From Hornefia porci (lineage in GTDB: Bacteria; Bacillota; Clostridia; Peptostreptococcales; Anaerovoracaceae), in NCBI RefSeq assembly GCF_001940235.1, contig NZ_MJIE01000001.1, positions 682,001-746,000 on the forward strand: 64,000 bases of DNA. The letters run 5' to 3'. The notes under the pieces are model-generated. The model made no database searches and had not been told where the DNA came from. It worked only from the letters and a program-made list of their open reading frames with translations. Within the stretch, counting starts at the first letter, position 1. Each line of letters begins with the position of its first letter. The position numbers and the translations under genes are program-made. Below, in pieces: positions 1-64,000 of the stretch.

Positions 1-30
1 CAGCAGCGCGATCATCGTCTTTTTTAACAT
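1..30 (-). CDS. 5' end of a gene cut by the window edge
   Basis: An ATG at 30-28 on the minus strand is preceded by a purine-rich AGAGGCGG ribosome-binding site and encodes M-L-K-K-T-M-I-A-L-L before the window ends. Two lysines followed by hydrophobic residues look like the start of a signal peptide. It begins 18 bases after the stop of the subtilase gene, so the two are probably co-transcribed. Nothing can be said of its function. Confidence 0.45.
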   Translation of the reverse strand, partial: MLKKTMIALL

Positions 31-48
31 CTTTCTACCGCCTCTCTG

Positions 49-2490
49 CTATTTCTTAACTACCGCCTTTACGACATTGGAATACCCGTAATAACAGGTC
101 TTTCCGCCGTCTTTATAAAACGCTCTTACCTTGTAATATCCTTTTTTCTTCGTCTTGACGCTGCATTTCACGCGGCTGCCTGACGAAATCGTTTTCACTG
201 TCCTGAACTTCCCGTTTCTGGAGTCGGAACGGCTGACGACGTACCCGGCGGCGACCGGATTCTTTTTCCATTTCAGTTTCACTGATGTTTTCTTCTTCTT
301 CCCGTACTGCCGGAGATTATAGTCGCTCTTTCCTTTATACGTCTTCTTCGCGACGATCACTTTTTTGTATACAGTAATATCCGCATCCTCACCCGGCAGG
401 CTGCTGTAGGATGCACTCAGATGGAACACGCCCGGTTTCTTCGGCGTGACCGCGCCCGTCCCGGAATCGACGGCAGCTACCGTACGGTCATTGACGGTCC
501 AGGTTATTTTATCATTAGCAATGATGTCCGAGCCGCTTTTTCCGTTCTCATCCTGCAGAACAGCTCCGAACTCAAACGTCTTTCCCATCGGAATCCATTT
601 GGCGGTCTTTGTGAAGACAATTTTCGCCGCTCTGTTCTTCACCGTGACGCTGATACTTCCTTTTATCATCTTCGGACTGCTCTCGGACAGTGCCGCCGCC
701 GGAGCCGCAAATGCGTATCCGGTGATGGTGGCGGTTCCGGTTCCGACGCCTTCCACAGTTCCGCTCTCGTCTACAGTCGCGACAGACTCGTTATCGGATT
801 TCCAGTAAATCTCTTTATTGCTGGCATTTCCGGGCAAAATCCTGGCCTTCAGATAGACGCTGTCTCCCACCGCGAGTTCATGGCTGGACGGCAGCTCCTT
901 GCTGCTGACTGTCACAGACTCGACCGGCACGACTTTATTCACTGTAACCTCGCAGGCAGCCGTCTTTCCGTTCTCCGTCTTCGCGGTGACTGTCACCGTT
1001 CCCTCTGTCTTTCCGGTAACTCTGCCGTTCTGATCCACGGAAGCCACCGACGGGTCGCTGCTGGACCAGGTCACTTTTGACAAAGATGTCGCGGGCAGAA
1101 CTCTGTATTCCAGACAGATATCATCTCCGGCGGTGACGGTCGCCTCCTTCAGCTTCTGTGTTATCGACTCTGCCTCCACCGAAGCGCTGGCGTTTTTGGC
1201 ATTCTCCACGCACTTTTTCGCGTTCACCAGTCCGTATCCGCCGCGGTCCCTGCTGAATCCGTCAGACTTCACGGTCGATCCCTTGATGATATTCTGAACC
1301 TGCATTGCCGTCAGATCCGGGTTCGCGTCCAGCATCATGGCCGCGATGGCAGCCACCATCGGCGAGGCCATTGACGTTCCGCTCATCATCTCATACGAAT
1401 CTCCCGGCGTGGTGCTCAGAACCGAGCTTCCCGGCGCCATCACGTCAATATAGGTTCCGTAATTGCTGTAGGAGTTGGCGAACACGCCCTTCTCATCTGC
1501 CGCCGCAACATCGATGACCTCTCCCATGCTCCCGGGATCGTTGTATGCGTCGTTTGCGTCATTTCCCGCTGCCGCGACAAAAACAACCTGCCTGTTGTTG
1601 ACGCCGTCCAGAATCGCTTTTTCCTGCAGACGGTCTCTCGACTCGCCGCCGAAGCTCATGTTGATGACTCTGGCGCCGTTGTCGACGGCGTAATTGATGG
1701 CGTTGACGATGTCGAAGCTGTAGAAATATTCGCCATCCCGGCTTCCTCCCACCATCATGAATTTGACCAGATCATTCTTATACCCGGAGGCGACGCCCGC
1801 TCCGCCGTATCCGTTCCCGTAGTCGGCCGCGATAATTCCGGCCACATGTGTTCCGTGGTCAGAGGTGTCGTCCTTCGAGGTGATTTTCTGTCCGTTCAGC
1901 GTCCTGACATAGGCCGAAGATGCCATATTCGCCTGCAGATCCTGATGCTTCGTATCCATTCCGGTATCCACCGCGGCAACCTTTGTAACCGCATGAGACC
2001 CCGAAAGAACATCCCATGCGCCCCTGGCGTCCAGAAGACTGATCTGGTACTGATATTTGGCCGCGCGGGAGGGATTCAGATACGGGTCGTCGTTCCTGAC
2101 TCTGTACCGGTAGTTCGGCTGTACATCCACAACCTTCCGGTCGTTCTGGAATTCCCGAATCGCTTCCTTCATGGAATCGCCCTGATCGAGCTTCACTCTG
2201 ACGGCCTTCTCATCCTCGTTGGCCGTGATGATTTTCTTCGCGGTTCCGTCATGATTCTCCACATTTTTCCGAATACTTTTGTTCGAGATGCTGTCGTCAT
2301 ATGTGACAATCAGTTCCTGCTTCGCATACTTTCTTCCCTTGAGCAGCTCCGATGCGGTCTGCTGTCTGGCCGCCACATTACTTTCCGGGCCGGATGCCTC
2401 TGGTTTTTCCAACCCGAAAACGCCACAGCCCTGACTGATGATCAGTGCTGCGGAAAGCGACAGGGTAACGATAATCTTACTTCCTTTCAC
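49..2490 (-). CDS. Secreted subtilisin-like (S8) serine protease with bacterial Ig-like domains
   Basis: About 813 aa. The S8 triad is visible: Asp in VAAVDTGMDT, His in SDHGTHVAGI and Ser in MSGTSMASPM, with the oxyanion Asn in VAAAGNDAND. An N-terminal inhibitor-like segment precedes it (KQELIVTYDD...). Two Big2-type Ig domains follow (WSSSDPSVASVD and WKSDNESVATVD, each ending in a G-T-x-T-V/I-T strand), then a Lys-rich fibronectin-like C-terminus. I chose GTG 2490 because AAAGGAG lies 5 nt upstream and the protein then starts MKGSKIIVTLSLSAALIIS, a clean signal peptide with a Cys shortly after, possibly but not canonically a lipobox. An ATG at 2520 is possible but its GGAGG is only 3 nt away. 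Likely surface or extracellular protein turnover; substrate unknown. Confidence 0.85.
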   Translation of the reverse strand: MKGSKIIVTLSLSAALIISQGCGVFGLEKPEASGPESNVAARQQTASELLKGRKYAKQELIVTYDDSISNKSIRKNVENHDGTAKKIITANEDEKAVRVKLDQGDSMKEAIREFQNDRKVVDVQPNYRYRVRNDDPYLNPSRAAKYQYQISLLDARGAWDVLSGSHAVTKVAAVDTGMDTKHQDLQANMASSAYVRTLNGQKITSKDDTSDHGTHVAGIIAADYGNGYGGAGVASGYKNDLVKFMMVGGSRDGEYFYSFDIVNAINYAVDNGARVINMSFGGESRDRLQEKAILDGVNNRQVVFVAAAGNDANDAYNDPGSMGEVIDVAAADEKGVFANSYSNYGTYIDVMAPGSSVLSTTPGDSYEMMSGTSMASPMVAAIAAMMLDANPDLTAMQVQNIIKGSTVKSDGFSRDRGGYGLVNAKKCVENAKNASASVEAESITQKLKEATVTAGDDICLEYRVLPATSLSKVTWSSSDPSVASVDQNGRVTGKTEGTVTVTAKTENGKTAACEVTVNKVVPVESVTVSSKELPSSHELAVGDSVYLKARILPGNASNKEIYWKSDNESVATVDESGTVEGVGTGTATITGYAFAAPAAALSESSPKMIKGSISVTVKNRAAKIVFTKTAKWIPMGKTFEFGAVLQDENGKSGSDIIANDKITWTVNDRTVAAVDSGTGAVTPKKPGVFHLSASYSSLPGEDADITVYKKVIVAKKTYKGKSDYNLRQYGKKKKTSVKLKWKKNPVAAGYVVSRSDSRNGKFRTVKTISSGSRVKCSVKTKKKGYYKVRAFYKDGGKTCYYGYSNVVKAVVKK

Positions 2491-2720
2491 TGCGTCTCCT
2501 TTCCCAATAGCTGTGAACATTAACCTCCGGATGAAGGTCTATTCTCTCCACCCTTCCATCTAATTTTCTTATAATTCGCAATACCTGTCAAGTATTTTCT
2601 TTTTTATTCGCATGTTCAGCAGCAGCTTATCGGCAGAAGATGCTTGAAATTTCAATACAAAATCAGATCTGTTCTGTTGTCCTGCGGCAGGACTGTCTGT
2701 CAGTCGTCTCGCTCAGGAGC

Positions 2721-3833
2721 TCACGGCGCGGCGAAAGTCATCTGACCGGAGGCTCTGATATCGTCAAGGTGAAATTCCCTGCTCTCCTCTTTTCCGGTCA
2801 TGATCCTGAGTCCCCCCAGCGCCAGCGCCTGCATCTCATGCTCTCCGGGATAAATATACACCGGTGCAATAAATCCCGCGTATTCCTCAATCATCGCCGT
2901 CAGCATCCCGGAATACGCAAGCCCCCCGGTCAGGATCACTCCGTCGCATTTTCCTTTGTGCACGATGGAGAGCTCCCCGATCCCCTTGGAGATCTGATAG
3001 GCCTGCGCCCGATACAGCAGCGCCGCCTCTTTGTTCCCGTCCGCAATCATTTTCTCGATTTCCCGGGCGTCAGAGGTTCCCAGATATGCCTTCAGTCCGC
3101 CGTTTCCGCGAATCATGGATTTCATTTCCTCATAGGTGTAGTTTCCGCTGTAACAAAGTCTGACGATGGGAAGGATCTGCGTAAACCCGGAGCGTTCCGG
3201 GGAAAAGGGACCGTCGTCGTCGCCGATGGAATCTACAATCTGCCCGTTTTCGATGGCACAAAGGGATACCCCTCCGCCCATATGGGCGATAATGAGTCTG
3301 AGGGAATCATACGCCACGCCCTGATCCTGCGCGAAGCGCTCCGCCATCGCGTGCATATTCAGCACATGGCAGCTGGATCTTCGTACAATTTCCGGAAATC
3401 CCGTGATCTGAGCCACCTTCGGCAGTGATGCGCCCGTAACCGCATCATAAATATATGCGTCGACGCCGGCTTCATCCCCCAGCATTTTACCGAGAATGCC
3501 GCCCAGATCGGAGGCATGAGGCGATGCGTACTCCTCATGAGACAGCGCGGTAACCAGTTCATCGTTCACCCGGTATCCGCCCGTCCCTATTCCCCATACC
3601 ATACCGCCGCGGCACATTATATCATCAAAATCGGAAACGGACAGATTCTGTTTGTCAATGAACCGGCGAATCGCCTTCAGACGGAAGGGAATCTGTTCGT
3701 ACAGACCGCCACAGGCGGCGAGCTCTTCCGGGGAATGAGAAACAGATTCCCCCGCAATTTCCTTTTCATCCTCATACACCGCCAGCTTCGTACTGGTGGA
3801 TCCGGGATTGATAATCAGCTGACGGATACTCAT
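2721..3833 (-). CDS. buk: Butyrate kinase
   Basis: About 370 aa, ASKHA acetokinase fold. It opens with MSIRQLIINPGSTSTKLAVY, the NxGSTSTK phosphate-binding signature of butyrate kinases. AHMGGGVSLCAIENGQ and VILTGGLAYSG further on are typical of the family. It converts butyryl phosphate + ADP to butyrate + ATP (or acts on branched acyl phosphates), the last ATP-yielding step of butyrate fermentation in the cytoplasm. The start is ATG 3833, overlapping the ptb stop by ATGA, so the pair is translationally coupled. The open frame extends further 5' only as an overlap with ptb. Confidence 0.93.
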   Translation of the reverse strand: MSIRQLIINPGSTSTKLAVYEDEKEIAGESVSHSPEELAACGGLYEQIPFRLKAIRRFIDKQNLSVSDFDDIMCRGGMVWGIGTGGYRVNDELVTALSHEEYASPHASDLGGILGKMLGDEAGVDAYIYDAVTGASLPKVAQITGFPEIVRRSSCHVLNMHAMAERFAQDQGVAYDSLRLIIAHMGGGVSLCAIENGQIVDSIGDDDGPFSPERSGFTQILPIVRLCYSGNYTYEEMKSMIRGNGGLKAYLGTSDAREIEKMIADGNKEAALLYRAQAYQISKGIGELSIVHKGKCDGVILTGGLAYSGMLTAMIEEYAGFIAPVYIYPGEHEMQALALGGLRIMTGKEESREFHLDDIRASGQMTFAAP

Positions 3834-4747
3834 AATTCTCCCCTTCCTGCGACCAGCGACGCCAGCGCCATCGATACGAATTTCTCCTCCGCAGACGCGC
3901 CTCTTGAGGTCAGCACCACAGGAACCTTCGCGCCTGTGACGATTCCGGCCATCTTTGTTCCTCCATGCAGAATCATCGCCTTGTGCATCAGATTTCCCGC
4001 GGACATATTCGGCACCAGCACCATGTCGAAATCGCCGCAGTAGGGACACTGAAAGCCCTTACGCTCAGCAATTTCCCGACTGAACGCGATATCGAAGGAG
4101 ACTGGCCCCACAACCTCGCATCCCGGAAGCTCCCCGTTCCGGTTCATCTCCTCCAGAGCTGCGGCATCCACCGTCTCCGGCATCTTCGGATTGACCTTTT
4201 CGACCCCTGCGAGCACGGCGATGCTTGGATTTTCAACGCCCAGTCTGTGGAAGATATCCACCGCGTTCAGAATGATATCCCGTTTCTGTTCCAGAGTGGG
4301 ATACAAAATCATGCCCCCGTCGGAGATCGCCAGCAGCCGCGACATCTGCGGAACCTCATTGTAGGAAAAAATATTCATCGTCCTGCCCGTGTTCATTCCG
4401 TTCTCTTTGTTCACAAGAGGCTTCAGCACGTCCCGCGTCTCCGACATGCCTTTCATGATAAAATCCGCGCATCCGTCGCGGACAAGCTCCACGGCCTTTT
4501 CACCGCAGTCCCCGGAATCTCCTCCGCACACGGTCTCGTACTGCTCCGGCTCTTCGCCGAACTGCTCCAGAAGCTCCCGGATCCGGGCCTCGTCTCCCAC
4601 AAGAACAGGAACAGCGATACCTTCCCGCGCCGCGCGGATCACCGCCCGTATAACATGCTCCTCAGCAGCGCCCGCCACCGCGACCCGACGGGGCCGTTCA
4701 TGTGCCTGACACTGCTCTACGATCTGAGAAAAACTGCTGTATTTCAT
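3830..4747 (-). CDS. ptb: Phosphate butyryltransferase
   Basis: About 305 aa, PTA/PTB family. Key stretches are ADFIMKGMSETRDVLKPLV, VPQMSRLLAISDGGMILYP and MVLVPNMSAGNLMHKA, the last holding the conserved NxxAGN-type motif near the C-terminus. It swaps CoA for phosphate on butyryl-CoA, feeding butyrate kinase just downstream. ATG 4747 (MKYSSF) is preferred with GGCGGG about 11 nt upstream; ATG 4774 is an in-frame alternative. The gene is divergent from a GntR regulator, with a consensus promoter on each side, suggesting local control. Confidence 0.92.
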   Translation of the reverse strand: MKYSSFSQIVEQCQAHERPRRVAVAGAAEEHVIRAVIRAAREGIAVPVLVGDEARIRELLEQFGEEPEQYETVCGGDSGDCGEKAVELVRDGCADFIMKGMSETRDVLKPLVNKENGMNTGRTMNIFSYNEVPQMSRLLAISDGGMILYPTLEQKRDIILNAVDIFHRLGVENPSIAVLAGVEKVNPKMPETVDAAALEEMNRNGELPGCEVVGPVSFDIAFSREIAERKGFQCPYCGDFDMVLVPNMSAGNLMHKAMILHGGTKMAGIVTGAKVPVVLTSRGASAEEKFVSMALASLVAGRGEL

Positions 4748-4800
4748 CTTCCATATCACCCGCCTTCCGCGCATCGTGCATAATGCGTAATCTGATTCTT

Positions 4801-4828
4801 ATTATATCGCATCTCCCCCGTCTGTCAA
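4801..4828 (-). promoter_or_regulatory. Consensus sigma-A promoter of ptb-buk
   Basis: Read on the minus strand: TTGACA at 4828-4823, a 16-nt spacer and TATAAT at 4806-4801, both perfect hexamers, about 55-60 nt upstream of the ptb start. Just upstream (4830-4867) are inverted ATTCAAT/ATTGAAT heptamers and a direct repeat of GCCATTG at 4846 and 4858, which may be regulator contacts. Confidence 0.85.
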
Positions 4829-4904
4829 TATTCAATACATGCTCTGCCATTGGCTCAGCCATTGAATTGTACGCGTTCCCATCGTTCTTGCACCGCTCCG
4901 TACC

Positions 4905-4933
4905 TTGACATCCCATTCGCACGTCCGTATAAT
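4905..4933 (+). promoter_or_regulatory. Consensus sigma-A promoter of the GntR-SIR2 operon
   Basis: TTGACA at 4905-4910, an exact 17-nt spacer and TATAAT at 4928-4933. Transcription would start near 4940, leaving a leader of about 30 nt before the regulator's ATG. Confidence 0.87.
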
Positions 4934-4949
4934 GTACTAAAAATAATGT

Positions 4950-4961
4950 TTTGTGCACAAA
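4950..4961. promoter_or_regulatory. Putative GntR/FCD operator
   Basis: TTTGTGCACAAA is a perfect 12-bp palindrome lying between the predicted transcription start and the ribosome-binding site of the GntR gene. TTGT-N2-ACAA palindromes are the usual operator shape for FCD-type GntR regulators, so autorepression by steric block is the simplest reading. No second perfect copy is seen at the ptb promoter. Confidence 0.55.
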
Positions 4962-4971
4962 GAAGGATTCC

Positions 4972-5631
4972 ATGACTATCCAGAAAACAACAATCAGAGA
5001 ACAGATCTATACAATCGTCCGTCAGCGCATCCTTTCCGGAGAACTTGGACTGGGCGAAAAAATCAACATCATGGCACTGTCCGCCGAACTGAACGTCAGC
5101 AACACGCCGGTGCGGGAGGCTCTCTCCATGCTGGAGCGCGACGGGCTCATCAAGGTCACTCCGAACGCCGGACCCCGGGTCATCGAATATTCACCTGAGC
5201 TTTTCGCGTCCGTGGAAAAGGCCGTGGAGGCGCTGATGCTGGGCGCCCTGGAGCTGAATATCCATACCGGGAAAAAGTCCGCTCTCTGCGATATGCTGCG
5301 GGAGGCTCTGACTCATCAGCTGGAAACTCACAAAACCGCACCTCTCCACGAATACACCCGGACCTCCATGAGGTTCGACGGCTGCTTCATCCGCTGCACA
5401 GAAAACGACTATCTGCTGAAGATGTATCTGGAGGTCATGGACATCTTCTACCTGGTCGCGCTGTACGACCAGTCCATCAGGGAGGAAGAACGTCTGATTA
5501 TCATTGAGGAGCACAGAAAAATCCTCCGGGCCATCGAAGACGACAGGTACGAGGAGGCAAGACATCTGATTATGAAGCATTACGGCAGAATGAACGGTGA
5601 CTCCGTACCGGAAGGGAAACAGACAAGGTGA
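4972..5631 (+). CDS. GntR family (FCD) transcriptional regulator
   Basis: 219 aa. The N-terminal winged helix carries the GntR signature (IREQIYTIVRQRILSGELGLGEKIN...LNVSNTPVREALSMLERDGLIKV). The C-terminal helical FCD ligand domain holds a putative metal-binding pattern (D in RFDGCF, EEHRKILRAIE, H in IMKHYG). ATG 4972 follows AGAAGGA by 4 nt; a TTG at 4951 is in frame but lies inside the operator palindrome. It is divergent from ptb-buk, which it may control, and its stop overlaps the possible GTG start of the SIR2 gene. Ligand unknown; an organic acid or acyl compound would fit. Confidence 0.88.
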   Translation: MTIQKTTIREQIYTIVRQRILSGELGLGEKINIMALSAELNVSNTPVREALSMLERDGLIKVTPNAGPRVIEYSPELFASVEKAVEALMLGALELNIHTGKKSALCDMLREALTHQLETHKTAPLHEYTRTSMRFDGCFIRCTENDYLLKMYLEVMDIFYLVALYDQSIREEERLIIIEEHRKILRAIEDDRYEEARHLIMKHYGRMNGDSVPEGKQTR

Positions 5632-5636
5632 CTTCT

Positions 5637-6572
5637 ATGCCTCAGACACTGACAGAACTTGACCTGAACACCTCCCCCAGAATCCTTCTCCTGGGGAACG
5701 GACTGAACCGCGCATATGAAGGCTTCTCCTGGTCGGACATGATCGCCGGCCTGGGCTACCGGGAATTTTCACTGCGGGAGCGCCGGGCCATCGCCAGTCT
5801 GCCCTATCCGCTGCAGACGGTAATCGCCACCGGAGACCGGATCGACACCAGACTGATGGAAAACGCTCAGAAATACGATACCGATCTCCTTCCGGCGCAG
5901 CAGGCGCTGTTTCAGTGCTTCACTGATCTGCCCTGGGACGCGGTGCTGACCACCAATTACACCTTTGAAATCGAAAAGGCCGTCGACCCCTCCTTCAATT
6001 GCCGTACAAAGGCTTATCTGCCTTTTCAGAGGAGAACGGTCGATGACGCGTCGGAAGAGGATACCTATGCCCTCTATCAGTATTACAAAATGGAGGATGC
6101 CGCGCCGATCTGGCACATTCACGGGGATCTGACGCAGCCGGACTCCATGATCCTGGGCCATTACTACTACGGAAACGCCATCAGCCGTCTGCACAACTAC
6201 TCCCGTGTCTTCACAGAGGAAATCGCGCGGCGCGAAAAGGCCGGATCGTCCTTTGTCCCCCGTTCCTGGGTGGACTACTTCCTGCTTGGCGACGTATACA
6301 TCGTCGGCCTGGGCATGGATTATTCAGAGTCCGATCTGTGGTGGCTGGTGAACTGCAAGAAGATCTTCGGACGCGGCTCCATCCGCCTCTACTACGCTAC
6401 GGATGAGAAACTGAAACGGCCGGTGGAGCGCATCTCCTATATGCGGAAATGCCTGGCCAAGCAGCTTCTCTGCGAAGCCTACGCCGTGGAATACATCCCG
6501 GAGTCCCTGGAAAGCAGCGATTACGCGGACTATTACCGCAGAACTGCAGAGACCATCAGTCAAGATCTGTAA
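5637..6572 (+). CDS. SIR2-like fold protein
   Basis: About 311 aa. Visible SIR2 elements: a Rossmann start ILLLGNGLNRAYEG, DAVLTTNYTFEIEKA, the active-site histidine in IWHIHGDLTQP, and VYIVGLGMDYSESDLWW near the end. No deacetylase zinc-finger cysteines are seen, so it belongs with stand-alone SIR2_2-like proteins. Relatives of this fold in phage-defence systems act as NAD+ hydrolases, but that role is not shown here. ATG 5637 has AGGTGA 5 nt upstream; GTG 5628, overlapping the GntR stop, is an alternative. Co-transcription with the GntR regulator is nearly certain. 36-bp repeats continue in frame beyond the stop codon. Confidence 0.75.
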   Translation: MPQTLTELDLNTSPRILLLGNGLNRAYEGFSWSDMIAGLGYREFSLRERRAIASLPYPLQTVIATGDRIDTRLMENAQKYDTDLLPAQQALFQCFTDLPWDAVLTTNYTFEIEKAVDPSFNCRTKAYLPFQRRTVDDASEEDTYALYQYYKMEDAAPIWHIHGDLTQPDSMILGHYYYGNAISRLHNYSRVFTEEIARREKAGSSFVPRSWVDYFLLGDVYIVGLGMDYSESDLWWLVNCKKIFGRGSIRLYYATDEKLKRPVERISYMRKCLAKQLLCEAYAVEYIPESLESSDYADYYRRTAETISQDL

Positions 6573-6660
6573 ACGCCGGCAGAAAGAGCCATCGGTCAGG
6601 TTTTACAGACACCGGCAACAGGAACCGTCGGTCAGGTTCTGCGAACGCCGGCAGAAAAGC
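6573..6660 (+). repeat. Degenerate 36-bp tandem repeats directly after the SIR2 gene
   Basis: Two full units (6573-6608, 6609-6644) and a partial third share the frame ACRCCGGCA...ATCGGTCAGGTT. The units follow the TAA at 6570 in the same reading frame and would encode 12-residue units (TPAERAIGQVLQ, TPATGTVGQVLR). The last SIR2 codons (TAETISQDL) look like a diverged preceding unit. Confidence 0.7.
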
Positions 6661-6700
6661 CCCGGACGGGAGCCGCAGACCGCCATCGAATCGAAGGCGC

Positions 6701-6732
6701 AAATCCGGCTATACCCGCCCCGGGGATTTTTT
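6701..6732 (+). terminator. Possible terminator of the GntR-SIR2 operon
   Basis: AAATCC (6701-6706) can pair with GGATTT (6724-6729), followed by more T residues to 6732. The stem is short and the loop large, so this is a modest call. Confidence 0.35.
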
Positions 6733-6760
6733 ACACTTCAGAAAGGTCTTTTCAGAAGAA

Positions 6761-7792
6761 TTATTCCTCCACATAAAACTCCATCGGATAGGGAAGATAC
6801 GCGATCGGATCCATCTGATCCACTGTAACATATCCTGCCGGGGCGTTAATCAGCGTCGGAATCCGGTTTACGATGGTGGCGCAGGTGTGTTCCACCGTTG
6901 CCGGCTTCACAACGTAGTACTCCACATCCGGCTCTCCGCTTATCCACCAGTCGCACATATCCCCGTCCTCAGGACGGTAAACCTTTCCGATGGTCTCCTC
7001 CTCCACGGTAATCCCCTGCATGGTTTCCGCCGTTACCACGGCGGACATTCCGATGCAGCGTCCCGCCTGAATCTCTTTCCCCAGAGTGTCACTGTAAATA
7101 TCCTCTTCCAGCGTGATCGGCACATGCTTCTGGTCGATGCTTCTGATGGTGAGGTGCAGCTTGTTACAGATGGCCTCTACAGAGTTCCATGCATAGGAGG
7201 CTTCAAATTCCTTAGGATGGGCTATATTCTTCTCAAATTCCTCCGGGGTGAGATCGCATCCGTGCGCGTTGGCAAGCGCCATTCCGTACTCATCCACATT
7301 GTAGCTGTAAGCTCCTTTAATCTTTGTCACCCTGTTAGAGCCCGCAGCCGCCATCGCCACCATGTTGATCCAGAATATGTCCTGCATCCCCGCGCCGGTA
7401 ATTGTACATCCGGTCTCCTTTGCCAGCGCGTCCAGACGGTTGATTTCCGCTGCCGCCGTCGTCCACGGGTAAATCGCCTCCTCACAGGTCGTGATAACAT
7501 TGATTCCCCGGGCAACGCACTTTTCCACCATCGGATAAATGTCTCTGATAAAACTGAATAAGGTCACGATAGCCACATCCGCGTCACATTCATCCAGAAC
7601 CTTATCCGCATCGTCAGAGATGGAGACCCCGGTCTTGATTCCCAATTCCGCCCAGTCGCCGACATCCATTCCGATAATGTCCGGGTTCACATCAATTGCG
7701 CCGACAATTTCCGCCCCGTGCTCATGGGCATACCGCAGAATATACTTACTCATCTTACCGCAGCCATATTGCACAACTTTGATCTTTTCCAT
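6761..7792 (-). CDS. DapB-fold NAD(P)-dependent dehydrogenase, 2,4-diaminopentanoate dehydrogenase-like
   Basis: 343 aa. A Rossmann start ([18 protein letters not shown]) is followed by the dihydrodipicolinate-reductase-like [15 protein letters not shown] and [15 protein letters not shown]. The length and the [12 protein letters not shown]...AGYVTVDQM blocks resemble 2,4-diaminopentanoate dehydrogenase (EC 1.4.1.12), the oxidative-deamination step of ornithine fermentation. True DapB proteins are shorter (about 250-270 aa). A GGAGGAGG site lies 6 nt before ATG 7792. No ornithine aminomutase or thiolase genes are nearby, so the substrate remains open. Confidence 0.65.
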
Positions 7793-7861
7793 GTTTTACC
7801 TCCTCCCGTACCGATCAAACCGCGCGAAATAGAACCCGGTGGTACCTGTTCCGTGTCTCCG

Positions 7862-8209
7862 GTGCGGTGCTGGAATGCATACAAAGCCGGCAAAGAGGAA
7901 GCAAAGCATCTAACCATTGATGAAATAAAAGAAAAATATCATTTACATGATTTTGGCGGCCCGTTCTCCAAAAACGGATTAATTGATCTGAAGGAAAAAG
8001 GAACGTACCCGGTACGACGTTACAACATGTTTGCTATCCTTGATATCCCGCTGCTACCCTGGATCAAACTAAAAAAGCACCCGCGCGCCTATAAGATCGT
8101 TAAATACTCCGCGGTTGGCGCCCTTGTAGGGATTAGCTTTATATCAATCGCGCTTGTTGTAGGGATTATATTCTGTATATTTTTCCTCTTGTATATCGCG
8201 AAACTATAG
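7862..8209 (+). CDS. Small predicted membrane protein, possibly a gene remnant
   Basis: The open frame encodes YKAGKEEAKHLTIDEIKEKY... and ends in a strongly hydrophobic stretch (about residues 80-115), probably one or two membrane segments, with cytoplasmic-looking RRYN and KLKKHPRAYK before it. The only plausible start is GTG 7862 with no convincing ribosome-binding site, which suggests a 5'-truncated gene at the edge of the island. I do not recognise the family. Confidence 0.35.
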   Translation: MRCWNAYKAGKEEAKHLTIDEIKEKYHLHDFGGPFSKNGLIDLKEKGTYPVRRYNMFAILDIPLLPWIKLKKHPRAYKIVKYSAVGALVGISFISIALVVGIIFCIFFLLYIAKL

Positions 8210-8235
8210 AGCCGAGGATGCCGGCAATTATTTCG

Positions 8236-8394
8236 CCGCTCTCCGCAGCGGCCTTGGACACACGGCTGCCCGAATGTCCACCGGACATTCTCGCTTCACG
8301 CCGTGGCCTTTTCAGGTTCAAGTCCTTTTGATTAATCAATGTAATTAAAAGACGGTGGCACAAGCCACCGTCTTTAATTACATGGTTGCGGGGA
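8236..8394. repeat. Dispersed copy (A) of the tRNA-fMet-associated structured repeat
   Basis: About 150 bp closely match the 200-bp tandem units at 13896-14295, from the GCAGCGGCCTTGGACACA block to TGGTTGCGGGGA, which equals the 3' end of the tRNA-fMet gene in the same orientation. It has three hairpins: GAATGTCC/GGACATTC, the palindrome TTGATTAATCAA, and a terminator-like AAAGACGGTGGC/GCCACCGTCTTT. Several differences from the other copies are compensatory within stems. Confidence 0.75.
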
Positions 8395-8841
8395 CTGTGT
8401 ACGCATTCTGCAGAGCCTGCATTTTAAATGGTTGAGAGGCTCATCGCAGATTTTAATCCAAATACAATCCAATCTGATACATTACTAAATGCTTTAGCAT
8501 CTGTGTATACCTGTCCTGACAATTTCCTTAAGTTCATCAAGTGATTGGATAATTACTTCTGCTATTTCCGGCCTCCTTTCGTTTTTATGCAATAAAAACC
8601 GGAAAGCCTATATGACCTTCCGGCATGTAATTTAGGGTAATCAAAGTTTTTGGGTAATCAAAGTTTTTTAGGGTCTCTGTTCATTCGGGTCTAACAGTGG
8701 GCTCCTTCCGTGGGGTCTGACAATGGGGGCAGTGCGTAGGGGCAAAAGAACTCAAAATGATTAGAGGAGGCCGTGATTGCCTCCTCTATGCTTCTTCATT
8801 TATCATATAACTGCAACGATTTTAAAATGAAAGGAGCATAC

Positions 8842-10494
8842 ATGAATGATATCATAAGATTTCTTGAATTAGAAGACCCTGCAATAACAATCGAGGACAT
8901 CTCCACAGAGGGACGTGTCAAAACGGTTACGTTGTCGACACCACCGGAGATCAGATTCTGTCCCCGGTGCAGCTTTCGAATGCATTCCAGAGGGATCAGG
9001 ATCCGAAGGGTCAATCATCCGATATTGCAGGACACGTATCAGTTAGTCCTTTTACTGAAGCAGCGGCGCTGGCGCTGTACGAACGGGCAATGTCGATATG
9101 AAGAAAATGAATCTTTTAATTTCATAAGTAAACACCGTCGGAACACAAACGCAGCCGACTTTCTCATCGTCAATGAATTCCGGGATCTGACTAAGTCTGC
9201 CGCAGATATCGCAAGGAAGTTCAACACTTCTGACACATACGCCATCAACGTATTTGACCGGTATGTCAACATGAAGAGGATTGCCCTGACGGATGCGATC
9301 AGCATCGACGAAGTTCATCTCGACATCGATCAGATATGTCAATATGCGCTGGTCGTTCAGGATTTTCATACAGGAGAAGTGATTGATCTGCTCGAAAGCC
9401 GCAGGCAGAATGTGACTGAACCATACTTCGCATCCATTCCAAAGGAAGAACGTTTTGCCGTTCAATATCTCATCACGGACATGAACAATGAATATCTTCG
9501 CTATGTTGAGAGATACTTTCCGAACGCAGTATCTGTCGTAGATTCTTTCCATGTGATCCAGTGGATCGTCAAAGAACTTGCGGATTTCATACGCGATCTG
9601 CAGAATACGATCAGAGAGCGTGACGAAATACGGCAGAAAAAACTGTCGGAAAAGGCCGGACACCAGGTAAGGCTTCCAATGTCCGATGAACTGTATCTGC
9701 TGAAGCACTACCGTTTCCTTTTACTTTCCAATGCAGATTCCATCACATATCACGAGGAACCACACATGGACCGGCACTTCAGATGCCTGATGAGAACCTC
9801 CGATTACAAGGAACGCTTTTTTCTCATTGATCCCGCGTTGAAAGAACTCCATGATCTGAAAGAGCGTTATGTGCGATTCAACACAGTAAATGCCGGCAAG
9901 CCTCAAAAGGCGGCAATCGAATTGAATCAACTGATCAATGACTACGCCCATTGCGATCACGACATCTTTATCCGTTTTTCCAGACTCCTGAAACGACACA
10001 GGGAACCTATCATCAACTCATTCGTTCTGATGGAACGGCTTGATAAAAACGGGGGCGCTATCATTTCGAGATTGTCCAACGGTCCTATCGAATCCACGAA
10101 CAGAAAGGCCAAAGATCTGAAACGGATGGGGCGGGGTTTCCGTAATTTCAACCATTTTCGGAATCGGTTCCTCTTTGCTTCAAGAAACGATCCCCAATTA
10201 AACGGACGCGAGCCTGTCGGACAAGACCGGCCTCGTTCTTTAAGATACCGGAACACAGTTCCTAAGAGTAAACAGCGCGTCCTGAACGCTGAGCTCGAGT
10301 CGATTCTCGAAATGTACGACTGCTCAAAGGACGAGCTTCTTTCCCTTCGGCACTGGGTGGCTGAAGGCAACAGTCCTTTTAACAACCCGGATAGGATCCT
10401 CAATGAAGCGGGGCTTCCATGTGACTTCATTGCTGCCAGCAGAATACTGGACGAAGCCTTTCTTGACATCAATAAGGGAGGTGATTTGAGATGA
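8842..10494 (+). CDS. ISL3-family transposase (copy 1)
   Basis: 550 aa from ATG 8842, with AAAGGAG 6 nt upstream. The N-terminal zinc-ribbon-like CPRC...C-N-G-Q-C cluster (about residues 35-85) and helix-turn-helix (SAADIARKFNTSDTYAIN) precede a DDE domain. Candidate catalytic acids are D in SIDEVHLDI, D in SVVDSFHVIQW and E in NGPIESTNRKAK, the last being the ISL3 C-terminal signature. It catalyses cut-and-paste transposition with 8-bp duplications. The encoded protein is identical to that of the copy at 42966-44618. Confidence 0.95.
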   Translation: MNDIIRFLELEDPAITIEDISTEGRVKTVTLSTPPEIRFCPRCSFRMHSRGIRIRRVNHPILQDTYQLVLLLKQRRWRCTNGQCRYEENESFNFISKHRRNTNAADFLIVNEFRDLTKSAADIARKFNTSDTYAINVFDRYVNMKRIALTDAISIDEVHLDIDQICQYALVVQDFHTGEVIDLLESRRQNVTEPYFASIPKEERFAVQYLITDMNNEYLRYVERYFPNAVSVVDSFHVIQWIVKELADFIRDLQNTIRERDEIRQKKLSEKAGHQVRLPMSDELYLLKHYRFLLLSNADSITYHEEPHMDRHFRCLMRTSDYKERFFLIDPALKELHDLKERYVRFNTVNAGKPQKAAIELNQLINDYAHCDHDIFIRFSRLLKRHREPIINSFVLMERLDKNGGAIISRLSNGPIESTNRKAKDLKRMGRGFRNFNHFRNRFLFASRNDPQLNGREPVGQDRPRSLRYRNTVPKSKQRVLNAELESILEMYDCSKDELLSLRHWVAEGNSPFNNPDRILNEAGLPCDFIAASRILDEAFLDINKGGDLR

Positions 10495-10682
10495 CCACCT
10501 ATCAAGAACTGCATCAACATATCCTCGATCTTGAAACGGATCTCGATTTTCAAACAACGGAATTAAACTGCCTGTACGGATTCCTGTCCTGGATGAATCT
10601 ATGGGATGAATTCATCTATTTCAGAAACCATGCTCATTCTGAACAAAATGAAGACGAACCCTTCCCACGTCTGGTACTTTAA
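10491..10682 (+). CDS. Small accessory ORF of the ISL3 element (copy 1)
   Basis: 63 aa, rich in Asp, Glu, Leu and Phe (LDLETDLDFQTTELNCLYGFL). ATG overlaps the transposase stop (ATGA) with GGGAGGTG just upstream, so it is probably translationally coupled. It is intact in both copies, which argues it is a real part of the element. Function unknown; a role as transposase partner or regulator is only a guess. Confidence 0.6.
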   Translation: MTTYQELHQHILDLETDLDFQTTELNCLYGFLSWMNLWDEFIYFRNHAHSEQNEDEPFPRLVL

Positions 10683-10926
10683 CCTAAACTCTCATTAAGA
10701 AAACTGACATCAGAATCGTTGCAATTCAAAGCGGAGATCACTTATCGATCCTCCGCTTGATTTTCCGTTCAGTTCTTGTTTGTTCAGACCCCATAGTTCG
10801 CCCCTAATGAACGACCCCACAGACTGTCCCTAACGACAGACCATAACGAATGACATCTGACCCTAATGCTTTCCCCCAAAAAACTTTGACAAACCCTAAA
10901 AAACTTTGATTACCCGTAATTTACTG

Positions 10927-11430
10927 TTACTCAATTAATTGTTCTATCATCAGTTCAATAATTCTTGATGGTAATCTGACCTTTCCACCATTGTAATGCT
11001 GCAGCTTTTTCAAGCAAGACAAGTATTCTTCTTTATCAATATAGAAATTATCATACAGCTCTTTCAGTATTCCTAGTGTCCCCTTTACTTCAACACCCTC
11101 CTTTTCCGCAGCTTTTCGGAGTGGTCCATCACCAGATAATAATACAATTTCTCTATTTTTAGCGATTGCAAGTGCTACACAATCAAATACTGATGGCTTT
11201 GCATATTTCATATTTAACTCTTCTGCGAGAAAAAATTCTTCTGTTGTCATTTCTGTAGGAACCAATCCATGCTCAATTAACCGTTCTCCCAAACCCTCTG
11301 GTTCTACAAGTTCGTTTCCAATAGCATCGCTATTCATTAAGAATACATATGGAAGCAGGAATGGCAGATTAATTTTGTCTATTGTCAAAAAATCTATCCA
11401 AACATTTGTGTCACTACTTATATATTCCAT
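10927..11430 (-). CDS. PIN-domain protein, probable toxin of an ImmA/XRE-PIN pair
   Basis: 167 aa. PIN nuclease acids are visible: Asp in ISSDTNVWIDF near the N-terminus, Asp in SVFDCVALAIA and Asp in VLLSGDGPLRKAAE. The fold would cut RNA in a Mg-dependent manner. The gene follows the XRE-ImmA gene after a single base, with GTAGGAGC inside that gene's end as ribosome-binding site. PIN genes next to COG2856-type genes have been predicted as toxin-antitoxin-like pairs; activity here is inferred. The ISL3 target site lies 3 bp past its stop. Confidence 0.75.
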   Translation of the reverse strand: MEYISSDTNVWIDFLTIDKINLPFLLPYVFLMNSDAIGNELVEPEGLGERLIEHGLVPTEMTTEEFFLAEELNMKYAKPSVFDCVALAIAKNREIVLLSGDGPLRKAAEKEGVEVKGTLGILKELYDNFYIDKEEYLSCLKKLQHYNGGKVRLPSRIIELMIEQLIE

Positions 11431-11431
11431 T

Positions 11432-12472
11432 CTATGCTCCTACAAAACAACAATGATTTGCAACTTCTTCAAATGGTATTTGTAATAGTTCTGCACCTTT
11501 CTGAATTGTTATTTCGTCCTCATTCACCGCCCTATAAACAAGTTGAGGAAATAAAGAAGGTTTTTCCATAGGAATCCTTGACTTTTCATTTTTTCTTCCA
11601 CCTGTTCTGTTCAAATTAATAAAATAGTTTCTACAAACCGATTCATTAATAATACCACAATTTTTAGCACGCATTACTAACAAGGACATGGCTACACCAT
11701 ACTCTTCACAAATCATAAACATGTCAGTTTTTATTGATTTCCTGTGTACTCCAAGCTCTCTTTTAGCATCAATTTCTGGCAACAAAAATGCACCACTAAT
11801 AGCTGTAGCCATCTTTTCTTTCTGATTTTCATCCATTTCATCAGGCCACTTAAAGGCAAAATGTGCAAGTTCATGACCTAAAGTGGTTCTCAATCGCTCA
11901 GCAGTCATATTCTTATTAACGGCAATATATGGGCGGTCATTTACTGTACCATTAATGCCAGAAAAACCATCATTCTCTATATCGATCATATAAACCAATA
12001 CACCTTTGTTTTCAAGTAGTTCCATTAAATTTCCAACTGGTCCACTCTCTGCAAGCTTTAGATATCGCCTTAATCGTAACGCATTTTCTTCAATATCCTC
12101 ACTAAGATCCACTGTATTGATTCTTGGGGCTTCAGGAAGAACTTCTCCACCTAAAAGTTCAACAGATTCAAAAAACCTGCTAAAATACTCTTCAACGGAT
12201 TCCCTGACATAATCCTGTTGAGATTTATTTAGCTTCCCATTTTTACGGAACTCCTCATGTGAAAAAACAAGATTCTCATTTCTTGAAACTAAAAAGTCAG
12301 TAACCTTAACATTCAATGCTTCAGCTAATAATTTAATTACTGGCATATCAGGTCTACGTTCGCCGCTTTCATAATGAGTAATCGCCATAGTTGAAACACC
12401 TACCATAGAGGCAAGTTTTGTCTTTGTAAAATTATTCTTTAATCTGTAATATTTTAAGTTTTTATTAAACAT
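11432..12472 (-). CDS. XRE-type HTH and ImmA/IrrE metallopeptidase fusion protein
   Basis: 346 aa. A Cro/CI-type HTH at about residues 5-60 (TKTKLASMVGVSTMAITHYESGERRPD) is joined to a COG2856 peptidase domain whose zinc site is TLGHELAHFAFKWPDE (about residue 200). Proteins of this design repress their own operon and are relieved by proteolysis in several mobile elements. AAGGAAGGAGG precedes ATG 12472. With the PIN gene one base downstream it would be the regulator/antitoxin-like partner. Low GC relative to the housekeeping genes fits acquisition. Confidence 0.85.
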   Translation of the reverse strand: MFNKNLKYYRLKNNFTKTKLASMVGVSTMAITHYESGERRPDMPVIKLLAEALNVKVTDFLVSRNENLVFSHEEFRKNGKLNKSQQDYVRESVEEYFSRFFESVELLGGEVLPEAPRINTVDLSEDIEENALRLRRYLKLAESGPVGNLMELLENKGVLVYMIDIENDGFSGINGTVNDRPYIAVNKNMTAERLRTTLGHELAHFAFKWPDEMDENQKEKMATAISGAFLLPEIDAKRELGVHRKSIKTDMFMICEEYGVAMSLLVMRAKNCGIINESVCRNYFINLNRTGGRKNEKSRIPMEKPSLFPQLVYRAVNEDEITIQKGAELLQIPFEEVANHCCFVGA

Positions 12473-12499
12473 TTTTCGCCTCCTTCCTTGCTCTTTAAG

Positions 12500-12600
12500 A
12501 TTACATGGCGCAATTTATTCTGTTTATATTTTATCATTTCTTCAAAAAAAGTAAACACGTTTTGAATTCATTTTTCATAATTAGTATTATACTATGTATA
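12500..12600 (-). promoter_or_regulatory. Probable promoter region of the XRE-ImmA/PIN operon
   Basis: On the minus strand a TTTACT hexamer and TAAAAT are separated by 16 nt upstream of the XRE gene. The palindrome AGTATAATACT lies further upstream and could be an XRE operator. The hexamers are imperfect, so the call is moderate. Confidence 0.4.
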
Positions 12601-12633
12601 CGAGGCACGTAATTATGTGCCCCTTCTGTGTCT

Positions 12634-12840
12634 TCATATATTATTCTTACTGGTTGATATGGTTACGTCCAATGCATCAGGATTTGTGTAGTCGAAGCAT
12701 ATGGTAAGGTCTGCCTGTGGATCAAAGTCCACAAGCAGTACTCTATTACCTTGCCTTGCAAGTGCTACTCCAAGGTTTGTGGTACTCGTCGTCTTGGCTA
12801 CACCCCCTTTTTGTGTACAGATTGAAATGACCTTACTCAT
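12634..12840 (-). pseudogene. Truncated ParA/Soj-type ATPase
   Basis: Only about 68 aa remain: MSKVISICTQKGGVAKTTST carries the deviant Walker A KGGVAKTT, followed by LGVALARQGNRVLLVDFDPQADLT, then an abrupt end (STSKNNI). Functional ParA proteins are about 250 aa or longer, so Walker B and the rest are lost. The start overlaps the Cys-rich gene by 8 nt, so the two were co-translated. A relic of a plasmid-like or integrative element partition module. Confidence 0.8.
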
Positions 12841-13411
12841 CCTCATCACACCCTTTGTCATCGCAGCATTTGCATTCACAAGGATGAAGTGTGCCTTCAG
12901 CTATCTGATCACCAACCTTAAAGGAAAATGCGATTTCCTCAATTTCATGCTGGCATTTACAGCTATCACAGCTGCAGCATTCACACTCACATGAGTCCTC
13001 GTCATCTTCAAATTCGTCCTCATATTCTGCATCTGCCATATCCAGCTCATCCATAAAGGCTTCGATAGCACATTTTTTGAAGCTGTCATTGAATTTGTCA
13101 ATTGCATCATTATTTCTTCTGCAAAGCACTCTGAGCTGTTCAGGAATGAAAGAGTAATCATGATCAATCAGAAGAATATCGATAAGGCTGATTGCATGTG
13201 CCGGTGAGATTTTCATCAGCTCCTCAAACAGATTCACGTAACCATTGAATATATGGAGTCCGTCTTCATACTCGCCGTGAAGTGTATAAAAGGTTTCTCT
13301 TGCTGAGAGTTCAACTGCCTCTGCAACTACTCCAGATAAATCTCTGATTTTCTCCTTCATTTCCTTTTCATTTGCAATAACTGTTTCTCTTTCGATTTTT
13401 TTGTTCTCCAT
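12833..13411 (-). CDS. Acidic protein with a Cys-rich C-terminus
   Basis: 192 aa from ATG 13411 (GGAGGAAACAAA upstream). Residues 1-130 are mostly helical and acidic. The C-terminus has two dense cysteine clusters, CECECCSCDSCKC and CECKCCDDKGC, with a nearby His, separated by a non-Cys stretch. Such clusters bind zinc or other soft metals. It sits directly upstream of, and overlaps, the ParA remnant, suggesting a role in the old element's maintenance. I do not recognise the family. Confidence 0.65.
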   Translation of the reverse strand: MENKKIERETVIANEKEMKEKIRDLSGVVAEAVELSARETFYTLHGEYEDGLHIFNGYVNLFEELMKISPAHAISLIDILLIDHDYSFIPEQLRVLCRRNNDAIDKFNDSFKKCAIEAFMDELDMADAEYEDEFEDDEDSCECECCSCDSCKCQHEIEEIAFSFKVGDQIAEGTLHPCECKCCDDKGCDEDE

Positions 13412-13485
13412 TTTGTTTCCTCCTGTTTTTTGAAAATAAAAAAAACACACCCGTATTGGCGTGGTCATGTATAGTGAGGAAACTT

Positions 13486-13653
13486 TTATATATATTTACG
13501 TTTTGCATTCAGGAACTTGATAAGAGCATCATCAATAGCATCGGTATATTTACCTTCTCTGGTAAGTGCGTTTTTCCAGTTGATTAGACTGTATAGAGTA
13601 AGATCATGTATATCATCATCCATCGGAACCAAGTATTTATTCTTTCTCGTCAT
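13486..13653 (-). CDS. Small 55-aa protein of the island operon
   Basis: Starts MTRKNKYLVPMDDDIHDLTL with GGGAGGTGGAA just before ATG 13653 and ends LIKFLNAKRKYI. It is charged and probably helical, upstream of the Cys-rich gene and on the same strand. The longer open frame upstream lacks a ribosome-binding site. Function unknown; a small DNA-binding or accessory protein is possible. Confidence 0.5.
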   Translation of the reverse strand: MTRKNKYLVPMDDDIHDLTLYSLINWKNALTREGKYTDAIDDALIKFLNAKRKYI

Positions 13654-13863
13654 TTCCACCTCCCGAAGATATTGTAACCGAAACAGTTTGCTATTGGAAT
13701 TATGCAATGAACAGAAAATCGCACATTCTGTCCCCACAAATAACTATGTATGGATGAACTCAGGGGCTCTCAGAAGCCCTCAGGTGCCCTCATATGCACA
13801 GTTTTTCTGATTTGCTGAAATCGATGAAACCATTGAAAATGCTGACTTCCCTTGAAAATAAAG

Positions 13864-13887
13864 AACTCGGAGCATTTGCTCCGAGTG
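13864..13887 (-). terminator. Intrinsic terminator-like hairpin
   Basis: CTCGGAGC-ATTT-GCTCCGAG (13868-13887) is a perfect 8-bp stem. Read leftward it is followed by the T-rich TTCTTTATTTTC. It would stop transcription coming from the tRNA cluster through the tandem repeats. Confidence 0.6.
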
Positions 13888-13895
13888 TGAATCCT

Positions 13896-14295
13896 TGGTT
13901 ACGGGGAAAGGACTGGCGCGTATGCTTACGCATCCGCCGTTCTGCGGCCGCTCTCTGCAGCGGCCTTGGACACACGGCTGCCCGAACGTCCACCGGACGT
14001 TCGAGCTTCACGCCGCGGCCTTTTCAGGTTCAAGTCCTTTCGATTAATCGATGTAATTAAAAGACGATGGTACAAACCACCGTCTTTTTATTACATGGTT
14101 GCGGGGAAAGGACTGGCGCGTATGCTTACGCATCCGCCGTCCTGCGGCCACTCTCTGCAGCGGCCTTGGACACACGGCTGCCCGAACGTCCACCGGACGT
14201 TCGAGCTTCACGCCGTGGCCTTTTCAGGTTCAAGTCCTTTCGATTAATCGATGTAATTAAAAGACGATGGTACAAACCACCGTCTTTTTATTACA
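13896..14295. repeat. Two tandem 200-bp units (B, C) attached to the tRNA-fMet 3' end
   Basis: Units 13896-14095 and 14096-14295 have an exact 200-bp period and differ at only about four positions. Each begins with the last bases of tRNA-fMet (TGGTTRCGGGGAAAGGACT) and then departs from the tRNA. Each also holds GGTTCAAGTCCTTT, the tRNA T-arm in inverted orientation, and a hairpin AAAGACGATGGT/ACCACCGTCTTT with flanking A and T runs, a bidirectional terminator. The array ends where the intact tRNA begins at 14296. Confidence 0.85.
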
Positions 14296-14371
<76 letters not shown>

Positions 14372-14415
14372 ATATCATATTGTGTTGCTGTGACGCCCAT
14401 TCTGTGTGATAGTAA

Positions 14416-14504
14416 TGGTGCCGGCGACCGGGGTCGAACCGGTACGGGTATTACTACCCATGGGATTTTAAGTCCCAGGCGTCTGCCAATTCCGCCACGC
14501 CGGC
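14416..14504 (-). tRNA. tRNA-Leu (TAA)
   Basis: 89 nt including CCA. Acceptor GCCGGCG pairs with CGCCGGC, the anticodon loop is CTTAAAA (anticodon TAA, reads UUA), and the long variable arm of a class II tRNA is present. Second in the leftward cluster. Confidence 0.95.
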
Positions 14505-14514
14505 AGAAAAAAAT

Positions 14515-14589
14515 TGGCTCCGAGGGTGGGGCTCGAACCCACAGCCTACCGGTTAACAGCCGGTTGCTCCACCATTGAGCTACCTCGGA
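14515..14589 (-). tRNA. tRNA-Asn (GTT)
   Basis: 75 nt including CCA. Acceptor TCCGAGG pairs with CCTCGGA, anticodon loop CTGTTAA gives anticodon GTT, and the T arm is GTGGGTTCGAGCCCCAC. First gene of the cluster. Confidence 0.95.
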
Positions 14590-14618
14590 ATAACGTTACT
14601 TTGTCCGCAACAGTTAGT

Positions 14619-14648
14619 ATTATATAGCATAAACGGTAGGTTTGTCAA
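14619..14648 (-). promoter_or_regulatory. Promoter of the tRNA-Asn-Leu-fMet cluster
   Basis: On the minus strand TTGACA at 14648-14643, an 18-nt spacer and TATAAT at 14624-14619. Both hexamers are perfect, 30 nt before the tRNA-Asn 5' end. Confidence 0.85.
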
Positions 14649-14775
14649 CAGGAAAATTTGATATTTTTGGGTATTCTTCCACCGTTATTCCGCGCTCAGC
14701 AAAAACGTCAGATTTCGGCCGTTTTCATATCGTAATCCGCTTCCCTATCTCCATGTTTCAATGTTCTGCACAGCG

Positions 14776-15060
14776 TTATTCGGCGGTTTCACTGCACGCT
14801 GATCTGATGACCTCCGCGGCATCCTCCGGTGCGGTGATTCGGCAGATCTGCTCCGCGGTCAGTTCTGAAATATCCGCGCAGGCGCTGGTGCATCCGCAGA
14901 TTACCAGAAGATATTTGTAGACGGTACCCGGTTCAGCGATATCAATCGCCCAGTCAGACCGCGCGTCCCGGATCTTCTGCAGAAGTGCGCCTCTGTCGTA
15001 TCGTGGATTGCATCCTCCGCAGAATTTGACGCCGATCGTCACAGGCTCCGGCGCAGTCAT
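14776..15060 (-). CDS. Conserved-looking 94-aa protein coupled to NifU-like gene
   Basis: Contains a CGGC motif in VTIGVKFCGGCNPRYDRG and an ICGCTSAC motif further on, so four Cys could bind a metal or FeS cluster. Its ATG overlaps the NifU-like stop (ATGA), pointing to co-translation and a linked role, perhaps in FeS or sulfur handling. I cannot name the family. Confidence 0.65.
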   Translation of the reverse strand: MTAPEPVTIGVKFCGGCNPRYDRGALLQKIRDARSDWAIDIAEPGTVYKYLLVICGCTSACADISELTAEQICRITAPEDAAEVIRSACSETAE

Positions 15061-15353
15061 CGCCCGCCGCCCTTCATCAGCGAACGGGCAAAGGCCATCA
15101 TGTCCTCATCCACGGAGTTGTCCAGCAGGATCTCCCTGATTTCCGGCATCTCCCGGCGGAAAACTTCCTTTACAACGTTCTCCAGCGTGTCCTCCGCCGC
15201 ATAGCAGCCGCCGCATGCGCCGGTGAACCGCACTGTGAGAACGCCGTCTTTGTAATCCCGCATTTCCATGCCGCCCATGTGGCTCTCCAGCACCGGATTT
15301 ATCTTCTCATCGATAAGCGTCTGTATCTGTTCTCTTTTCTCGTTCTGCGCCAT
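15057..15353 (-). CDS. NifU-like C-terminal domain protein
   Basis: 98 aa. The NifU_C signature is clear: INPVLESHMGGMEMRDYKDGVLTV-type start and GACGGCYAAEDTLENVVKE with CxxC. Stand-alone proteins of this type carry or deliver Fe-S clusters in the cytoplasm. GGAAAGGAAACGG lies upstream of ATG 15353. Paired with a second CGGC-containing protein just downstream. Confidence 0.85.
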   Translation of the reverse strand: MAQNEKREQIQTLIDEKINPVLESHMGGMEMRDYKDGVLTVRFTGACGGCYAAEDTLENVVKEVFRREMPEIREILLDNSVDEDMMAFARSLMKGGGR

Positions 15354-15437
15354 AGCAGCACCGTTTCCTTTCCTTCCGTGTCTCCATACGCGTTCTGTAT
15401 GCGTTTCATGCGCGTTCCATGCTGCGGCTCCGGCCGC

Positions 15438-16379
15438 CTACATATACAGCTCCATCAGCGCCATGGCGGCCACCGGCAGAGTTGCCAGCGACATCAGCGT
15501 CGTCATCGCGATGCCCTTCGCCATCAGGTCTGCATTTTTGTTTTCCCTGGCGGCAATCGCAACGGAAATCACCGCGCCCGGAAAAGCCGAAGCAAACACC
15601 AGCGTCAGCTTGGCCCAGTTCGTGAGAGGCAGCCAGTTACAGCCCAGGAATGTCAGCACCGGCACAAGCACCACGTTGACAAGGCAGACAATAATAAGCT
15701 TCCGATCGGTGAAGGCGGATTTCAGATTGCTGTTGCTCAGCTGGATTCCCAGCACAATCATAGAGACCGGCACTGTTGCGTCCGCCAGAATTCCGAAAAA
15801 ATCCGAGGCGATTTCTGGGAGCCGTATTCCTGTAATCAGAAGGACCAGTCCTATCAGTGCCGCCAGCATACACATGTTGCAGAGAGAGCGGAACACCGCG
15901 CGAATGTCCGCCCGTTTTTTTGTGCCGTAATTCAACTGCAAAACCTGCAGGAAATAGAGATAGAAAACGCAGGTGCAGTTTTCGATGACCATGAAATACA
16001 GCGCCTGGCTGCCGAAAATCGACGCCGTAACGGGAAATCCCATAAATCCGCTGTTTACGCTGGACATCAGAGCAAGAAGGACCCCCTGATCCTCCGGCGG
16101 CCGATACCGCAGTATCTTCAGTACCAGAAGACCCAGCAGCCATACAGCGAAAAACCAGATCAGCGTTCCCAGAAACACCTCTAATGTCGCCCGTTTCATT
16201 TCCGGCGTCAGCGGATTTTCCGACATGGAATCGATAATCATGGCCGGGATGGATATATACAGGAGAAGATTGACCAGATACTTGTTCGACTCTACAGGAA
16301 GAACACCTGCTTTGTTCGCGGCGTAGCCTACGGCAACGATGCAGAAAATCATAATAACCTTCAGAAAAACTGTCGCCAT
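15438..16379 (-). CDS. AEC (auxin efflux carrier) family transporter
   Basis: 313 aa with about 8-10 hydrophobic membrane segments. The opening (VIMIFCIVAVGYAANKAGVLP) and the middle NSGFMGFPVTASIFG, a break in a membrane helix, match AEC proteins, which export organic anions (malate or related acids in bacteria). GGAGGGGAA precedes ATG 16379. The substrate cannot be read from the sequence. Confidence 0.85.
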   Translation of the reverse strand: MATVFLKVIMIFCIVAVGYAANKAGVLPVESNKYLVNLLLYISIPAMIIDSMSENPLTPEMKRATLEVFLGTLIWFFAVWLLGLLVLKILRYRPPEDQGVLLALMSSVNSGFMGFPVTASIFGSQALYFMVIENCTCVFYLYFLQVLQLNYGTKKRADIRAVFRSLCNMCMLAALIGLVLLITGIRLPEIASDFFGILADATVPVSMIVLGIQLSNSNLKSAFTDRKLIIVCLVNVVLVPVLTFLGCNWLPLTNWAKLTLVFASAFPGAVISVAIAARENKNADLMAKGIAMTTLMSLATLPVAAMALMELYM

Positions 16380-16388
16380 TTCCCCTCC

Positions 16389-17417
16389 TCAGGAAAGCCC
16401 CGGCATGACCGCCGCTCTTTTCTCTTCTCTGTCTTTTTCCGCGTTTTCCCGTACAATCCGGATTTTCTTCTCGTATTTGAGCCTCTTTTCCTCGTTTCCG
16501 CAGGCGTCATAGATTTCCACGAGTTCCCCCATCACATCGGTATTGCTGGGAGAATACTGCAGAGCCCGCAGGAACCTCTGCTCCGCCTCTTCCGGCAGTT
16601 CAAGGCCTTTATATGCCACGCCAAGATAATACCACAGCGGCCACCAGGTATTGAACCGTTCGTCGTCTTCATAATCCGACAGAATCGCAATACCCTCCTC
16701 ATAACGTCCGCTGAGCACTGCGTTATATCCCTCTTCAATTTTGCAGGGCTCTGTGAGCTTATCCAGAAGCCCCCGGATTTCCGCCCGAAGCTCGCCGTCC
16801 TCCGACAGCTCCATGAAGCGGTCCCAGGTCAGCTTTGCCTTGATGTACAGCCCGAGATTGATATATCCGAATCCCAGGAAATAGAAGCCCATATCGTAGT
16901 CGGGGGCCTTCAATGTAAGCTTTTCAAAGGTTTCCAGCGATTCGGCCTTGAACCGCCCCACATATTCCTCGCCTTCCCCGTTCTCGTAGGCGTCTTTGCA
17001 CGCGCGCCCGTAGCAGTAGAACGCATCCCGGTTTTCCGGATCCAGCAGGATTGCGGCCCGGAACAGGATACACGCCTCCTCATAGCTGTCATGCGCCGCC
17101 AGATCCACGCCTTCATTAATCAGGGGTTTTACAAAATCTGCCGTGAAGGTTCTCAGAATATACGCCTTGTAATTTTCCGCGTAACGGAAGTTGATGTCGC
17201 ACCCGATCACATACGCCATGTTCCGGGCGATGGCCAGTGTCGAGAGACCCTGATCCAGCTCGGCTCTGCGGATTGGAACCGGAACGTCCTTCATAATGTC
17301 CCCGATACCGGCCCGGTTCAGATAATTGTCCGAAAGCTCGTCGAACAGAAATCCCTCTTCAATGCGGGGAATCAGATAATCTGAGATGCGATCCTTAAAC
17401 TGCTGTTCCTTTTCCAT
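16389..17417 (-). CDS. TPR-repeat protein
   Basis: 342 aa, acidic and helical. TPR-type units are evident (CILFRAAILLDPENRDAFYCYGRACKDAYE, AILSDYEDDERFNTWWPLWYYLGVAYKGLELPEEAEQRFLRALQYSPSN). It starts directly after the stop of the radical-SAM gene upstream, so it is in the same operon. TPRs mediate protein contacts; no enzyme motif is seen. Confidence 0.75.
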   Translation of the reverse strand: MEKEQQFKDRISDYLIPRIEEGFLFDELSDNYLNRAGIGDIMKDVPVPIRRAELDQGLSTLAIARNMAYVIGCDINFRYAENYKAYILRTFTADFVKPLINEGVDLAAHDSYEEACILFRAAILLDPENRDAFYCYGRACKDAYENGEGEEYVGRFKAESLETFEKLTLKAPDYDMGFYFLGFGYINLGLYIKAKLTWDRFMELSEDGELRAEIRGLLDKLTEPCKIEEGYNAVLSGRYEEGIAILSDYEDDERFNTWWPLWYYLGVAYKGLELPEEAEQRFLRALQYSPSNTDVMGELVEIYDACGNEEKRLKYEKKIRIVRENAEKDREEKRAAVMPGLS

Positions 17418-18932
17418 TTACTTCAGTTCCCATCCTTTCTCCATAAACCGTCGGACGACCTCCGGATTCAGCGTGTCCATCAGATCCAGCGTCAGGAAAT
17501 GCTCTGCTCTCGTGGAGATTCCGCTGAATTTCGCCTCCTGCTTCATGGCGAACCGGTACAGAATCCGGTACAGATCCTCCTTTTTATGAGAAGCCATATG
17601 ATATTTTCCGGAATAATAGAAATCCGCCAGCCGCTCAAAGAAGCGGAACGGAGTGACTTCCATGTCTTCAATGAGGAATTCCAGCGTGCGCTGAAATCCG
17701 CCCCGGTTGTAGTAGAGATCAAGCACAGTCGTGACCATCTTCAGCTTGACAAAATCAATGGCGGACATGTATTTGTTACTGATCACCTCGTATGGCGCTT
17801 TGTTCCTGTAAACATACCCGTGCCTCTCTGCTTCCCTGCGGATCCTCGTGCCCTTCAGGAGCTTCAGAAACCCAAGCTGCAGTACCGACGGATGAACCGC
17901 ATACACACGGTCGAAGGATTCCGCGAAGGACCGGTAATCCTCACAGGGCAGTCCCGCGATAAGGTCGACGTGAACCTCGATGGTTTCCAGTTCCATCAGC
18001 TTGCTGATGTTCTGCAGGACCCCGGCGGTTTCGGTCTTCCGGCTGATTTCCCTCAGAGTGTACGGGTTCGCCGACTGCACGCCGATCTCAAACTGAAAAA
18101 GCCCCTTCCGCGCTTTGGACAGGATCCGGAAGGAATCCGAATCGAGAAGATCTCCGCAGATCTCAAAGTGGAAGTTCGTGGTTCCGTTGTCTTTGTCGAT
18201 GATATACTGCCAGATCTCTCCGGCCCGCGCTTTGTTATAGTTAAAGGTCCGGTCAATGAACTTCACCTGACGGATATTTTTGTACATCAGATACCCGATA
18301 TCCCTGCGCACACGCTCCAGGGAAAGCTCCCTCACCGTGCTGTCCACGGAGGAAATACAGTAAGAGCAGCGGAACGGGCATCCCCGGACGGATTCGTAGT
18401 ACACGATCTTGTCCGTCTCCACCTCCAGATATGTGTAGGGGAACGGGAGCCGGTCCATATAGGGAAGCGAGCCCGCCTCGTTGGAAATAACCGTGTCCAG
18501 ACCCCAGTAGGTCAGACTGCTGACCTTGCTGAAGTCCCTGTTCCCCGAAATCAGCTCGCGGCAGAACTGGGAGAACGGCTTTTCGCCCTCTCCGCGGATG
18601 ATGAAATCGGCCCACGGGTTGTCCCGAAGAAACCTCTCGCTTTCATAACTGACCTCTGGTCCGCCCAGAAGGATGCGGAGATCCGGGCGGGCCTTTTTCA
18701 GGTCGCTGCACAAAGAGCGGATCTGTTCTATATTCCAGACATAGCAGGAGAAACACACCAGATCATATCCGCCCCGCATGATTTCTCCGAACACGAGATC
18801 CCGTTCGTTATTGATGGTAAATTCGCGGAGCTCCACATCCAGCCCGGAATCCGCCACTACGGAATAGAGATATTTCAGCGACAGATTCGTATGGATATAT
18901 TTCGAATTTAATGTCGTCAGAAGAATTCTCAT
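17418..18932 (-). CDS. B12-binding-domain radical SAM protein (DUF4080 type)
   Basis: 504 aa. The N-terminal cobalamin-like domain (residues 1-130: MRILLTTLNSKYIHTNLSLKYLY...LRILLGGPEVSYE) is followed by the radical-SAM CxxxCxxC in RGCPFRCSYCISS and a TIM-barrel, then a C-terminal region of DUF4080 type (KYMSAIDFVKLKMVTTVLDLYYNRG). The substrate is unknown. It overlaps by one base with the radical-SAM gene upstream and abuts the TPR gene, forming a tight operon. Confidence 0.85.
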   Translation of the reverse strand: MRILLTTLNSKYIHTNLSLKYLYSVVADSGLDVELREFTINNERDLVFGEIMRGGYDLVCFSCYVWNIEQIRSLCSDLKKARPDLRILLGGPEVSYESERFLRDNPWADFIIRGEGEKPFSQFCRELISGNRDFSKVSSLTYWGLDTVISNEAGSLPYMDRLPFPYTYLEVETDKIVYYESVRGCPFRCSYCISSVDSTVRELSLERVRRDIGYLMYKNIRQVKFIDRTFNYNKARAGEIWQYIIDKDNGTTNFHFEICGDLLDSDSFRILSKARKGLFQFEIGVQSANPYTLREISRKTETAGVLQNISKLMELETIEVHVDLIAGLPCEDYRSFAESFDRVYAVHPSVLQLGFLKLLKGTRIRREAERHGYVYRNKAPYEVISNKYMSAIDFVKLKMVTTVLDLYYNRGGFQRTLEFLIEDMEVTPFRFFERLADFYYSGKYHMASHKKEDLYRILYRFAMKQEAKFSGISTRAEHFLTLDLMDTLNPEVVRRFMEKGWELK

Positions 18933-19804
18933 TACAGCATCCTAAACCTTTCATCCTTCAGCATTCCGCTGTCCTCCATGGCCCTTCTCAGCTTCGCGAG
19001 CATCGCCTCTCTGTCCTCCGGAAGCGTGCCCTTCAGTGAAAGATAGTTGGAGGCATGATTGCTCCGGAACACACACGGCTTCTCCGGATTCATGTTCTCG
19101 ATCATCAGGCAGGTTTCCGCGATCACCTCTTCCGGCGACAGCAGCCTGAACTCACCGCTCCGGATTTTTTCATAGAGCGGCGCCGCGGGTTCCACCATCA
19201 GCGTCAGAAGCGCCACATAGGACGCATTCATCCGGCTGATCATTCTGCCGCTTTCAATGGCGTGCTCGCGCCAGCCGTCTTTACCGGCCAGTCCGGAAAT
19301 GAAGGTGACTGACGCCTGGATCCCGGAATCCTCAATTTTGTGAACCGCCTCGATGAGCTGTTCTCCGGTCACGCCCTTGCAGATATCCTTCAGAACCTTT
19401 TCGCTCCCGGACTCCGCGCCGATATAAATCATGCGCACTCCGTTTTCGTACAGCTCGCGCAGCTCCTCCGGCGTTTTGTGAAGCACATCGGCGGCGTTTC
19501 CGTAAACGTTTACTCTCCGGCATTCCGGAAACAGCTCCCGAATTTTCTGCAGAATCACCAGAAGTTTCCGGTTGGACAGGCACAACGCGTCCCCGTCGCA
19601 CAGGAAGATCCGCTCTACATGCCGGTAAAGCCTCCTGGCCTCTTCCAGATCCTCCATGACCTCATCCATGTTCCTGAGATGAAACTTCTTGTTCTTGAAC
19701 ATGCTGCAGAATGTGCATTTGTTGTGTGTGCAGCCGACCGTTACCTGGACAAGCAGACTGTAAGCCTCGCTGGGCGGCCGGTAGATATCTCCTTCGTATC
19801 TCAA
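18932..19804 (-). CDS. Radical SAM protein with CX4CX2C cluster motif
   Basis: 290 aa. The FeS motif is VGCTHNKCTFCSMF (CX4CX2C rather than the usual CX3CX2C). The barrel motifs FLCDGDALCLS and MIYIGAESGSEKVLKDI follow. The spacing is known in a group of short Elp3/MiaB-like radical-SAM proteins of anaerobes, function unassigned. TTG 19804 is chosen with GGAG 7 nt upstream. Same operon as the B12-binding radical-SAM protein. Confidence 0.85.
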   Translation of the reverse strand: MRYEGDIYRPPSEAYSLLVQVTVGCTHNKCTFCSMFKNKKFHLRNMDEVMEDLEEARRLYRHVERIFLCDGDALCLSNRKLLVILQKIRELFPECRRVNVYGNAADVLHKTPEELRELYENGVRMIYIGAESGSEKVLKDICKGVTGEQLIEAVHKIEDSGIQASVTFISGLAGKDGWREHAIESGRMISRMNASYVALLTLMVEPAAPLYEKIRSGEFRLLSPEEVIAETCLMIENMNPEKPCVFRSNHASNYLSLKGTLPEDREAMLAKLRRAMEDSGMLKDERFRML

Positions 19805-19907
19805 AATTTACTCCATTTCGTTTCTGTCTGATTCAGTCCGGAACTGTACCGCACGCTGCGGCGTTCCGCACGGTCTGTCACGGCAGACCACAAAATCCCC
19901 GTCCGGA

Positions 19908-21629
19908 TTACATGCGTTCCGGCGCCTTCATTCCCAGCAGCGCCAGACCGTTCCGGATTCCGTTCTTGGCTGCGATGGTCAGTGCAACCTTGGCCACCCG
20001 CTCCTCTTCATTTTCTGAAAGAATGTGTTCATCATGATAGAAGCGGTTGTACGCCTGAGCGATGTTGACAATATGACGGGTGATGATGGAAGGCTCGAAC
20101 TTCTCGCCGGCTTCCACAACAGTCTGCGGAAGAGCGTACAGCAGACGGGTCAGAGCGTACGCACTGTCGCTGTTCAGATAACTGAAGTCCACATCATCCA
20201 GATTCCACGCCTTCGCCACAGTTTCTTCGCCCGCCTTGCGGAGCACGCTTGCGCAGCGAGCGTGAGTGTACTGTACGTACGGGCCGGTCTCTCCGTCAAA
20301 GTTCAGAACCTTGTCCCACTTGAACACATAGTCCTTGATTTTGTTATTCGAAAGCTCCTGGAAGATCACCGCACCGATTCCCACCTGATGCGCCACATCG
20401 TCGATGAACGCCTCATCCGCAGCGGGATTCTTCTCTGCGATAATCTCCCGGGTCTTCTCAACCGCCTTGTTCAGAACGTCCTCCAGGAAGACCACGCGGC
20501 CGGCCCGGGTGGACATGGTTCCGTCCTCCAGGCTGACCATTCCGAACGGCACGTGAATGCAGTCCTTCACCCAGTCATAGCCCAGCAGCTCCACGACCTT
20601 CATCCACTGCTGGAAATACAGGTTCTGCTGCGAGGCGACCACATAGATGTTCTTATAGAAGTCGTAGGTTTCCTTCCGGTACACCGCGGTGGCAATATCA
20701 CGCGTACAGTACAGCGTGGAGCCGTCTGATTTCGTGATCAGCGCCGGCGGCATGCCGTACTCCTCCAGGTCCACGATCTGCGCGCCTCTGGATTCCTCCA
20801 GCAGCCCTTTCTCCTTCAGCTCATCGATGAAGCGCTGCATCTTATCGGAATAGAAGCTCTCACCGTCCACCTCGTCGAACTCGATGTCCAGCATCTTATA
20901 CACGCGGTTGAACTCCTTCATGGATTCCTCCCGGAACCACTTCCAGAGCTTAACTTCCTCCTCCTGCCCCTTCTCCAGATCCGCGAAAGCCTTTCTCGCC
21001 TCATCGTCCAGCTCGGGGTGCTTCTCCGCCTCCACATGGAATTTCGTATAGTATCCCAGCAGAGTGGTAATTGGATTATCCTTCACGTCCTGCTCATTTC
21101 CCCAATGCCGGTACGCGACGATCATTTTCCCGAACTGGGTGCCGTAATCGCCCACATGGTTCAGCCGTCTGACTTTGTAACCCAGCGCCCGGTAAATCAG
21201 ATTGATGGAATTTCCGATCACGGTGCTGCGGATATGACCGATATGGAACGGCTTGGCGATATTCGGCGAGGAATATTCCACGATCACAAGCTTTCCGTCG
21301 CCCACATTCGTCTTTCCGAAGTTCTCCCCGTCCATCGCATCCTCCAGGGTTGACCTGGTATACATTTCCTTGGACAGGAACATATTCACATATGCGTTGA
21401 CCTGCTCGACCTTCTCGAACAAAGGCCGGTCCGCGATCGCCTGAGCGATGTCTGCCGCGATGCTCTGCGGAGACTTGCGCAAAAGCTTTGCCAGGCGGAA
21501 GCACGGGAATGCGTAATCTCCCATTGCCGGATCCTGCGGGATCTCGACCAGCTCCAGAGCGTCCTCCTCGCTCAGCTCGCTGACCTGTCCGGCGATTATC
21601 TTTGATATTTCTTCTTTGTAGTTAACCAT
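19908..21629 (-). CDS. argS: Arginine-tRNA ligase
   Basis: About 573 aa. Class I synthetase: HIGH motif in SSPNIAKPFHIGHIRSTVIG, a KMSKS-region equivalent TMSTRAGRVVFLEDVL, and the C-terminal DALR domain ending FYHDEHIL...RNGLALLGMKAPERM. It charges tRNA-Arg in the cytoplasm. ATG 21629 (MVNYKEEISK) follows GGAGATCGACAG; the upstream extension is an overlap with the DUF523 gene, whose end lies 34 bases inside argS. Confidence 0.96.
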   Translation of the reverse strand: MVNYKEEISKIIAGQVSELSEEDALELVEIPQDPAMGDYAFPCFRLAKLLRKSPQSIAADIAQAIADRPLFEKVEQVNAYVNMFLSKEMYTRSTLEDAMDGENFGKTNVGDGKLVIVEYSSPNIAKPFHIGHIRSTVIGNSINLIYRALGYKVRRLNHVGDYGTQFGKMIVAYRHWGNEQDVKDNPITTLLGYYTKFHVEAEKHPELDDEARKAFADLEKGQEEEVKLWKWFREESMKEFNRVYKMLDIEFDEVDGESFYSDKMQRFIDELKEKGLLEESRGAQIVDLEEYGMPPALITKSDGSTLYCTRDIATAVYRKETYDFYKNIYVVASQQNLYFQQWMKVVELLGYDWVKDCIHVPFGMVSLEDGTMSTRAGRVVFLEDVLNKAVEKTREIIAEKNPAADEAFIDDVAHQVGIGAVIFQELSNNKIKDYVFKWDKVLNFDGETGPYVQYTHARCASVLRKAGEETVAKAWNLDDVDFSYLNSDSAYALTRLLYALPQTVVEAGEKFEPSIITRHIVNIAQAYNRFYHDEHILSENEEERVAKVALTIAAKNGIRNGLALLGMKAPERM

Positions 21630-22063
21630 CTGTCGATCTCCTTTTCCGATATTACTTCTATTCCATGCTCTTTTAATATTCGTACAAAACATCCGTCGCC
21701 CGGGATCGTCGTTCCGGTAAAGGTTCCGTCATAGATCGATCCGCTTCCGCAGGATGGACTGTTTCCCTTCAATACGGCCCCTTCAACGGGCTCTCGTCGC
21801 TTCTCCGCCTGGCGCAGAACGTGCTTCCAGGATTCCTCCGCACCGCGCCGGAAGGCCTCGGTCACGTCTTTTCCGGCTCGATCCAGGATCCGTTCCCCGG
21901 AATATTCCGCCGGCGGACGGGGAGACTGCAGGCCTCCCGCAGTCTCCGGACATACCACGCAGCAGGAATGCGTCTGATAAAACCGGATCACATCCCCGTT
22001 CCGGTTATTTCCTCCGTTGTATTTACAATTATTGCCCAGCAGGCAGCTGCTTATGATATACAT
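21596..22063 (-). CDS. DUF523 family protein
   Basis: 155 aa. Family hallmarks are ISSCLLGNNCKYNGGNNRN at the start, VVCPETAGGLQSPRPPAE, and VLKGNSPSCGSGSIYDG with conserved cysteines that suggest metal binding. The role of DUF523 is not established. It overlaps the 5' end of argS and follows mutS2 by 17 bases, so it is part of the long leftward transcription unit. Confidence 0.9.
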   Translation of the reverse strand: MYIISSCLLGNNCKYNGGNNRNGDVIRFYQTHSCCVVCPETAGGLQSPRPPAEYSGERILDRAGKDVTEAFRRGAEESWKHVLRQAEKRREPVEGAVLKGNSPSCGSGSIYDGTFTGTTIPGDGCFVRILKEHGIEVISEKEIDRWLTTKKKYQR

Positions 22064-22080
22064 ATTTCTCCCTACTCTGT

Positions 22081-24465
22081 CTAATCTGTTCTGAGGGTGA
22101 CGATGGTCACGCCCTCTCCCCCCTCATTATAATTGCCGGGGCGGATCGATGCAACATGCCGGTTTCTTTTCAGCGACTGCCGGAGCCCCTTCTGCAGGAT
22201 TCCCTCTCCCCGGCCGTGAATGACCGTGACCTCCTTCAGCCCGGCCATATACGCGTCGTCAATGTATTTATCCACGTCCATCCGCGCGCTGTCCAGATTT
22301 TCACCCTGCACATTTACCGAGCTGTGAACCGACTCCGTCTTCCGCTTCATCATGCCCCCGTAGCTTTTCCGCGCAGCGGGCTTCTTCGCCTTCGTCTTCT
22401 TTCCGTCTACCACCAGCATCAGATCGTCCAGATTTACTGTCACCTTCATGATGCCGACCTGCACCTGAAGTTCTCCCCGGTCGTCGGGCAGTGTGAGCAC
22501 CTCTCCGTTCTGGTCCAGTGACAGAACGCGGACCCGATCGCCGACCCTCAGCTGAGACGCACTGACAGGTGCGCTGTTGACCTGACGGATCACACGTTCA
22601 GCGTATTTTTTCTCATTTTCCTTCAGCCTGCGGCGATTGCGGTCAAAGGCTTTGTTCCGCGCTCCCAGGCTGTCCATCCTGGACAGTTCCCGGAGCTCCT
22701 TTTGCACCTCGTCCGCTGTGGCTCTGGCTTCCCGGAGCATCTCTCGGGCCTCCTGACGGCTGTCAGCCATCAGAGTTTCCCTCTTCTTCCTGAATTCCGC
22801 CTGTTCCTCTGTCAGTCGCGCCTTTATCTGTTCCGCCTCGGCACGGATCCGTTCCGCTTCGGCCAGTTCTTCCTCAGCTCTTTTTTTGTCCCTGTCGATG
22901 GCGGAGATCACGTCCTCGAACTCGAGATCTCCCCGCTCGATCAGTTCTCCGGCGCGGGCCACAATATCTCCGGGCAGCCCCAGCTTGCCGGAAATCTCAA
23001 AGGCGTTCGACTTCCCCGGCGTTCCCAGCCGCAGCCGGTAGGTCGGACTCAGGGTTTCCACATCGAATTCCATAGAGCCGTTTTCCACGCCGTCAGTGGA
23101 AAGCGCGTACTTTTTAATCTCATTGTAATGGGTCGTCGCCACCGTCTGCGCCCCGCTGCGAAACAGCCGTTCCAGGATCGCGACGGCGAGGGCTGCTCCC
23201 TCTGTCGGGTCTGTTCCCGCGCCCAGCTCATCCAGAAGCACCAGAGAATTCTCTCCTGCCCGCCCGACGATTTCCACAATGTTTTTCATATGCGAAGAAA
23301 AAGTGGACAGGCTCTGCTCGATGCTCTGCTCATCGCCGATGTCTGCGAAGATCTCACTGTACACCGGTACCCGGCTCTGTCCCGAAGCGGGAATATGAAG
23401 ACCGCTCTGCGCCATCAGCGCAAGAAGGCCGATGGTTTTCAGCGTCACGGTTTTCCCTCCTGTGTTGGGTCCTGTGATCACCAGCGTGCGGTATTGCTCC
23501 CCGATGGAAACTGAAACAGGAACGACGCTGTCCGGATCCAGCAGCGGGTGGCGCCCCTCCCGGATCACCAGCGCACCGTCTGTGCTGATTTTCGGTTCCT
23601 CGCCCTTCATGCGGAGGGAAAGCTTCCCCTTCGCCATTATAAAGTCCAGGCGCACCAGATTCTCCTGATTATTGCGCAAATCATGGCAGCACTCCCCTAC
23701 CTGATCGGAAAGCTTCTGCAGAATACGGGAAATTTCAGCCTGCTCCGCAAGCTCCAGCTCACGCAGCTCATTATTCATGTTCACGATAGCCTGAGGCTCA
23801 ATGAACAGAGTCGCGCCGCCCTTCGACTGGTCGTGCACGATTCCCGGGAATCTGGACCTGTGCTCCAGTTTCACCGGAATCACATACCGCCCGCCCTTGA
23901 TCGTCACGATACTGTCCTGAAGATATGGTCTGTTCGCCTGACTGTTCACGATCTGGTTCAGGCGGCTGCGAATGGACTCATTCTGCCGCTGGATGCTCCG
24001 GCGGATCCCGCGGAGCTCCGCAGACGCGTTATCCGCCATCTCATCCTCCGACAGGATGCAGCGGTCGATATCCGCCTCAAGCCCCGGATGCGGCACAATC
24101 AGCTCCGCAAGAGACGAAATCAGCGGAACCGGGGGAACGTCCTCCTTCAGAAACCGGAGCACGTTGGAGGCCGCTGCCAGATCATAGTGAACCTGAAGCA
24201 GCTGTTTCATGGTCAGGCAGCCGCCTTTCCGCGCAAAAGAAACGATCCCGGCGATATCATAAATGCCGCCGACGGGCAGCGGCCCTTTACGCACAATAAG
24301 GTCAACCGCTTCCGTAGTTGACCTTAACTCTTCGGATACGCTCCGGGAATCTGTCTCCGGCGTCAGAGAAAGCGCCATTTCCCTCGCCATTTCACAGCCG
24401 GCCTCGTCCTTCAAAAGCTCTTTTATTTTATTGTACTCTAAGATATCGATCGCTTTTTCGTTCAT
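22081..24465 (-). CDS. mutS2: Endonuclease MutS2
   Basis: 794 aa. It lacks the MutS mismatch-recognition domain and has the MutS core, Walker A in VITGPNTGGKTVTLKTIG, Walker B region SLVLLDELGAGTDPTEGAAL, a long coiled coil (DRDKKRAEEELAEAERIRAE...) and the C-terminal Smr nuclease domain (VIHGRGEGILQKGLRQ). MutS2 is linked to suppression of recombination and to resolving stalled ribosomes. It sits 3 bases after zapA, an arrangement common in Firmicutes. Confidence 0.96.
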   Translation of the reverse strand: MNEKAIDILEYNKIKELLKDEAGCEMAREMALSLTPETDSRSVSEELRSTTEAVDLIVRKGPLPVGGIYDIAGIVSFARKGGCLTMKQLLQVHYDLAAASNVLRFLKEDVPPVPLISSLAELIVPHPGLEADIDRCILSEDEMADNASAELRGIRRSIQRQNESIRSRLNQIVNSQANRPYLQDSIVTIKGGRYVIPVKLEHRSRFPGIVHDQSKGGATLFIEPQAIVNMNNELRELELAEQAEISRILQKLSDQVGECCHDLRNNQENLVRLDFIMAKGKLSLRMKGEEPKISTDGALVIREGRHPLLDPDSVVPVSVSIGEQYRTLVITGPNTGGKTVTLKTIGLLALMAQSGLHIPASGQSRVPVYSEIFADIGDEQSIEQSLSTFSSHMKNIVEIVGRAGENSLVLLDELGAGTDPTEGAALAVAILERLFRSGAQTVATTHYNEIKKYALSTDGVENGSMEFDVETLSPTYRLRLGTPGKSNAFEISGKLGLPGDIVARAGELIERGDLEFEDVISAIDRDKKRAEEELAEAERIRAEAEQIKARLTEEQAEFRKKRETLMADSRQEAREMLREARATADEVQKELRELSRMDSLGARNKAFDRNRRRLKENEKKYAERVIRQVNSAPVSASQLRVGDRVRVLSLDQNGEVLTLPDDRGELQVQVGIMKVTVNLDDLMLVVDGKKTKAKKPAARKSYGGMMKRKTESVHSSVNVQGENLDSARMDVDKYIDDAYMAGLKEVTVIHGRGEGILQKGLRQSLKRNRHVASIRPGNYNEGGEGVTIVTLRTD

Positions 24466-24468
24466 TCA

Positions 24469-24930
24469 TCAGCCCTTCTGAAGCTTTTCTATCTGACTTT
24501 TCAGCTGGATGTTTTCCATCTGCAGATCGAAGATCTGATTCTCAAACTCGGAGCATTTCGCCTGGAGCTCCTGGAACCGCTTGTCTTCCTTCTGTCCCTC
24601 CAGCTTCAGCTTTTCCATCGCCTCCCGGGTCTGCTTGTAATTCTTTTTCGCGTCCTCCCAGAGCTTGATGTAATGCGCGGAATCTCTCTCCAGCTGCTGA
24701 TTCGCGACGCGGAGCCGCTCCATTTCCTCCTGCTGGTCAAAATACTCCTCCGCAATGTTGATGGAGGACAGCACCGCGACAGCGCCGGTGCCGTTCCGTC
24801 CCATCACTTTGGAAACAAGGTGCATACGATCATCCACATAATCCGCGATTCTCTCGATTTCCTCCTGAGTCTTATCTCCGGAAATACTGTAGGTCTGTCC
24901 GTAAATCTTAACTTCTACTTTGTCACCCAT
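24469..24930 (-). CDS. zapA: Cell division protein ZapA
   Basis: 153 aa. The N-terminal ZapA domain (KVEVKIYGQTYSISGDKTQEEIERIADYVDDRMH) is followed by a long coiled coil ending SQIEKLQKG. ZapA bundles FtsZ filaments at mid-cell. Firmicute ZapA proteins are often about 85-150 aa, so this has an extended coiled coil. It lies between pheT and mutS2. Confidence 0.9.
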   Translation of the reverse strand: MGDKVEVKIYGQTYSISGDKTQEEIERIADYVDDRMHLVSKVMGRNGTGAVAVLSSINIAEEYFDQQEEMERLRVANQQLERDSAHYIKLWEDAKKNYKQTREAMEKLKLEGQKEDKRFQELQAKCSEFENQIFDLQMENIQLKSQIEKLQKG

Positions 24931-24954
24931 GGTTTCTCCTTTTTTCTTTGTTCC

Positions 24955-27399
24955 TTAATCACGCAGCACCGCATGGAAGCGCTCCTTCAGCATCTCGACG
25001 ACCTCCGCATGAGCTCTGTCGGCTTCCTCGTCGGTCAGTGTCCTGTCGCTGTTCCGGTAGGTCAGGCTGAAGGCCACGCTCTTCTTCCCGCGCCCGACCT
25101 GCTCGCCGCGGTAGACGTCGAACAGACGGATGTCCTCCAGAATGCCGGCTTCCATCTCCTTCACCGCCGCTTCAATTTTTCCGACCTCCAGATCCTCATC
25201 GACAATCAGCGCCATATCTCTGGAGGTTGCCGGATATTTCGGCGGATGCCGGTACTGCACCTCCCGGTCTGACAGTGTCAGAATCAGGTCGAAGAACAGC
25301 TCCGCACAGTATGCTCTGGTTCCGATTCCGAAGTTTTCCGCCACGTCGGGATGCAGTTCTCCCATGATTCCCAGCTCCGTGTCGTCTCCGTTGCGGTCGC
25401 GGGCAATGATGCGTGCGCATCTGCCGGGATGATAGACGCCGTACTCGCTTTCTGTAACAAAGGTAAGTTCGCCGATGCCCATCTTGTCCAGCAGGGCGCA
25501 GACCATTCCCTTCAGCGTAAAGAAATTCTCCTTTTCCCCGTAGCATCCGATACTCAGATTGCAGGACTCGTCCGGAAGCCCGTCCGGCTCCAGCAGGTTT
25601 TTCATAAAGGTATTTCCGATCTCATAAGCCCGGACGGCCTCGATATTTCTGGCGTAGTTTCTGCCCAGAACCTCCAGCATTCCCGGCGTCAGAATCGTCC
25701 TCAGAGCAGAGGTGTCCTCTCCCATCGGGTTGATCATCCGAACGAAATTCCGTTCCCAGGAATCCTGATCGATCCGGCACTGATCCAGCACTCTGTCATT
25801 GGAGAAGGAGTAGGTCTGAATCTCGTTCGCGCCCATTCCGCAGAGGGTCACGCGGGCGAGTTCTCTCAGATCCCAGTCCTTCGGGAAAGGCGCGGCCGAC
25901 GATGTGTCCGGAAGTGTCATCGGAAGATTGTCGTAGCCGTACATCCGGGCGACCTCTTCCACATAATCCACCTCCTCCAGCAGATCCTGCCGGACGGTCG
26001 GAGGAGTGATGTACATTTCGTCGCCTTCTCCTTCCACCTTCATTTCCAGTCCGTTGAAATAGGACACCATCTGCTCCCGGGAAATATCTGTTCCCAGCAC
26101 TTTGTTGATGCGGCTCACTCGCGCCATGACCGTCGGCGCCTTCTCCGGGTTCGGATAAACATCGACGGAGCCGTCGAGGACTCTGCCACATCCGAGCATT
26201 TCCACAAGCCTGCAGACGCGGTCTGCCGCGGCGGAGCAGAGATTCGGATCAATGCCCTTCTCATACCGTCCGGAAGCCTCCGTCCGCATTCCCAGAGCCT
26301 TGGCCGTAAGACGCACACTGCTTCCGAGGAAGTTGGCGGATTCAATGACCACCGTATCGGTATCCTCCACGATTTCAGAGTTCAGTCCGCCCATGACGCC
26401 GGCTACTGCCACCGGCTTTTCCGCATCGTTAATCATCAGATTATCCGCATGCAGCGTCCGCTCTGTTCCGTCCAGCGTGGTGAAGCGCTCGCCCTCCTTC
26501 GCGGTGTCCACGATAATCTCCCCGCCGGCGAGACTTCTGATATCGAAGGCGTGGAGGGGCTGCCCGTATTCCAGCATAACAAAATTTGTAATATCCACCA
26601 TGTTGTTGATCGGACGCATGCCGGCCGCCATCAGTCGCTTCTGCAGCCACCAGGGGGACTGCCCGATCTTCACATCCCGAATGACCCGCGCGGTATACCG
26701 CTTGCACAGCTCTGACCGAACCGATACCCGGATGTAATCTGCCGCGTTTTCTCCGGCCTTTTCGCATTCCGTGTCAGGATAGCGCACGGTCTTTCCGAAG
26801 GTTGCCGCAGCCTCTCTGGCCATTCCCAGCATGGACAGGCAGTCCGGACGGTTGGGCGTAATCTCGAAGTCCACGACGCTGTCCTCCAGTGCAAGGCATT
26901 CGGCGAAGTCCTGTCCCAGTTGTTCGTCCCAGTTTCCGGGCAGAATCCAGATCCCGTCTTTTGAAAACATCGGTGCAACCTTGTCATCGAATCCCAGCTC
27001 CTGCGCAGAGCAGAGCATACCGTCGCTCTCAACGCCCCGCAGCTTGCCTCGGGTGATCTTGACTCCGCCCTCTGTCTTGGGCTGGCCGTGAAGCGGTCCA
27101 GGAATCACGCTTCCGTGAACCGCGACGGGGACAAAGGCTCCCTCGAAGATATTTCCGGCTCCCGTTACCACCTGAAGAAGCTTCTCCTCGCCTATATTGA
27201 TTCCGCATACCACAAGCTTATCCGCATCCGGATGCTTCTCTATTTTATCGATTCTTCCTACTTTAACGCCGCTTATTCCTGTTCCGATTTCCGTGCAGGT
27301 TTCAATGTTCGACCCGGACATGATCATCCGATCGCAGAACTCCTTTACCGGAACATCTATATCGACGTAGTCCCTTAACCAATTAACTGATACTATCAT
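24955..27399 (-). CDS. pheT: Phenylalanine-tRNA ligase beta subunit
   Basis: 814 aa. Domain order is complete: N-terminal core and EMAP-II-like tRNA-binding domain (VGRIDKIEKHPDADKLVVCGI), B3/B4 editing region, B5 domain (RVSRINKVLGTDISREQM), catalytic-like core and C-terminal FDX-ACB (KYPATSRDMALIVDEDLEVG...). It forms an alpha2beta2 enzyme with PheS. ATG 27399 opens with the typical MIVSVNWLRDYVDIDVP. Follows pheS by 73 bases. Confidence 0.96.
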   Translation of the reverse strand: MIVSVNWLRDYVDIDVPVKEFCDRMIMSGSNIETCTEIGTGISGVKVGRIDKIEKHPDADKLVVCGINIGEEKLLQVVTGAGNIFEGAFVPVAVHGSVIPGPLHGQPKTEGGVKITRGKLRGVESDGMLCSAQELGFDDKVAPMFSKDGIWILPGNWDEQLGQDFAECLALEDSVVDFEITPNRPDCLSMLGMAREAAATFGKTVRYPDTECEKAGENAADYIRVSVRSELCKRYTARVIRDVKIGQSPWWLQKRLMAAGMRPINNMVDITNFVMLEYGQPLHAFDIRSLAGGEIIVDTAKEGERFTTLDGTERTLHADNLMINDAEKPVAVAGVMGGLNSEIVEDTDTVVIESANFLGSSVRLTAKALGMRTEASGRYEKGIDPNLCSAAADRVCRLVEMLGCGRVLDGSVDVYPNPEKAPTVMARVSRINKVLGTDISREQMVSYFNGLEMKVEGEGDEMYITPPTVRQDLLEEVDYVEEVARMYGYDNLPMTLPDTSSAAPFPKDWDLRELARVTLCGMGANEIQTYSFSNDRVLDQCRIDQDSWERNFVRMINPMGEDTSALRTILTPGMLEVLGRNYARNIEAVRAYEIGNTFMKNLLEPDGLPDESCNLSIGCYGEKENFFTLKGMVCALLDKMGIGELTFVTESEYGVYHPGRCARIIARDRNGDDTELGIMGELHPDVAENFGIGTRAYCAELFFDLILTLSDREVQYRHPPKYPATSRDMALIVDEDLEVGKIEAAVKEMEAGILEDIRLFDVYRGEQVGRGKKSVAFSLTYRNSDRTLTDEEADRAHAEVVEMLKERFHAVLRD

Positions 27400-27472
27400 T
27401 CCTGCTGTGACCTCCTCATATTGTCAAATACAGATTGCGTATTTTTCAATGTTTCTTGCTTCTGACTGATTT

Positions 27473-28495
27473 CTATTTGAACTGATTGATGAATCTCATG
27501 TCGTTCTCATACAGAAGCCGGATGTCATCAATTCCGTATTTCAGCATCGCGATTCGCTCTACGCCCATTCCGACCGCGAATCCTGTGTATTTTTCCGTAT
27601 CGATTCCGCCGACACGGTGTACGTGCGGATGCGTCATCCCGCAGCCCAGGATTTCGATCCAGCCGCTTCCCTTGCAGACGTTGCAGCCCTTCCCGCCGCA
27701 CTTGAAGCAGGAAACGTCCATCTCTGCGCTGGGCTCGGTGAAGGGGAAATGGTGAGGGCGGAATTTGGTTCTCGTTTCCGGTCCGAACAGCTGTTTAGCC
27801 ATATGATCCAGAGATCCCTTCAGATCTGCCATTGTAATGTTCTCGCCGATTACCATCATTTCCACCTGATGGAAGGTGGGAGAATGGGTGGCGTCCGGCG
27901 TGTCGCACCGGAAGCAGCGTCCGGGAATCACGATTTTATAGGGGAGCGGAAGCTCCTTCTCGGCCCGCACCTCACCGGAGGAGGTATGCGGACGGAGCAC
28001 GATGTCCTTTCCGATATAAAAGGTATCCGACATGTCCCTGGCCGGGTGGAATTCCGGCGAGTTCAGTCCGTCAAACGTGTTGAACACGGTATCGACCTCC
28101 GGACTCTCGTAAACGGAATATCCCATGGAGCGGAAAATTCCGACAATCTCGTTTATGACCTGCGTAATCGGATGTTCAACGCCGATCGTGACCTGCACGC
28201 CGGGTTCAGTGACATCGATCTTCTCTTCCCTGAACCGGGCTTCTCTGGTCTTTTCGCGAACCTGTTTCACCCGTTCCCGGAGCATTTCCTCAAACTGGGC
28301 CTTCGCCCTGTTGGCGGCCATCCCCATTTCCTTTTTCTCTTCTCTGGAGAGCTTGCCCATTCCTCTCAGAATCTGGGTCAGCTGTCCCTTCTTGCCCAGG
28401 ACGCGGACCCGGATCGCTTCGGTCTCTTCCAGAGTACCGGCTTCCTTCAGCTGCTCCCTTGCTTCCGCTAATACCTTTTCTAATTTTTCCTGCAT
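27473..28495 (-). CDS. pheS: Phenylalanine-tRNA ligase alpha subunit
   Basis: 340 aa. An N-terminal coiled coil is followed by class II motifs: motif 2 region IPGRCFRCDTPDATHSPTFHQVE and motif 3 GFAVGMGVERIAMLKYGIDDIR, plus a Cys cluster CFKCGGKGCNVCKGSG seen in many PheS proteins. It is 18 bases downstream of the RNA methyltransferase gene, leaving no room for its own T-box leader. Confidence 0.96.
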   Translation of the reverse strand: MQEKLEKVLAEAREQLKEAGTLEETEAIRVRVLGKKGQLTQILRGMGKLSREEKKEMGMAANRAKAQFEEMLRERVKQVREKTREARFREEKIDVTEPGVQVTIGVEHPITQVINEIVGIFRSMGYSVYESPEVDTVFNTFDGLNSPEFHPARDMSDTFYIGKDIVLRPHTSSGEVRAEKELPLPYKIVIPGRCFRCDTPDATHSPTFHQVEMMVIGENITMADLKGSLDHMAKQLFGPETRTKFRPHHFPFTEPSAEMDVSCFKCGGKGCNVCKGSGWIEILGCGMTHPHVHRVGGIDTEKYTGFAVGMGVERIAMLKYGIDDIRLLYENDMRFINQFK

Positions 28496-28513
28496 GTTTT
28501 CTTTACCTCATAT

Positions 28514-29284
28514 TTATTTTGTCCGCATGGCCTCGTACATCAAAATGCCGGCGGCCACGGATGCGTTCAGTGATTCCAGCGCTCCCTTCATCGGGATTCG
28601 GAGACGGACGTCCGCCTGATCGATCAGACTCCTGCTGGCGCCGTTCCCTTCATTTCCGATTACCAGTGCGATATTTTCTGTAAGGTTTACATCATAATAG
28701 ATACAGTCGCCCTCGAGACACGTCACCACAAGACGTTTCTTCAGAGGACGTATCAGATCGAATAATTCCTGCTCGGAAGCCACCGTCAGGATCGGCATCC
28801 GAAACAGCGATCCGGCTGCGGCTCTCACCACCTTGGGAGAATATACGTCCGCCGTTCCCTTCAGGCAGATCACAGCTCCGTATCCGGCGCCCTCCGCAGT
28901 CCGGATAATCGTTCCGATGTTGCCGGGATCCTGAAGCCTGTCCAGAACCACCACATTTCTGCGGGAAAGCAGCATGGGCAGCTCATCTTCCCGGCAGCTC
29001 CGCTTCTTTACGATTCCCAGAATTCCCTGGCTCGTTTCCGTCTGCGCAAGCGTATCGAACAGTTTTCTGTCCATGACATAATAACGTACAGGGAAATCGG
29101 TACTCTGACTCCAATCTTCTCTCAGAATCAGCCGGTCCAGATCCGCGCCGTATTCAATGGCCTCCTGAATCAGATTCTCTCCCTCGATCAGATATCGTTC
29201 CTCCCTGTCCCGGTACTTCTTCCGGGTCAGCCGCTGACATTCCCTGTATATTCGGTTTTCCTTCGATGAAACCCTGTTTTCCAT
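28514..29284 (-). CDS. TrmH/SpoU family RNA 2'-O-methyltransferase
   Basis: About 256 aa. An N-terminal substrate-binding domain (ECQRLTRKKYRDREERYLIEG) precedes the SPOUT domain with its three motifs: VVLDRLQDPGNIGTIIRTAEG, ALVIGNEGNGAS and IPMKGALESLNASVAAGIL. It methylates rRNA or tRNA using S-adenosylmethionine; the target nucleotide is not predictable. ATG 29284 is preferred to TTG 29296; its ribosome-binding site is weak. Such a gene next to pheS is common in clostridia. Confidence 0.88.
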   Translation of the reverse strand: MENRVSSKENRIYRECQRLTRKKYRDREERYLIEGENLIQEAIEYGADLDRLILREDWSQSTDFPVRYYVMDRKLFDTLAQTETSQGILGIVKKRSCREDELPMLLSRRNVVVLDRLQDPGNIGTIIRTAEGAGYGAVICLKGTADVYSPKVVRAAAGSLFRMPILTVASEQELFDLIRPLKKRLVVTCLEGDCIYYDVNLTENIALVIGNEGNGASRSLIDQADVRLRIPMKGALESLNASVAAGILMYEAMRTK

Positions 29285-29314
29285 GTTGTAAAGCAACTTC
29301 CGGCAATAGTATTA

Positions 29315-29341
29315 AAAAGCCGGCTTGCACCACCGGCTTTT
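29315..29341. terminator. Intrinsic terminator between ftsZ and the methyltransferase gene
   Basis: AAAAGCCGG (29315-29323) and CCGGCTTTT (29333-29341) form a perfect 9-bp stem with A and T tails on both sides, so it can work in both directions. It closes the dcw cluster's transcription just after ftsZ. Confidence 0.85.
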
Positions 29342-29356
29342 CAAAAGCTAACTTGA

Positions 29357-30493
29357 TTATTTAGTGTTCAGAAAGGTCGGGATATCGAACTTGCTGTCCG
29401 ATGGATCTTCCTCTCTGGCTCCTTCGAAAATTTTCTCCAGCGTAACCTCGGTGCCGTTGATGCCATCTTCCGTAACAATTTTCCTCGGCGAACGCGCGGA
29501 TTCCGGCAGCTTGAAATCGCTGGTATCCGGTCCGGGCTGGCCGCTCTCGAAGCCTGTCGCAATGACCGTGATGGAAATCTCGTTGTTCATCTCCTCACTG
29601 ACGGATGCGCCGAAGATCAGAATAGCCTCCTTGTCTGCCTGTTCCTCGACGAGGCTCGCGATCTCGTTCACCTCCATCATGCCCAGATCGTAACCGCCGG
29701 ATACGTACAGCAGAATCGCCTTAGCGCCGTCGATTCTCGTCTCAAGCAGCGGACTCTCGATTGCCGCCTTGACGGCCTCCTTGGCTCTGTCCTCGCCGGA
29801 GCCGTGCCCGACGCCCATATGCGCGACGCCCCGGTCGGTCATGACCGATCTCACATCTGCGAAGTCCACGTTGATCAGCGCGAAGTCCGAAATCAGGTCG
29901 GAGATGCCCTGCACGCCCTGGCGCAGTACGTCGTCCGCCATCGCAAACGCGTCGATCATCGTCGTATTCTTCTCACAGTTCTCCAGCAGCTTGTCGTTCG
30001 GAACGATGACGAGTGAATCCACATATTTCTTCAGAAAGTCCAGTCCGAGATCGGCCTGTGCCTTCCGTTTCTTGCCTTCAAATGAAAACGGTTTGGTAAC
30101 GACGCCTACGGTGAGGATCCCCATGTCCTTCGCCGCCTTGGCGATGATCGGAGCAGCGCCGGTTCCGGTGCCGCCTCCCATTCCCGCGGTGATGAACACC
30201 ATGTCAGTCCCCTCAATGAGATCCGCAATCACATCCAGCGTCTCTTCCGCAGATTTCTGTCCGATCTCCGGATTTCCGCCGGCCCCCAATCCCTTGGTCA
30301 GTTTCTCGCCGATCTGAATCTTTGTTTCAGCATTACAGCGCCCCAGCGCCTGACTGTCTGTATTAACCGCGATATACTCCACACCCTGCAGGTTCGTTTC
30401 CAGCATTCTGTTAACCGCGTTGCAGCCTCCGCCGCCGACGCCGATCACCTTTATAACAGCTCCGCTCGTCTGTTCATTTTCAAATTGCAACAT
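29357..30493 (-). CDS. ftsZ: Cell division GTPase FtsZ
   Basis: 378 aa. Tubulin signature [20 protein letters not shown], the start [17 protein letters not shown], the T7 loop region [16 protein letters not shown] and the C-terminal tail peptide DIPTFLNTK that binds partners such as SepF/FtsA. It polymerises at mid-cell to form the Z ring. CAAGGAGGCAG lies 4-5 nt upstream of ATG 30493. No ftsA is next to it, unlike many Firmicutes. Confidence 0.97.
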
Positions 30494-30565
30494 TTATACT
30501 GCCTCCTTGGATCCCATATTAGTGATATTTTATCATATAATATGGACATTTGCACGAATTTTTTA

Positions 30566-31423
30566 TTAAAATGAGGGAGAAAACGATATATAATTATGAT
30601 CTCCCAGCGATATCGTCCCGCGCTTTGTCTTATTCTGATACAGTTTGTTGATCACCTTCTGCAGGTTGCCGCTGTCGATGGCCTTTTTCATCTGTTCCGG
30701 CGTCCCCTTTACAATCAGCGTATCGTACACGTACGCCCGTATCGTGCGCTTCTGCACTTTTATCTTCTTGAAGTACAGATCGCCCCGGCTCATGGTGGAA
30801 ACCATTTCCAGCGTCTCCCTCAGTGTTTCCTTCTCTTCCGCACGGACCGTTTTCCCGACTCTGATGCGGCTCAGTGTCAGACCGGAAAGCGTCGTAAGCT
30901 TGGGATCTGTTCTGGCGATCCGGAGCACCCGTCCCTCCTCGTCGATGACGACATAACGGTTGCCGTAAACGATTGCGGCGACCTGCTTTCTCTCTGTCAC
31001 CTGTATCTCCAGCGTGGACGGCAGATGTCGCTTCACCTTCACCTTTGCAAAATAAGGATCCTGCAGGAGACGTTCCCGTATCTCTTTTTTCCCGGGACGG
31101 AACACCAGGTTTCTTCCGGTGACCGCACCGCTCATATTGATGACCTCCTCGTCAGTGTAATACACATTTCCCGATACCGTGACTGTCTTGATATTGAATA
31201 CCGGTGACGCCAGAAACACGGCGCACACTGCAATGAGAATCAGCGCGATCAGAAACCGCCTCAGCAGATTCTTCTTTCTGCGTTTTTTCTTTTTCCGGGG
31301 GATCTCCCTGTACGGAATATCTTCCGCCGCGCCCGGATCTTCCATATTCGGCTGCTCCGCGTCCGATACCTCCGCGGATGCTGCTTCAGCGGAAGCAAGA
31401 CGTGTGTATTTTTCCTGCTCCAT
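30566..31423 (-). CDS. ftsQ: Cell division protein FtsQ/DivIB
   Basis: 285 aa. A charged cytoplasmic N-terminus (RKKKKRRKKNLLRR), one membrane segment (FLIALILIAVCAVFLASPVF) and a POTRA domain (IKTVTVSGNVYYTDEEVINMSG) followed by the FtsQ beta domain (VYGNRYVVIDEEGRVL). It scaffolds the divisome outside the membrane. It starts 9 bases after murG. Confidence 0.88.
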   Translation of the reverse strand: MEQEKYTRLASAEAASAEVSDAEQPNMEDPGAAEDIPYREIPRKKKKRRKKNLLRRFLIALILIAVCAVFLASPVFNIKTVTVSGNVYYTDEEVINMSGAVTGRNLVFRPGKKEIRERLLQDPYFAKVKVKRHLPSTLEIQVTERKQVAAIVYGNRYVVIDEEGRVLRIARTDPKLTTLSGLTLSRIRVGKTVRAEEKETLRETLEMVSTMSRGDLYFKKIKVQKRTIRAYVYDTLIVKGTPEQMKKAIDSGNLQKVINKLYQNKTKRGTISLGDHNYISFSPSF

Positions 31424-31432
31424 CGTTTTCCC

Positions 31433-32533
31433 TCACAGGCTTTTCCTGATTTCTTCGTAAATAAGCTCCGCGGAATTATGGGGAACACAGCTTCGGCTCG
31501 CTTCTCCCATGGCGTTTCTTTTCTCCGGATCCGATTCCAGCCTGTTCACCTCGGCGATCAGCCGTTCCGGCGTCAGTTCTTTCTCCTCGATTAAGACGGC
31601 GCCGCCCCGGTCCGCAACTGATCTGGCGTTAAAATACTGATGATTTCCCGTAACGTTCGGTGAAGGAATCAGAATGGACGGACGGCCGCTGACACAGATT
31701 TCCGCCACAGACAGCGCCCCTGCCCGGCCGATCACCAGATCCGCCGCCGCAAGATAGCCCGGCATGTCGCTGATGTATGAGCATACACGGATATTCTGTC
31801 CGGTTTCAATCCCCTGCCTCCGGATTTCTTCACAGATTTCATCATAATACTGGCTGCCCGTTCCGAAGAGCAGAACCTTCCCGGAGCATCCCTGAAATGT
31901 TTTCATCAGTTCAAACACCACTTCATTGATGCGTTCGGCGCCCTGACTTCCGCCGAAGGAAAACACCGTGAACTGATCCTCTCCGATTTTCAGTCTGTCC
32001 CGCGCTTCTTTTCTTCCCACGCGGAAAAAACTGTCCCGCACCGGATTTCCGGTTACCACATGCTTCTCCGGTTCATGAAAATAATCCGACGCCTCCGGAA
32101 AACCCAGAAATACTTTGTCCACAAAACGCTCCAGGCTTTTGTTGGCCATGCCCGGAAACGCGTTCTGTTCATGAATAAAACACCTCGCACCGTAACGATG
32201 CCCCGCGTACAGCACCGGAAAGCACACGTAACCTCCGCTCCCGATGACCGCCTCCGGCCTGAACCGCTTCATAATGCGCATAGACTGACTGATCCCCCGC
32301 AGCGTCGTGAACCCTGTGTCCACGATCTTGAGGGCGTTGCTTCGGTCAATCCATTTCGCCGCAACCATCTCCATCGGATAGCCGGTTCCCGGCACGATGT
32401 CCTTTTCCAGACCGATTTCATTGCCGATATAGAGAATCTGCGAATCCGGCTCTCTTTTTTTTATCGCGTCCGCAATGGCGATGGCGGGATAAATATGTCC
32501 GCCCGTTCCACCGCCAGTTACAATCGCTCTCAT
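31433..32533 (-). CDS. murG: UDP-GlcNAc lipid I transferase MurG
   Basis: 366 aa, GT28 family. N-terminal G-loops MRAIVTGGGTGGHIYPAIAIA, the FIHEQNAFPGMANKSL motif, and the C-terminal donor site (VFSFGGSQGAERIN, GRAGALSVAEICVSGRPSILIPSP). It adds GlcNAc to lipid I to make lipid II at the inner membrane face. ATG overlaps the ftsW stop by ATGA. Confidence 0.96.
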   Translation of the reverse strand: MRAIVTGGGTGGHIYPAIAIADAIKKREPDSQILYIGNEIGLEKDIVPGTGYPMEMVAAKWIDRSNALKIVDTGFTTLRGISQSMRIMKRFRPEAVIGSGGYVCFPVLYAGHRYGARCFIHEQNAFPGMANKSLERFVDKVFLGFPEASDYFHEPEKHVVTGNPVRDSFFRVGRKEARDRLKIGEDQFTVFSFGGSQGAERINEVVFELMKTFQGCSGKVLLFGTGSQYYDEICEEIRRQGIETGQNIRVCSYISDMPGYLAAADLVIGRAGALSVAEICVSGRPSILIPSPNVTGNHQYFNARSVADRGGAVLIEEKELTPERLIAEVNRLESDPEKRNAMGEASRSCVPHNSAELIYEEIRKSL

Positions 32534-33759
32534 ATCAAACTCTCTCTTTCTCTGCGTTCACGCTCGCGCTCCCGCACGCGCTGGACGCGGTTCTGTTTCT
32601 TCTTTTTCTGTTCCGGGTTCAGCGTCCTGCTCTGTCTCGAGATATTCAGGACAACCCCGGCCATCCCCATGAATATCCACAGTGCGTTTCCTCCGTAGCT
32701 CACAAAAGGCAGCGCAATACCGGTAGGAGGCATGGAAGATGTGACCACCGCCACATTAAGCACCACCTGAATTCCGATCATCAGCGTAACGCCGCCGGCC
32801 AGCAGCATGCCGAACTGATCCGGCGCGTTTATGGCCACCATACTGCACCTCCATACGAGAAGCACGAACACAAGCATCAGGATCAGAACCCCCACAAGAC
32901 CCAGCTCCTCGCCGATAATCGCGAGGATGAAGTCATTCTGCGGTTCGGGAAGATACAGATTCTTCTGCACGCTTTTTCCCAGCCCGAGGCCGAACAGCCC
33001 TCCGGTTCCCAGCGCCAGCAGCGACTGCACCGCCTGGAATCCGTCACCCTGCGCATCCCTGAACGGATCGGTGAAACTGGTCAGACGGTCTCCCCAGTAG
33101 GTTCCGGTCTGACTGAGGATGAACAGTCCGCCGCCGCCGAGCACGAACGCTCCGATGAGGTACCTCCACTGAAGCCCTGACAGAAACATCATTCCCGCAA
33201 TAATTCCGACGACAGTGATCGCCGTGGAAAGATTCGGCTGCTTGATGATCAGCATCCCCAGCAGCGCCATGAGCGCCGCCATCGGAAGAACGCCCCGCTT
33301 CAGGGACAAAACCCGGTTCGGTTCATCCGCGAAAAAGGACGCCGTGAATAAAATCGCCGCGACCTTCGCGATTTCTCCCGGCATGATGGACAGCGGGCCC
33401 ATCCGCAGCCAGCGCGTCGCTCCGTTCGTAGTCACGCCCAGCGGCGTAAACAGCAGCACCAGGAGCACGACGCTCAGAATCAGCAGTACCCAGTCAAACC
33501 TCCGGTAGAGATGATAGTCCACCACCGATGTGACATACATCAGCGCCGCGCCCGTCAGTGCGAAAAAAAGCTGTTTCCGCAGATATGTGTACGGCGTTCC
33601 GCTGTAGTTGATCGAATTATAATAACTCGCGCTGAACACCATCACGACCCCAAAGATCACCAGGATGACCACCAGAAGAAGCACCGTGAAGTCGCACTGT
33701 CTCAGTCTTTTCAGGATGCTGAGTTCCTCTGATAACTTCGTTCTCGACCGCTTTTTCAT
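32530..33759 (-). CDS. ftsW: Septal peptidoglycan glycosyltransferase FtsW (SEDS)
   Basis: 409 aa with about ten membrane helices. SEDS features include GATRWLRMGPLSIMPGEIAKVA, LYLPEPQNDFILAIIGEELG with the catalytic Asp, and GIALPFVSYGGNALW. The C-terminal tail is very basic. It polymerises lipid II with its partner class B PBP, encoded upstream in the same cluster. It starts immediately after murD. Confidence 0.94.
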   Translation of the reverse strand: MKKRSRTKLSEELSILKRLRQCDFTVLLLVVILVIFGVVMVFSASYYNSINYSGTPYTYLRKQLFFALTGAALMYVTSVVDYHLYRRFDWVLLILSVVLLVLLFTPLGVTTNGATRWLRMGPLSIMPGEIAKVAAILFTASFFADEPNRVLSLKRGVLPMAALMALLGMLIIKQPNLSTAITVVGIIAGMMFLSGLQWRYLIGAFVLGGGGLFILSQTGTYWGDRLTSFTDPFRDAQGDGFQAVQSLLALGTGGLFGLGLGKSVQKNLYLPEPQNDFILAIIGEELGLVGVLILMLVFVLLVWRCSMVAINAPDQFGMLLAGGVTLMIGIQVVLNVAVVTSSMPPTGIALPFVSYGGNALWIFMGMAGVVLNISRQSRTLNPEQKKKKQNRVQRVRERERERRERESLI

Positions 33760-35133
33760 TTACACTCCCAACCGCGCGACACATTCCTTGAAATGCTCTC
33801 CGCGCTGTTCGTAGCTGTCATACATGTCCCAGCTCGCGCATGCCGGCGACAGCAGAACCGTATCGCCCGGTTCAGCCAGCTCCGCCGCTTTCTCCACGCA
33901 CTCTGCCATGTCTCTGCAGTATACATAATCTGAAAATCCCGCCCGGTCGGCCGCCTCCTGAATCAGATGCGCGTCCCGTCCCAGCAGAACAAGCTTCTTC
34001 ACTCTTCCCGGGAACTCTCTGACGAATCCGTCAAACTCCTGTCCCTTGGCGTCTCCACCCGCAATCAGAACAATGTTCCGTTCAATCGCCTTCAGCGCCG
34101 TAATCGACGCGTCCGTGTTCGTTCCCTTGGAATCGTTGTAATATCTGACGCCGCCGTGCTCACCGCAGAACTCAATCCGGTGCTCCACGCCCCGGAATTC
34201 ACAGATCCCCTTCCGGATCGCCGCCGGATCGACGCCTGCGAAATAACAGATCGCCGCCGCCGCCAGCACATTCTGCAGATTGTGCTTTCCGATGATGCGG
34301 ATGTCCTCTCTCCTGCAGATTTCTGTCAGCTCTCCGTCCCTTCCGCGAATCACCAGTCTGTCGTCTTTCACAAAGGCCCCGAACTCCAGCTCCTCCTCGA
34401 CGCTGAACGGAACCACACCCGCTCTGCAGCCCTTCGCCAGCGCATAACAGGCCTTGTCGTCATAATTGATCACGAGCCATCCGTCCGCGGACTGATTGGC
34501 AAAGATTTTCGCTTTTGCCGCACCGTAGGCCTCCATCGTATGGTGCCGGTTCAGATGGTCCGGCGTAAGATTCAGGATTGCTGAAACCACCGGCTTGAAA
34601 TACCGCGTCGTCTCCAGCTGAAAGCTGCTGCATTCCGTGACGAGCCAGTCCTGCTCTTCCGCTGCGGCAGAAGCGCTGATCACCGCAACTCCGATATTTC
34701 CCACGACATGGGTCTTTCTCTTCGCTTTGACAAAGATCTCGCCCACCAGCGTCGTTGTGGTCGTCTTTCCGTTGGTTCCGGTAATCGCCACATAATTCCC
34801 CCTGCCTATCCGATAGGCGATTTCAAGCTCTCCGATAATCTCCGCGCCTTTTTCCTTTGCCTCTTGAACAAAGGGAAGTTCCGGGCTCACTCCCGGGCTG
34901 AGCACCAGCATATCGAAGCAGCCCATATCCGGCGGCATCGTATTCAGATAAAACTGCGCGCCCTGGGTGCGAAAGAAATTCAGCAGGTTCCCGTCAAGGT
35001 CCTCTTCCTTCTTCGAGTCCTGCACCGACACCAGCGCCCCCAGCCGAAGCAGCGCCTGCGCCGCAGCGATTCCCGAACGGCCGAAGCCGACCACCAGGAT
35101 CCGCATCCCCTTCATATTTTCTCTGTTCGTCAT
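33760..35133 (-). CDS. murD: UDP-N-acetylmuramoylalanine-D-glutamate ligase
   Basis: About 457 aa, Mur ligase. Rossmann start MRILVVGFGRSGIAAAQALL, P-loop ITGTNGKTTTTTLVGEI, the ILNLTPDHLNRHHTMEAY block and YNDSKGTNTDASITALK. It adds D-Glu to UDP-MurNAc-L-Ala in the cytoplasm. ATG 35133 (MTNREN) has GGAG 9 nt upstream; TTG 35160 with GGAGGAG 7 nt upstream is an equal alternative. Confidence 0.95.
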   Translation of the reverse strand: MTNRENMKGMRILVVGFGRSGIAAAQALLRLGALVSVQDSKKEEDLDGNLLNFFRTQGAQFYLNTMPPDMGCFDMLVLSPGVSPELPFVQEAKEKGAEIIGELEIAYRIGRGNYVAITGTNGKTTTTTLVGEIFVKAKRKTHVVGNIGVAVISASAAAEEQDWLVTECSSFQLETTRYFKPVVSAILNLTPDHLNRHHTMEAYGAAKAKIFANQSADGWLVINYDDKACYALAKGCRAGVVPFSVEEELEFGAFVKDDRLVIRGRDGELTEICRREDIRIIGKHNLQNVLAAAAICYFAGVDPAAIRKGICEFRGVEHRIEFCGEHGGVRYYNDSKGTNTDASITALKAIERNIVLIAGGDAKGQEFDGFVREFPGRVKKLVLLGRDAHLIQEAADRAGFSDYVYCRDMAECVEKAAELAEPGDTVLLSPACASWDMYDSYEQRGEHFKECVARLGV

Positions 35134-35209
35134 TTTCATCATCTCCATCCAGATCCTCAATGCTTTTCTCCTCCGGCAGAGACTGTCGCGGAGCACTTCA
35201 TAATTCCTC

Positions 35210-36172
35210 TCAGATTTTCAGGATCCCGTATGCGACGGCACAGCAGACCGCCGCCGCGATCCAGAACATGAGGACAACCCTTTTTTCCGGCATTCCGCCT
35301 TCCTCAAAGTGGTGATGAATCGGCGCCATCCGGAACACGCGCTTTCCGGTCGTCTGGAACGAGACGACCTGAATGATCACCGACAGTGCTTCCATCACAA
35401 AGACAAAGCCCGCAAACGGGATCAGCAGTTCTGCCTTTGTCATCAGAATCGCCGCCGTCATGCCTCCGCCCAGAGCCATGGAGCCCGTATCGCCCATAAA
35501 CACCCGGGCCGGATATTTGTTATATACCAGAAAACCGATGCACGCGCCGCAGACCGCGCACAGATAAAATGCGCTGGGATAGCTGGCGAATATGTTCGCG
35601 ACGATCGCGAAGAAGAACGCGAAGATCGCGGATACTCCGCCACAGAGTCCGTCCATTCCGTCTGTCAGGTTCACCGAATTCGCCATCGCCACCAGAACAA
35701 AGGCGACGAAGGGCACAAACCAGATTCCGAAATCGACGTTGCGATCGATGAACGGCACCCATACCTGACTTCCCATGTCGGTGAACTTCATGATGTAGAC
35801 GCCGAACAGGACTCCTGCCAGAATCTGCAGAACCAGCTTCTGCCACGCCCGCAGTCCGAGGTTGTGCTTCTCAGTGACCTTGATGAAATCATCCAGAAAT
35901 CCGATCAGGCCGAACGCCAGACCGACCAGGATGATGATCCAGGTATCGCGGGTCGGGCGCGTACCGATAATCGTACACATGACGATGGCCGCATAAATTG
36001 CGATTCCACCCATCGTCGGCGTTCCCTGTTTCCTGAGATGGGACTTGGGCCCGTCCTCGCGGATGAACTGCTGGAACTGCCTGTGCTTCAGAATCGGAAT
36101 CTCGATGGAGGTCAGCACCACACTTGCGATGACCGCCAGAACAATAACAACACCAAATTGATAAGCTCTCAT
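35210..36172 (-). CDS. mraY: Phospho-MurNAc-pentapeptide transferase MraY
   Basis: 320 aa, about ten membrane helices. Family motifs: RKQGTPTMGGIAIY, GFLDDFIKV, NSVNLTDGMDGLCGGVSAI and APIHHHFEEGGMPE with the HHH active-site cluster. It transfers phospho-MurNAc-pentapeptide to undecaprenyl phosphate, making lipid I. It follows murF by 11 bases. Confidence 0.97.
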   Translation of the reverse strand: MRAYQFGVVIVLAVIASVVLTSIEIPILKHRQFQQFIREDGPKSHLRKQGTPTMGGIAIYAAIVMCTIIGTRPTRDTWIIILVGLAFGLIGFLDDFIKVTEKHNLGLRAWQKLVLQILAGVLFGVYIMKFTDMGSQVWVPFIDRNVDFGIWFVPFVAFVLVAMANSVNLTDGMDGLCGGVSAIFAFFFAIVANIFASYPSAFYLCAVCGACIGFLVYNKYPARVFMGDTGSMALGGGMTAAILMTKAELLIPFAGFVFVMEALSVIIQVVSFQTTGKRVFRMAPIHHHFEEGGMPEKRVVLMFWIAAAVCCAVAYGILKI

Positions 36173-36183
36173 GTTTCTTTCCC

Positions 36184-37554
36184 CTAACCGTTAATGATTT
36201 TGTCGGCGATCTCCCAGAAGTGTCTGGTCATGGAAGCTTTTGTCAGCACCAGATCGCCCTCCTTCAAAAGTTTCGGAAGCTCCGGATACAGATCTTCCTT
36301 TTCGTCAAAATACAGAGCGTCGCAGCCGGCTTCCCGTGCGCCTCTTACGATTTCCGCCGCCTTCGGCTCTATCCCGACGACCAGTGAAATCCCGTGTTCC
36401 GCCGCGTACCTGCCGACTTCATAGTGGAGTGCGGGCGTGTCGTCTCCCAGCTCGTTCATCGCGCCCAGGATCGCCACCCGGCGTTCCGCCGGCGTTGCCT
36501 CCATGGTGCGGACTGCGGACTTCACTGAATCCGGAGCGGCGTTGTAGGAATCGTCCAGCACGCGGATTCCGCGGGCCTCTCTGACCTTCAGACGCTTCCC
36601 GGTCAACTGCAGCTTACGCAGCCCCTCCGCCGCCTGATCCATAGTGACGCCGTACTGTGCGCACGCCGCGACCGCCAGTGCAGCGTTCAGAGCGTTGTGC
36701 GCGCCCGGAACGTTCAGCCGGAATTCCCGGGATTCTCCGCCCGCCGTAAGTGTGAAGCTCACGCCTTCCAGACCCATGTCCCGAATGTCGGAAACCACGT
36801 AGTCCTCCGTACCGGTCTCACCTGCGGTAATCACTTTATAATCGCCGTGAATCCTGCTGCGTTTCAGCAGATCGCAGGACTCATTGATAATCAGAACATT
36901 GTCTCTGCCGAAGAAATCGGTAATCTCCATCTTCGCTCTGTAAATATTTTCCCGGGAGCCCAGATTTTCCAGATGACTGATCCCCACATTCGTAATGACC
37001 GCCACCTCCGGCCTGGTCATATCCGCCAGGCGGTGAATCTCGCCGGCGTGCTCCATGCCCTCCTCCAGAACCGCCATCTCCATCGTGGAGTCGAAGGTGA
37101 ACACGGTCAGCGGGATCCCCACATCACTGTTGTAGTTCTTGATGGGGCGTCCCGTCTTATACTTTTCGCTCAGGATATAATAGACCATGTCCCGGGTGGA
37201 GGTCTTTCCGACGCTTCCTGTCACCGCGATTTTTCCGACCCCGATTTTGTCCAGGTAATAATGGGTCAGTGCCTGCAGGCCCGCCAGTGTATCCCGCACC
37301 AGGATGACGTTCGCGTCAGCGAGTGCCTCTGCCGCATCACTTTCGGAAATCAGGAAGGTCTTTCCTCCCTGTTCCGCGACCTGACGGACAAACCGGTGCG
37401 CGTCCGTATTTTCTCCCAGCAGCGCCACAAACAGATCGCCCTGCTGAAAAATTCTGGAATCCGTGCACACGCCCGTGACAACAGCGTCTTCCTTCCCGGC
37501 CAGCAGCTGACCGCCTGTCGCGTCCACGATTTCTCTGATCGTAATGGCATCCAT
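36184..37554 (-). CDS. murF: UDP-MurNAc-tripeptide D-Ala-D-Ala ligase
   Basis: 456 aa. N-terminal MurF domain (VTGVCTDSRIFQQGDLFVALLGENTDAHRF), P-loop AVTGSVGKTSTRDMVYYIL, VITNVGISHLENLGSRENIYRAK and LDDSYNAAPDSVKSAV in the ligase domain. It finishes the cytoplasmic UDP-MurNAc-pentapeptide. Normally murE lies next to murF; here it does not. Confidence 0.96.
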   Translation of the reverse strand: MDAITIREIVDATGGQLLAGKEDAVVTGVCTDSRIFQQGDLFVALLGENTDAHRFVRQVAEQGGKTFLISESDAAEALADANVILVRDTLAGLQALTHYYLDKIGVGKIAVTGSVGKTSTRDMVYYILSEKYKTGRPIKNYNSDVGIPLTVFTFDSTMEMAVLEEGMEHAGEIHRLADMTRPEVAVITNVGISHLENLGSRENIYRAKMEITDFFGRDNVLIINESCDLLKRSRIHGDYKVITAGETGTEDYVVSDIRDMGLEGVSFTLTAGGESREFRLNVPGAHNALNAALAVAACAQYGVTMDQAAEGLRKLQLTGKRLKVREARGIRVLDDSYNAAPDSVKSAVRTMEATPAERRVAILGAMNELGDDTPALHYEVGRYAAEHGISLVVGIEPKAAEIVRGAREAGCDALYFDEKEDLYPELPKLLKEGDLVLTKASMTRHFWEIADKIING

Positions 37555-37565
37555 TTTACATTCCT

Positions 37566-39548
37566 CTACTTTCTGTAAAGATATACGGTATCGCCTTTAT
37601 TGACTTTGGTTCCGGCCTTCGGATACTGATCCACAATTTTGAAATCAGTTTTTCCGTTCTTGACGGCCGGACTCACCTGATATTTAAGTCCCTTCTTACT
37701 CAGGATCGCCGCAGCCTGTGCGTAAGTTTTCCCGGCAAGTCCGGGCAGATAAACAACGTTCTGGCTTTTCTCTGAGGAGCTGGTGTATTTGGGACTTATC
37801 TCCATATAGGTCAGCGCCTTTTTGAAGAAGGTTCCTGCCACCGGTGCGGCGACCGCGCTTCCGTACTGGCTTCCCTTAGGACTGTCCACGACAACGAGAA
37901 CCGCCAGTTTCGGATCCTCCATCGGCGCCATGCCCAGGAAGGAGGAATAAGTGTCCTTTGTGTACTTTCCGTTCACAACCTTGTCCGCGGTGCCGGTTTT
38001 ACCTCCGATCCGGTAGCCCGCGACGGCCGCGTTTTTACCGCCGCCCTTTTCCACCACGTATTCCATGATATCCTTCATTTCGTTCGCGGTTTTCGTGGAG
38101 ATGACCTTCCGGACTTTCTTTGTCTTAAAGGTCTTCACTGTCTTTCCGCTGCTGTCGGTCATCCTGCTGATGATCCGGGGCTGCATCAGAACGCCGTCGT
38201 TTCCGATCGCGCAGGCTGCCGTCAGAATCTGTATCGGCGTCAGCGCGATGCCCTGTCCGTAGGACATGGTCGCGAGATCCACATTGGTCAGCGAGGATTC
38301 GTTCTTGATAATCGCAGAGGTTTCCGCAGGCAGATCCACATGCGTCTTATCGGTGATTCCAAACATTTCCAGATAATTGTAGTATTTCTTTTTTCCGAGC
38401 TTCTCCACCAGACGAACCTGCACCGTATTGCAGGAATTTCCGACCGCCTGGGTAAGGGTCTGGTTGCCGTGCCCCGCTTTGTTCCAGCAGTACAGGCGTG
38501 TTCCGTTCACCAGAATGGAGCCGCTGTCATAATATCGCGTGGTCGGCGTCGTCACCCCTTCCTCCAGCGCCGCGGAGGTTGTGACCAGCTTGAAGGTGGA
38601 GCCCGGCTCGTAAAGATCGCTGACGATGGGGTTGCTCCACATCTTGCTGAGATAGCTCGTCTGCTGTTTGGTCGTCATCTTATTGAAGGCGGCGAGCTCC
38701 GTCCCGGAAACCGGCTCCGTCGCGTTGTTGGGATCAAAGGACGGATTAGTGACACACGCCAGAATATCTCCTGTCTCCGGATTCATGACAAGACACATAA
38801 TCCGCTTCGCCTGTGTCTTTTTCATCGCGGCGGCCACCGCCTTTTCCACGTAATTCTGAAGCACCTCGTCGATGGTCAGATACAGATTGTATCCGTCCTT
38901 TGCCTGATAGAGCTTCTGCGAACCGTAGGACAGCGTATCTCCGTTGAGGTCGGTTTCCTTGATCCATCTTCCTGAGACTCCGCTCAGATAATTGTCGAAC
39001 TGCGCTTCGATTCCGCTGCGTCCCACATTGTCATCGGTAACACTCCCCAGCAGTTTCGCGGCGGTCGTGCCCAGCGGATAGTAGCGCTTCGTGCCCTCCG
39101 TTATCTCAAGGCCTGTGATATCCAGTTCCCGAATCTTATCGCATTGTTTTTTGTCCAGATATTTCGCCAGGCGCACCAGATTCGACTTGGATTTCAGCCG
39201 GCTCTTAATAGTGGACGCCTTCATATCGAGGATCACCGCCAGCTTTGTGGAAATCTCATCCAGCTTGGTGTCGCTGACGTAGTTTTCTGTTATCTGCGCC
39301 GGCCGGACCCACACGGAATAACAGATGGCACTGGACGCCATCTCCTTCCCGTTTTTGTCATAAATCACCCCGCGGTTCGCCTCGATGGTACTGTCGCTCA
39401 TCTGCTGGCTGATCGCCTTCTGGCTGTAATCCTCCGCCCTGACGATCTGAATCCACGCGGTCCGCAGTGCAAGCACCAGTACCAGCGCCAGTATCATCAG
39501 GAACACGATGATGATTCTCTTCTTGCTTTTCATTCCGACCTTTGACAT
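37566..39548 (-). CDS. Class B penicillin-binding protein (FtsI/SpoVD type) with one PASTA domain
   Basis: About 660 aa. One N-terminal membrane anchor (RIIIVFLMILALVLVLAL), a dimerisation domain, and transpeptidase motifs SxxK in YEPGSTFKLV, SxN in AVGNSCNTVQ and KTG in IGGKTGTADKV. A single C-terminal PASTA domain (VVYLPGLAGKTYAQAAAIL...) resembles SpoVD more than two-PASTA Pbp2B, but the dcw position fits the septal FtsI role. ATG 39548 has AGGAGTGG about 10 nt upstream. A hairpin with a T run lies just before it. Confidence 0.9.
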   Translation of the reverse strand: MSKVGMKSKKRIIIVFLMILALVLVLALRTAWIQIVRAEDYSQKAISQQMSDSTIEANRGVIYDKNGKEMASSAICYSVWVRPAQITENYVSDTKLDEISTKLAVILDMKASTIKSRLKSKSNLVRLAKYLDKKQCDKIRELDITGLEITEGTKRYYPLGTTAAKLLGSVTDDNVGRSGIEAQFDNYLSGVSGRWIKETDLNGDTLSYGSQKLYQAKDGYNLYLTIDEVLQNYVEKAVAAAMKKTQAKRIMCLVMNPETGDILACVTNPSFDPNNATEPVSGTELAAFNKMTTKQQTSYLSKMWSNPIVSDLYEPGSTFKLVTTSAALEEGVTTPTTRYYDSGSILVNGTRLYCWNKAGHGNQTLTQAVGNSCNTVQVRLVEKLGKKKYYNYLEMFGITDKTHVDLPAETSAIIKNESSLTNVDLATMSYGQGIALTPIQILTAACAIGNDGVLMQPRIISRMTDSSGKTVKTFKTKKVRKVISTKTANEMKDIMEYVVEKGGGKNAAVAGYRIGGKTGTADKVVNGKYTKDTYSSFLGMAPMEDPKLAVLVVVDSPKGSQYGSAVAAPVAGTFFKKALTYMEISPKYTSSSEKSQNVVYLPGLAGKTYAQAAAILSKKGLKYQVSPAVKNGKTDFKIVDQYPKAGTKVNKGDTVYLYRK

Positions 39549-39576
39549 ATAGTCTGAACCACTCCTGTTCATTACG

Positions 39577-39614
39577 AAAAAACCAGACAGCCGTTTCTGT
39601 ATGAAGTTGTCTGG
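39577..39614 (-). terminator. Terminator-like hairpin between ftsL and the PBP gene
   Basis: On the minus strand CCAGACA (39614-39608) pairs with TGTCTGG (39589-39583), followed by TTTTTT (39582-39577). It lies between two co-directional dcw genes, 28 bases before the PBP start codon, so it would attenuate read-through rather than end an operon. Confidence 0.7.
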
Positions 39615-39660
39615 TCACCGTCTATTCAATTATAATAGAAAACGCATCAAGAATAAAGGA

Positions 39661-39987
39661 TTAATTGTATGCTTCCCTGCGGATCACCGCGGCGAAATTC
39701 CGCCTGGGCGTATCGCTGTCTTTCAGATAAACACAGTTGTCCGAGGTCGGATAAACCATCCCCAGTTTCGATTTCGCCACCTTCTCGATGTGATCTACGT
39801 TATTGGCTGTTTTGATTTTCACGTCCAGTGTATCCACTTCACCCTGCAGCGCTTTGTTCTTCGCGATCAGAGCATTGTTCTCACAGCGGATTTCCGCCGC
39901 GTATGCGGTCATCACCACCATCGCCACACAGACGCAGCCGATCATGACGATCGCCGCCAGTATTCTTCTCTTATCAATTACACTCAT
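39661..39987 (-). CDS. ftsL: FtsL-like septum formation protein
   Basis: 108 aa. One membrane segment (ILAAIVMIGCVCVAMVVMTAYA) followed by a short coiled coil (ENNALIAKNKALQGEVDTLDVKIKT) and VAKSKLGMVYPTSDNCVYL, the usual layout of FtsL/DivIC-type proteins. It bridges FtsQ and FtsW-FtsI. The position between rsmH and the PBP gene supports FtsL. Confidence 0.8.
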   Translation of the reverse strand: MSVIDKRRILAAIVMIGCVCVAMVVMTAYAAEIRCENNALIAKNKALQGEVDTLDVKIKTANNVDHIEKVAKSKLGMVYPTSDNCVYLKDSDTPRRNFAAVIRREAYN

Positions 39988-39996
39988 GATTGACCC

Positions 39997-40932
39997 CTAA
40001 ATCTTCTCACACACCCGCAATTTGGCGCTCCGGGCGCGTGGATTCAAATCCAGCTCCGACGCTTCCGCCACGATGGGTTTCCGCGTCACCTTTCTGATAT
40101 CGGCCTTTTTCCCGCATACACAGACGGGAAATTCCGGCGGACATGTACACGGATCCGCTCTTTTCTGCAGTTTCTGTTTGACGATCCGATCCTCAAGGGA
40201 GTGGAAGGTAATGATACAAAGTCTTCCGCCCGGATTCATCACATCCAGATACTCGTCAACCGCCCGCGACAGCTCGCCCAGTTCATCGTTCACTTCAATC
40301 CGTATCGCCTGAAACGTCCGTTTCGCCGGATGCGGACCTGACCGCCTCGCCCCGGCCGGAATGGCTTTCTTGATAATTTCCACCAGCTCCGACGTACTCT
40401 CTACGGGTTTTTCAGCGCGCGCCCGCACAATGAAAGCCGCGATTCTGGAGGCCCATCGTTCCTCGCCATACTCCCGGATGATCCGTGTCAGCTCATCACG
40501 GTCATAACTGTTGACCACGTCATACGCAGTCAGATCGTCCTCCCTGTTCATCCTCATGTCCAGCGGCGCGTCCTGCATATAGGAAAACCCCCTCTCCGCG
40601 TTATCCAGCTGAAAGGAGGAAACGCCGATATCCAGCAGCGCCCCGTCTATTTTCTCAATCCCTTTTTCCGCCAGTACCGTTTTGATGTCGGCGTAGTTGC
40701 TTTGAACAAAGTACTTCCTGCAGCTGAATTCCTGCAGCCGCTTCTCTGCCGCCTCCAGCGCATCCCTGTCTCTGTCGGTTCCGATCAGCGTTCCCTGCTC
40801 TGACAGACGTTCACAGATATGAAAGGAGTGTCCCCCTCCCCCTAACGTTCCGTCCACATAGACGCCGTCCGGTCTGATATTGAGATTTTCGATGCACTGA
40901 TCCAGCAGCACCGGCGTGTGCCTGAATTCCAT
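39997..40932 (-). CDS. rsmH: 16S rRNA (cytosine1402-N4)-methyltransferase
   Basis: 311 aa. MEFRHTPVLLDQCIENLNI, DGTLGGGGHSFHICERL (SAM-binding), GALLDIGVSSFQLDNAERGFSY and HPAKRTFQAIRIEVNDEL are diagnostic. ATG 40932 follows AGGAGCGG; the longer open frame overlaps mraZ and lacks a ribosome-binding site. It methylates C1402 of 16S rRNA. Confidence 0.96.
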   Translation of the reverse strand: MEFRHTPVLLDQCIENLNIRPDGVYVDGTLGGGGHSFHICERLSEQGTLIGTDRDRDALEAAEKRLQEFSCRKYFVQSNYADIKTVLAEKGIEKIDGALLDIGVSSFQLDNAERGFSYMQDAPLDMRMNREDDLTAYDVVNSYDRDELTRIIREYGEERWASRIAAFIVRARAEKPVESTSELVEIIKKAIPAGARRSGPHPAKRTFQAIRIEVNDELGELSRAVDEYLDVMNPGGRLCIITFHSLEDRIVKQKLQKRADPCTCPPEFPVCVCGKKADIRKVTRKPIVAEASELDLNPRARSAKLRVCEKI

Positions 40933-40940
40933 AGCCGCTC

Positions 40941-41372
40941 CTAAAAATTGTACTTCGCGAGAGCTTCTGAGTAGTCCTCCGTCTGCATGCTTCCCTCGTT
41001 GTCGGGAGTTTCCCATACCTCCCGGCTCCAGATTTCGATTTTCTTCATCGCCCCCATCGTCACCAGTTCCTTGGTGATTTTCGCGTAATCGATCAGAGGC
41101 TGCGGAATAACAATCCTTCCCTGCTTGTCGAATTCACACTCGACCGCATTTGCATAATGATCCCGGATGTATTCCCTGACCTTCGGATCCGACTCCGGAA
41201 GTTCCGCGATTTTCTCAGTGAGTTTATCCCACTCGTTCATGGAGTAAATGTACAGGCACGTATCTAACCCCTTCGTCAGGACGCATTTGCCTGCAAGCTG
41301 ATCTCTGTGCTTCGAGGGCACGATCAGCCTGTTCTTCGCATCTATGGAGTTATAATACGTGCCCATGAACAT
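40941..41372 (-). CDS. mraZ: Transcriptional regulator MraZ
   Basis: 143 aa with two SpoVT/AbrB-like halves (MFMGTYYNSIDAKNRLIVPSKHR and CEFDKQGRIVIPQPLIDYA). MraZ binds repeated short boxes upstream of its own gene and controls the dcw cluster. Those boxes are visible in the promoter here. GAGGAGTTCAGCC lies upstream of ATG 41372. Confidence 0.95.
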   Translation of the reverse strand: MFMGTYYNSIDAKNRLIVPSKHRDQLAGKCVLTKGLDTCLYIYSMNEWDKLTEKIAELPESDPKVREYIRDHYANAVECEFDKQGRIVIPQPLIDYAKITKELVTMGAMKKIEIWSREVWETPDNEGSMQTEDYSEALAKYNF

Positions 41373-41418
41373 TTTGGCTGAACTCCTCTTCTACCCCTTT
41401 ATCTTTTGATACAAATCC

Positions 41419-41447
41419 ATTCTACACCACTTCACACCACCTTTCAA
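41419..41447 (-). promoter_or_regulatory. Promoter of the mraZ/dcw operon
   Basis: On the minus strand TTGAAA (41447-41442), a 17-nt spacer and TAGAAT (41424-41419), about 45 nt before the mraZ start. The spacer is largely made of two GTGGTG boxes. Confidence 0.78.
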
Positions 41448-41501
41448 ACATTTTTCACCACTAAATTGTCATCTAACACCACTTTTCTCCACCAAACACC
41501 A
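41425..41501 (-). promoter_or_regulatory. MraZ-box array (TGGTG repeats)
   Basis: Six TGGTG motifs on the minus strand (CACCA on plus at about 41425, 41435, 41456, 41477, 41490 and 41497). The first two are exactly 10 bp apart, one helical turn, and sit between -35 and -10. Clustered TGGKG-like boxes at about 10-bp spacing are the known MraZ target in other bacteria. Confidence 0.75.
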
Positions 41502-41519
41502 TTCTCTTTCCCAGGCATA

Positions 41520-41548
41520 ACAAAAAAGCCACAAGATATTGTGGCTTT
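41520..41548 (-). terminator. Intrinsic terminator of the thioesterase/GIY-YIG operon
   Basis: AAAGCCACAA (41525-41534) and TTGTGGCTTT (41539-41548) form a perfect 10-bp stem with a GATA loop. On the minus strand it is followed by a T run. It separates this operon from the mraZ promoter downstream. Confidence 0.88.
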
Positions 41549-41566
41549 CCAAAAATCGTATCCCAA

Positions 41567-41812
41567 TTAGCGGATCCCTTTTATGAGTTTTTCTTTTTCC
41601 TGCCGGGTGAGTTTTTTGATCGCCGCCTCCCGGCGCATCGCTTCGTTTTTTGTGTCAAAGGATTCATAATACGCCAGCTCCACGGGAAGCCTGGATCGGG
41701 TATATCTGCCGCCCCGCCCCGCGTTATGCGCCGCCAGGCGCTTCTCCAGATCGTTCGTCCATCCTGTGTACAGGCTTCCGTCGCCGCAGCGAAGAATATA
41801 GGTGTAATTCAT
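41567..41812 (-). CDS. GIY-YIG domain (YhbQ/UPF0213-type) nuclease-like protein
   Basis: 81 aa. [26 protein letters not shown] carries the Y-I-L...Y-T-G form of the GIY-YIG motif, and [32 protein letters not shown] is the usual second half. Stand-alone small GIY-YIG proteins have unclear roles in DNA repair. ATG 41812 overlaps the thioesterase stop by ATGA; the longer frame is out-of-frame reading of that gene's repeats. Confidence 0.9.
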
Positions 41813-42645
41813 TCCTCCCGACTCTCCGGTTTCTGCGCGGGCTCCGGCCGATCCTGCGTTTGCACTCTCTGCGCGGGCTCCGGCTGCTCCTGTGTTTCCG
41901 TTCTCCGCACCCCCATCAGGCACTCCACATTGGTCGCTCCGTTCACCCGGGTTCGAAACGCATAGAGTTCCTCTGCATCGTCATCCTGTCCGAGTGAAAT
42001 CTCCGGCCGGGCCGCAAAGATCTCAATGTCAGTACCCAGAGCGGCTTCGCGCATAAAACGGATATTGATTGAAGTCACTTCCTTCTCACAGATCTCGGGG
42101 ATATAGTTCCAGAGCAGATCAGAATAGTTCGCGTTGTTCATATGACGGTTCATATCGCAGTCGCTGTAAAAGACATGGTGCTCCCCCACCGGCTCGAACC
42201 GCAGATCCTTCGGGAAATGATACCGCCGGGGGATCGAAAGTGTCAGCGCCTCATCCTGTTCGTATTCTGTGATATCGATTTCATTCGTTCCACAGAGTTT
42301 TCCGGTGATCCGGTTGGCCACCGCCCATTCGCTGTATGCCTCCGCCACCAGCTCGTCCCCGCGCAGAATCTCATAGCAGCGCGGAAAAGTCGCCGCCTTC
42401 CCCGGACAGATCCACGTGTGTGCCTCTATTTTATCGTATTGCTGAAGCTGCGCGTGGATTTTGATGTTCATGCGGGTGACGATAAACGCCTTGCCGTCAA
42501 AAAAAAGGTCATAATACGACGGCTTGCGGTCCCTCATCTGATGGTTCGCCGTCTCCTGCATGTACCGGACGAGATTCGTCGGCTTGATATGATTGTTCTG
42601 ATCTACATCATGACAGGTCACTTCATAGTGCTCTGAATATTTCAT
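41809..42645 (-). CDS. Acyl-[acyl-carrier-protein] thioesterase (FatA/FatB-like)
   Basis: 278 aa. Double hotdog: the first half has [19 protein letters not shown] and the second [19 protein letters not shown] with the N...H catalytic pattern of the acyl-ACP thioesterase family. It releases fatty acids from ACP. The C-terminus ends in two 12-residue units containing RPEPAQ/QPEPAQ from a 36-bp DNA duplication, unlikely to be part of the fold. Confidence 0.87.
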
Positions 42646-42712
42646 AATTCCCCCCTACTGTAAATGCGTACCTGAACACAGGCGTCAATCAGGGCGTGCT
42701 GGGTACGCCTTA

Positions 42713-42742
42713 ATTATATAGCATACGCGAATTTCAAGTCAA
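42713..42742 (-). promoter_or_regulatory. Promoter of the thioesterase operon
   Basis: On the minus strand TTGACT (42742-42737), an 18-nt spacer and TATAAT (42718-42713), about 70 nt before the start codon. The ISL3 copy 2 insertion lies only 26 bp upstream of the -35 (target repeat 42768-42775). Confidence 0.7.
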
Positions 42743-42965
42743 ACGACAGAACCCTTAATTTGTACAAAAACAAAAGGGTAATCAAAGTTTTTTAGGGTCT
42801 CTGTTCATTCGGGTCTAACAGTGGGCTCCTTCCGTGGGGTCTGACAATGGGGGCAGTGCGTAGGGGCAAAAGAACTCAAAATGATTAGAGGAGGCCGTGA
42901 TTGCCTCCTCTATGCTTCTTCATTTATCATATAACTGCAACGATTTTAAAATGAAAGGAGCATAC

Positions 42966-44618
42966 ATGAATGATATCATAAGATTTCTTGAATTAGAAGA
43001 CCCTGCAATAACAATCGAGGACATCTCCACAGAGGGACGTGTCAAAACGGTTACGTTGTCGACACCACCGGAGATCAGATTCTGTCCCCGGTGCAGCTTT
43101 CGAATGCATTCCAGAGGGATCAGGATCCGAAGGGTCAATCATCCGATATTGCAGGACACGTATCAGTTAGTCCTTTTACTGAAGCAGCGGCGCTGGCGCT
43201 GTACGAACGGGCAATGTCGATATGAAGAAAATGAATCTTTTAATTTCATAAGTAAACACCGTCGGAACACAAACGCAGCCGACTTTCTCATCGTCAATGA
43301 ATTCCGGGATCTGACTAAGTCTGCCGCAGATATCGCAAGGAAGTTCAACACTTCTGACACATACGCCATCAACGTATTTGACCGGTATGTCAACATGAAG
43401 AGGATTGCCCTGACGGATGCGATCAGCATCGACGAAGTTCATCTCGACATCGATCAGATATGTCAATATGCGCTGGTCGTTCAGGATTTTCATACAGGAG
43501 AAGTGATTGATCTGCTCGAAAGCCGCAGGCAGAATGTGACTGAACCATACTTCGCATCCATTCCAAAGGAAGAACGTTTTGCCGTTCAATATCTCATCAC
43601 GGACATGAACAATGAATATCTTCGCTATGTTGAGAGATACTTTCCGAACGCAGTATCTGTCGTAGATTCTTTCCATGTGATCCAGTGGATCGTCAAAGAA
43701 CTTGCGGATTTCATACGCGATCTGCAGAATACGATCAGAGAGCGTGACGAAATACGGCAGAAAAAACTGTCGGAAAAGGCCGGACACCAGGTAAGGCTTC
43801 CAATGTCCGATGAACTGTATCTGCTGAAGCACTACCGTTTCCTTTTACTTTCCAATGCAGATTCCATCACATATCACGAGGAACCACACATGGACCGGCA
43901 CTTCAGATGCCTGATGAGAACCTCCGATTACAAGGAACGCTTTTTTCTCATTGATCCCGCGTTGAAAGAACTCCATGATCTGAAAGAGCGTTATGTGCGA
44001 TTCAACACAGTAAATGCCGGCAAGCCTCAAAAGGCGGCAATCGAATTGAATCAACTGATCAATGACTACGCCCATTGCGATCACGACATCTTTATCCGTT
44101 TTTCCAGACTCCTGAAACGACACAGGGAACCTATCATCAACTCATTCGTTCTGATGGAACGGCTTGATAAAAACGGGGGCGCTATCATTTCGAGATTGTC
44201 CAACGGTCCTATCGAATCCACGAACAGAAAGGCCAAAGATCTGAAACGGATGGGGCGGGGTTTCCGTAATTTCAACCATTTTCGGAATCGGTTCCTCTTT
44301 GCTTCAAGAAACGATCCCCAATTAAACGGACGCGAGCCTGTCGGACAAGACCGGCCTCGTTCTTTAAGATACCGGAACACAGTTCCTAAGAGTAAACAGC
44401 GCGTCCTGAACGCTGAGCTCGAGTCGATTCTCGAAATGTACGACTGCTCAAAGGACGAGCTTCTTTCCCTTCGGCACTGGGTGGCTGAAGGCAACAGTCC
44501 TTTTAACAACCCGGATAGGATCCTCAATGAAGCGGGGCTTCCATGTGACTTCATTGCTGCCAGCAGAATACTGGACGAAGCCTTTCTTGACATCAATAAG
44601 GGAGGTGATTTGAGATGA
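42966..44618 (+). CDS. ISL3-family transposase (copy 2)
   Basis: 550 aa, identical in translation to the gene at 8842-10494, with the same AAAGGAG before ATG 42966. Intact zinc-ribbon, helix-turn-helix and DDE residues mean this copy should be active. Confidence 0.95.
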   Translation: MNDIIRFLELEDPAITIEDISTEGRVKTVTLSTPPEIRFCPRCSFRMHSRGIRIRRVNHPILQDTYQLVLLLKQRRWRCTNGQCRYEENESFNFISKHRRNTNAADFLIVNEFRDLTKSAADIARKFNTSDTYAINVFDRYVNMKRIALTDAISIDEVHLDIDQICQYALVVQDFHTGEVIDLLESRRQNVTEPYFASIPKEERFAVQYLITDMNNEYLRYVERYFPNAVSVVDSFHVIQWIVKELADFIRDLQNTIRERDEIRQKKLSEKAGHQVRLPMSDELYLLKHYRFLLLSNADSITYHEEPHMDRHFRCLMRTSDYKERFFLIDPALKELHDLKERYVRFNTVNAGKPQKAAIELNQLINDYAHCDHDIFIRFSRLLKRHREPIINSFVLMERLDKNGGAIISRLSNGPIESTNRKAKDLKRMGRGFRNFNHFRNRFLFASRNDPQLNGREPVGQDRPRSLRYRNTVPKSKQRVLNAELESILEMYDCSKDELLSLRHWVAEGNSPFNNPDRILNEAGLPCDFIAASRILDEAFLDINKGGDLR

Positions 44619-44806
44619 CCACCTATCAAGAACTGCATCAACATATCCTCGATCTTGAAACGGATCTCGATTTTCAAACAACGGAATTAAACTGCCTGTA
44701 CGGATTCCTGTCCTGGATGAATCTATGGGATGAATTCATCTATTTCAGAAACCATGCTCATTCTGAACAAAATGAAGACGAACCCTTCCCACGTCTGGTA
44801 CTTTAA
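44615..44806 (+). CDS. Small accessory ORF of the ISL3 element (copy 2)
   Basis: 63 aa, identical to the ORF at 10491-10682, overlapping the transposase stop by ATGA. Retention in both copies supports a real role in the element; function unknown. Confidence 0.6.
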   Translation: MTTYQELHQHILDLETDLDFQTTELNCLYGFLSWMNLWDEFIYFRNHAHSEQNEDEPFPRLVL

Positions 44807-45048
44807 CCTAAACTCTCATTAAGAAAACTGACATCAGAATCGTTGCAATTCAAAGCGGAGATCACTTATCGATCCTCCGCTTGATTTTCCGTTCAGTTCT
44901 TGTTTGTTCAGACCCCATAGTTCGCCCCTAATGAACGACCCCACAGACTGTCCCTAACGACAGACCATAACGAATGACATCTGACCCTAATGCTTTCCCC
45001 CAAAAAACTTTGACAAACCCTAAAAAACTTTGATTACCCAAACAAAAA

Positions 45049-45077
45049 AGAAAAGGCGCGGTTTTCACAAACCGCGC
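45049..45077 (-). terminator. Intrinsic terminator of the transporter operon
   Basis: GCGCGGTTT (45056-45064) and AAACCGCGC (45069-45077) form a 9-bp stem with a TCAC loop, followed leftward by a T-rich tract. The ISL3 right end and its target repeat begin inside this tail. Confidence 0.85.
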
Positions 45078-45105
45078 AGCATGCCGGAGGCATTTCCCCG
45101 GATGT

Positions 45106-45582
45106 CTATTCCGAAGCCTTTTTGTCTCCGTCACACAGATTTTTCTCCGCATCCTCCAGGGCCGCCAGCACCTTGTCAAGCGCCGCATCCACCCTGACCA
45201 GATCCACCTGATCTGCGTATTTATCCGACAGAAACAGCCTCTCTCTGATTTTCTTTGCCTTGTCCGCCTTGTCCGCAAGCTTCAGAAACAGTTCGAAGTT
45301 GCTGCTGTCGAACGCACGCCTGTAGCTGTCCAGATCCTCCTTGATCGCCGCAACCAGCGCATCCGTATTCTCAGGCTCCCCGATGAAATGCTCATAGGGC
45401 GTCACCCTCTGAAGGTAGATTGTCTCGTTCTCCTTCATCTCATACACATACTGAACGACGAAATCCTCCGAAAGCGCAAAGGTTACAATATTGATGTAGC
45501 CCGGCATCGTCTTGATCTTGGTCGCCCCCATCTGTCTCAGGATATTGTTGACAATATTGTCTGCCACCTGATCACTAAACAT
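45106..45582 (-). CDS. Hypothetical protein linked to an anion transporter
   Basis: 158 aa, mixed fold: an N-terminal part with alternating hydrophobics (GATKIKTMPGYINIVTFALSEDFVVQYVYEM) and a C-terminal helical, acidic part (DKADKAKKIRERLFLSDKYADQVD). It ends the operon 15 bases after the transporter gene. No motif recognised; a soluble regulatory or accessory subunit is possible. Confidence 0.6.
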   Translation of the reverse strand: MFSDQVADNIVNNILRQMGATKIKTMPGYINIVTFALSEDFVVQYVYEMKENETIYLQRVTPYEHFIGEPENTDALVAAIKEDLDSYRRAFDSSNFELFLKLADKADKAKKIRERLFLSDKYADQVDLVRVDAALDKVLAALEDAEKNLCDGDKKASE

Positions 45583-45597
45583 AGCATTCTCCTTTCA

Positions 45598-46869
45598 CTA
45601 CAGAATCGCAAAACGTACCAGCAGGAAAATCATTGCGATGAATACCGTGAGAATCATCATCGGGAATCCGACCTTGGTATATTCGTTGAAGGAAATCGGA
45701 TAACCGTTCTTTCCCGCTATTCCGCAAAGCACCACGTTCGCCGACGCGCCGATCTGTGTGCCGTTTCCGCCCAGGCAGGCTCCCAGTGAAATCGCCCACC
45801 ACAGCGGCGTGATATCCATTCCCTGCTTGCCCATGGCAATGATCAGCGGAATCAGAGTCGCCACAAACGGAATATTGTCCAGAATCGCAGACAGGATTGC
45901 AGAAGCCCACAGCAGAATCAGCATCATCACGATCGGATGTCCGCCGGACAGATCCATAATCATGGTCGCCAGCTGTTTGATGACGCCGGTCTCCACCATA
46001 CCGCCGACCACGATGAACAGTCCGAAGAAGAAGAGGATCGTCGGCCACTCTACGTCCATGACCACCTCTTCGATATCCTGCTTTCCGATCACCATCATAA
46101 TGGCTGCCGCCGTCAGCGCCACCGCGCAGCTCTCGATACCGAACTTGTCGTGCACCATGAACGCGATGATAATCAGTACGATCATCACGATCGCTTCCTT
46201 CATCAGAAGCGGATCGACGATCGCTTTTTTCTCATCCAGCTCCATGATTTCCTGCACCGCTTCCGCATCCGCGTTCAGATGCTTTTTGTACAAAAATTTC
46301 ATGGCAAAGATCATCGCCACCAGCCCGATCACACAGGCAACTCCGGTGTTCTCAAGGAAGTCCGCGAACGTCAGACCCGCGGCGCTGCCGATCATGATGT
46401 TCGGCGGGTCGCCGATCATGGTCATGGTTCCGCCGATGTTGGACGCCAGTATCTGCCCCAGCAGAATCGGCACCGGATCGATTTTCATCATCTTGGCCAG
46501 CGTGATCGTCATCGGCCCCATCAGAAGAACGGTGGTCACGTTGTCCAGGAAGGCGGAACAGATGGCGGTAATCACGATGAACGCCACCATGATCTTCCAC
46601 GGATCTCCATGAGACAGCTTAGCTGCTTTGATCGAGATGTATTCAAACAGTCCCGAGTGCTTGATTACGGCGACAAAGAGCATCATGCCTACCAATACGC
46701 CGATGGTATTGAAGTCAACATACCCGATTGCCGAGTTCACATCCAGAATCCCGAAGAGCAGCAGCAGAACGACGCCGGCCAGCGCGGCAGCGGTTCTGTG
46801 CACCTTCTCCGTAATGATCGCACCAATCACTACGACAAAGATCAGGATGGCAATAATTTCCTGATGCAA
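45598..46869 (-). CDS. ArsB/NhaD-type (SLC13-like, ion transporter superfamily) permease
   Basis: About 423 aa with about 11 membrane segments. Family marks include SNIGGTMTMIGDPPNIMIGSA (the hairpin of IT-superfamily carriers) repeated in inverted topology as GACLGGNGTQIGASANVVL. Members move arsenite, Na+/H+ or dicarboxylates; the ligand is not clear. I chose TTG 46869 (LHQEIIAIL) with GGAGG 6 nt upstream over the longer frame. Confidence 0.88.
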   Translation of the reverse strand: MHQEIIAILIFVVVIGAIITEKVHRTAAALAGVVLLLLFGILDVNSAIGYVDFNTIGVLVGMMLFVAVIKHSGLFEYISIKAAKLSHGDPWKIMVAFIVITAICSAFLDNVTTVLLMGPMTITLAKMMKIDPVPILLGQILASNIGGTMTMIGDPPNIMIGSAAGLTFADFLENTGVACVIGLVAMIFAMKFLYKKHLNADAEAVQEIMELDEKKAIVDPLLMKEAIVMIVLIIIAFMVHDKFGIESCAVALTAAAIMMVIGKQDIEEVVMDVEWPTILFFFGLFIVVGGMVETGVIKQLATMIMDLSGGHPIVMMLILLWASAILSAILDNIPFVATLIPLIIAMGKQGMDITPLWWAISLGACLGGNGTQIGASANVVLCGIAGKNGYPISFNEYTKVGFPMMILTVFIAMIFLLVRFAIL

Positions 46870-46914
46870 AACAAACCTCCAATAGTTACAAAAGTATTTT
46901 TCCCACAATTACGG

Positions 46915-46943
46915 ATTGTACCACGGGGAATCTGGCAATGCAA
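46915..46943 (-). promoter_or_regulatory. Promoter of the transporter operon
   Basis: On the minus strand TTGCAT (46943-46938), a 17-nt spacer and TACAAT (46920-46915), about 45 nt before the chosen TTG start. Confidence 0.65.
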
Positions 46944-47069
46944 CCGGAAAAAACGTTTTTCTTCCTATATTTATAAAGTTTAATCAAAGTTTAAAGTCTG
47001 CTTCATCAACAGTTAATATTTCGGGCCCTCAATCCCTTCAAAACAGTCAACTTTCTGACATTTCAGTGT

Positions 47070-47720
47070 CTATTTGCTGACATCGTAGGCCGCGTTTTCC
47101 GGGTTCCAGTGAACCTTCATAAGATAATCGAACAATTCATCACCGGCCTGCCTCTTAAACAGTTCCAGCAACGCCCTGTGTTCTCGATTTGTCTGCAGCA
47201 GGATCTCCCTTGTCTTTCCTTCCGGATCGTCCACATAGCTCTTCTTCAGCAGTTTGCTTTTCATCTTCTCAAGCTGCTCAATCAGTGTATCATTTCCGCA
47301 TTTCTGCGTGTACACATTGTGAAACGCCGTCTGCTGCATGTGATACATTTCAAAGTTCGCCGCCTTAATCGCCACATCCATGCTTTCCACATAGAAGGAC
47401 ATATTGGCGAGATCCTTTTCCGTCAGCTGCCCGCAGGCGCTTTTCGCGGCGTACCCGTCCAGAAGGCCAATTACCACGTAGAGCTCCTTCACCTCCCTCT
47501 CCGACAGCGCCCGCACCACGAAGCCCTTTCTGGCCCGGTTGTGCAGAACGCCTTCCGAGGCGAGCTGAATCAGAGCCTCCCGCACCGGCGTCCGGCTGAT
47601 ATTCAGTTCTTCACAGATTGCAGCTTCGTTAATCTTGTCCTCCGGCTCAAGATTCCCCTCCAGGATCTGCTCCGCAATATAATCGTAGACATGGTCCTTC
47701 AGAGATTTGTATTTCTCCAT
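47070..47720 (-). CDS. GntR family (FCD) transcriptional regulator
   Basis: 216 aa. Winged-helix KSLKDHVYDYIAEQILEGNLEPEDKINEAAICEELNISRTPVREAL...GVLHNRARKGFVV and a C-terminal FCD domain with candidate metal His residues (HMQQTAFHNVY, HRALLELF). TAGGAGCAG precedes ATG 47720. It lies back-to-back with the DDAH-like gene and ahead of the transporter operon, so either could be its target. Confidence 0.87.
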   Translation of the reverse strand: MEKYKSLKDHVYDYIAEQILEGNLEPEDKINEAAICEELNISRTPVREALIQLASEGVLHNRARKGFVVRALSEREVKELYVVIGLLDGYAAKSACGQLTEKDLANMSFYVESMDVAIKAANFEMYHMQQTAFHNVYTQKCGNDTLIEQLEKMKSKLLKKSYVDDPEGKTREILLQTNREHRALLELFKRQAGDELFDYLMKVHWNPENAAYDVSK

Positions 47721-47839
47721 TTCTGCTCCTATAATCCAATCATCAGTCTTTGATCAGATTTTCTCCTTTCTCCCGTTTTCTCCTCCATCACACTTGATTT
47801 CTTCTTATTATAGCATATTTTAAAAAAATCAAAACCCTA

Positions 47840-47875
47840 TTGACACTCAAAATATATTGTATATAATATATTATA
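47840..47875 (+). promoter_or_regulatory. Promoter of the DDAH-like gene with overlapping palindrome
   Basis: TTGACA (47840-47845), a 16-nt spacer and TATAAT (47862-47867). The -10 is part of a perfect 14-bp palindrome TATAATATATTATA (47862-47875), framed by TGTATA/TATACA. TGTATACA-like palindromes are typical operators of FCD regulators such as the one divergent from this gene. Confidence 0.75.
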
Positions 47876-47924
47876 CATCGACCGATTACTAATTCATGGA
47901 AATCCAGGAACAGGAGGAACAACA

Positions 47925-48701
47925 ATGAAGAAGTTCAATCATGTTATCGTAAGAAGACCCTGCAGAGCTCTGGTGGAGGGCATCACCAGCGGACTGTATC
48001 CGGGCAAACCGGATTATGAAAAGGCTCTGCGCCAGCACGACGACTACATCAGCGCGCTCAGCAGATGCGGCGTGGACATCACCATTCTTCCACCGGACGA
48101 GAGATATCCGGACTCCGTATTCGTCGAGGATCCGGCTCTGATCACCAGCAAGTGCGCGATCATTACTAATCCGGGCGCACCCTCCAGAAACGGGGAAAAG
48201 GAAGAAATCATCGACGCGGTGCGCAAGTTCTTCCCGGAGGACAAAATTGAGCACATCACTGCACCGGGAACCCTGGAAGGCGGCGACGTCATGATGGTCG
48301 GCGACCACTTCTACGTCGGAAGATCCGCCAGAACCAACGAAGAAGGCATCCGTCAGCTGACTGAAATCCTGGCGAAATACGGCATGACCTGCAGCGAGGT
48401 CAAGCTGGAGGAGGTTCTTCACCTGAAGACCGGCGTAAACTATCTGGAAGACAACAACATGCTGGTTTCGGGAGAATTCGTCAACAAACCTGACTTCGAA
48501 AAATACAACAAGACCGAAATCCCCGAGGACGAGGCCTATGCGGCGAACTGCATCTGGGTCAACGATACCGTCATCGTGCCGGAGGGCTATCCCACCGTAC
48601 TGAAGAAGGTGCAGGACCTGGGTTACAAAACTCTAACCGTCGACACCTCCGAATTCAGAAAGCTGGACGGCGGACTCTCCTGCATGTCCCTGCGGTTCTG
48701 A
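47925..48701 (+). CDS. Dimethylarginine dimethylaminohydrolase-like amidinohydrolase
   Basis: 258 aa, amidinotransferase fold. Acid residues in YPDSVFVEDPALI and APGTLEGGDVMMVG, His in VLHLKTGVNYLED and the nucleophilic Cys in LDGGLSCMSLRF match DDAH/arginine-deiminase-like enzymes. It would release citrulline from a (methyl)arginine or act on a related guanidino compound. GGAGGAAC lies 5-6 nt before ATG 47925. Divergent from a GntR regulator. Confidence 0.88.
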   Translation: MKKFNHVIVRRPCRALVEGITSGLYPGKPDYEKALRQHDDYISALSRCGVDITILPPDERYPDSVFVEDPALITSKCAIITNPGAPSRNGEKEEIIDAVRKFFPEDKIEHITAPGTLEGGDVMMVGDHFYVGRSARTNEEGIRQLTEILAKYGMTCSEVKLEEVLHLKTGVNYLEDNNMLVSGEFVNKPDFEKYNKTEIPEDEAYAANCIWVNDTVIVPEGYPTVLKKVQDLGYKTLTVDTSEFRKLDGGLSCMSLRF

Positions 48702-48820
48702 TCCCGCGGACCCGAGGCCTTATGGCACAAAACGCCAGATAAAAAGGCGACCGAATCACAATGTTGAACTCAGGAATTCAAACAAATTATGACGAGTGAA
48801 TCCTTCATTCGTCTAACCTG

Positions 48821-48869
48821 AAAACAGCGGCCATACAAGCAAGCAGTAATTTGTATGGCCGCTGTTTTT
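48821..48869 (+). terminator. Strong terminator after the DDAH-like gene
   Basis: A perfect 18-bp stem: 48821-48838 pairs with 48851-48868 (core ACAGCGGCCATACAA), 12-nt loop, then a T run. Very stable. Confidence 0.92.
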
Positions 48870-48894
48870 ATCGTGCGTGCCGCCGTGCAAAGGC

Positions 48895-48929
48895 AAAAAA
48901 GACATAGCCGCATATTTCGCGACTATGTC
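48895..48929 (-). terminator. Terminator of the 1252-aa surface protein gene
   Basis: On the minus strand GACATAG (48929-48923) pairs with CTATGTC (48907-48901), with extra pairing inside, followed by TTTTTT (48900-48895). The rest of 48702-49031 holds only this and the preceding terminator. Confidence 0.8.
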
Positions 48930-49031
48930 AATTTTCCCTGATTAAATTTCCCGGGCTGCACCGCCTTCCGGTCGTTCCTCTGTTCGCGCCCGAATCGACA
49001 TACGTTCATTCAGCGCGTATCCGTCGGAATG

Positions 49032-52000
49032 TTATGACCGTCTTCTGCGCTTCAGTATCAGCCCTGCCGCGGCCAGGACCGCCAGCAGCGCTGTTCCTCC
49101 CCAGAGAAGAACAGAAGTCTGATCTCCGGTGAGCGGCCCTATGCCGCCCTCATCTTTTTTCTTTTCCGGATTCGTCGGCTTATCTGGCTTATTCGGCTTG
49201 TCCGGTTTGTCCGGTTTATCCGGCGTATCAGGTTTGTCCGGCGCCTTCTTCACAACGCTGATCGTGTACTGAATCGTTTTGCTGTCCGGATCCTGAATCA
49301 TGAAATCCCGGCCCTCTTCAGTCTGCTCAGCCTTCCATCTGTAATTGAACGCCTTCAGCGTCCCCGCCTCGGAGATCGCCTCGCCGGTAAAGGTTCCGGT
49401 CACCTCACCGGTAACCTTCAGCTTCGTTCCGCCTTTCGTATCAGCAGGAATCTTCACACCCGGCACCTTCATATCCAGCGTATCGCTGACACCTGTAACA
49501 TCCCGATAGAGATCGGAGAATTTTGTATACTCCTTTTTCAGTCCCATGACAATCGTCACGCGCTGTCCCTCGCGTTCCACACTGCGAATCTCGAAGAGAT
49601 CGTTGTCTGTCAGAGATGCGGTCGGATTCTCCGGCAGAACCAGTCCGTCCTCCATCGTCAGGACCGCCGTAAATGTGCTTCTGACCCGGTCGGTCGTGAT
49701 TTTGTCCGCATCCCCGCCGTAGTTGTCCTTCAGTGACTGTATCTGCTCCTTGATGGAGGATACGTCCAGTCTTCCGGTATATGTAACCGTGTCACCGGCG
49801 TTCACCTGATGCAGCGCCTCATGCTCCGTATCCTCTCCGATCAGGATGTCGCCGCCGAGAATCAGCTCCATCGGTTTGGAAATCAGCAGTGTGTGCTGAA
49901 TCGTGTCTTTCCCCGTCGCATTTTCGTCTCTTCCGGTGTCGGACTGCGTCGCGCTCCAGGAAAAGCGGAACCGTTTCAGCTCGTCATTTTTCTTCGCCAC
50001 TGCCGAAAAGTTCCCGTTCACCGTTCCCGTCACCGTCAGTTTCTGCTCATCGGCCGTTTTTCCGCCGTCTGTTCCGAGCCCTCCGACAGTCAGTGAAATC
50101 GTGTTCTTTCCCTGTGCCAGAGGCGATTCGACTCCTGCGGAATCAACCGCGTCCTTCAGTTTCTGATAATCCGTCAGACCGCCCCGCAGGGTAAACGTGA
50201 CCGTTATTTTTTGTCCGTCCACGGAAGTTTTCCCCAGAACAAAGCAATCGCCCAGCCCCTCGGCGGAGACCTCGGGATCGTCGGGGATCTTCACTCCCTC
50301 CGGCATCGTGAGAACCGCCGTAAAGACAGACCTCGGATCCGTCAGGCCGATCGAAGCAAAGTCTCCCTGCACCTCCGAAAACATGTTTTCGATATAGGTC
50401 ATCTTCTCCTTGACAGAGGAAATATCCACAGCTCCGGTCAGGCTGAAGGTTTCTCCGTCGCAGACGACCTCCGTTTTACTGCTGGTGCTCTGGCTCCTGC
50501 CCCAGAGATCGCCGGGAAGGTTCATCCCGGACGCTTCAATTGTCTGCACCCCGGGATCGTCCTTCCATTTCAGATAATACACCGTATCACCCGTGATTTC
50601 CGGATTATCCCCTTTCATCTCAAAGATCCCGAACAGCTTGTAGTCGTCGAACCGATATGATTTTCCGCTGCCGTCCTCGCCGGAATTCCAGTTATTCCGG
50701 TCTGCCAGAAGGGAACCGGTCTTCACCGCCCCGGCGTCCGGCTTCAGCTTATTGTAGTCGAAGCTGCCCAGCAGCTCGTGAAGCGTCTGTCCATAGGTCG
50801 CTTTGTTCCGGAGCACAGCCGTCTCGCCACCGTTAGCATCCTTCTGAATCTCAAATACATCCGGATTCTGCTTAAACACCGACGTGTCTGAGAACTGCCC
50901 GCCGTTGGCCGAGAAGCTCACCTGATACTGCAGATCGTCATACTGTGCATACAGATCGCAGCTGATTTCCCCCTGAGCGAAGCTCACCTCTGAACCGGGC
51001 AGAATCGCCTGTGTCTTTCCGGCCGCGTCCTTCGTCCAGTAGCGGAACTGTTTTCCGGGAACGGAAAACTCTGAACTCTGTTTTGTGATAACATCATAGC
51101 CCAGAACCGTCGTCTTCTCCTTATCGCTGCTCACCGGAGAAATAAACGTCTCGCCCCGTCCGTTGTGATAGACCACAGTCTTCATATCCCACTTGGCGTA
51201 TACATCCCGATCCTCTGTGATTTTATCATCCCAGACGAACGCCTTTTCCGCGCCGCTGCTGTCGCGATAGAACCAGCCCAGGAATCTGCTCCCATCGCTG
51301 TCCGAAGGATCGCCCGGCCGGGTATTGCCGGTGACATCGTCCAGCCGGTAACCCCGGATCGTCTGCGCCGTTTTATTCTTTGTCGTTCCGTCGGCAAAGG
51401 AAGCGTTTCCGTTGTTCAGCCGGAATGTAACTTTGGCGGCAGGCACCCATACGTGCTTCTTTTGATCATCCGACGCCTTCGCCACGGAATACGTGTACGT
51501 TTCGCCTTTTTTGTTGATGGGATTCAGACCGGTGACACTCGTGTCGGTCAGAGTGAACAGCGTCAGTCGCTCGTTTCCGTTTTCCTCACCGTTGGTAGGC
51601 GTCGTCACGTCATAATTATAGCCTGCATCATAAGCAATTCTGAAGGAGCCTCCGGTGACGATATATTCCGCAGGACTGTCCGCGCCTCCGTTGTCTGCTG
51701 TCTTGTCCTTCGCCGGAGTATTGACGACAGAGTCCCCGGTAAACTTGATGAACTGCCCCTTCGGATCGTTCAGTCCCGCGCCGTAGAGCGGCGTACTTCT
51801 CATGTTCACGCCGGTCAGCGTGGAATTGGTGAACAAAGCAGTTCCGCCGTAGTTGATGTTCAGGCCGCCCGCGTAGCTGTTTTTAAACACCACTTCAGAA
51901 TCGGTCACCTTCATCGCTCCTGTGTTCGTAATGCGGGAGCCGTCCGAGGTCAGCACCGACCCATTTTTAATCTCACTGGGACCGAAAATCGACATCGTCT

Positions 52001-52790
52001 GCTTATACGCAGAGGCGCCGGTGGCTTTATACGCATAGAAATCAGAATGATCCAGCGACAGTAATACGGTGTCTCCCTGCGGGTTGAAATAATACCAGAC
52101 GCCCTTTGTCGTCAGAGACGCGTTCTCCAGGTGCAGTGCATTATACTGCTCGCTCAGTTCTTTGTTCGCCTGCACATCTACAGTGCATCCGATGAAACGC
52201 GAGGCCGAATCGTAACTGAACGCCCTTCCGCTGCTGTTCTTCGCGGAGACCGTCAATGCGCTTCTGCCGCTTCCCTGGAGTTTTCCCGTGCCGGACAAAG
52301 CAAACCCGATTTCGTTTCCGTCCAGCACGTATTTTCCATCCTGCACGATGCTCCCGGCTCCGACTGTGAGCGCAGTTTTAAACCCGCTCATCGTCAGAGA
52401 TGCTCCGCCGGAGCACCGGAGCTTCGCTCCGTTGGACAGTGTGATTCCGTTCGCAGTTCCGTCTCCGTTAATCACGGCGTTTTCTGCAACATCAAGCGTG
52501 ACGGCTTTGTTGACCGCCGCTCCCTTCGCCGCGGCTCCATCCTCCCGGAAATTCCCCTGAAGGTGGATAACGTCGCCCTCTCCCGCGGCCGCAACGGCCT
52601 TATCCAGCGTTTCGTAGGTCTGCTCCCTGTTTTCTCCGATCCAGATCTTTCCTGCGTCGCCGTCGCTTCCGGCCGGAGCAATGGCCGCAAAAGCACACGT
52701 GACCGACAGCGCCCCGGTCAGTACTGCCGCAGCAAGTATCGCCGCGTACCTGACAAGCCGCCGGTTCTTTCCCTTGTGATGATGATTCAA
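49032..52790 (-). CDS. Large cell-surface protein with beta-helix-like, InlB-type and repeated C-terminal domains
   Basis: 1252 aa. Signal peptide (RRLVRYAAILAAAVLTGALSV), then a Gly/Asn/Thr-rich parallel beta-helix-like region (about 50-400), InlB/Listeria-Bacteroides-type repeats (DRDVYAKWDMKTVVYHNG; YQVSFSANGGQF), and repeated domains ending K(L/F)xVTGxVxGxF...F.(F/Y)xW.AxQ(S/T).xGRD. A (PDKP)n spacer leads to GPLTGD, a hydrophobic segment and RRRRS: a variant sortase signal with Gly in place of Leu. TTG 52790 is preceded by AAGGAAGG. Likely wall-anchored; ligand unknown. Confidence 0.85.
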   Translation of the reverse strand: MNHHHKGKNRRLVRYAAILAAAVLTGALSVTCAFAAIAPAGSDGDAGKIWIGENREQTYETLDKAVAAAGEGDVIHLQGNFREDGAAAKGAAVNKAVTLDVAENAVINGDGTANGITLSNGAKLRCSGGASLTMSGFKTALTVGAGSIVQDGKYVLDGNEIGFALSGTGKLQGSGRSALTVSAKNSSGRAFSYDSASRFIGCTVDVQANKELSEQYNALHLENASLTTKGVWYYFNPQGDTVLLSLDHSDFYAYKATGASAYKQTMSIFGPSEIKNGSVLTSDGSRITNTGAMKVTDSEVVFKNSYAGGLNINYGGTALFTNSTLTGVNMRSTPLYGAGLNDPKGQFIKFTGDSVVNTPAKDKTADNGGADSPAEYIVTGGSFRIAYDAGYNYDVTTPTNGEENGNERLTLFTLTDTSVTGLNPINKKGETYTYSVAKASDDQKKHVWVPAAKVTFRLNNGNASFADGTTKNKTAQTIRGYRLDDVTGNTRPGDPSDSDGSRFLGWFYRDSSGAEKAFVWDDKITEDRDVYAKWDMKTVVYHNGRGETFISPVSSDKEKTTVLGYDVITKQSSEFSVPGKQFRYWTKDAAGKTQAILPGSEVSFAQGEISCDLYAQYDDLQYQVSFSANGGQFSDTSVFKQNPDVFEIQKDANGGETAVLRNKATYGQTLHELLGSFDYNKLKPDAGAVKTGSLLADRNNWNSGEDGSGKSYRFDDYKLFGIFEMKGDNPEITGDTVYYLKWKDDPGVQTIEASGMNLPGDLWGRSQSTSSKTEVVCDGETFSLTGAVDISSVKEKMTYIENMFSEVQGDFASIGLTDPRSVFTAVLTMPEGVKIPDDPEVSAEGLGDCFVLGKTSVDGQKITVTFTLRGGLTDYQKLKDAVDSAGVESPLAQGKNTISLTVGGLGTDGGKTADEQKLTVTGTVNGNFSAVAKKNDELKRFRFSWSATQSDTGRDENATGKDTIQHTLLISKPMELILGGDILIGEDTEHEALHQVNAGDTVTYTGRLDVSSIKEQIQSLKDNYGGDADKITTDRVRSTFTAVLTMEDGLVLPENPTASLTDNDLFEIRSVEREGQRVTIVMGLKKEYTKFSDLYRDVTGVSDTLDMKVPGVKIPADTKGGTKLKVTGEVTGTFTGEAISEAGTLKAFNYRWKAEQTEEGRDFMIQDPDSKTIQYTISVVKKAPDKPDTPDKPDKPDKPNKPDKPTNPEKKKDEGGIGPLTGDQTSVLLWGGTALLAVLAAAGLILKRRRRS

Positions 52791-52960
52791 TTTTTCCTTC
52801 CTTTCATGTCAGCTTTCTCAACAGCCGTCTGAACAAGCGCCGTGTCTGCGTAATGCGTGCTCCGCAACTGATTCGTGCTCCGCAGCGCTGCCGGCAGATT
52901 TTTACCGGCACCCGTTTGCCGCGCCCGTCAGTCCGACGGGGATGCAACGAGCGAAAACAC

Positions 52961-53072
52961 GGCATATTTTGCGTCTTGTTCATCATCATAATCGGGTATG
53001 CTATGCGAGGTCAATTCATCCGGGAGCATTGTGTTTCATTAGGGCTGACATATATCCGTTCCGGGTCACGGA
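52961..53072 (-). promoter_or_regulatory. Shared 112-bp promoter module, copy 1
   Basis: Nearly identical (4 mismatches) to 56310-56421. On the minus strand it holds TTGACC (53014-53009), an 18-nt spacer and TATGAT (52990-52985), with about 58 conserved bases upstream of the -35. It lies about 170 bp before the 1252-aa surface protein gene. Confidence 0.8.
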
Positions 53073-53134
53073 GGGGGGAGAAAGTAAAAATCAGCAGGTA
53101 AGAGGTTTTCTCCTGCCTGCTGATTAATTAGTGT

Positions 53135-56100
53135 TTATATCTGTTTTCTTTTCTTACCGATCAGGAAGAGAATGAATCCCAATGAAGCAATCATGATTCC
53201 TCCATATAGCAGAAGATTACTGTTGTCTCCCGTATCCGGCGTATTGGCCGGCGTCTTTGGCGTGTCCCTGGTATTCGTAATCACGAACCCCTTCTTGGCG
53301 TCACCATTGATCGCTGTAGTGTAACCGGACACTTTCTCTTCTTTGATGGTGTAGGCAATTTCCTTCCCATCCTTATACTGATCAAGATCTTTGAACGTAT
53401 ATTGCCAGTGATTATCCTTGGACAGCTTCTGTGTATCTATCTTTTTGCCATCCGCGTAGAGATTGACAGTAATGTTGCCTGTCGCGCCGCCAACCCACTT
53501 TTTCGTCACCGGTACAGATACCTTGCCGGAAATAGTATTTGTGATGGTAAAGCCATTTTCAGCTGTACCGGAAATGCCGGTTGTATAACCATCTACTTTC
53601 ACTTCAGCAATTGTGTAAACAATCTCATGGCCATCCGTTTCATCATATTTCGGAAGGTCTTTGAATGTATGCTTCCAGTTTCCGTTCGCTGTCAAGGTGG
53701 CCGTATCTTTCTCAACATTATCCGCCAGAAGTTTCACTTTGACCTGATCGGTTTCCTTGCCGACCCACTGTTTGGTTACCGGCACAGATACCTTTTCCGT
53801 ATTAATGTTCTTTACGGTATATCCGGAAGCTGCATTACCAGTGATTTCCGATTTGTAATTTTCAATAGAATCTTCTTTGATCGTATAGTTGATTTCTTCC
53901 CCATCTTTATACTTCTCAAGATTAGTGAAAGTATGCTGCCAGTTATTTGATTTATTCAGTGTAACAGAATCGACTTCTGTGCCGTCCGCATACAGACGAA
54001 TCTCAGCAGAATCGCCTTCCTTGCCGACCCACGTCTTTGTTACCGGTATCGAAACTTTTCCGGTGATTGTATTGGTTACGGTAAATCCGGTTTCCGCTGT
54101 TCCACAGACGACGCTATTATAACCATCCAATTTGACTTCCTCGATAGTGTAATTGATCTTGTGTCCATCTACGCTGTCGTACTTCGGAAGGTCACTGAAA
54201 CTGCCTTTCCATTGTCCGGCTTCATGCAGGGTAATCGTTTTTCCGGTATCCTTCTTATCTGCAAGAAGTTTTACTGTAACAGAATCTGTTTTCTTTCCCA
54301 CCCATGACTTTTTTACCGGAATGGAAATTTTTTCTACATTGGTGTTAGTGATGGTATAACCGTCTTTCTGAGAACCAGTTACCTTATCTTCATATCCGGC
54401 AGGAACATCTTCTTTGATCGTATATTTGATTTCCTCGCCATTCGTCCGGTACTGCCTCAATCCGTCAAAGCCGTCTGCCCAGCCGTTGGCTGCATCCAAG
54501 GTAATAGCCTTGCCTGTGTCTTCACCATCTGCATAAAGATGTACGGTGACTGCGCCGCCTTCCTTTCCGATCCATTTCTTATTTACCTTGACGGAAATTT
54601 CCTTTGGCTCATTGCTGATGGTCTTAATCGCGCCCTCTGACCCGACCTTGACTTTGATCGGCTCTTTCAGCAGTTTGAATCCATCAGGCGCCGTAACCTC
54701 TGTGATGGTAAAATCACCCTGCGATGCTTCCTGCGAAGTGAATATGCGAGAATAAGTACGCCCGGTAGCATCCGTTGCCGGCAACGTAATTTCCTCGCCG
54801 CCTGGTGTTGTTACCTTAAAAACTGCTCCGGCAAGCATGTTTCCTGTCGACTCATCTACTTTATACAGTACAATCCTATACCCGACATCCAGCGTGATAG
54901 TCCCGCCTTCCGTTATTTTTGAGTTTCTGATGGTCGTGGTGCTGGTTTGCGTGCTGTCTGTGTTGACAGTAAGCTGTGTTTCATCCCCATACACTTCCAC
55001 GGTATTTGCTACTGTCGATCCATCCGCCGGCGCAGTTGTGCTATAAGACAATTGATAGGATGCCGGCTTTCCGTTGGATGCCATCCGGGATGATGCGTTC
55101 AGGATTTTCAGTTCAAAATCCGTATAAGAACTATTGTATTCAATCGAATAGTCCACGCCCTCTGTTAATTCACCTTCTTTATGGAAAGAATACGTGGAAT
55201 CATAATATCCATATATCACTTTCGCGGTTTCGGGGATATATTGCATTGGGGCGTGTTCCTTTGAAATCGAATCCACTACCGTAATGTTGTTATACGAGGC
55301 CTGACGGACATTCACTCTCACATACCAAGGATGTACGTAATTTCCGCTTTTCCCCAACTTCTCCGAAGTGTACGGCCTGTTTTCCAGAACTCCTCCAAAC
55401 TTACTGAAATTCGCTTTCCCGATCGCCTCCGTGTAGTCGGTTGTTCCTTTTTCCTTTACGGTAATTTTATGAGTGATTACATCGGCCGTCTCTGTTGTGT
55501 TGTAGGTCACGGTCTTTTCTGTCATAATTTCAGATGCCGTGAAGTTCACATAGAATGTTCCTTTTAAATCTCTGACCTCATCCGCGCCTGTTTTTTCCAA
55601 GTATTTATCCAGATTCTGTAATGTTACTTTAACCGTTCCGCCCTTTCCTTCTCCGTTCGATGTAACAGTCGCCGCGCCGATCGCAATTCCTGTTTCTTTA
55701 TGTGTAAGAGCAATCGTTCCGTCTTTGACTGTGAATGGTTCTGGGACCGTCAACGTGAAGGTATCTCCATTCTCCAGATCGCCGTTATAGGCACTCAGAT
55801 CAAAATCCGTTTCAAAGCGATAACTGCTTCCCTTGACCAGCTGATAAGTATCATTCGTTTTAGTTACATACCGGCCTTCATTTGTATCCCACAATTTAAT
55901 ATCCGAAATGACTTTTGTCAATTCCTTCGCATTTTTGGCCGGAGTTTTTACTGTCGGGGCTCTTCGTGTTTGATTTCTAAGACGCAGAGCTCCTGATTTT
56001 ATATTATTTTCTGCATCTCCTTCTGTCTCTGCGCTCTGTTGCTGATCATCCTGCACCTTTTCTTTATTCACTTTTACGATTTTCACCTGAGAATTGATCT

Positions 56101-56227
56101 CCTGCGTTACATTCTTTGTTGATGTCGTATTAACATCTTCCGCATAGACAAAAACATTCACTCCCTGGAATGCAATACTGCACACCACCAGAAGAGACAG
56201 CATTACGCCTAACCCTTTCTTCTTCAT
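53135..56227 (-). CDS. Cna B-type repeat surface adhesin
   Basis: About 1030 aa. Signal peptide (MKKKGLGVMLSLLVVCSIAF), an N-terminal adhesive Ig-like region (VISDIKLWDTNEG...), one SpaA-like domain (YKVDESTGNMLAGAVFKVTTPGGE), then five Cna-B repeats, each starting (V/I)xVxKxWVGK and ending GYTITNT-like. The C-terminus TPDTGD, hydrophobic segment, GKKRKQI is an LPxTG-class sorting signal with Thr for Leu. Cna-B and SpaA domains carry isopeptide bonds and stalk adhesins away from the wall. ATG 56227 has AAGGGA about 10 nt upstream. Low-GC compared with the next surface gene. Confidence 0.9.
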   Translation of the reverse strand: MKKKGLGVMLSLLVVCSIAFQGVNVFVYAEDVNTTSTKNVTQEINSQVKIVKVNKEKVQDDQQQSAETEGDAENNIKSGALRLRNQTRRAPTVKTPAKNAKELTKVISDIKLWDTNEGRYVTKTNDTYQLVKGSSYRFETDFDLSAYNGDLENGDTFTLTVPEPFTVKDGTIALTHKETGIAIGAATVTSNGEGKGGTVKVTLQNLDKYLEKTGADEVRDLKGTFYVNFTASEIMTEKTVTYNTTETADVITHKITVKEKGTTDYTEAIGKANFSKFGGVLENRPYTSEKLGKSGNYVHPWYVRVNVRQASYNNITVVDSISKEHAPMQYIPETAKVIYGYYDSTYSFHKEGELTEGVDYSIEYNSSYTDFELKILNASSRMASNGKPASYQLSYSTTAPADGSTVANTVEVYGDETQLTVNTDSTQTSTTTIRNSKITEGGTITLDVGYRIVLYKVDESTGNMLAGAVFKVTTPGGEEITLPATDATGRTYSRIFTSQEASQGDFTITEVTAPDGFKLLKEPIKVKVGSEGAIKTISNEPKEISVKVNKKWIGKEGGAVTVHLYADGEDTGKAITLDAANGWADGFDGLRQYRTNGEEIKYTIKEDVPAGYEDKVTGSQKDGYTITNTNVEKISIPVKKSWVGKKTDSVTVKLLADKKDTGKTITLHEAGQWKGSFSDLPKYDSVDGHKINYTIEEVKLDGYNSVVCGTAETGFTVTNTITGKVSIPVTKTWVGKEGDSAEIRLYADGTEVDSVTLNKSNNWQHTFTNLEKYKDGEEINYTIKEDSIENYKSEITGNAASGYTVKNINTEKVSVPVTKQWVGKETDQVKVKLLADNVEKDTATLTANGNWKHTFKDLPKYDETDGHEIVYTIAEVKVDGYTTGISGTAENGFTITNTISGKVSVPVTKKWVGGATGNITVNLYADGKKIDTQKLSKDNHWQYTFKDLDQYKDGKEIAYTIKEEKVSGYTTAINGDAKKGFVITNTRDTPKTPANTPDTGDNSNLLLYGGIMIASLGFILFLIGKKRKQI

Positions 56228-56309
56228 ATCTTTCGTTCCCTTCATTAAATACTTGATATTGTAAATAGAGACTGTCGCAAAAAGTAGACTTTCTGTTTCA
56301 TATGTACAT

Positions 56310-56421
56310 GGCATATTTTGCGTCTTGTTCTTCATCATAATTGGGTATGCTATGCGAGGTCAATTCTTCCGGGAGCATTGTGTTTCATTAGGGCTGACAT
56401 ATATCCGTTCCGGGCCACGGA
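56310..56421 (-). promoter_or_regulatory. Shared 112-bp promoter module, copy 2
   Basis: Second copy of the module at 52961-53072, same orientation: TTGACC (56363-56358), 18-nt spacer, TATGAT (56339-56334) on the minus strand, with the same conserved upstream block. It lies about 83 bp before the Cna B gene. Confidence 0.8.
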
Positions 56422-56435
56422 ATATGCGGAGCATA

Positions 56436-56466
56436 CAAAAAAGCCCGGGTAATCTCGAGCTTTCTT
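56436..56466 (-). terminator. Terminator of the CARF-sigma operon
   Basis: On the minus strand AAGCTCG (56462-56456) pairs with CGGGCTT (56447-56441, one G-T pair), followed by a T run. It sits directly upstream of the adhesin promoter module. A second inverted repeat, CCGCG/CGCGG, lies nearby at about 56495-56510. Confidence 0.7.
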
Positions 56467-56587
56467 CGCCACTCATTTCGGACAAAACAAAAACCCCCGC
56501 GTGTTCCGCGAGGTCTGTCTTCTGATTGTCGTTCATGTCACCCTTTGTGAAAAAGTGCGACTGAACACACTTCCTCTTCAGGCATTG

Positions 56588-56788
56588 TCAGGGTTTTATA
56601 CTTCTTTCTTGACAGCCCTCTTTAATCAGGGGTCCTATATAATCTAATACTTCCTGTGACAGCTTATCATGCACACGAAGAAATTCCATAATTTCTTCAT
56701 AGGTCATGCTTTCGAAATCGATGGGCTCGTCATCAGCCTCCGGTTCTGGCAATTCTTCCAAACCAATCTCTTCGCCATTTATTAACAT
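56588..56788 (-). CDS. Acidic 66-aa protein, last gene of the CARF-sigma operon
   Basis: Highly acidic (IGLEELPEPEADDEPIDFES) then helical (TYEEIMEFLRVHDKLSQEVLDYI). AGGGGAAAA precedes ATG 56788. It follows the sigma-like gene by 19 bases. An acidic partner of a sigma factor would be a natural guess, but no anti-sigma family is recognised. Confidence 0.6.
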   Translation of the reverse strand: MLINGEEIGLEELPEPEADDEPIDFESMTYEEIMEFLRVHDKLSQEVLDYIGPLIKEGCQERSIKP

Positions 56789-56807
56789 AACGGTTTTCCC
56801 CTTTTTC

Positions 56808-57668
56808 TCAATCCGTTTCTCTTATTTTTCCTATAAAATCCTTTATGGTTCGGCTGATACTGGCCTCATTACGTCCAAATTTCTCAGCAATTTCCCGCTG
56901 CGTCGGCAGCCGCCCGCTCTCAATCCACATCTCCATAACAGACTCGCTTATAAACGAGAATCTTTCTGTCATACGTCCTGTCAGCAGTTCACAAATGCGG
57001 ATTGTAATCAGATCCGACACAATGGGCTTCTGTCGCGCTTGCAGCGAGCAAAACGCGTCTTCTATTCTGTCCAGAACAGACTCTATTTCTTCTTCACTTT
57101 CAAATCTCATGCTTATGTCTTCATCTGCGGGGATCTGATCCCATATACTCTGAGCATCACCTTCATCACTGATACATGTGTCTCCACCTACCGTCGTCCC
57201 ACCAAGTTTTTCCAGTTCAATTATACGTTCAGGCGGCAGTTCCATCGCTTCAGACAATCTCTCGTACAGTTCCGCTGAGGATATATTTGAGCCTAGCTGT
57301 TCTGCAAGTCTGGTGTATTTCCGTACTGCCCGTCGATCCGCCTCAGTTACTTTGATACCTCTGTATTTATCATCCTGAGCTTTCACACCCACTATGTGTG
57401 AGTACTCCTGCTTCCATGCAGCATTGAAATAATGAAGAAACACGCCTTTATCCGGGCTGAAATTGTTTATGCATCTGGTCGCAGTCTCTGTGATTTCACA
57501 TCCATACGGCTCATAGTCTTTTTCATTAATTGAGAGCAGATAACAATACAGATTTTCAACCATTCTATAGGATTCCCGCTTAAAAGCTGTATACTCTGTT
57601 TCCCTGTCAATAGAGAACAGCGGCGAGTTCATAATCAGCTGCTCATATTTTTTCTTATCATAATACAT
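56808..57668 (-). CDS. Divergent sigma-70-like factor
   Basis: 286 aa. Region-2-like segment ITETATRCINNFSPDKGVFLHYFNAAWKQEYSH (compare the usual A...FDP.KG..F..YA..WI), region-3-like helices with ELYERLSEAMELPPERIIELEKL followed by a D-E-G-D...I-P-A-D-E stretch, and a C-terminal helix-turn-helix LPTQREIAEKFGRNEASISRTIKDF (region 4). The similarity is weak but the order is right. AGGTG lies 5 nt before ATG 57668. It follows the CARF-like gene by 13 bases. Alternatively an HTH regulator that only resembles sigma. Confidence 0.65.
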   Translation of the reverse strand: MYYDKKKYEQLIMNSPLFSIDRETEYTAFKRESYRMVENLYCYLLSINEKDYEPYGCEITETATRCINNFSPDKGVFLHYFNAAWKQEYSHIVGVKAQDDKYRGIKVTEADRRAVRKYTRLAEQLGSNISSAELYERLSEAMELPPERIIELEKLGGTTVGGDTCISDEGDAQSIWDQIPADEDISMRFESEEEIESVLDRIEDAFCSLQARQKPIVSDLITIRICELLTGRMTERFSFISESVMEMWIESGRLPTQREIAEKFGRNEASISRTIKDFIGKIRETD

Positions 57669-57681
57669 ACGGACACCTATG

Positions 57682-58299
57682 TTACAAAGACAGAAGGGAC
57701 TTCAACATAGACCTGGCTTTTTCCGGCTCAGTGCAGCGGATTGTATTTGTAATAGATCCGAGGCAATACAGCGGGACCATATCACAGATTTTTGTATCAA
57801 CTGCCTTCCCGTCAACGAAGCTTGCCTGCCCATATACAATGCTATCAACCGTACACTCCAGAAACTTCTCAGCGAAATTAAGAGCTGTAAAAATCACAAT
57901 CGGCAGATCCTTGGGACCATAAGTTATATCCGCAAAGATATGCGAACCAGTCGATAAGCCGTCCACAATTCTGCCCATCAGTCGCTCGTGGACAGAGCGC
58001 GCCTCGTCAAAATCTGTATCAATTACTGTATATTTGACAGCAGCGCCAATCTCAGAATTGGCCTCCTCAAGCTCCTGTTTAAAAAGTTCAGTATTTCTGC
58101 TGTAATGACCATAGCGATCCTTTTTTACGAGAATCAGCACCTTCAGCTCATCCTCCGGCTTCATGTTTTTTTCAAGGAATGCACAGATCGGATAGCGCAC
58201 CTTCTTATCTGCCACAGGAAGGAACTTGTCATCGCTGGTGTACAGCACCGGATCAACATTTTCCTTCATAGGAATACTGCAAATAATTGTTTTCTTCAT
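57682..58299 (-). CDS. Stand-alone CARF-like (TM1812/Csx1-type) protein
   Basis: 205 aa. HIFADITYGPKDLPIVIFTALNFAEKF matches the DxTHG motif region of CRISPR-associated TM1812 proteins (D-I-T-Y-G here, Tyr for His), and VDSIVYGQASF...DMVPLYCLGSI matches the following strand and turn. The start KTIICSIPM is a Rossmann-like strand. CARF domains sense cyclic oligoadenylates or related nucleotides. No HEPN or other effector domain follows. No cas gene or array is in the window. GAGAGGT precedes ATG 58299. Confidence 0.65.
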   Translation of the reverse strand: MKKTIICSIPMKENVDPVLYTSDDKFLPVADKKVRYPICAFLEKNMKPEDELKVLILVKKDRYGHYSRNTELFKQELEEANSEIGAAVKYTVIDTDFDEARSVHERLMGRIVDGLSTGSHIFADITYGPKDLPIVIFTALNFAEKFLECTVDSIVYGQASFVDGKAVDTKICDMVPLYCLGSITNTIRCTEPEKARSMLKSLLSL

Positions 58300-58311
58300 T
58301 CTAAGTACCTC

Positions 58312-58623
58312 TCACACGCATCTATTCATGCTGAAATTACAGTATCTGTTTTTCTTCTTTGTCTTCTCCAGAACTTCTATCCCATATTCCTTTTCGATGT
58401 ATTTTACATACATCGGAATTTTGGACATCGTACGTTCTATCGCACTGTCTTTATGGGCTCTTGAATAGTTAATGGATTCGTTCAGCGATACCCCTCTCGA
58501 ATAATATTCCTGGACGCCTTTGCGGTAATTCTGACTGAAAAGGTAATACTCATAGCCATCATTAACCATAAAGAATGAATGCACACCGCGCTCAGTTTGC
58601 TCACAGTAAATCGTTGTCATCAT
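58312..58623 (-). CDS. 103-aa protein, first gene of the CARF-sigma operon
   Basis: Contains EQTERGVHSFFMVNDGYEYYLFSQNYRKGVQEYYSRGVSL and a basic C-terminal part ending KKKNRYCNFSMNRCV. AAGGGTG lies 5-6 nt before ATG 58623. Its stop is 12 bases from the CARF-like gene, so all four genes form one tight operon. I do not recognise the family. The basic helical region (AHKDSAIERTMSKIP) could bind nucleic acid. Confidence 0.6.
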   Translation of the reverse strand: MMTTIYCEQTERGVHSFFMVNDGYEYYLFSQNYRKGVQEYYSRGVSLNESINYSRAHKDSAIERTMSKIPMYVKYIEKEYGIEVLEKTKKKNRYCNFSMNRCV

Positions 58624-58934
58624 AGAATCACCCTTTCTTTCAAGGCACTACTTTTGTTCCTATTCTTATATAGTGACAAAAACAACGCGGTTTAACATTC
58701 TCACGGTTATTTTTCGGAATTATTTCGCCAATGTCATTCAGAGCACAACCAGGTATTTCACTGTTCCTGCAAGCACTCCGATACGAACATCCTCTGTTTT
58801 CCCAATTTCTCTTTGCGAAACAGTTGCTCCGTTTCGTATCATCTTCACTAATTTCATGAACTGTCACAGGTCTGTCCTGTAAGCCTGTCGCAGCATTACC
58901 CATCCTCCCGTCAGTGAACGAAATCCGTCATAAT
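58624..58934. other. Non-coding stretch upstream of the CARF-sigma operon
   Basis: No convincing gene. On the minus strand a TATAAG preceded by weak -35 candidates lies about 35 nt upstream of the operon's first gene and may be its promoter. Open frames here lack ribosome-binding sites and protein-like composition. Confidence 0.4.
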
Positions 58935-59102
58935 TCATTTCATAATCGGGATATTTTCTCTTATCTTCCGTTCAATCTCTCTTCTGTCTTCCCAGTACTC
59001 TTCTTTGACCCAGTCGGGAGCATCATCCCTTAGTTCTCCTATATAGGGTACCTTGAATTCTCCAATCAACCATAAGGGCCATTCTTTATCAAGAAATCTC
59101 AC
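58935..59102 (-). CDS. 55-aa hypothetical protein overlapping its upstream gene
   Basis: GTG 59102, with GGAGGCGG 6 nt upstream, starts VRFLDKEWPLWLIGEFKVPY; the frame ends ...ENIPIMK and is rich in Trp and charged residues. It overlaps the end of the 65-aa gene by 14 bases in another frame. The tight, overlapping pair of tiny genes recalls toxin-antitoxin organisation, but no family is recognised. Confidence 0.45.
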   Translation of the reverse strand: MRFLDKEWPLWLIGEFKVPYIGELRDDAPDWVKEEYWEDRREIERKIRENIPIMK

Positions 59103-59286
59103 GCTTTACCGCCTCCTCATACATTCTTTCAACCTCTTCCATCATCAGTTTAACATTTTCAGAAGTTCTACTTTTTCGTATACCGTAAGCATCATGAAAT
59201 GCCTCTGCAAACAACTCAGATTCATTAGTATCGGCATATATCGCTTGAATTATACTCAAAAAAATAGGTCTTTCAATGTTTTTCAT
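59089..59286 (-). CDS. 65-aa hypothetical protein
   Basis: MKNIERPIFLSIIQAIYADTNES..., acidic and helical, ending EEVERMYEEAVKREIS. AAGGAAA lies just before ATG 59286. It may be the upstream partner of the overlapping 55-aa gene. It begins next to the IS66 remnant, which may have cut its promoter region. Confidence 0.45.
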   Translation of the reverse strand: MKNIERPIFLSIIQAIYADTNESELFAEAFHDAYGIRKSRTSENVKLMMEEVERMYEEAVKREIS

Positions 59287-59324
59287 TATTTCCTTATGCG
59301 ATTTTTTGAAATCGATTTTTCAAA

Positions 59325-59753
59325 GTGCGTGGGGAAGATATCCGGGTATACCCTCTTCCTCAATCGGCGATTAACCGTTATTGCCGTTTAAAGTACTTAC
59401 TGAGTAGACACTATTTACGAACATTCCTGAATGATCCGCGGGTTCCTCCGGATAACAACCTGGACGAACAGGCAATCAGGCCGTTTTGTGGTGGAAAGAA
59501 AAACCGGAAGCTGATTGACACCGTCAGCGGCACTCAGGCAAGTGCAATCCTGTACAGCATCGTAGAAACCGCCAAAGCAAACGACCTGAATATCTGCCAA
59601 TATTTCAAGTTCCTTTTAACTGAGATTCCAAAGCACATGGACGATATGAATCTCGATTTCCGGTTCCGTTGCTGCCATGGTCCAAAAAACTCCCAGAAGA
59701 ATGCCGGAAGGAAAGAACCAAGTCAAAGTAACAGAAACGCCGTCAAGTCATGA
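59325..59753 (+). pseudogene. IS66-family transposase, C-terminal fragment
   Basis: From about 59373 the frame gives LRTFLNDPRVPPDNNLDEQAIRPF, then LIDTVSGTQASAILYSIVETAKAND and FLLTEIPKHMDD, the characteristic end of IS66 TnpC. The N-terminal three quarters and the IS ends are absent, so it is an inactive relic. It marks this stretch as a site of past insertion. Confidence 0.85.
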
Positions 59754-59986
59754 ACCTGGTGGCGATATTTTTTCTATAACTCACTCTCGGGTAAGAATTT
59801 TTTTGAGCCAAGATACAGGCTATTTGCCGTTTACAGGAATCCCGCCCGGCGGGCGCGTCCTGCGACGGCGGCAGACATCAAATGAAAACGCGCCCCGGTG
59901 TGCAGAGGCGCCGATAATCCGATAATATTCTGTCATTGTCCCTTAGGATATTGCGCTTTTCATACATCCGCATTCCTGATTTCACA

Positions 59987-60265
59987 TTATATCTCTATCA
60001 GAATAAGCCAGAGGGCATTGGCAAGTACAAAGAGCTGGTTGATGCGTACATCTTTTTTCACAAGAATCCGCCATTCCATCACTGTCATCCAGATAAAGGC
60101 CGTGGACAAAACAAAAAAATATACTCCCCACACATTAGAACTGACATATTTACCTGCGAAAATACAGAAAAACGCAGCGAGCAGCTCAAAGATATAATAT
60201 GTCATCACATAACCGGGAATAAGCCGCAATTTTTGGATGACAGAGTTCACACTATTCTTTTCCAT
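59987..60265 (-). CDS. Small membrane protein (92 aa)
   Basis: About three hydrophobic segments (YYIFELLAAFFCIFAG, WGVYFFVLSTAFIWMTVM, LFVLANALWLILIEI) separated by the charged EWRILVKKDVRINQ. ATG 60265 has AGGAGG 8-9 nt upstream; ATG 60274 is too close to it. It appears to be a paralogue of the next gene. Function unknown. Confidence 0.6.
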   Translation of the reverse strand: MEKNSVNSVIQKLRLIPGYVMTYYIFELLAAFFCIFAGKYVSSNVWGVYFFVLSTAFIWMTVMEWRILVKKDVRINQLFVLANALWLILIEI

Positions 60266-60285
60266 AGTAGCCATTCCTCCTGCCG

Positions 60286-60576
60286 TTAAAAAAATTCAGC
60301 CGAACCAAAGACAAAAAAGAAAAACAGGATGTTAATCAGAAACAAGTCGGGTGCAATCCTCCCATCATGCCTGACATATCGGCGATATACCATGAACAGG
60401 AACCATGAAACGGCGATTCCCGTTGTTATGATGAATATCTCCATATGGCTCTGCCGCCAAGTTCTCCCAAAGAACCAGATTAATGTATATGAAACCTCAT
60501 ACAGGAGATAAATCCATACATAGAAAGGGTGATTCCGAATATGTAAATTTCTTTTTTGCTTTTGTTTACTTCTCAT
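60286..60576 (-). CDS. Small membrane protein (96 aa)
   Basis: A basic N-terminus (RSKQKQKRNLHIRNHPF) and about three hydrophobic segments (WIYLLYEVSYTLIWFFG, FIITTGIAVSWFLFMVY, LFLINILFFFFVFGS) with a charged RRYVRHDGR loop, the same layout as the gene 20 bases downstream. GGGGGAA precedes the start. Function unknown. Confidence 0.6.
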   Translation of the reverse strand: MRSKQKQKRNLHIRNHPFYVWIYLLYEVSYTLIWFFGRTWRQSHMEIFIITTGIAVSWFLFMVYRRYVRHDGRIAPDLFLINILFFFFVFGSAEFF

Positions 60577-60973
60577 ATGTAAAGCATTCCCCCTGCATCA
60601 GAATTTAATATGTCCCCAAATTTGTGATTTTTCCTGTTACAGGTCAATAGCGCAAAACAACTGTTTATAGTTTACCATACAAAATTCGGTCTTGGTAGTT
60701 TTTTCACAGCTCTTATGCAAACCGGGCATTTTATTACCCACTGATATTCGGGTACGCCATATCGCGTATAGCGGAATAATTGATTTCCCTAGTTTTTTTT
60801 GACCTTTTCCTGATCAAAGCCATCATTTTATCTTTGTTCACAGCACCCCAGTATGTCATCCGCTTTCTCTTTAACTCTCATTGCCAAAAGGCTTGCAATT
60901 TGAAGTGTTATCAATAAGGAAATATAGAAAAAACACCGAATCCGCTGCGAATGCTCGAATCCGATGTTTTAAC
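60577..60973. other. Intergenic stretch without a gene
   Basis: AT-rich, no protein-like frame on either strand. Near 60930-60972 the direct repeat CGAATCCG occurs twice, followed leftward by a T-rich tract, possibly the transcription end of tRNA-Glu. Confidence 0.4.
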
Positions 60974-61048
60974 TGGTATCGCCTAAGGGAGTCGAACCCT
61001 TGATTCAGCCGTGAGAGGGCTGCGTCTTGACCACTTGACCAAGGCGAC
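60974..61048 (-). tRNA. tRNA-Glu (CTC)
   Basis: 75 nt including CCA. Acceptor GTCGCCT pairs with AGGCGAT, anticodon loop CTCTCAC gives CTC (reads GAG), T arm AGGGTTCGACTCCCT. Confidence 0.93.
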
Positions 61049-61067
61049 ATATTTTCGTTTGCTCGTC

Positions 61068-61096
61068 TTGAAAACTGACGAATATTATTATATACT
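61068..61096 (+). promoter_or_regulatory. Promoter of thrC
   Basis: TTGAAA (61068-61073), an exact 17-nt spacer and TATACT (61091-61096), about 50 nt before the thrC start. Its -10 overlaps the -10 of the opposing tRNA-Glu promoter. Confidence 0.7.
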
Positions 61097-61115
61097 GTGA
61101 ATTGGCTATTGTAAA
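61087..61115 (-). promoter_or_regulatory. Promoter of tRNA-Glu
   Basis: On the minus strand TTTACA (61115-61110), a 17-nt spacer and TATAAT (61092-61087), about 40 nt before the tRNA 5' end. Confidence 0.75.
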
Positions 61116-61148
61116 GCAAAATTTTTATAGAACAGGAGATTTTTTTCT

Positions 61149-62633
61149 ATGATGAAATATATCAGCACCCGGGGTATGGACAGCAGGCTGACAGGAGCGC
61201 AGGCAATCATTCAGGGAATCGCGCCGGATAAGGGGCTTTACGTTCCTGAGGAAATCCCCGCACTTCCCTTTGTTCCCGGAGAAATGACGGACCGTTCCTA
61301 TCAGGAAATCGCGAAGGCTGTCATCGGCACATTCTTCGACGACTACACCGCAGAGGAAATGCAGCGCTGCATCGACGGCGCCTACGATGAGAAGTTCGAA
61401 GAGAAGGAAATCGTTCCGATTACCGAGGCCGGAGGCGCGTTCTTCCTCGAGCTCTACCACGGAAAGACCGCAGCTTTCAAGGACATGGCTTTGTCGATCC
61501 TTCCATATCTTCTGACCACTGCCACAAAAAAAGAACACGAGGATAAAAAAATCTGCATTCTGACGGCCACCTCCGGAGATACCGGAAAAGCGGCGCTGGA
61601 GGGTTTCGCGGACGTGCCGGGGACGGAGATTATCGTGTTCTTCCCGAATCAGGGCGTGAGCCAGGTGCAGGAACGCCAGATGATCACACAGGAAGGCTCC
61701 AACACCCATGTGTTCGCGATCGAAGGCAATTTTGACGACGCCCAGACCGGCGTAAAGAAAATCTTCAATGACCGGAATTTCGCAGTCAGACTGGCGGATA
61801 TGGGCTGCAGACTTTCCTCCGCGAATTCCATCAATATCGGACGGCTTGTTCCGCAGGTCGCCTATTACGTTTACGGTTACATTCAGCTCATCGCCCGCGG
61901 TGTGATCCGGGACGGCGACCCGATCAACATCGTCGTTCCCACCGGCAACTTCGGCAACATTCTGGCAGCTTATTATGCTAAGCAGATGGGTCTTCCGGTG
62001 GCGAAGCTGATCTGCGCCTCCAACAAAAATAAAGTTCTGACGGATTTCATCTCCACCGGCGTGTACGATACAAACCGGGACTTTTATCTGACGAATTCTC
62101 CGTCCATGGACATTCTCATCTCCAGCAATCTGGAACGCCTGCTCTACCATCTGAGCGAGGGCAAAGGGCCGGAGATCCGCGATCTGATGGAGCAGCTGGA
62201 GTCCGCGAAGCATTATGAGGTTTCGGCCGCCATCCGCAGCGGACTGAAGGACTTCTACGGCGGTTTTGCAGATGTGGAGGCGACGAACAAAACCATCGGC
62301 GAGATGTATCGGAACAACGGGTACCTGATCGATACCCATACGGCGGTAGCCTACAAAGTCTATTCAGATTACCGCGAGACCACGGGTGACCGGACTCCGA
62401 CGCTGATTGCATCTACCGCCAGCGCCTATAAATTCGCGGAAAGCGTCGCGAAGTCCATCGGTCTTCCCGAACAGCCCGACGGATTCCGCTACATTGAGGA
62501 GGTTGCCTCCGGAACCGGCGTGCGGGTGCCCCGCGGACTGAAGGACCTCGACAAAAAAGAAGTTCGTCACAGCGGTGTCATCGAAATCAGCCAGATGGAA
62601 GACACGGTAGCTGAAGCGCTCCGGACGCACTGA
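61149..62633 (+). CDS. thrC: Threonine synthase
   Basis: 494 aa, fold-type II PLP enzyme of the longer (yeast/E. coli-like) class. The N-terminal TRGMDSRLTGAQAIIQGIAPDKGLYVPE, the PLP lysine in YHGKTAAFKDMALSIL, LTATSGDTGKAALEGF and PTGNFGNILAAYYAKQMGLP are diagnostic. It converts O-phosphohomoserine to threonine. AGGAGA lies upstream of ATG 61149; ATG 61152 is an alternative. It stands alone between two tRNA genes. Confidence 0.96.
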   Translation: MMKYISTRGMDSRLTGAQAIIQGIAPDKGLYVPEEIPALPFVPGEMTDRSYQEIAKAVIGTFFDDYTAEEMQRCIDGAYDEKFEEKEIVPITEAGGAFFLELYHGKTAAFKDMALSILPYLLTTATKKEHEDKKICILTATSGDTGKAALEGFADVPGTEIIVFFPNQGVSQVQERQMITQEGSNTHVFAIEGNFDDAQTGVKKIFNDRNFAVRLADMGCRLSSANSINIGRLVPQVAYYVYGYIQLIARGVIRDGDPINIVVPTGNFGNILAAYYAKQMGLPVAKLICASNKNKVLTDFISTGVYDTNRDFYLTNSPSMDILISSNLERLLYHLSEGKGPEIRDLMEQLESAKHYEVSAAIRSGLKDFYGGFADVEATNKTIGEMYRNNGYLIDTHTAVAYKVYSDYRETTGDRTPTLIASTASAYKFAESVAKSIGLPEQPDGFRYIEEVASGTGVRVPRGLKDLDKKEVRHSGVIEISQMEDTVAEALRTH

Positions 62634-62873
62634 CCACGCTGACACGCGAGGCTCGCGGGCGAAACAAATGTGAATGCCCCGTAATGATACTGCTCCGGAT
62701 ATGCGGGCCGCACCAGCACACGATGTTCGCGAGGTTTTCACGGAATCCCCGGGGGTTATAAAATTCTACGGGATTCGTAAGATTCAAGGGTTTCAAGAGT
62801 TTTTGAGGTTTTGTAAGTTTTCCTCTTGCAAAACCTCTTATTTTATGGTAAATTAGTTCGTGGACACTGATGT

Positions 62874-62961
62874 GGAGGATTGACCGAGTGGCTAAGGAGC
62901 TCGCCTGGAAAGCGAGTAGGGTGTAACAGCCTCGTGGGTTCGAGTCCCATGTCCTCCGCCA
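62874..62961 (+). tRNA. tRNA-Ser (GGA)
   Basis: 88 nt including CCA. Acceptor GGAGGAT pairs with GTCCTCC, anticodon in CTGGAAA is GGA, long variable arm present, T arm GTGGGTTCGAGTCCCAT. Confidence 0.95.
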
Positions 62962-62966
62962 AATGA

Positions 62967-63020
62967 AGAGAGGTAACCTATACGAACAAATTAGTACGTT
63001 AGGACCTCTCTTTTATTATT
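62967..63020 (+). terminator. Terminator after tRNA-Ser
   Basis: AGAGAGGT (62967-62974) pairs with ACCTCTCT (63004-63011), extended by CCTA/TAGG inside, followed by TTTATTATTTTT. A clear intrinsic terminator 6 nt past the tRNA. Confidence 0.85.
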
Positions 63021-63103
63021 TTTGAGCGGTTTCAGAGAATATGTTTCAATATCATAATTTCGAAAATGCGAATCAAAATGGTAAAAACCTAAAATATGAA
63101 CCC

Positions 63104-64000
63104 TTAAGGCTGTTCTTTGCCAGACTTTTTTAGCATCAACTTCCTATAATAGTTCTCTTCGTATGTAGCCGGTGCTACATAACCTAACTCTTCGTGTAGT
63201 CGCTGTTCATTATAGAAATCAATATAATTCCTCACGGACTCTTTGAGTTCTCTTTCTGACCGATATCGCATCCGATATAGTTCTTCTTGCTTAAGTGTGG
63301 CAAAGAAGGATTCCATTACGGCATTATCGTATGGAGTGTACGGCTTGGAAAAAGATTGTGTGATACCAAGTGATAGTAAAAGTTTTTGTACAGCTTCAGA
63401 TCGGTAGTTCGCACCTCTGTCGCTATGGAATATCAAATCCCTTGTTGGACAGCGATCATTATATGCTTGTCGTATCGTTCGTTTAACCAGATATGATGTG
63501 TTACTTTTACCGATACTGTACGCAATGATTTTTCGACTGAATAAATCTATTATTGCACATATGTAATATGGATTATCTTTAACTCTGAAATATGTTATGT
63601 CACTCATCCAAGTTTTGTTTGGTTCATCGGCTTCGAAGAACTGACATACATAGTTTTTGAACTGCGCCATCTCCTTGTTATATACATATTTAGAATATGA
63701 TCTAACGGTAATAAGGCCTAACTCCCGCATTAAATCACGTATTAAATTCGGGCTGACACAAATGCCTTCCGATTTCAACTTGGCTGTAATCTTTCTTACA
63801 CCATAAGTCTGATTTGAGTCATTGAATATCTTTTCGATTTTAGGTTTTAATTCTTCACGTCTAAGAAAATACCAGGCTTTATCTCGTTTGTTTCTTTTTA
63901 TATGATTGTAGAATGTTCCCCTGGATATTTTTAAAGCTTCACACACAAGGTGAATGTTGTATTGAGGATATAATCGTTCTGCTTCTTCAAGTCGCACGCG
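63104..64000 (-). CDS. IS3-family (IS150-like) transposase OrfB, cut by the window edge
   Basis: At least 297 aa. HTH_21-like start (YNIHLVCEALKISRGTFYNHIKRN), then the rve DDE domain: D in TWMSDITYFRV, D in LIFHSDRGANYRS and E in NAVMESFFATLKQEEL, with NYIDFYNEQRLHEELGYVAP at the end. The apparent GTG at 63997 reads on past the edge, so the true start and orfA lie outside. The IS end is probably near 63095 (TGAACCC on the plus strand). Confidence 0.9.
   Translation of the reverse strand, partial: RVRLEEAERLYPQYNIHLVCEALKISRGTFYNHIKRNKRDKAWYFLRREELKPKIEKIFNDSNQTYGVRKITAKLKSEGICVSPNLIRDLMRELGLITVRSYSKYVYNKEMAQFKNYVCQFFEADEPNKTWMSDITYFRVKDNPYYICAIIDLFSRKIIAYSIGKSNTSYLVKRTIRQAYNDRCPTRDLIFHSDRGANYRSEAVQKLLLSLGITQSFSKPYTPYDNAVMESFFATLKQEELYRMRYRSERELKESVRNYIDFYNEQRLHEELGYVAPATYEENYYRKLMLKKSGKEQP

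What the first reader, a model, noticed from the sequence alone, without database searches (positions are those of the whole stretch)
56588..58623. Operon pairing a stand-alone CARF-like protein with a divergent sigma factor
Four tightly spaced genes (gaps of 12, 13 and 19 bases) encode a 103-aa unknown, a 205-aa protein with a TM1812/Csx1-like DITYG motif region, a 286-aa protein laid out like sigma-70 regions 2-3-4, and a 66-aa acidic protein. CARF domains are known as sensors of cyclic oligoadenylates in type III CRISPR systems, usually fused to an effector; here there is no effector domain and no cas gene nearby. Inference: a nucleotide signal might gate an alternative sigma factor, i.e. 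a transcriptional arm of a defence or stress response.
Basis: partly seen in the sequence, partly recalled or inferred. Interest (0 to 1): 0.9.

Follow-up and report, generated by a model that had tools for sequence, protein, structure and literature searches.

The report
CARF sensor paired with sigma factor
A gut bacterium carries a small sensor protein of the kind that detects antiviral alarm nucleotides, encoded right beside an unusual gene-switching sigma factor, and the same two-gene pair recurs in CRISPR and other antiviral gene clusters, which suggests an alarm signal that turns genes on directly.

Summary
In detail: four genes, gaps 12, 13 and 19 bases. The 205-aa protein is a CARF protein (PADLOC CARF2--CARF 2.4e-73; its confident model's best structural matches are CARF proteins). 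The 286-aa protein is a divergent sigma-70-type factor. The pair, not the four-gene set, is conserved. Of 13 CARF-only loci examined, 12 have a same-strand gene starting -17 to +38 bases downstream; 10 of those 12 partners link to sigma factors by some test, two of them only weakly. Seven lie in apparent type III CRISPR clusters, five with Cas10 confirmed on the same contig; two others precede VWA, phosphatase and kinase genes, one within a BREX island. The window's genome shows no Cas10, SMODS or mCpol match, so its ligand source is unknown. Best reading: a CARF dimer directly gates a dedicated sigma factor in response to a cyclic nucleotide, without the protease used by Calp or CASP. Binding, ligand and regulon are untested. 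The open-library searches showed no such pair, but three key papers were not held.

The parts
57682..58299 (-). stand-alone CARF protein (CARF2--CARF, TM1812-like), 205 aa
56808..57668 (-). divergent sigma-70-type factor with regions 2, 3 and 4, 286 aa
   Evidence: TIGR02937 3.7e-6; profile A2 against PDB SigA 1.1e-5; the 50 listed Foldseek rows are RNA polymerase or sigma entries, best E 4.2e-5, whole-chain TM only 0.20-0.24; C-terminal domain on sigma region 4 at 1.6-2.1 A over 61-65 residues
58312..58623 (-). 103-aa protein of unknown fold, first gene of the operon
   Evidence: no significant family match; 100% identical in the sister species (L002/L004) and 68% over 92 residues in L007
56588..56788 (-). 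66-aa acidic protein, last gene of the operon
   Evidence: no family match; counterpart in the sister species is 81 aa and 34% identical over 68 columns, while the CARF and sigma proteins are 97.6% identical
58655..58687 (-). conserved upstream element CGYTGTN5TCRCTATATN3ARTAGGAACA, candidate promoter or operator of the operon
   Evidence: upstream of the 103-aa gene in both Hornefia genomes and in L007; found once each in 3 of 4 genomes or records searched, no other site at up to 3 mismatches, reversed-pattern control 0
56495..56513 (-). terminator-like hairpin after the operon
   Evidence: pattern scan only; number found equals chance expectation

Best explanation
The operon encodes a two-protein, protease-free switch. 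The CARF protein (inferred homodimer) senses a cyclic oligonucleotide made during infection or stress, and through direct contact controls the sigma factor encoded next to it. The version I think most likely: without ligand the CARF dimer holds the sigma factor (anti-sigma role); ligand binding releases it, and the sigma factor redirects RNA polymerase to defence promoters, perhaps its own operon included. In the type III CRISPR loci Cas10 would supply the ligand. In the window's host the ligand source is not known. Shown here: CARF fold, sigma-like sequence and domains, tight gene pairing across distant loci, defence context of most loci. Inferred: ligand binding, dimer, physical contact, direction of control, target genes.
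For: CARF fold with T126, G128, K130 of the DxTxGxK motif invariant in the 10 aligned members (five of them close relatives) and D124 nearly so. Sigma identity. Pairing: 12 of 13 CARF-only loci have a downstream same-strand gene at -17 to +38 bases. 29 of 120 listed CARF clusters share their longest-contig length with one of 120 listed sigma clusters, 0.7 expected. Distances of the two proteins across 31 pairs correlate, r=0.85, 0 of 9999 permutations reach it. Type III partners relate to sigma: at E<=0.1, 7 of 21 members of the L020 family match PRK09047 sigma, best 2.2e-5, 3 of 21 TIGR02937, 3 of 21 the type III-E sigma model, all below cut-offs; 13 of the 16 families matched are sigma models; L074 and L055 match the L020 profile. 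Cas10 lies on the same contig within about 4 kb in 5 loci. Precedents for nucleotide or CRISPR control of sigma factors: PMC8325347 (abstract), PMC12751052 (abstract), PMC10028731 (passages).
Against: No binding, complex or promoter data. No Cas10, SMODS or mCpol match in the window's genome. One CARF-only locus (L075) has no sigma partner; its next gene reads by eye as a GGDEF-type protein 213 bases on. Two partners (L019, L057) have no statistical link to sigma factors; those of L018 and L056 rest on weak ranks only. Family scans of single partners gave no sigma match for L008, L018, L019 or L057, and L056's best match is an unrelated effector model, 6.8e-4. The Pfam 'sigma region 3' hit of the window protein falls on residues 241-276, the C-terminal helix-turn-helix. 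Correlated distances are also expected from plain co-inheritance. The upstream element occurs nowhere else in the genomes searched, so no regulon is visible.
Confidence: 0.5

Rival explanations
1. Nucleotide-armed anti-sigma: ligand binding makes the CARF dimer clamp the sigma factor, as c-di-GMP arms RsiG against WhiG, so that loss of a constant signal (for example by a phage sponge) releases the sigma factor.
For: Same gene pairing evidence; RsiG-c-di-GMP-WhiG is a described precedent (PMC8325347, abstract), and two WhiG-RsiG entries are among the 50 structural rows of the sigma model.
Against: In the type III loci Cas10 makes its product on target recognition (abstracts), which favours release or activation on ligand; no constant nucleotide source (mCpol) was found, with a model of unproven sensitivity.
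Confidence: 0.15
2. The CARF protein is a ring nuclease or sponge that tunes the nucleotide level; the sigma factor is simply co-transcribed and works on its own.
Against: The pairing persists in genomes or records with no Cas10 match, where there is no known signal to degrade; the gene immediately downstream is sigma-like in 10 of 13 loci.
Confidence: 0.15
3. In the window's host the operon is a decaying orphan: a module from a defence island, cut off from its ligand source and effectors.
For: No homologue of the L007 VWA protein in the two Hornefia genomes, no Cas10, SMODS or mCpol match in G000; patchy presence (1 of 16 other same-genus genomes); sigma gene Ka/Ks 0.47 on 11 differences.
Against: All four frames are open; the CARF gene shows Ka/Ks 0.12 (16 differences) and the 103-aa gene no amino-acid change (1 difference) against the sister species; gene order is kept there.
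Confidence: 0.15
4. The 286-aa protein is not a working sigma factor but a DNA-binding regulator built from sigma-like helices, with CARF as its co-repressor.
For: Sigma models score below their curated cut-offs; an insertion precedes the last helix-turn-helix (by eye); model pTM only 0.41; whole-chain TM-scores 0.20-0.24.
Against: The profile aligns to SigA in order from region 2 into region 4, and the 50 listed Foldseek rows are RNA polymerase or sigma entries.
Confidence: 0.05

Closest known systems
Calp system (CalpL SAVED-Lon protease, CalpT anti-sigma, CalpS sigma)
   Same: Type III CRISPR nucleotide signal leading to a sigma factor and a transcriptional response (PMC12751052, abstract).
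   Different: Here the sensor is a CARF protein, not SAVED, with no protease domain, and no separate anti-sigma gene was identified; the pair also occurs where no Cas10 was found.
Type III-E CASP (Csx29, Csx30, CASP-sigma)
   Same: CRISPR-linked sigma factor under an inhibitor (PMC10028731, passages); 3 of 21 members of the L020 partner family match its sigma model below cut-off, best 2.5e-4.
   Different: CASP works by protease cleavage and is RNA-activated (PMC10028731, passages); the passages seen name no CARF protein in the switch.
RsiG-(c-di-GMP)-WhiG
   Same: Cyclic nucleotide directly sets an anti-sigma/sigma complex (PMC8325347, abstract).
   Different: RsiG is a coiled coil binding c-di-GMP, not a CARF protein; it controls sporulation or pili, not defence (PMC8325347, abstract).
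Csa3 and RtcR (CARF transcription regulators)
   Same: CARF domain linked to transcription (PMC4012209, passages; Csa3 structures among the matches).
   Different: There CARF is fused to a winged HTH or to a sigma-54 activator; here it is a separate protein beside a sigma-70-type factor.
PADLOC CARF2--CARF (stand-alone CARF2)
   Same: The window protein is a member (E=2.4e-73).
   Different: The library entry names the CARF protein only; no model hit names a CARF-sigma pair.

Membership tests
CARF superfamily (CARF2) | sequence match to CARF2 models over the full length | tested here: met
   PDLC01820 E=2.4e-73, residues 1-204 of 205
CARF superfamily (CARF2) | CARF fold | tested here: met
CARF superfamily (CARF2) | binds a cyclic oligonucleotide as a dimer | not testable with these tools
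   motif residues T126, G128, K130 invariant in 10 aligned members; no binding data
TIGR02221 / TM1812 equivalog | score over the curated cut-off | tested here: not met
   41 bits against 76.25
sigma-70 family | regions 2, 3 and 4 in order | tested here: met
sigma-70 family | curated family cut-off | tested here: not met
   TIGR02937 26.7 against 42.9 bits; Pfam Sigma70_r3 18 against 25.3 bits
sigma-70 family | binds core RNA polymerase and directs promoter-specific transcription | not testable with these tools
   none
type III CRISPR ancillary gene | lies beside cas10 and type III genes | tested here: not met
   no PF22335 match in G000, G002, G476, W01, W02 (the control search also rang in E. 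coli, so the model is not strictly Cas10-only); met by related pairs in G447, G367, G039, G825, G717
Calp system | SAVED-Lon protease sensor | tested here: not met
   the sensor is a 205-aa CARF protein with no further domain
TerY-P triad | VWA, PP2C phosphatase and kinase genes together | tested here: not met
   no homologue of the L007 VWA protein in G000 or G002 (phosphatase and kinase not searched). The three genes follow the pair in L005 (Pfam); in L007 the VWA is 78% identical to that of L005 and the other two were read by eye

The most novel reading that the evidence does not exclude
A family of defence switches in which a stand-alone CARF dimer directly gates its own dedicated sigma factor: native to type III CRISPR loci (III-D where typed), reused by BREX and VWA-phosphatase-kinase defence islands, and kept in hosts without Cas10, where an as yet unknown enzyme makes the signal.
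Probability: 0.45. Interest if true: 0.85.

Novelty: new variant of a known kind. Interest (0 to 1): 0.7.

Why it matters
Type III CRISPR nucleotide signals are known mainly for switching on toxic effectors. A direct sensor-sigma pair would give such signals a simple, reversible route to reprogramme transcription, without proteolysis, and would link CRISPR, BREX and kinase-based defence through one regulator. The pair is small and open to ordinary biochemical tests, and the members without Cas10 point to an unknown source of CARF ligands.

Tried and rejected
Rejected as explanation: a conserved four-gene operon. Not supported: spread on phages. Four pattern-based scans of viral contigs found no relative; the single 'phage' hit (MT835511) is a metagenome scaffold with BREX and other defence genes, so I treat it as bacterial. 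Four plasmid searches gave one record only, Treponema pTS2.

Led nowhere: profile comparison of the window sigma family with L020 and L019, with L018 (a 26-column match) and with the L020 family (probability 16%); PDB sequence searches with two type III partners, 0 matches, with the L020 family (best SigI6, 0.087) and with the CARF profile (one CARF chain, 0.0055); a regulon from the upstream element; Pfam on 8 partners (sigma models among the listed matches for L005 and, at 0.14, L020; none for the other six).

Rows dropped before the count of 13 CARF-only loci. Genomes whose match lay in an open frame of 305 aa or more were taken as fused CARF proteins and not examined: 6 of 9 matched genomes, 33 of 38, 2 of 6. 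G727 (a 215-aa frame with a stop inside) was not examined. L006 was dropped: a 45-residue match. L001, L002, L003, L004, L009, L010, L026-L028, L058, L069, L070 are shorter or repeated stretches of loci already counted. Only the 120 listed of 545 CARF proteins and 120 of 214 sigma proteins were used; A1 holds 28 of those CARF proteins, A2 32 of those sigma proteins, A4 20 of the 22.

Decoy test in full (11 partners, 396 decoy ORFs, 25 rows shown per profile). Window-type profile A2: L056, L055, L018 outrank all decoys (E 0.044-0.1); L019 does not; L020, L057, L074 are not among the rows shown. L020-family profile A4: L074 (1.2e-12) and L055 (2.2e-4) are clear; L018, L007, L008 outrank all decoys weakly; L056, the window protein and L019 do not; L005 and L057 are not shown.

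Absence of SMODS, mCpol and Cas10 rests on one Pfam model each; in the control genomes SMODS was over its cut-off in 2 of 14, mCpol in none. For the Treponema case only the plasmid was searched. Gaps use start codons as the ORF rule calls them.

Literature limits: one search listed 20 of 3,657 papers, 20 of 56, 12 of 15, 6 of 16; some searches listed all 11, 7, 22 and 7; one search found 0. Most listed papers were not opened.

Full report
WHAT IS THERE. The four minus-strand genes exist at the stated coordinates with gaps of 12, 13 and 19 bases. The window lies in a 2.8-Mb genome. Its closest named relative found is Hornefia butyriciproducens, CARF protein 98% identical; this appears to be G002, whose contig has the same length, 268,749. 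Gene order around the operon is kept there (95.8% DNA identity over window 56306-62626). The genes are patchy: 3 of 99 genomes, own included, have a CARF match, and of 16 other same-genus genomes only G002.

THE PAIR IS THE UNIT. In 12 of 13 a same-strand gene follows at -17 to +38 bases. L075 is the exception. Of the 12 partners: four are the window protein and its direct relatives (window, G002, L005, L007); L008 is 26% identical over 255 residues (5e-15); L020's family matches sigma models at E<=0.1 (7 of 21 members to PRK09047, best 2.2e-5; 13 of 16 families matched are sigma models); L074 and L055 match the L020 profile (1.2e-12 and 2.2e-4 among 407 sequences); L018 and L056 only outrank all 396 decoys, weakly; L019 and L057 have no statistical support. 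Against: NCBIfam gave no match for L008, L018, L019 or L057, and an unrelated effector model (6.8e-4) for L056. In the large protein collection, 29 of 120 listed CARF clusters share their longest-contig length with one of 120 listed sigma clusters; length-shifted controls give 0.7. Over 31 pairs (29 so matched, the window and L007) the distance matrices correlate at r=0.85, 0 of 9999 permutations as high; co-inheritance alone could give this.

WHERE PAIRS OCCUR. (a) Type III CRISPR, seven loci. Cas10 (PF22335, over cut-off) lies on the pair's contig within about 4 kb in G447, G367, G039, G825 and G717. That search's control also rang in E. coli, so the model is not strictly Cas10-only; the proteins beside L018 and L019 fit PADLOC Cas10d best (2.4e-100, 1.1e-118). 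In G859 Cas10 is on another contig, and RAMP-like and CARF-HEPN-like genes, read by eye, lie beside the pair. In L074 a Cas10-like gene follows, read by eye. (b) Islands where no Cas10 was found: in L005 the pair is followed by VWA, PP2C and kinase genes; in L007 by a VWA gene (78% identical), phosphatase and kinase genes (by eye) and an MkoA-like helicase, with BrxP, BrxC, PglZ, BrxL, a DndA/SspA-like gene and a WYL protein upstream. A VWA-phosphatase-kinase triad, TerY-P, is described as antiviral (PMC7699616, passage). (c) Hornefia: the pair with the 103-aa gene before and a small acidic gene after, no homologue of the L007 VWA protein. The Treponema plasmid pair has no triad identified beside it.

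THE LIGAND PROBLEM. The window's genome has no match for Cas10 palm2, SMODS or mCpol; G002 has one SMODS match below cut-off. It does have a Cas1 gene 1.8 Mb away in what reads by eye as a type I-E operon, beside an array of ten repeats at 60-61-base spacing. So either an unknown enzyme or an invading element supplies the signal, or the Hornefia copy is an orphan.

UPSTREAM ELEMENT. A 33-base element before the 103-aa gene is shared by both Hornefia genomes and L007. It occurs once in each, is absent from Flavonifractor An112, and has no other site at up to 3 mismatches. It may be the operon's own promoter. An 87-aa ORF overlaps it in Hornefia, and by eye L007 encodes a similar short peptide there, so a coding origin is not excluded.

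MECHANISM. Most likely a nucleotide-gated sigma factor: the CARF dimer contacts the sigma factor, and ligand changes that contact. Direction (release on ligand) is a guess favoured by the type III context. Calp and CASP reach a sigma factor through proteolysis (PMC12751052 abstract; PMC10028731 passages); RsiG shows direct nucleotide control of an anti-sigma (PMC8325347 abstract). CARF has been tied to sigma-54 activators (RtcR) and to WYL proteins in defence loci (PMC4012209 passages).

NOVELTY. Library listings for CARF with sigma-factor terms and for stand-alone CARF and TM1812, and passages of PMC11229360, PMC12409355 and PMC12839542, showed no CARF-sigma pair; two searches listed only part of their papers, and most papers were not opened. 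Makarova 2020, Shmakov 2018 and Shah 2019 (recalled as the key censuses, sought by recalled DOIs) are not held and may mention it. I therefore call it a new variant of a known kind.

Noticed in passing
window 52957-53072 and 56306-56421: A 116-base direct repeat (95.7% identical) flanks a 1067-aa surface-protein-like gene (53135-56338); in the sister genome G002 the two flanks meet at a single copy and the gene is missing at this place, as if lost or gained by recombination between the repeats.
   Followed up: partly
window 56588-56788 and L021 11996-12241: The 66-aa acidic protein is only 34% identical to its 81-aa counterpart in the sister species, while the other three proteins of the operon are 97.6-100% identical: a fast-evolving or recombined small protein.
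   Followed up: partly
L007 (MT835511.1): A scaffold deposited as 'Bacteriophage sp.' carries a BREX gene set (BrxP, BrxC, PglZ, BrxL) and kinase-type defence genes; it looks like a bacterial defence island, not a phage.
   Followed up: partly
L075 8872-9441: A CARF-only gene without a sigma partner, followed 213 bases on by what reads as a GGDEF-type protein; possibly another nucleotide link.
   Followed up: no
L064 2130-12250 (window's own genome, contig C1): A CRISPR array of ten repeats beside genes that read as a type I-E cas operon.
   Followed up: partly
L057 9782-11710: Between a CARF-only gene and a Cas10-like gene lies a 642-aa protein with no Pfam or NCBIfam match; not evidently a sigma factor.
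   Followed up: partly
L076 12511-20423 (Treponema plasmid pTS2): The plasmid that carries the CARF-sigma pair also has an annotated type I-C CRISPR-Cas operon about 140 kb away.
   Followed up: no
window 60977-61048 and 62874-62958: Two tRNA genes lie upstream of the operon, possible integration sites.
   Followed up: no
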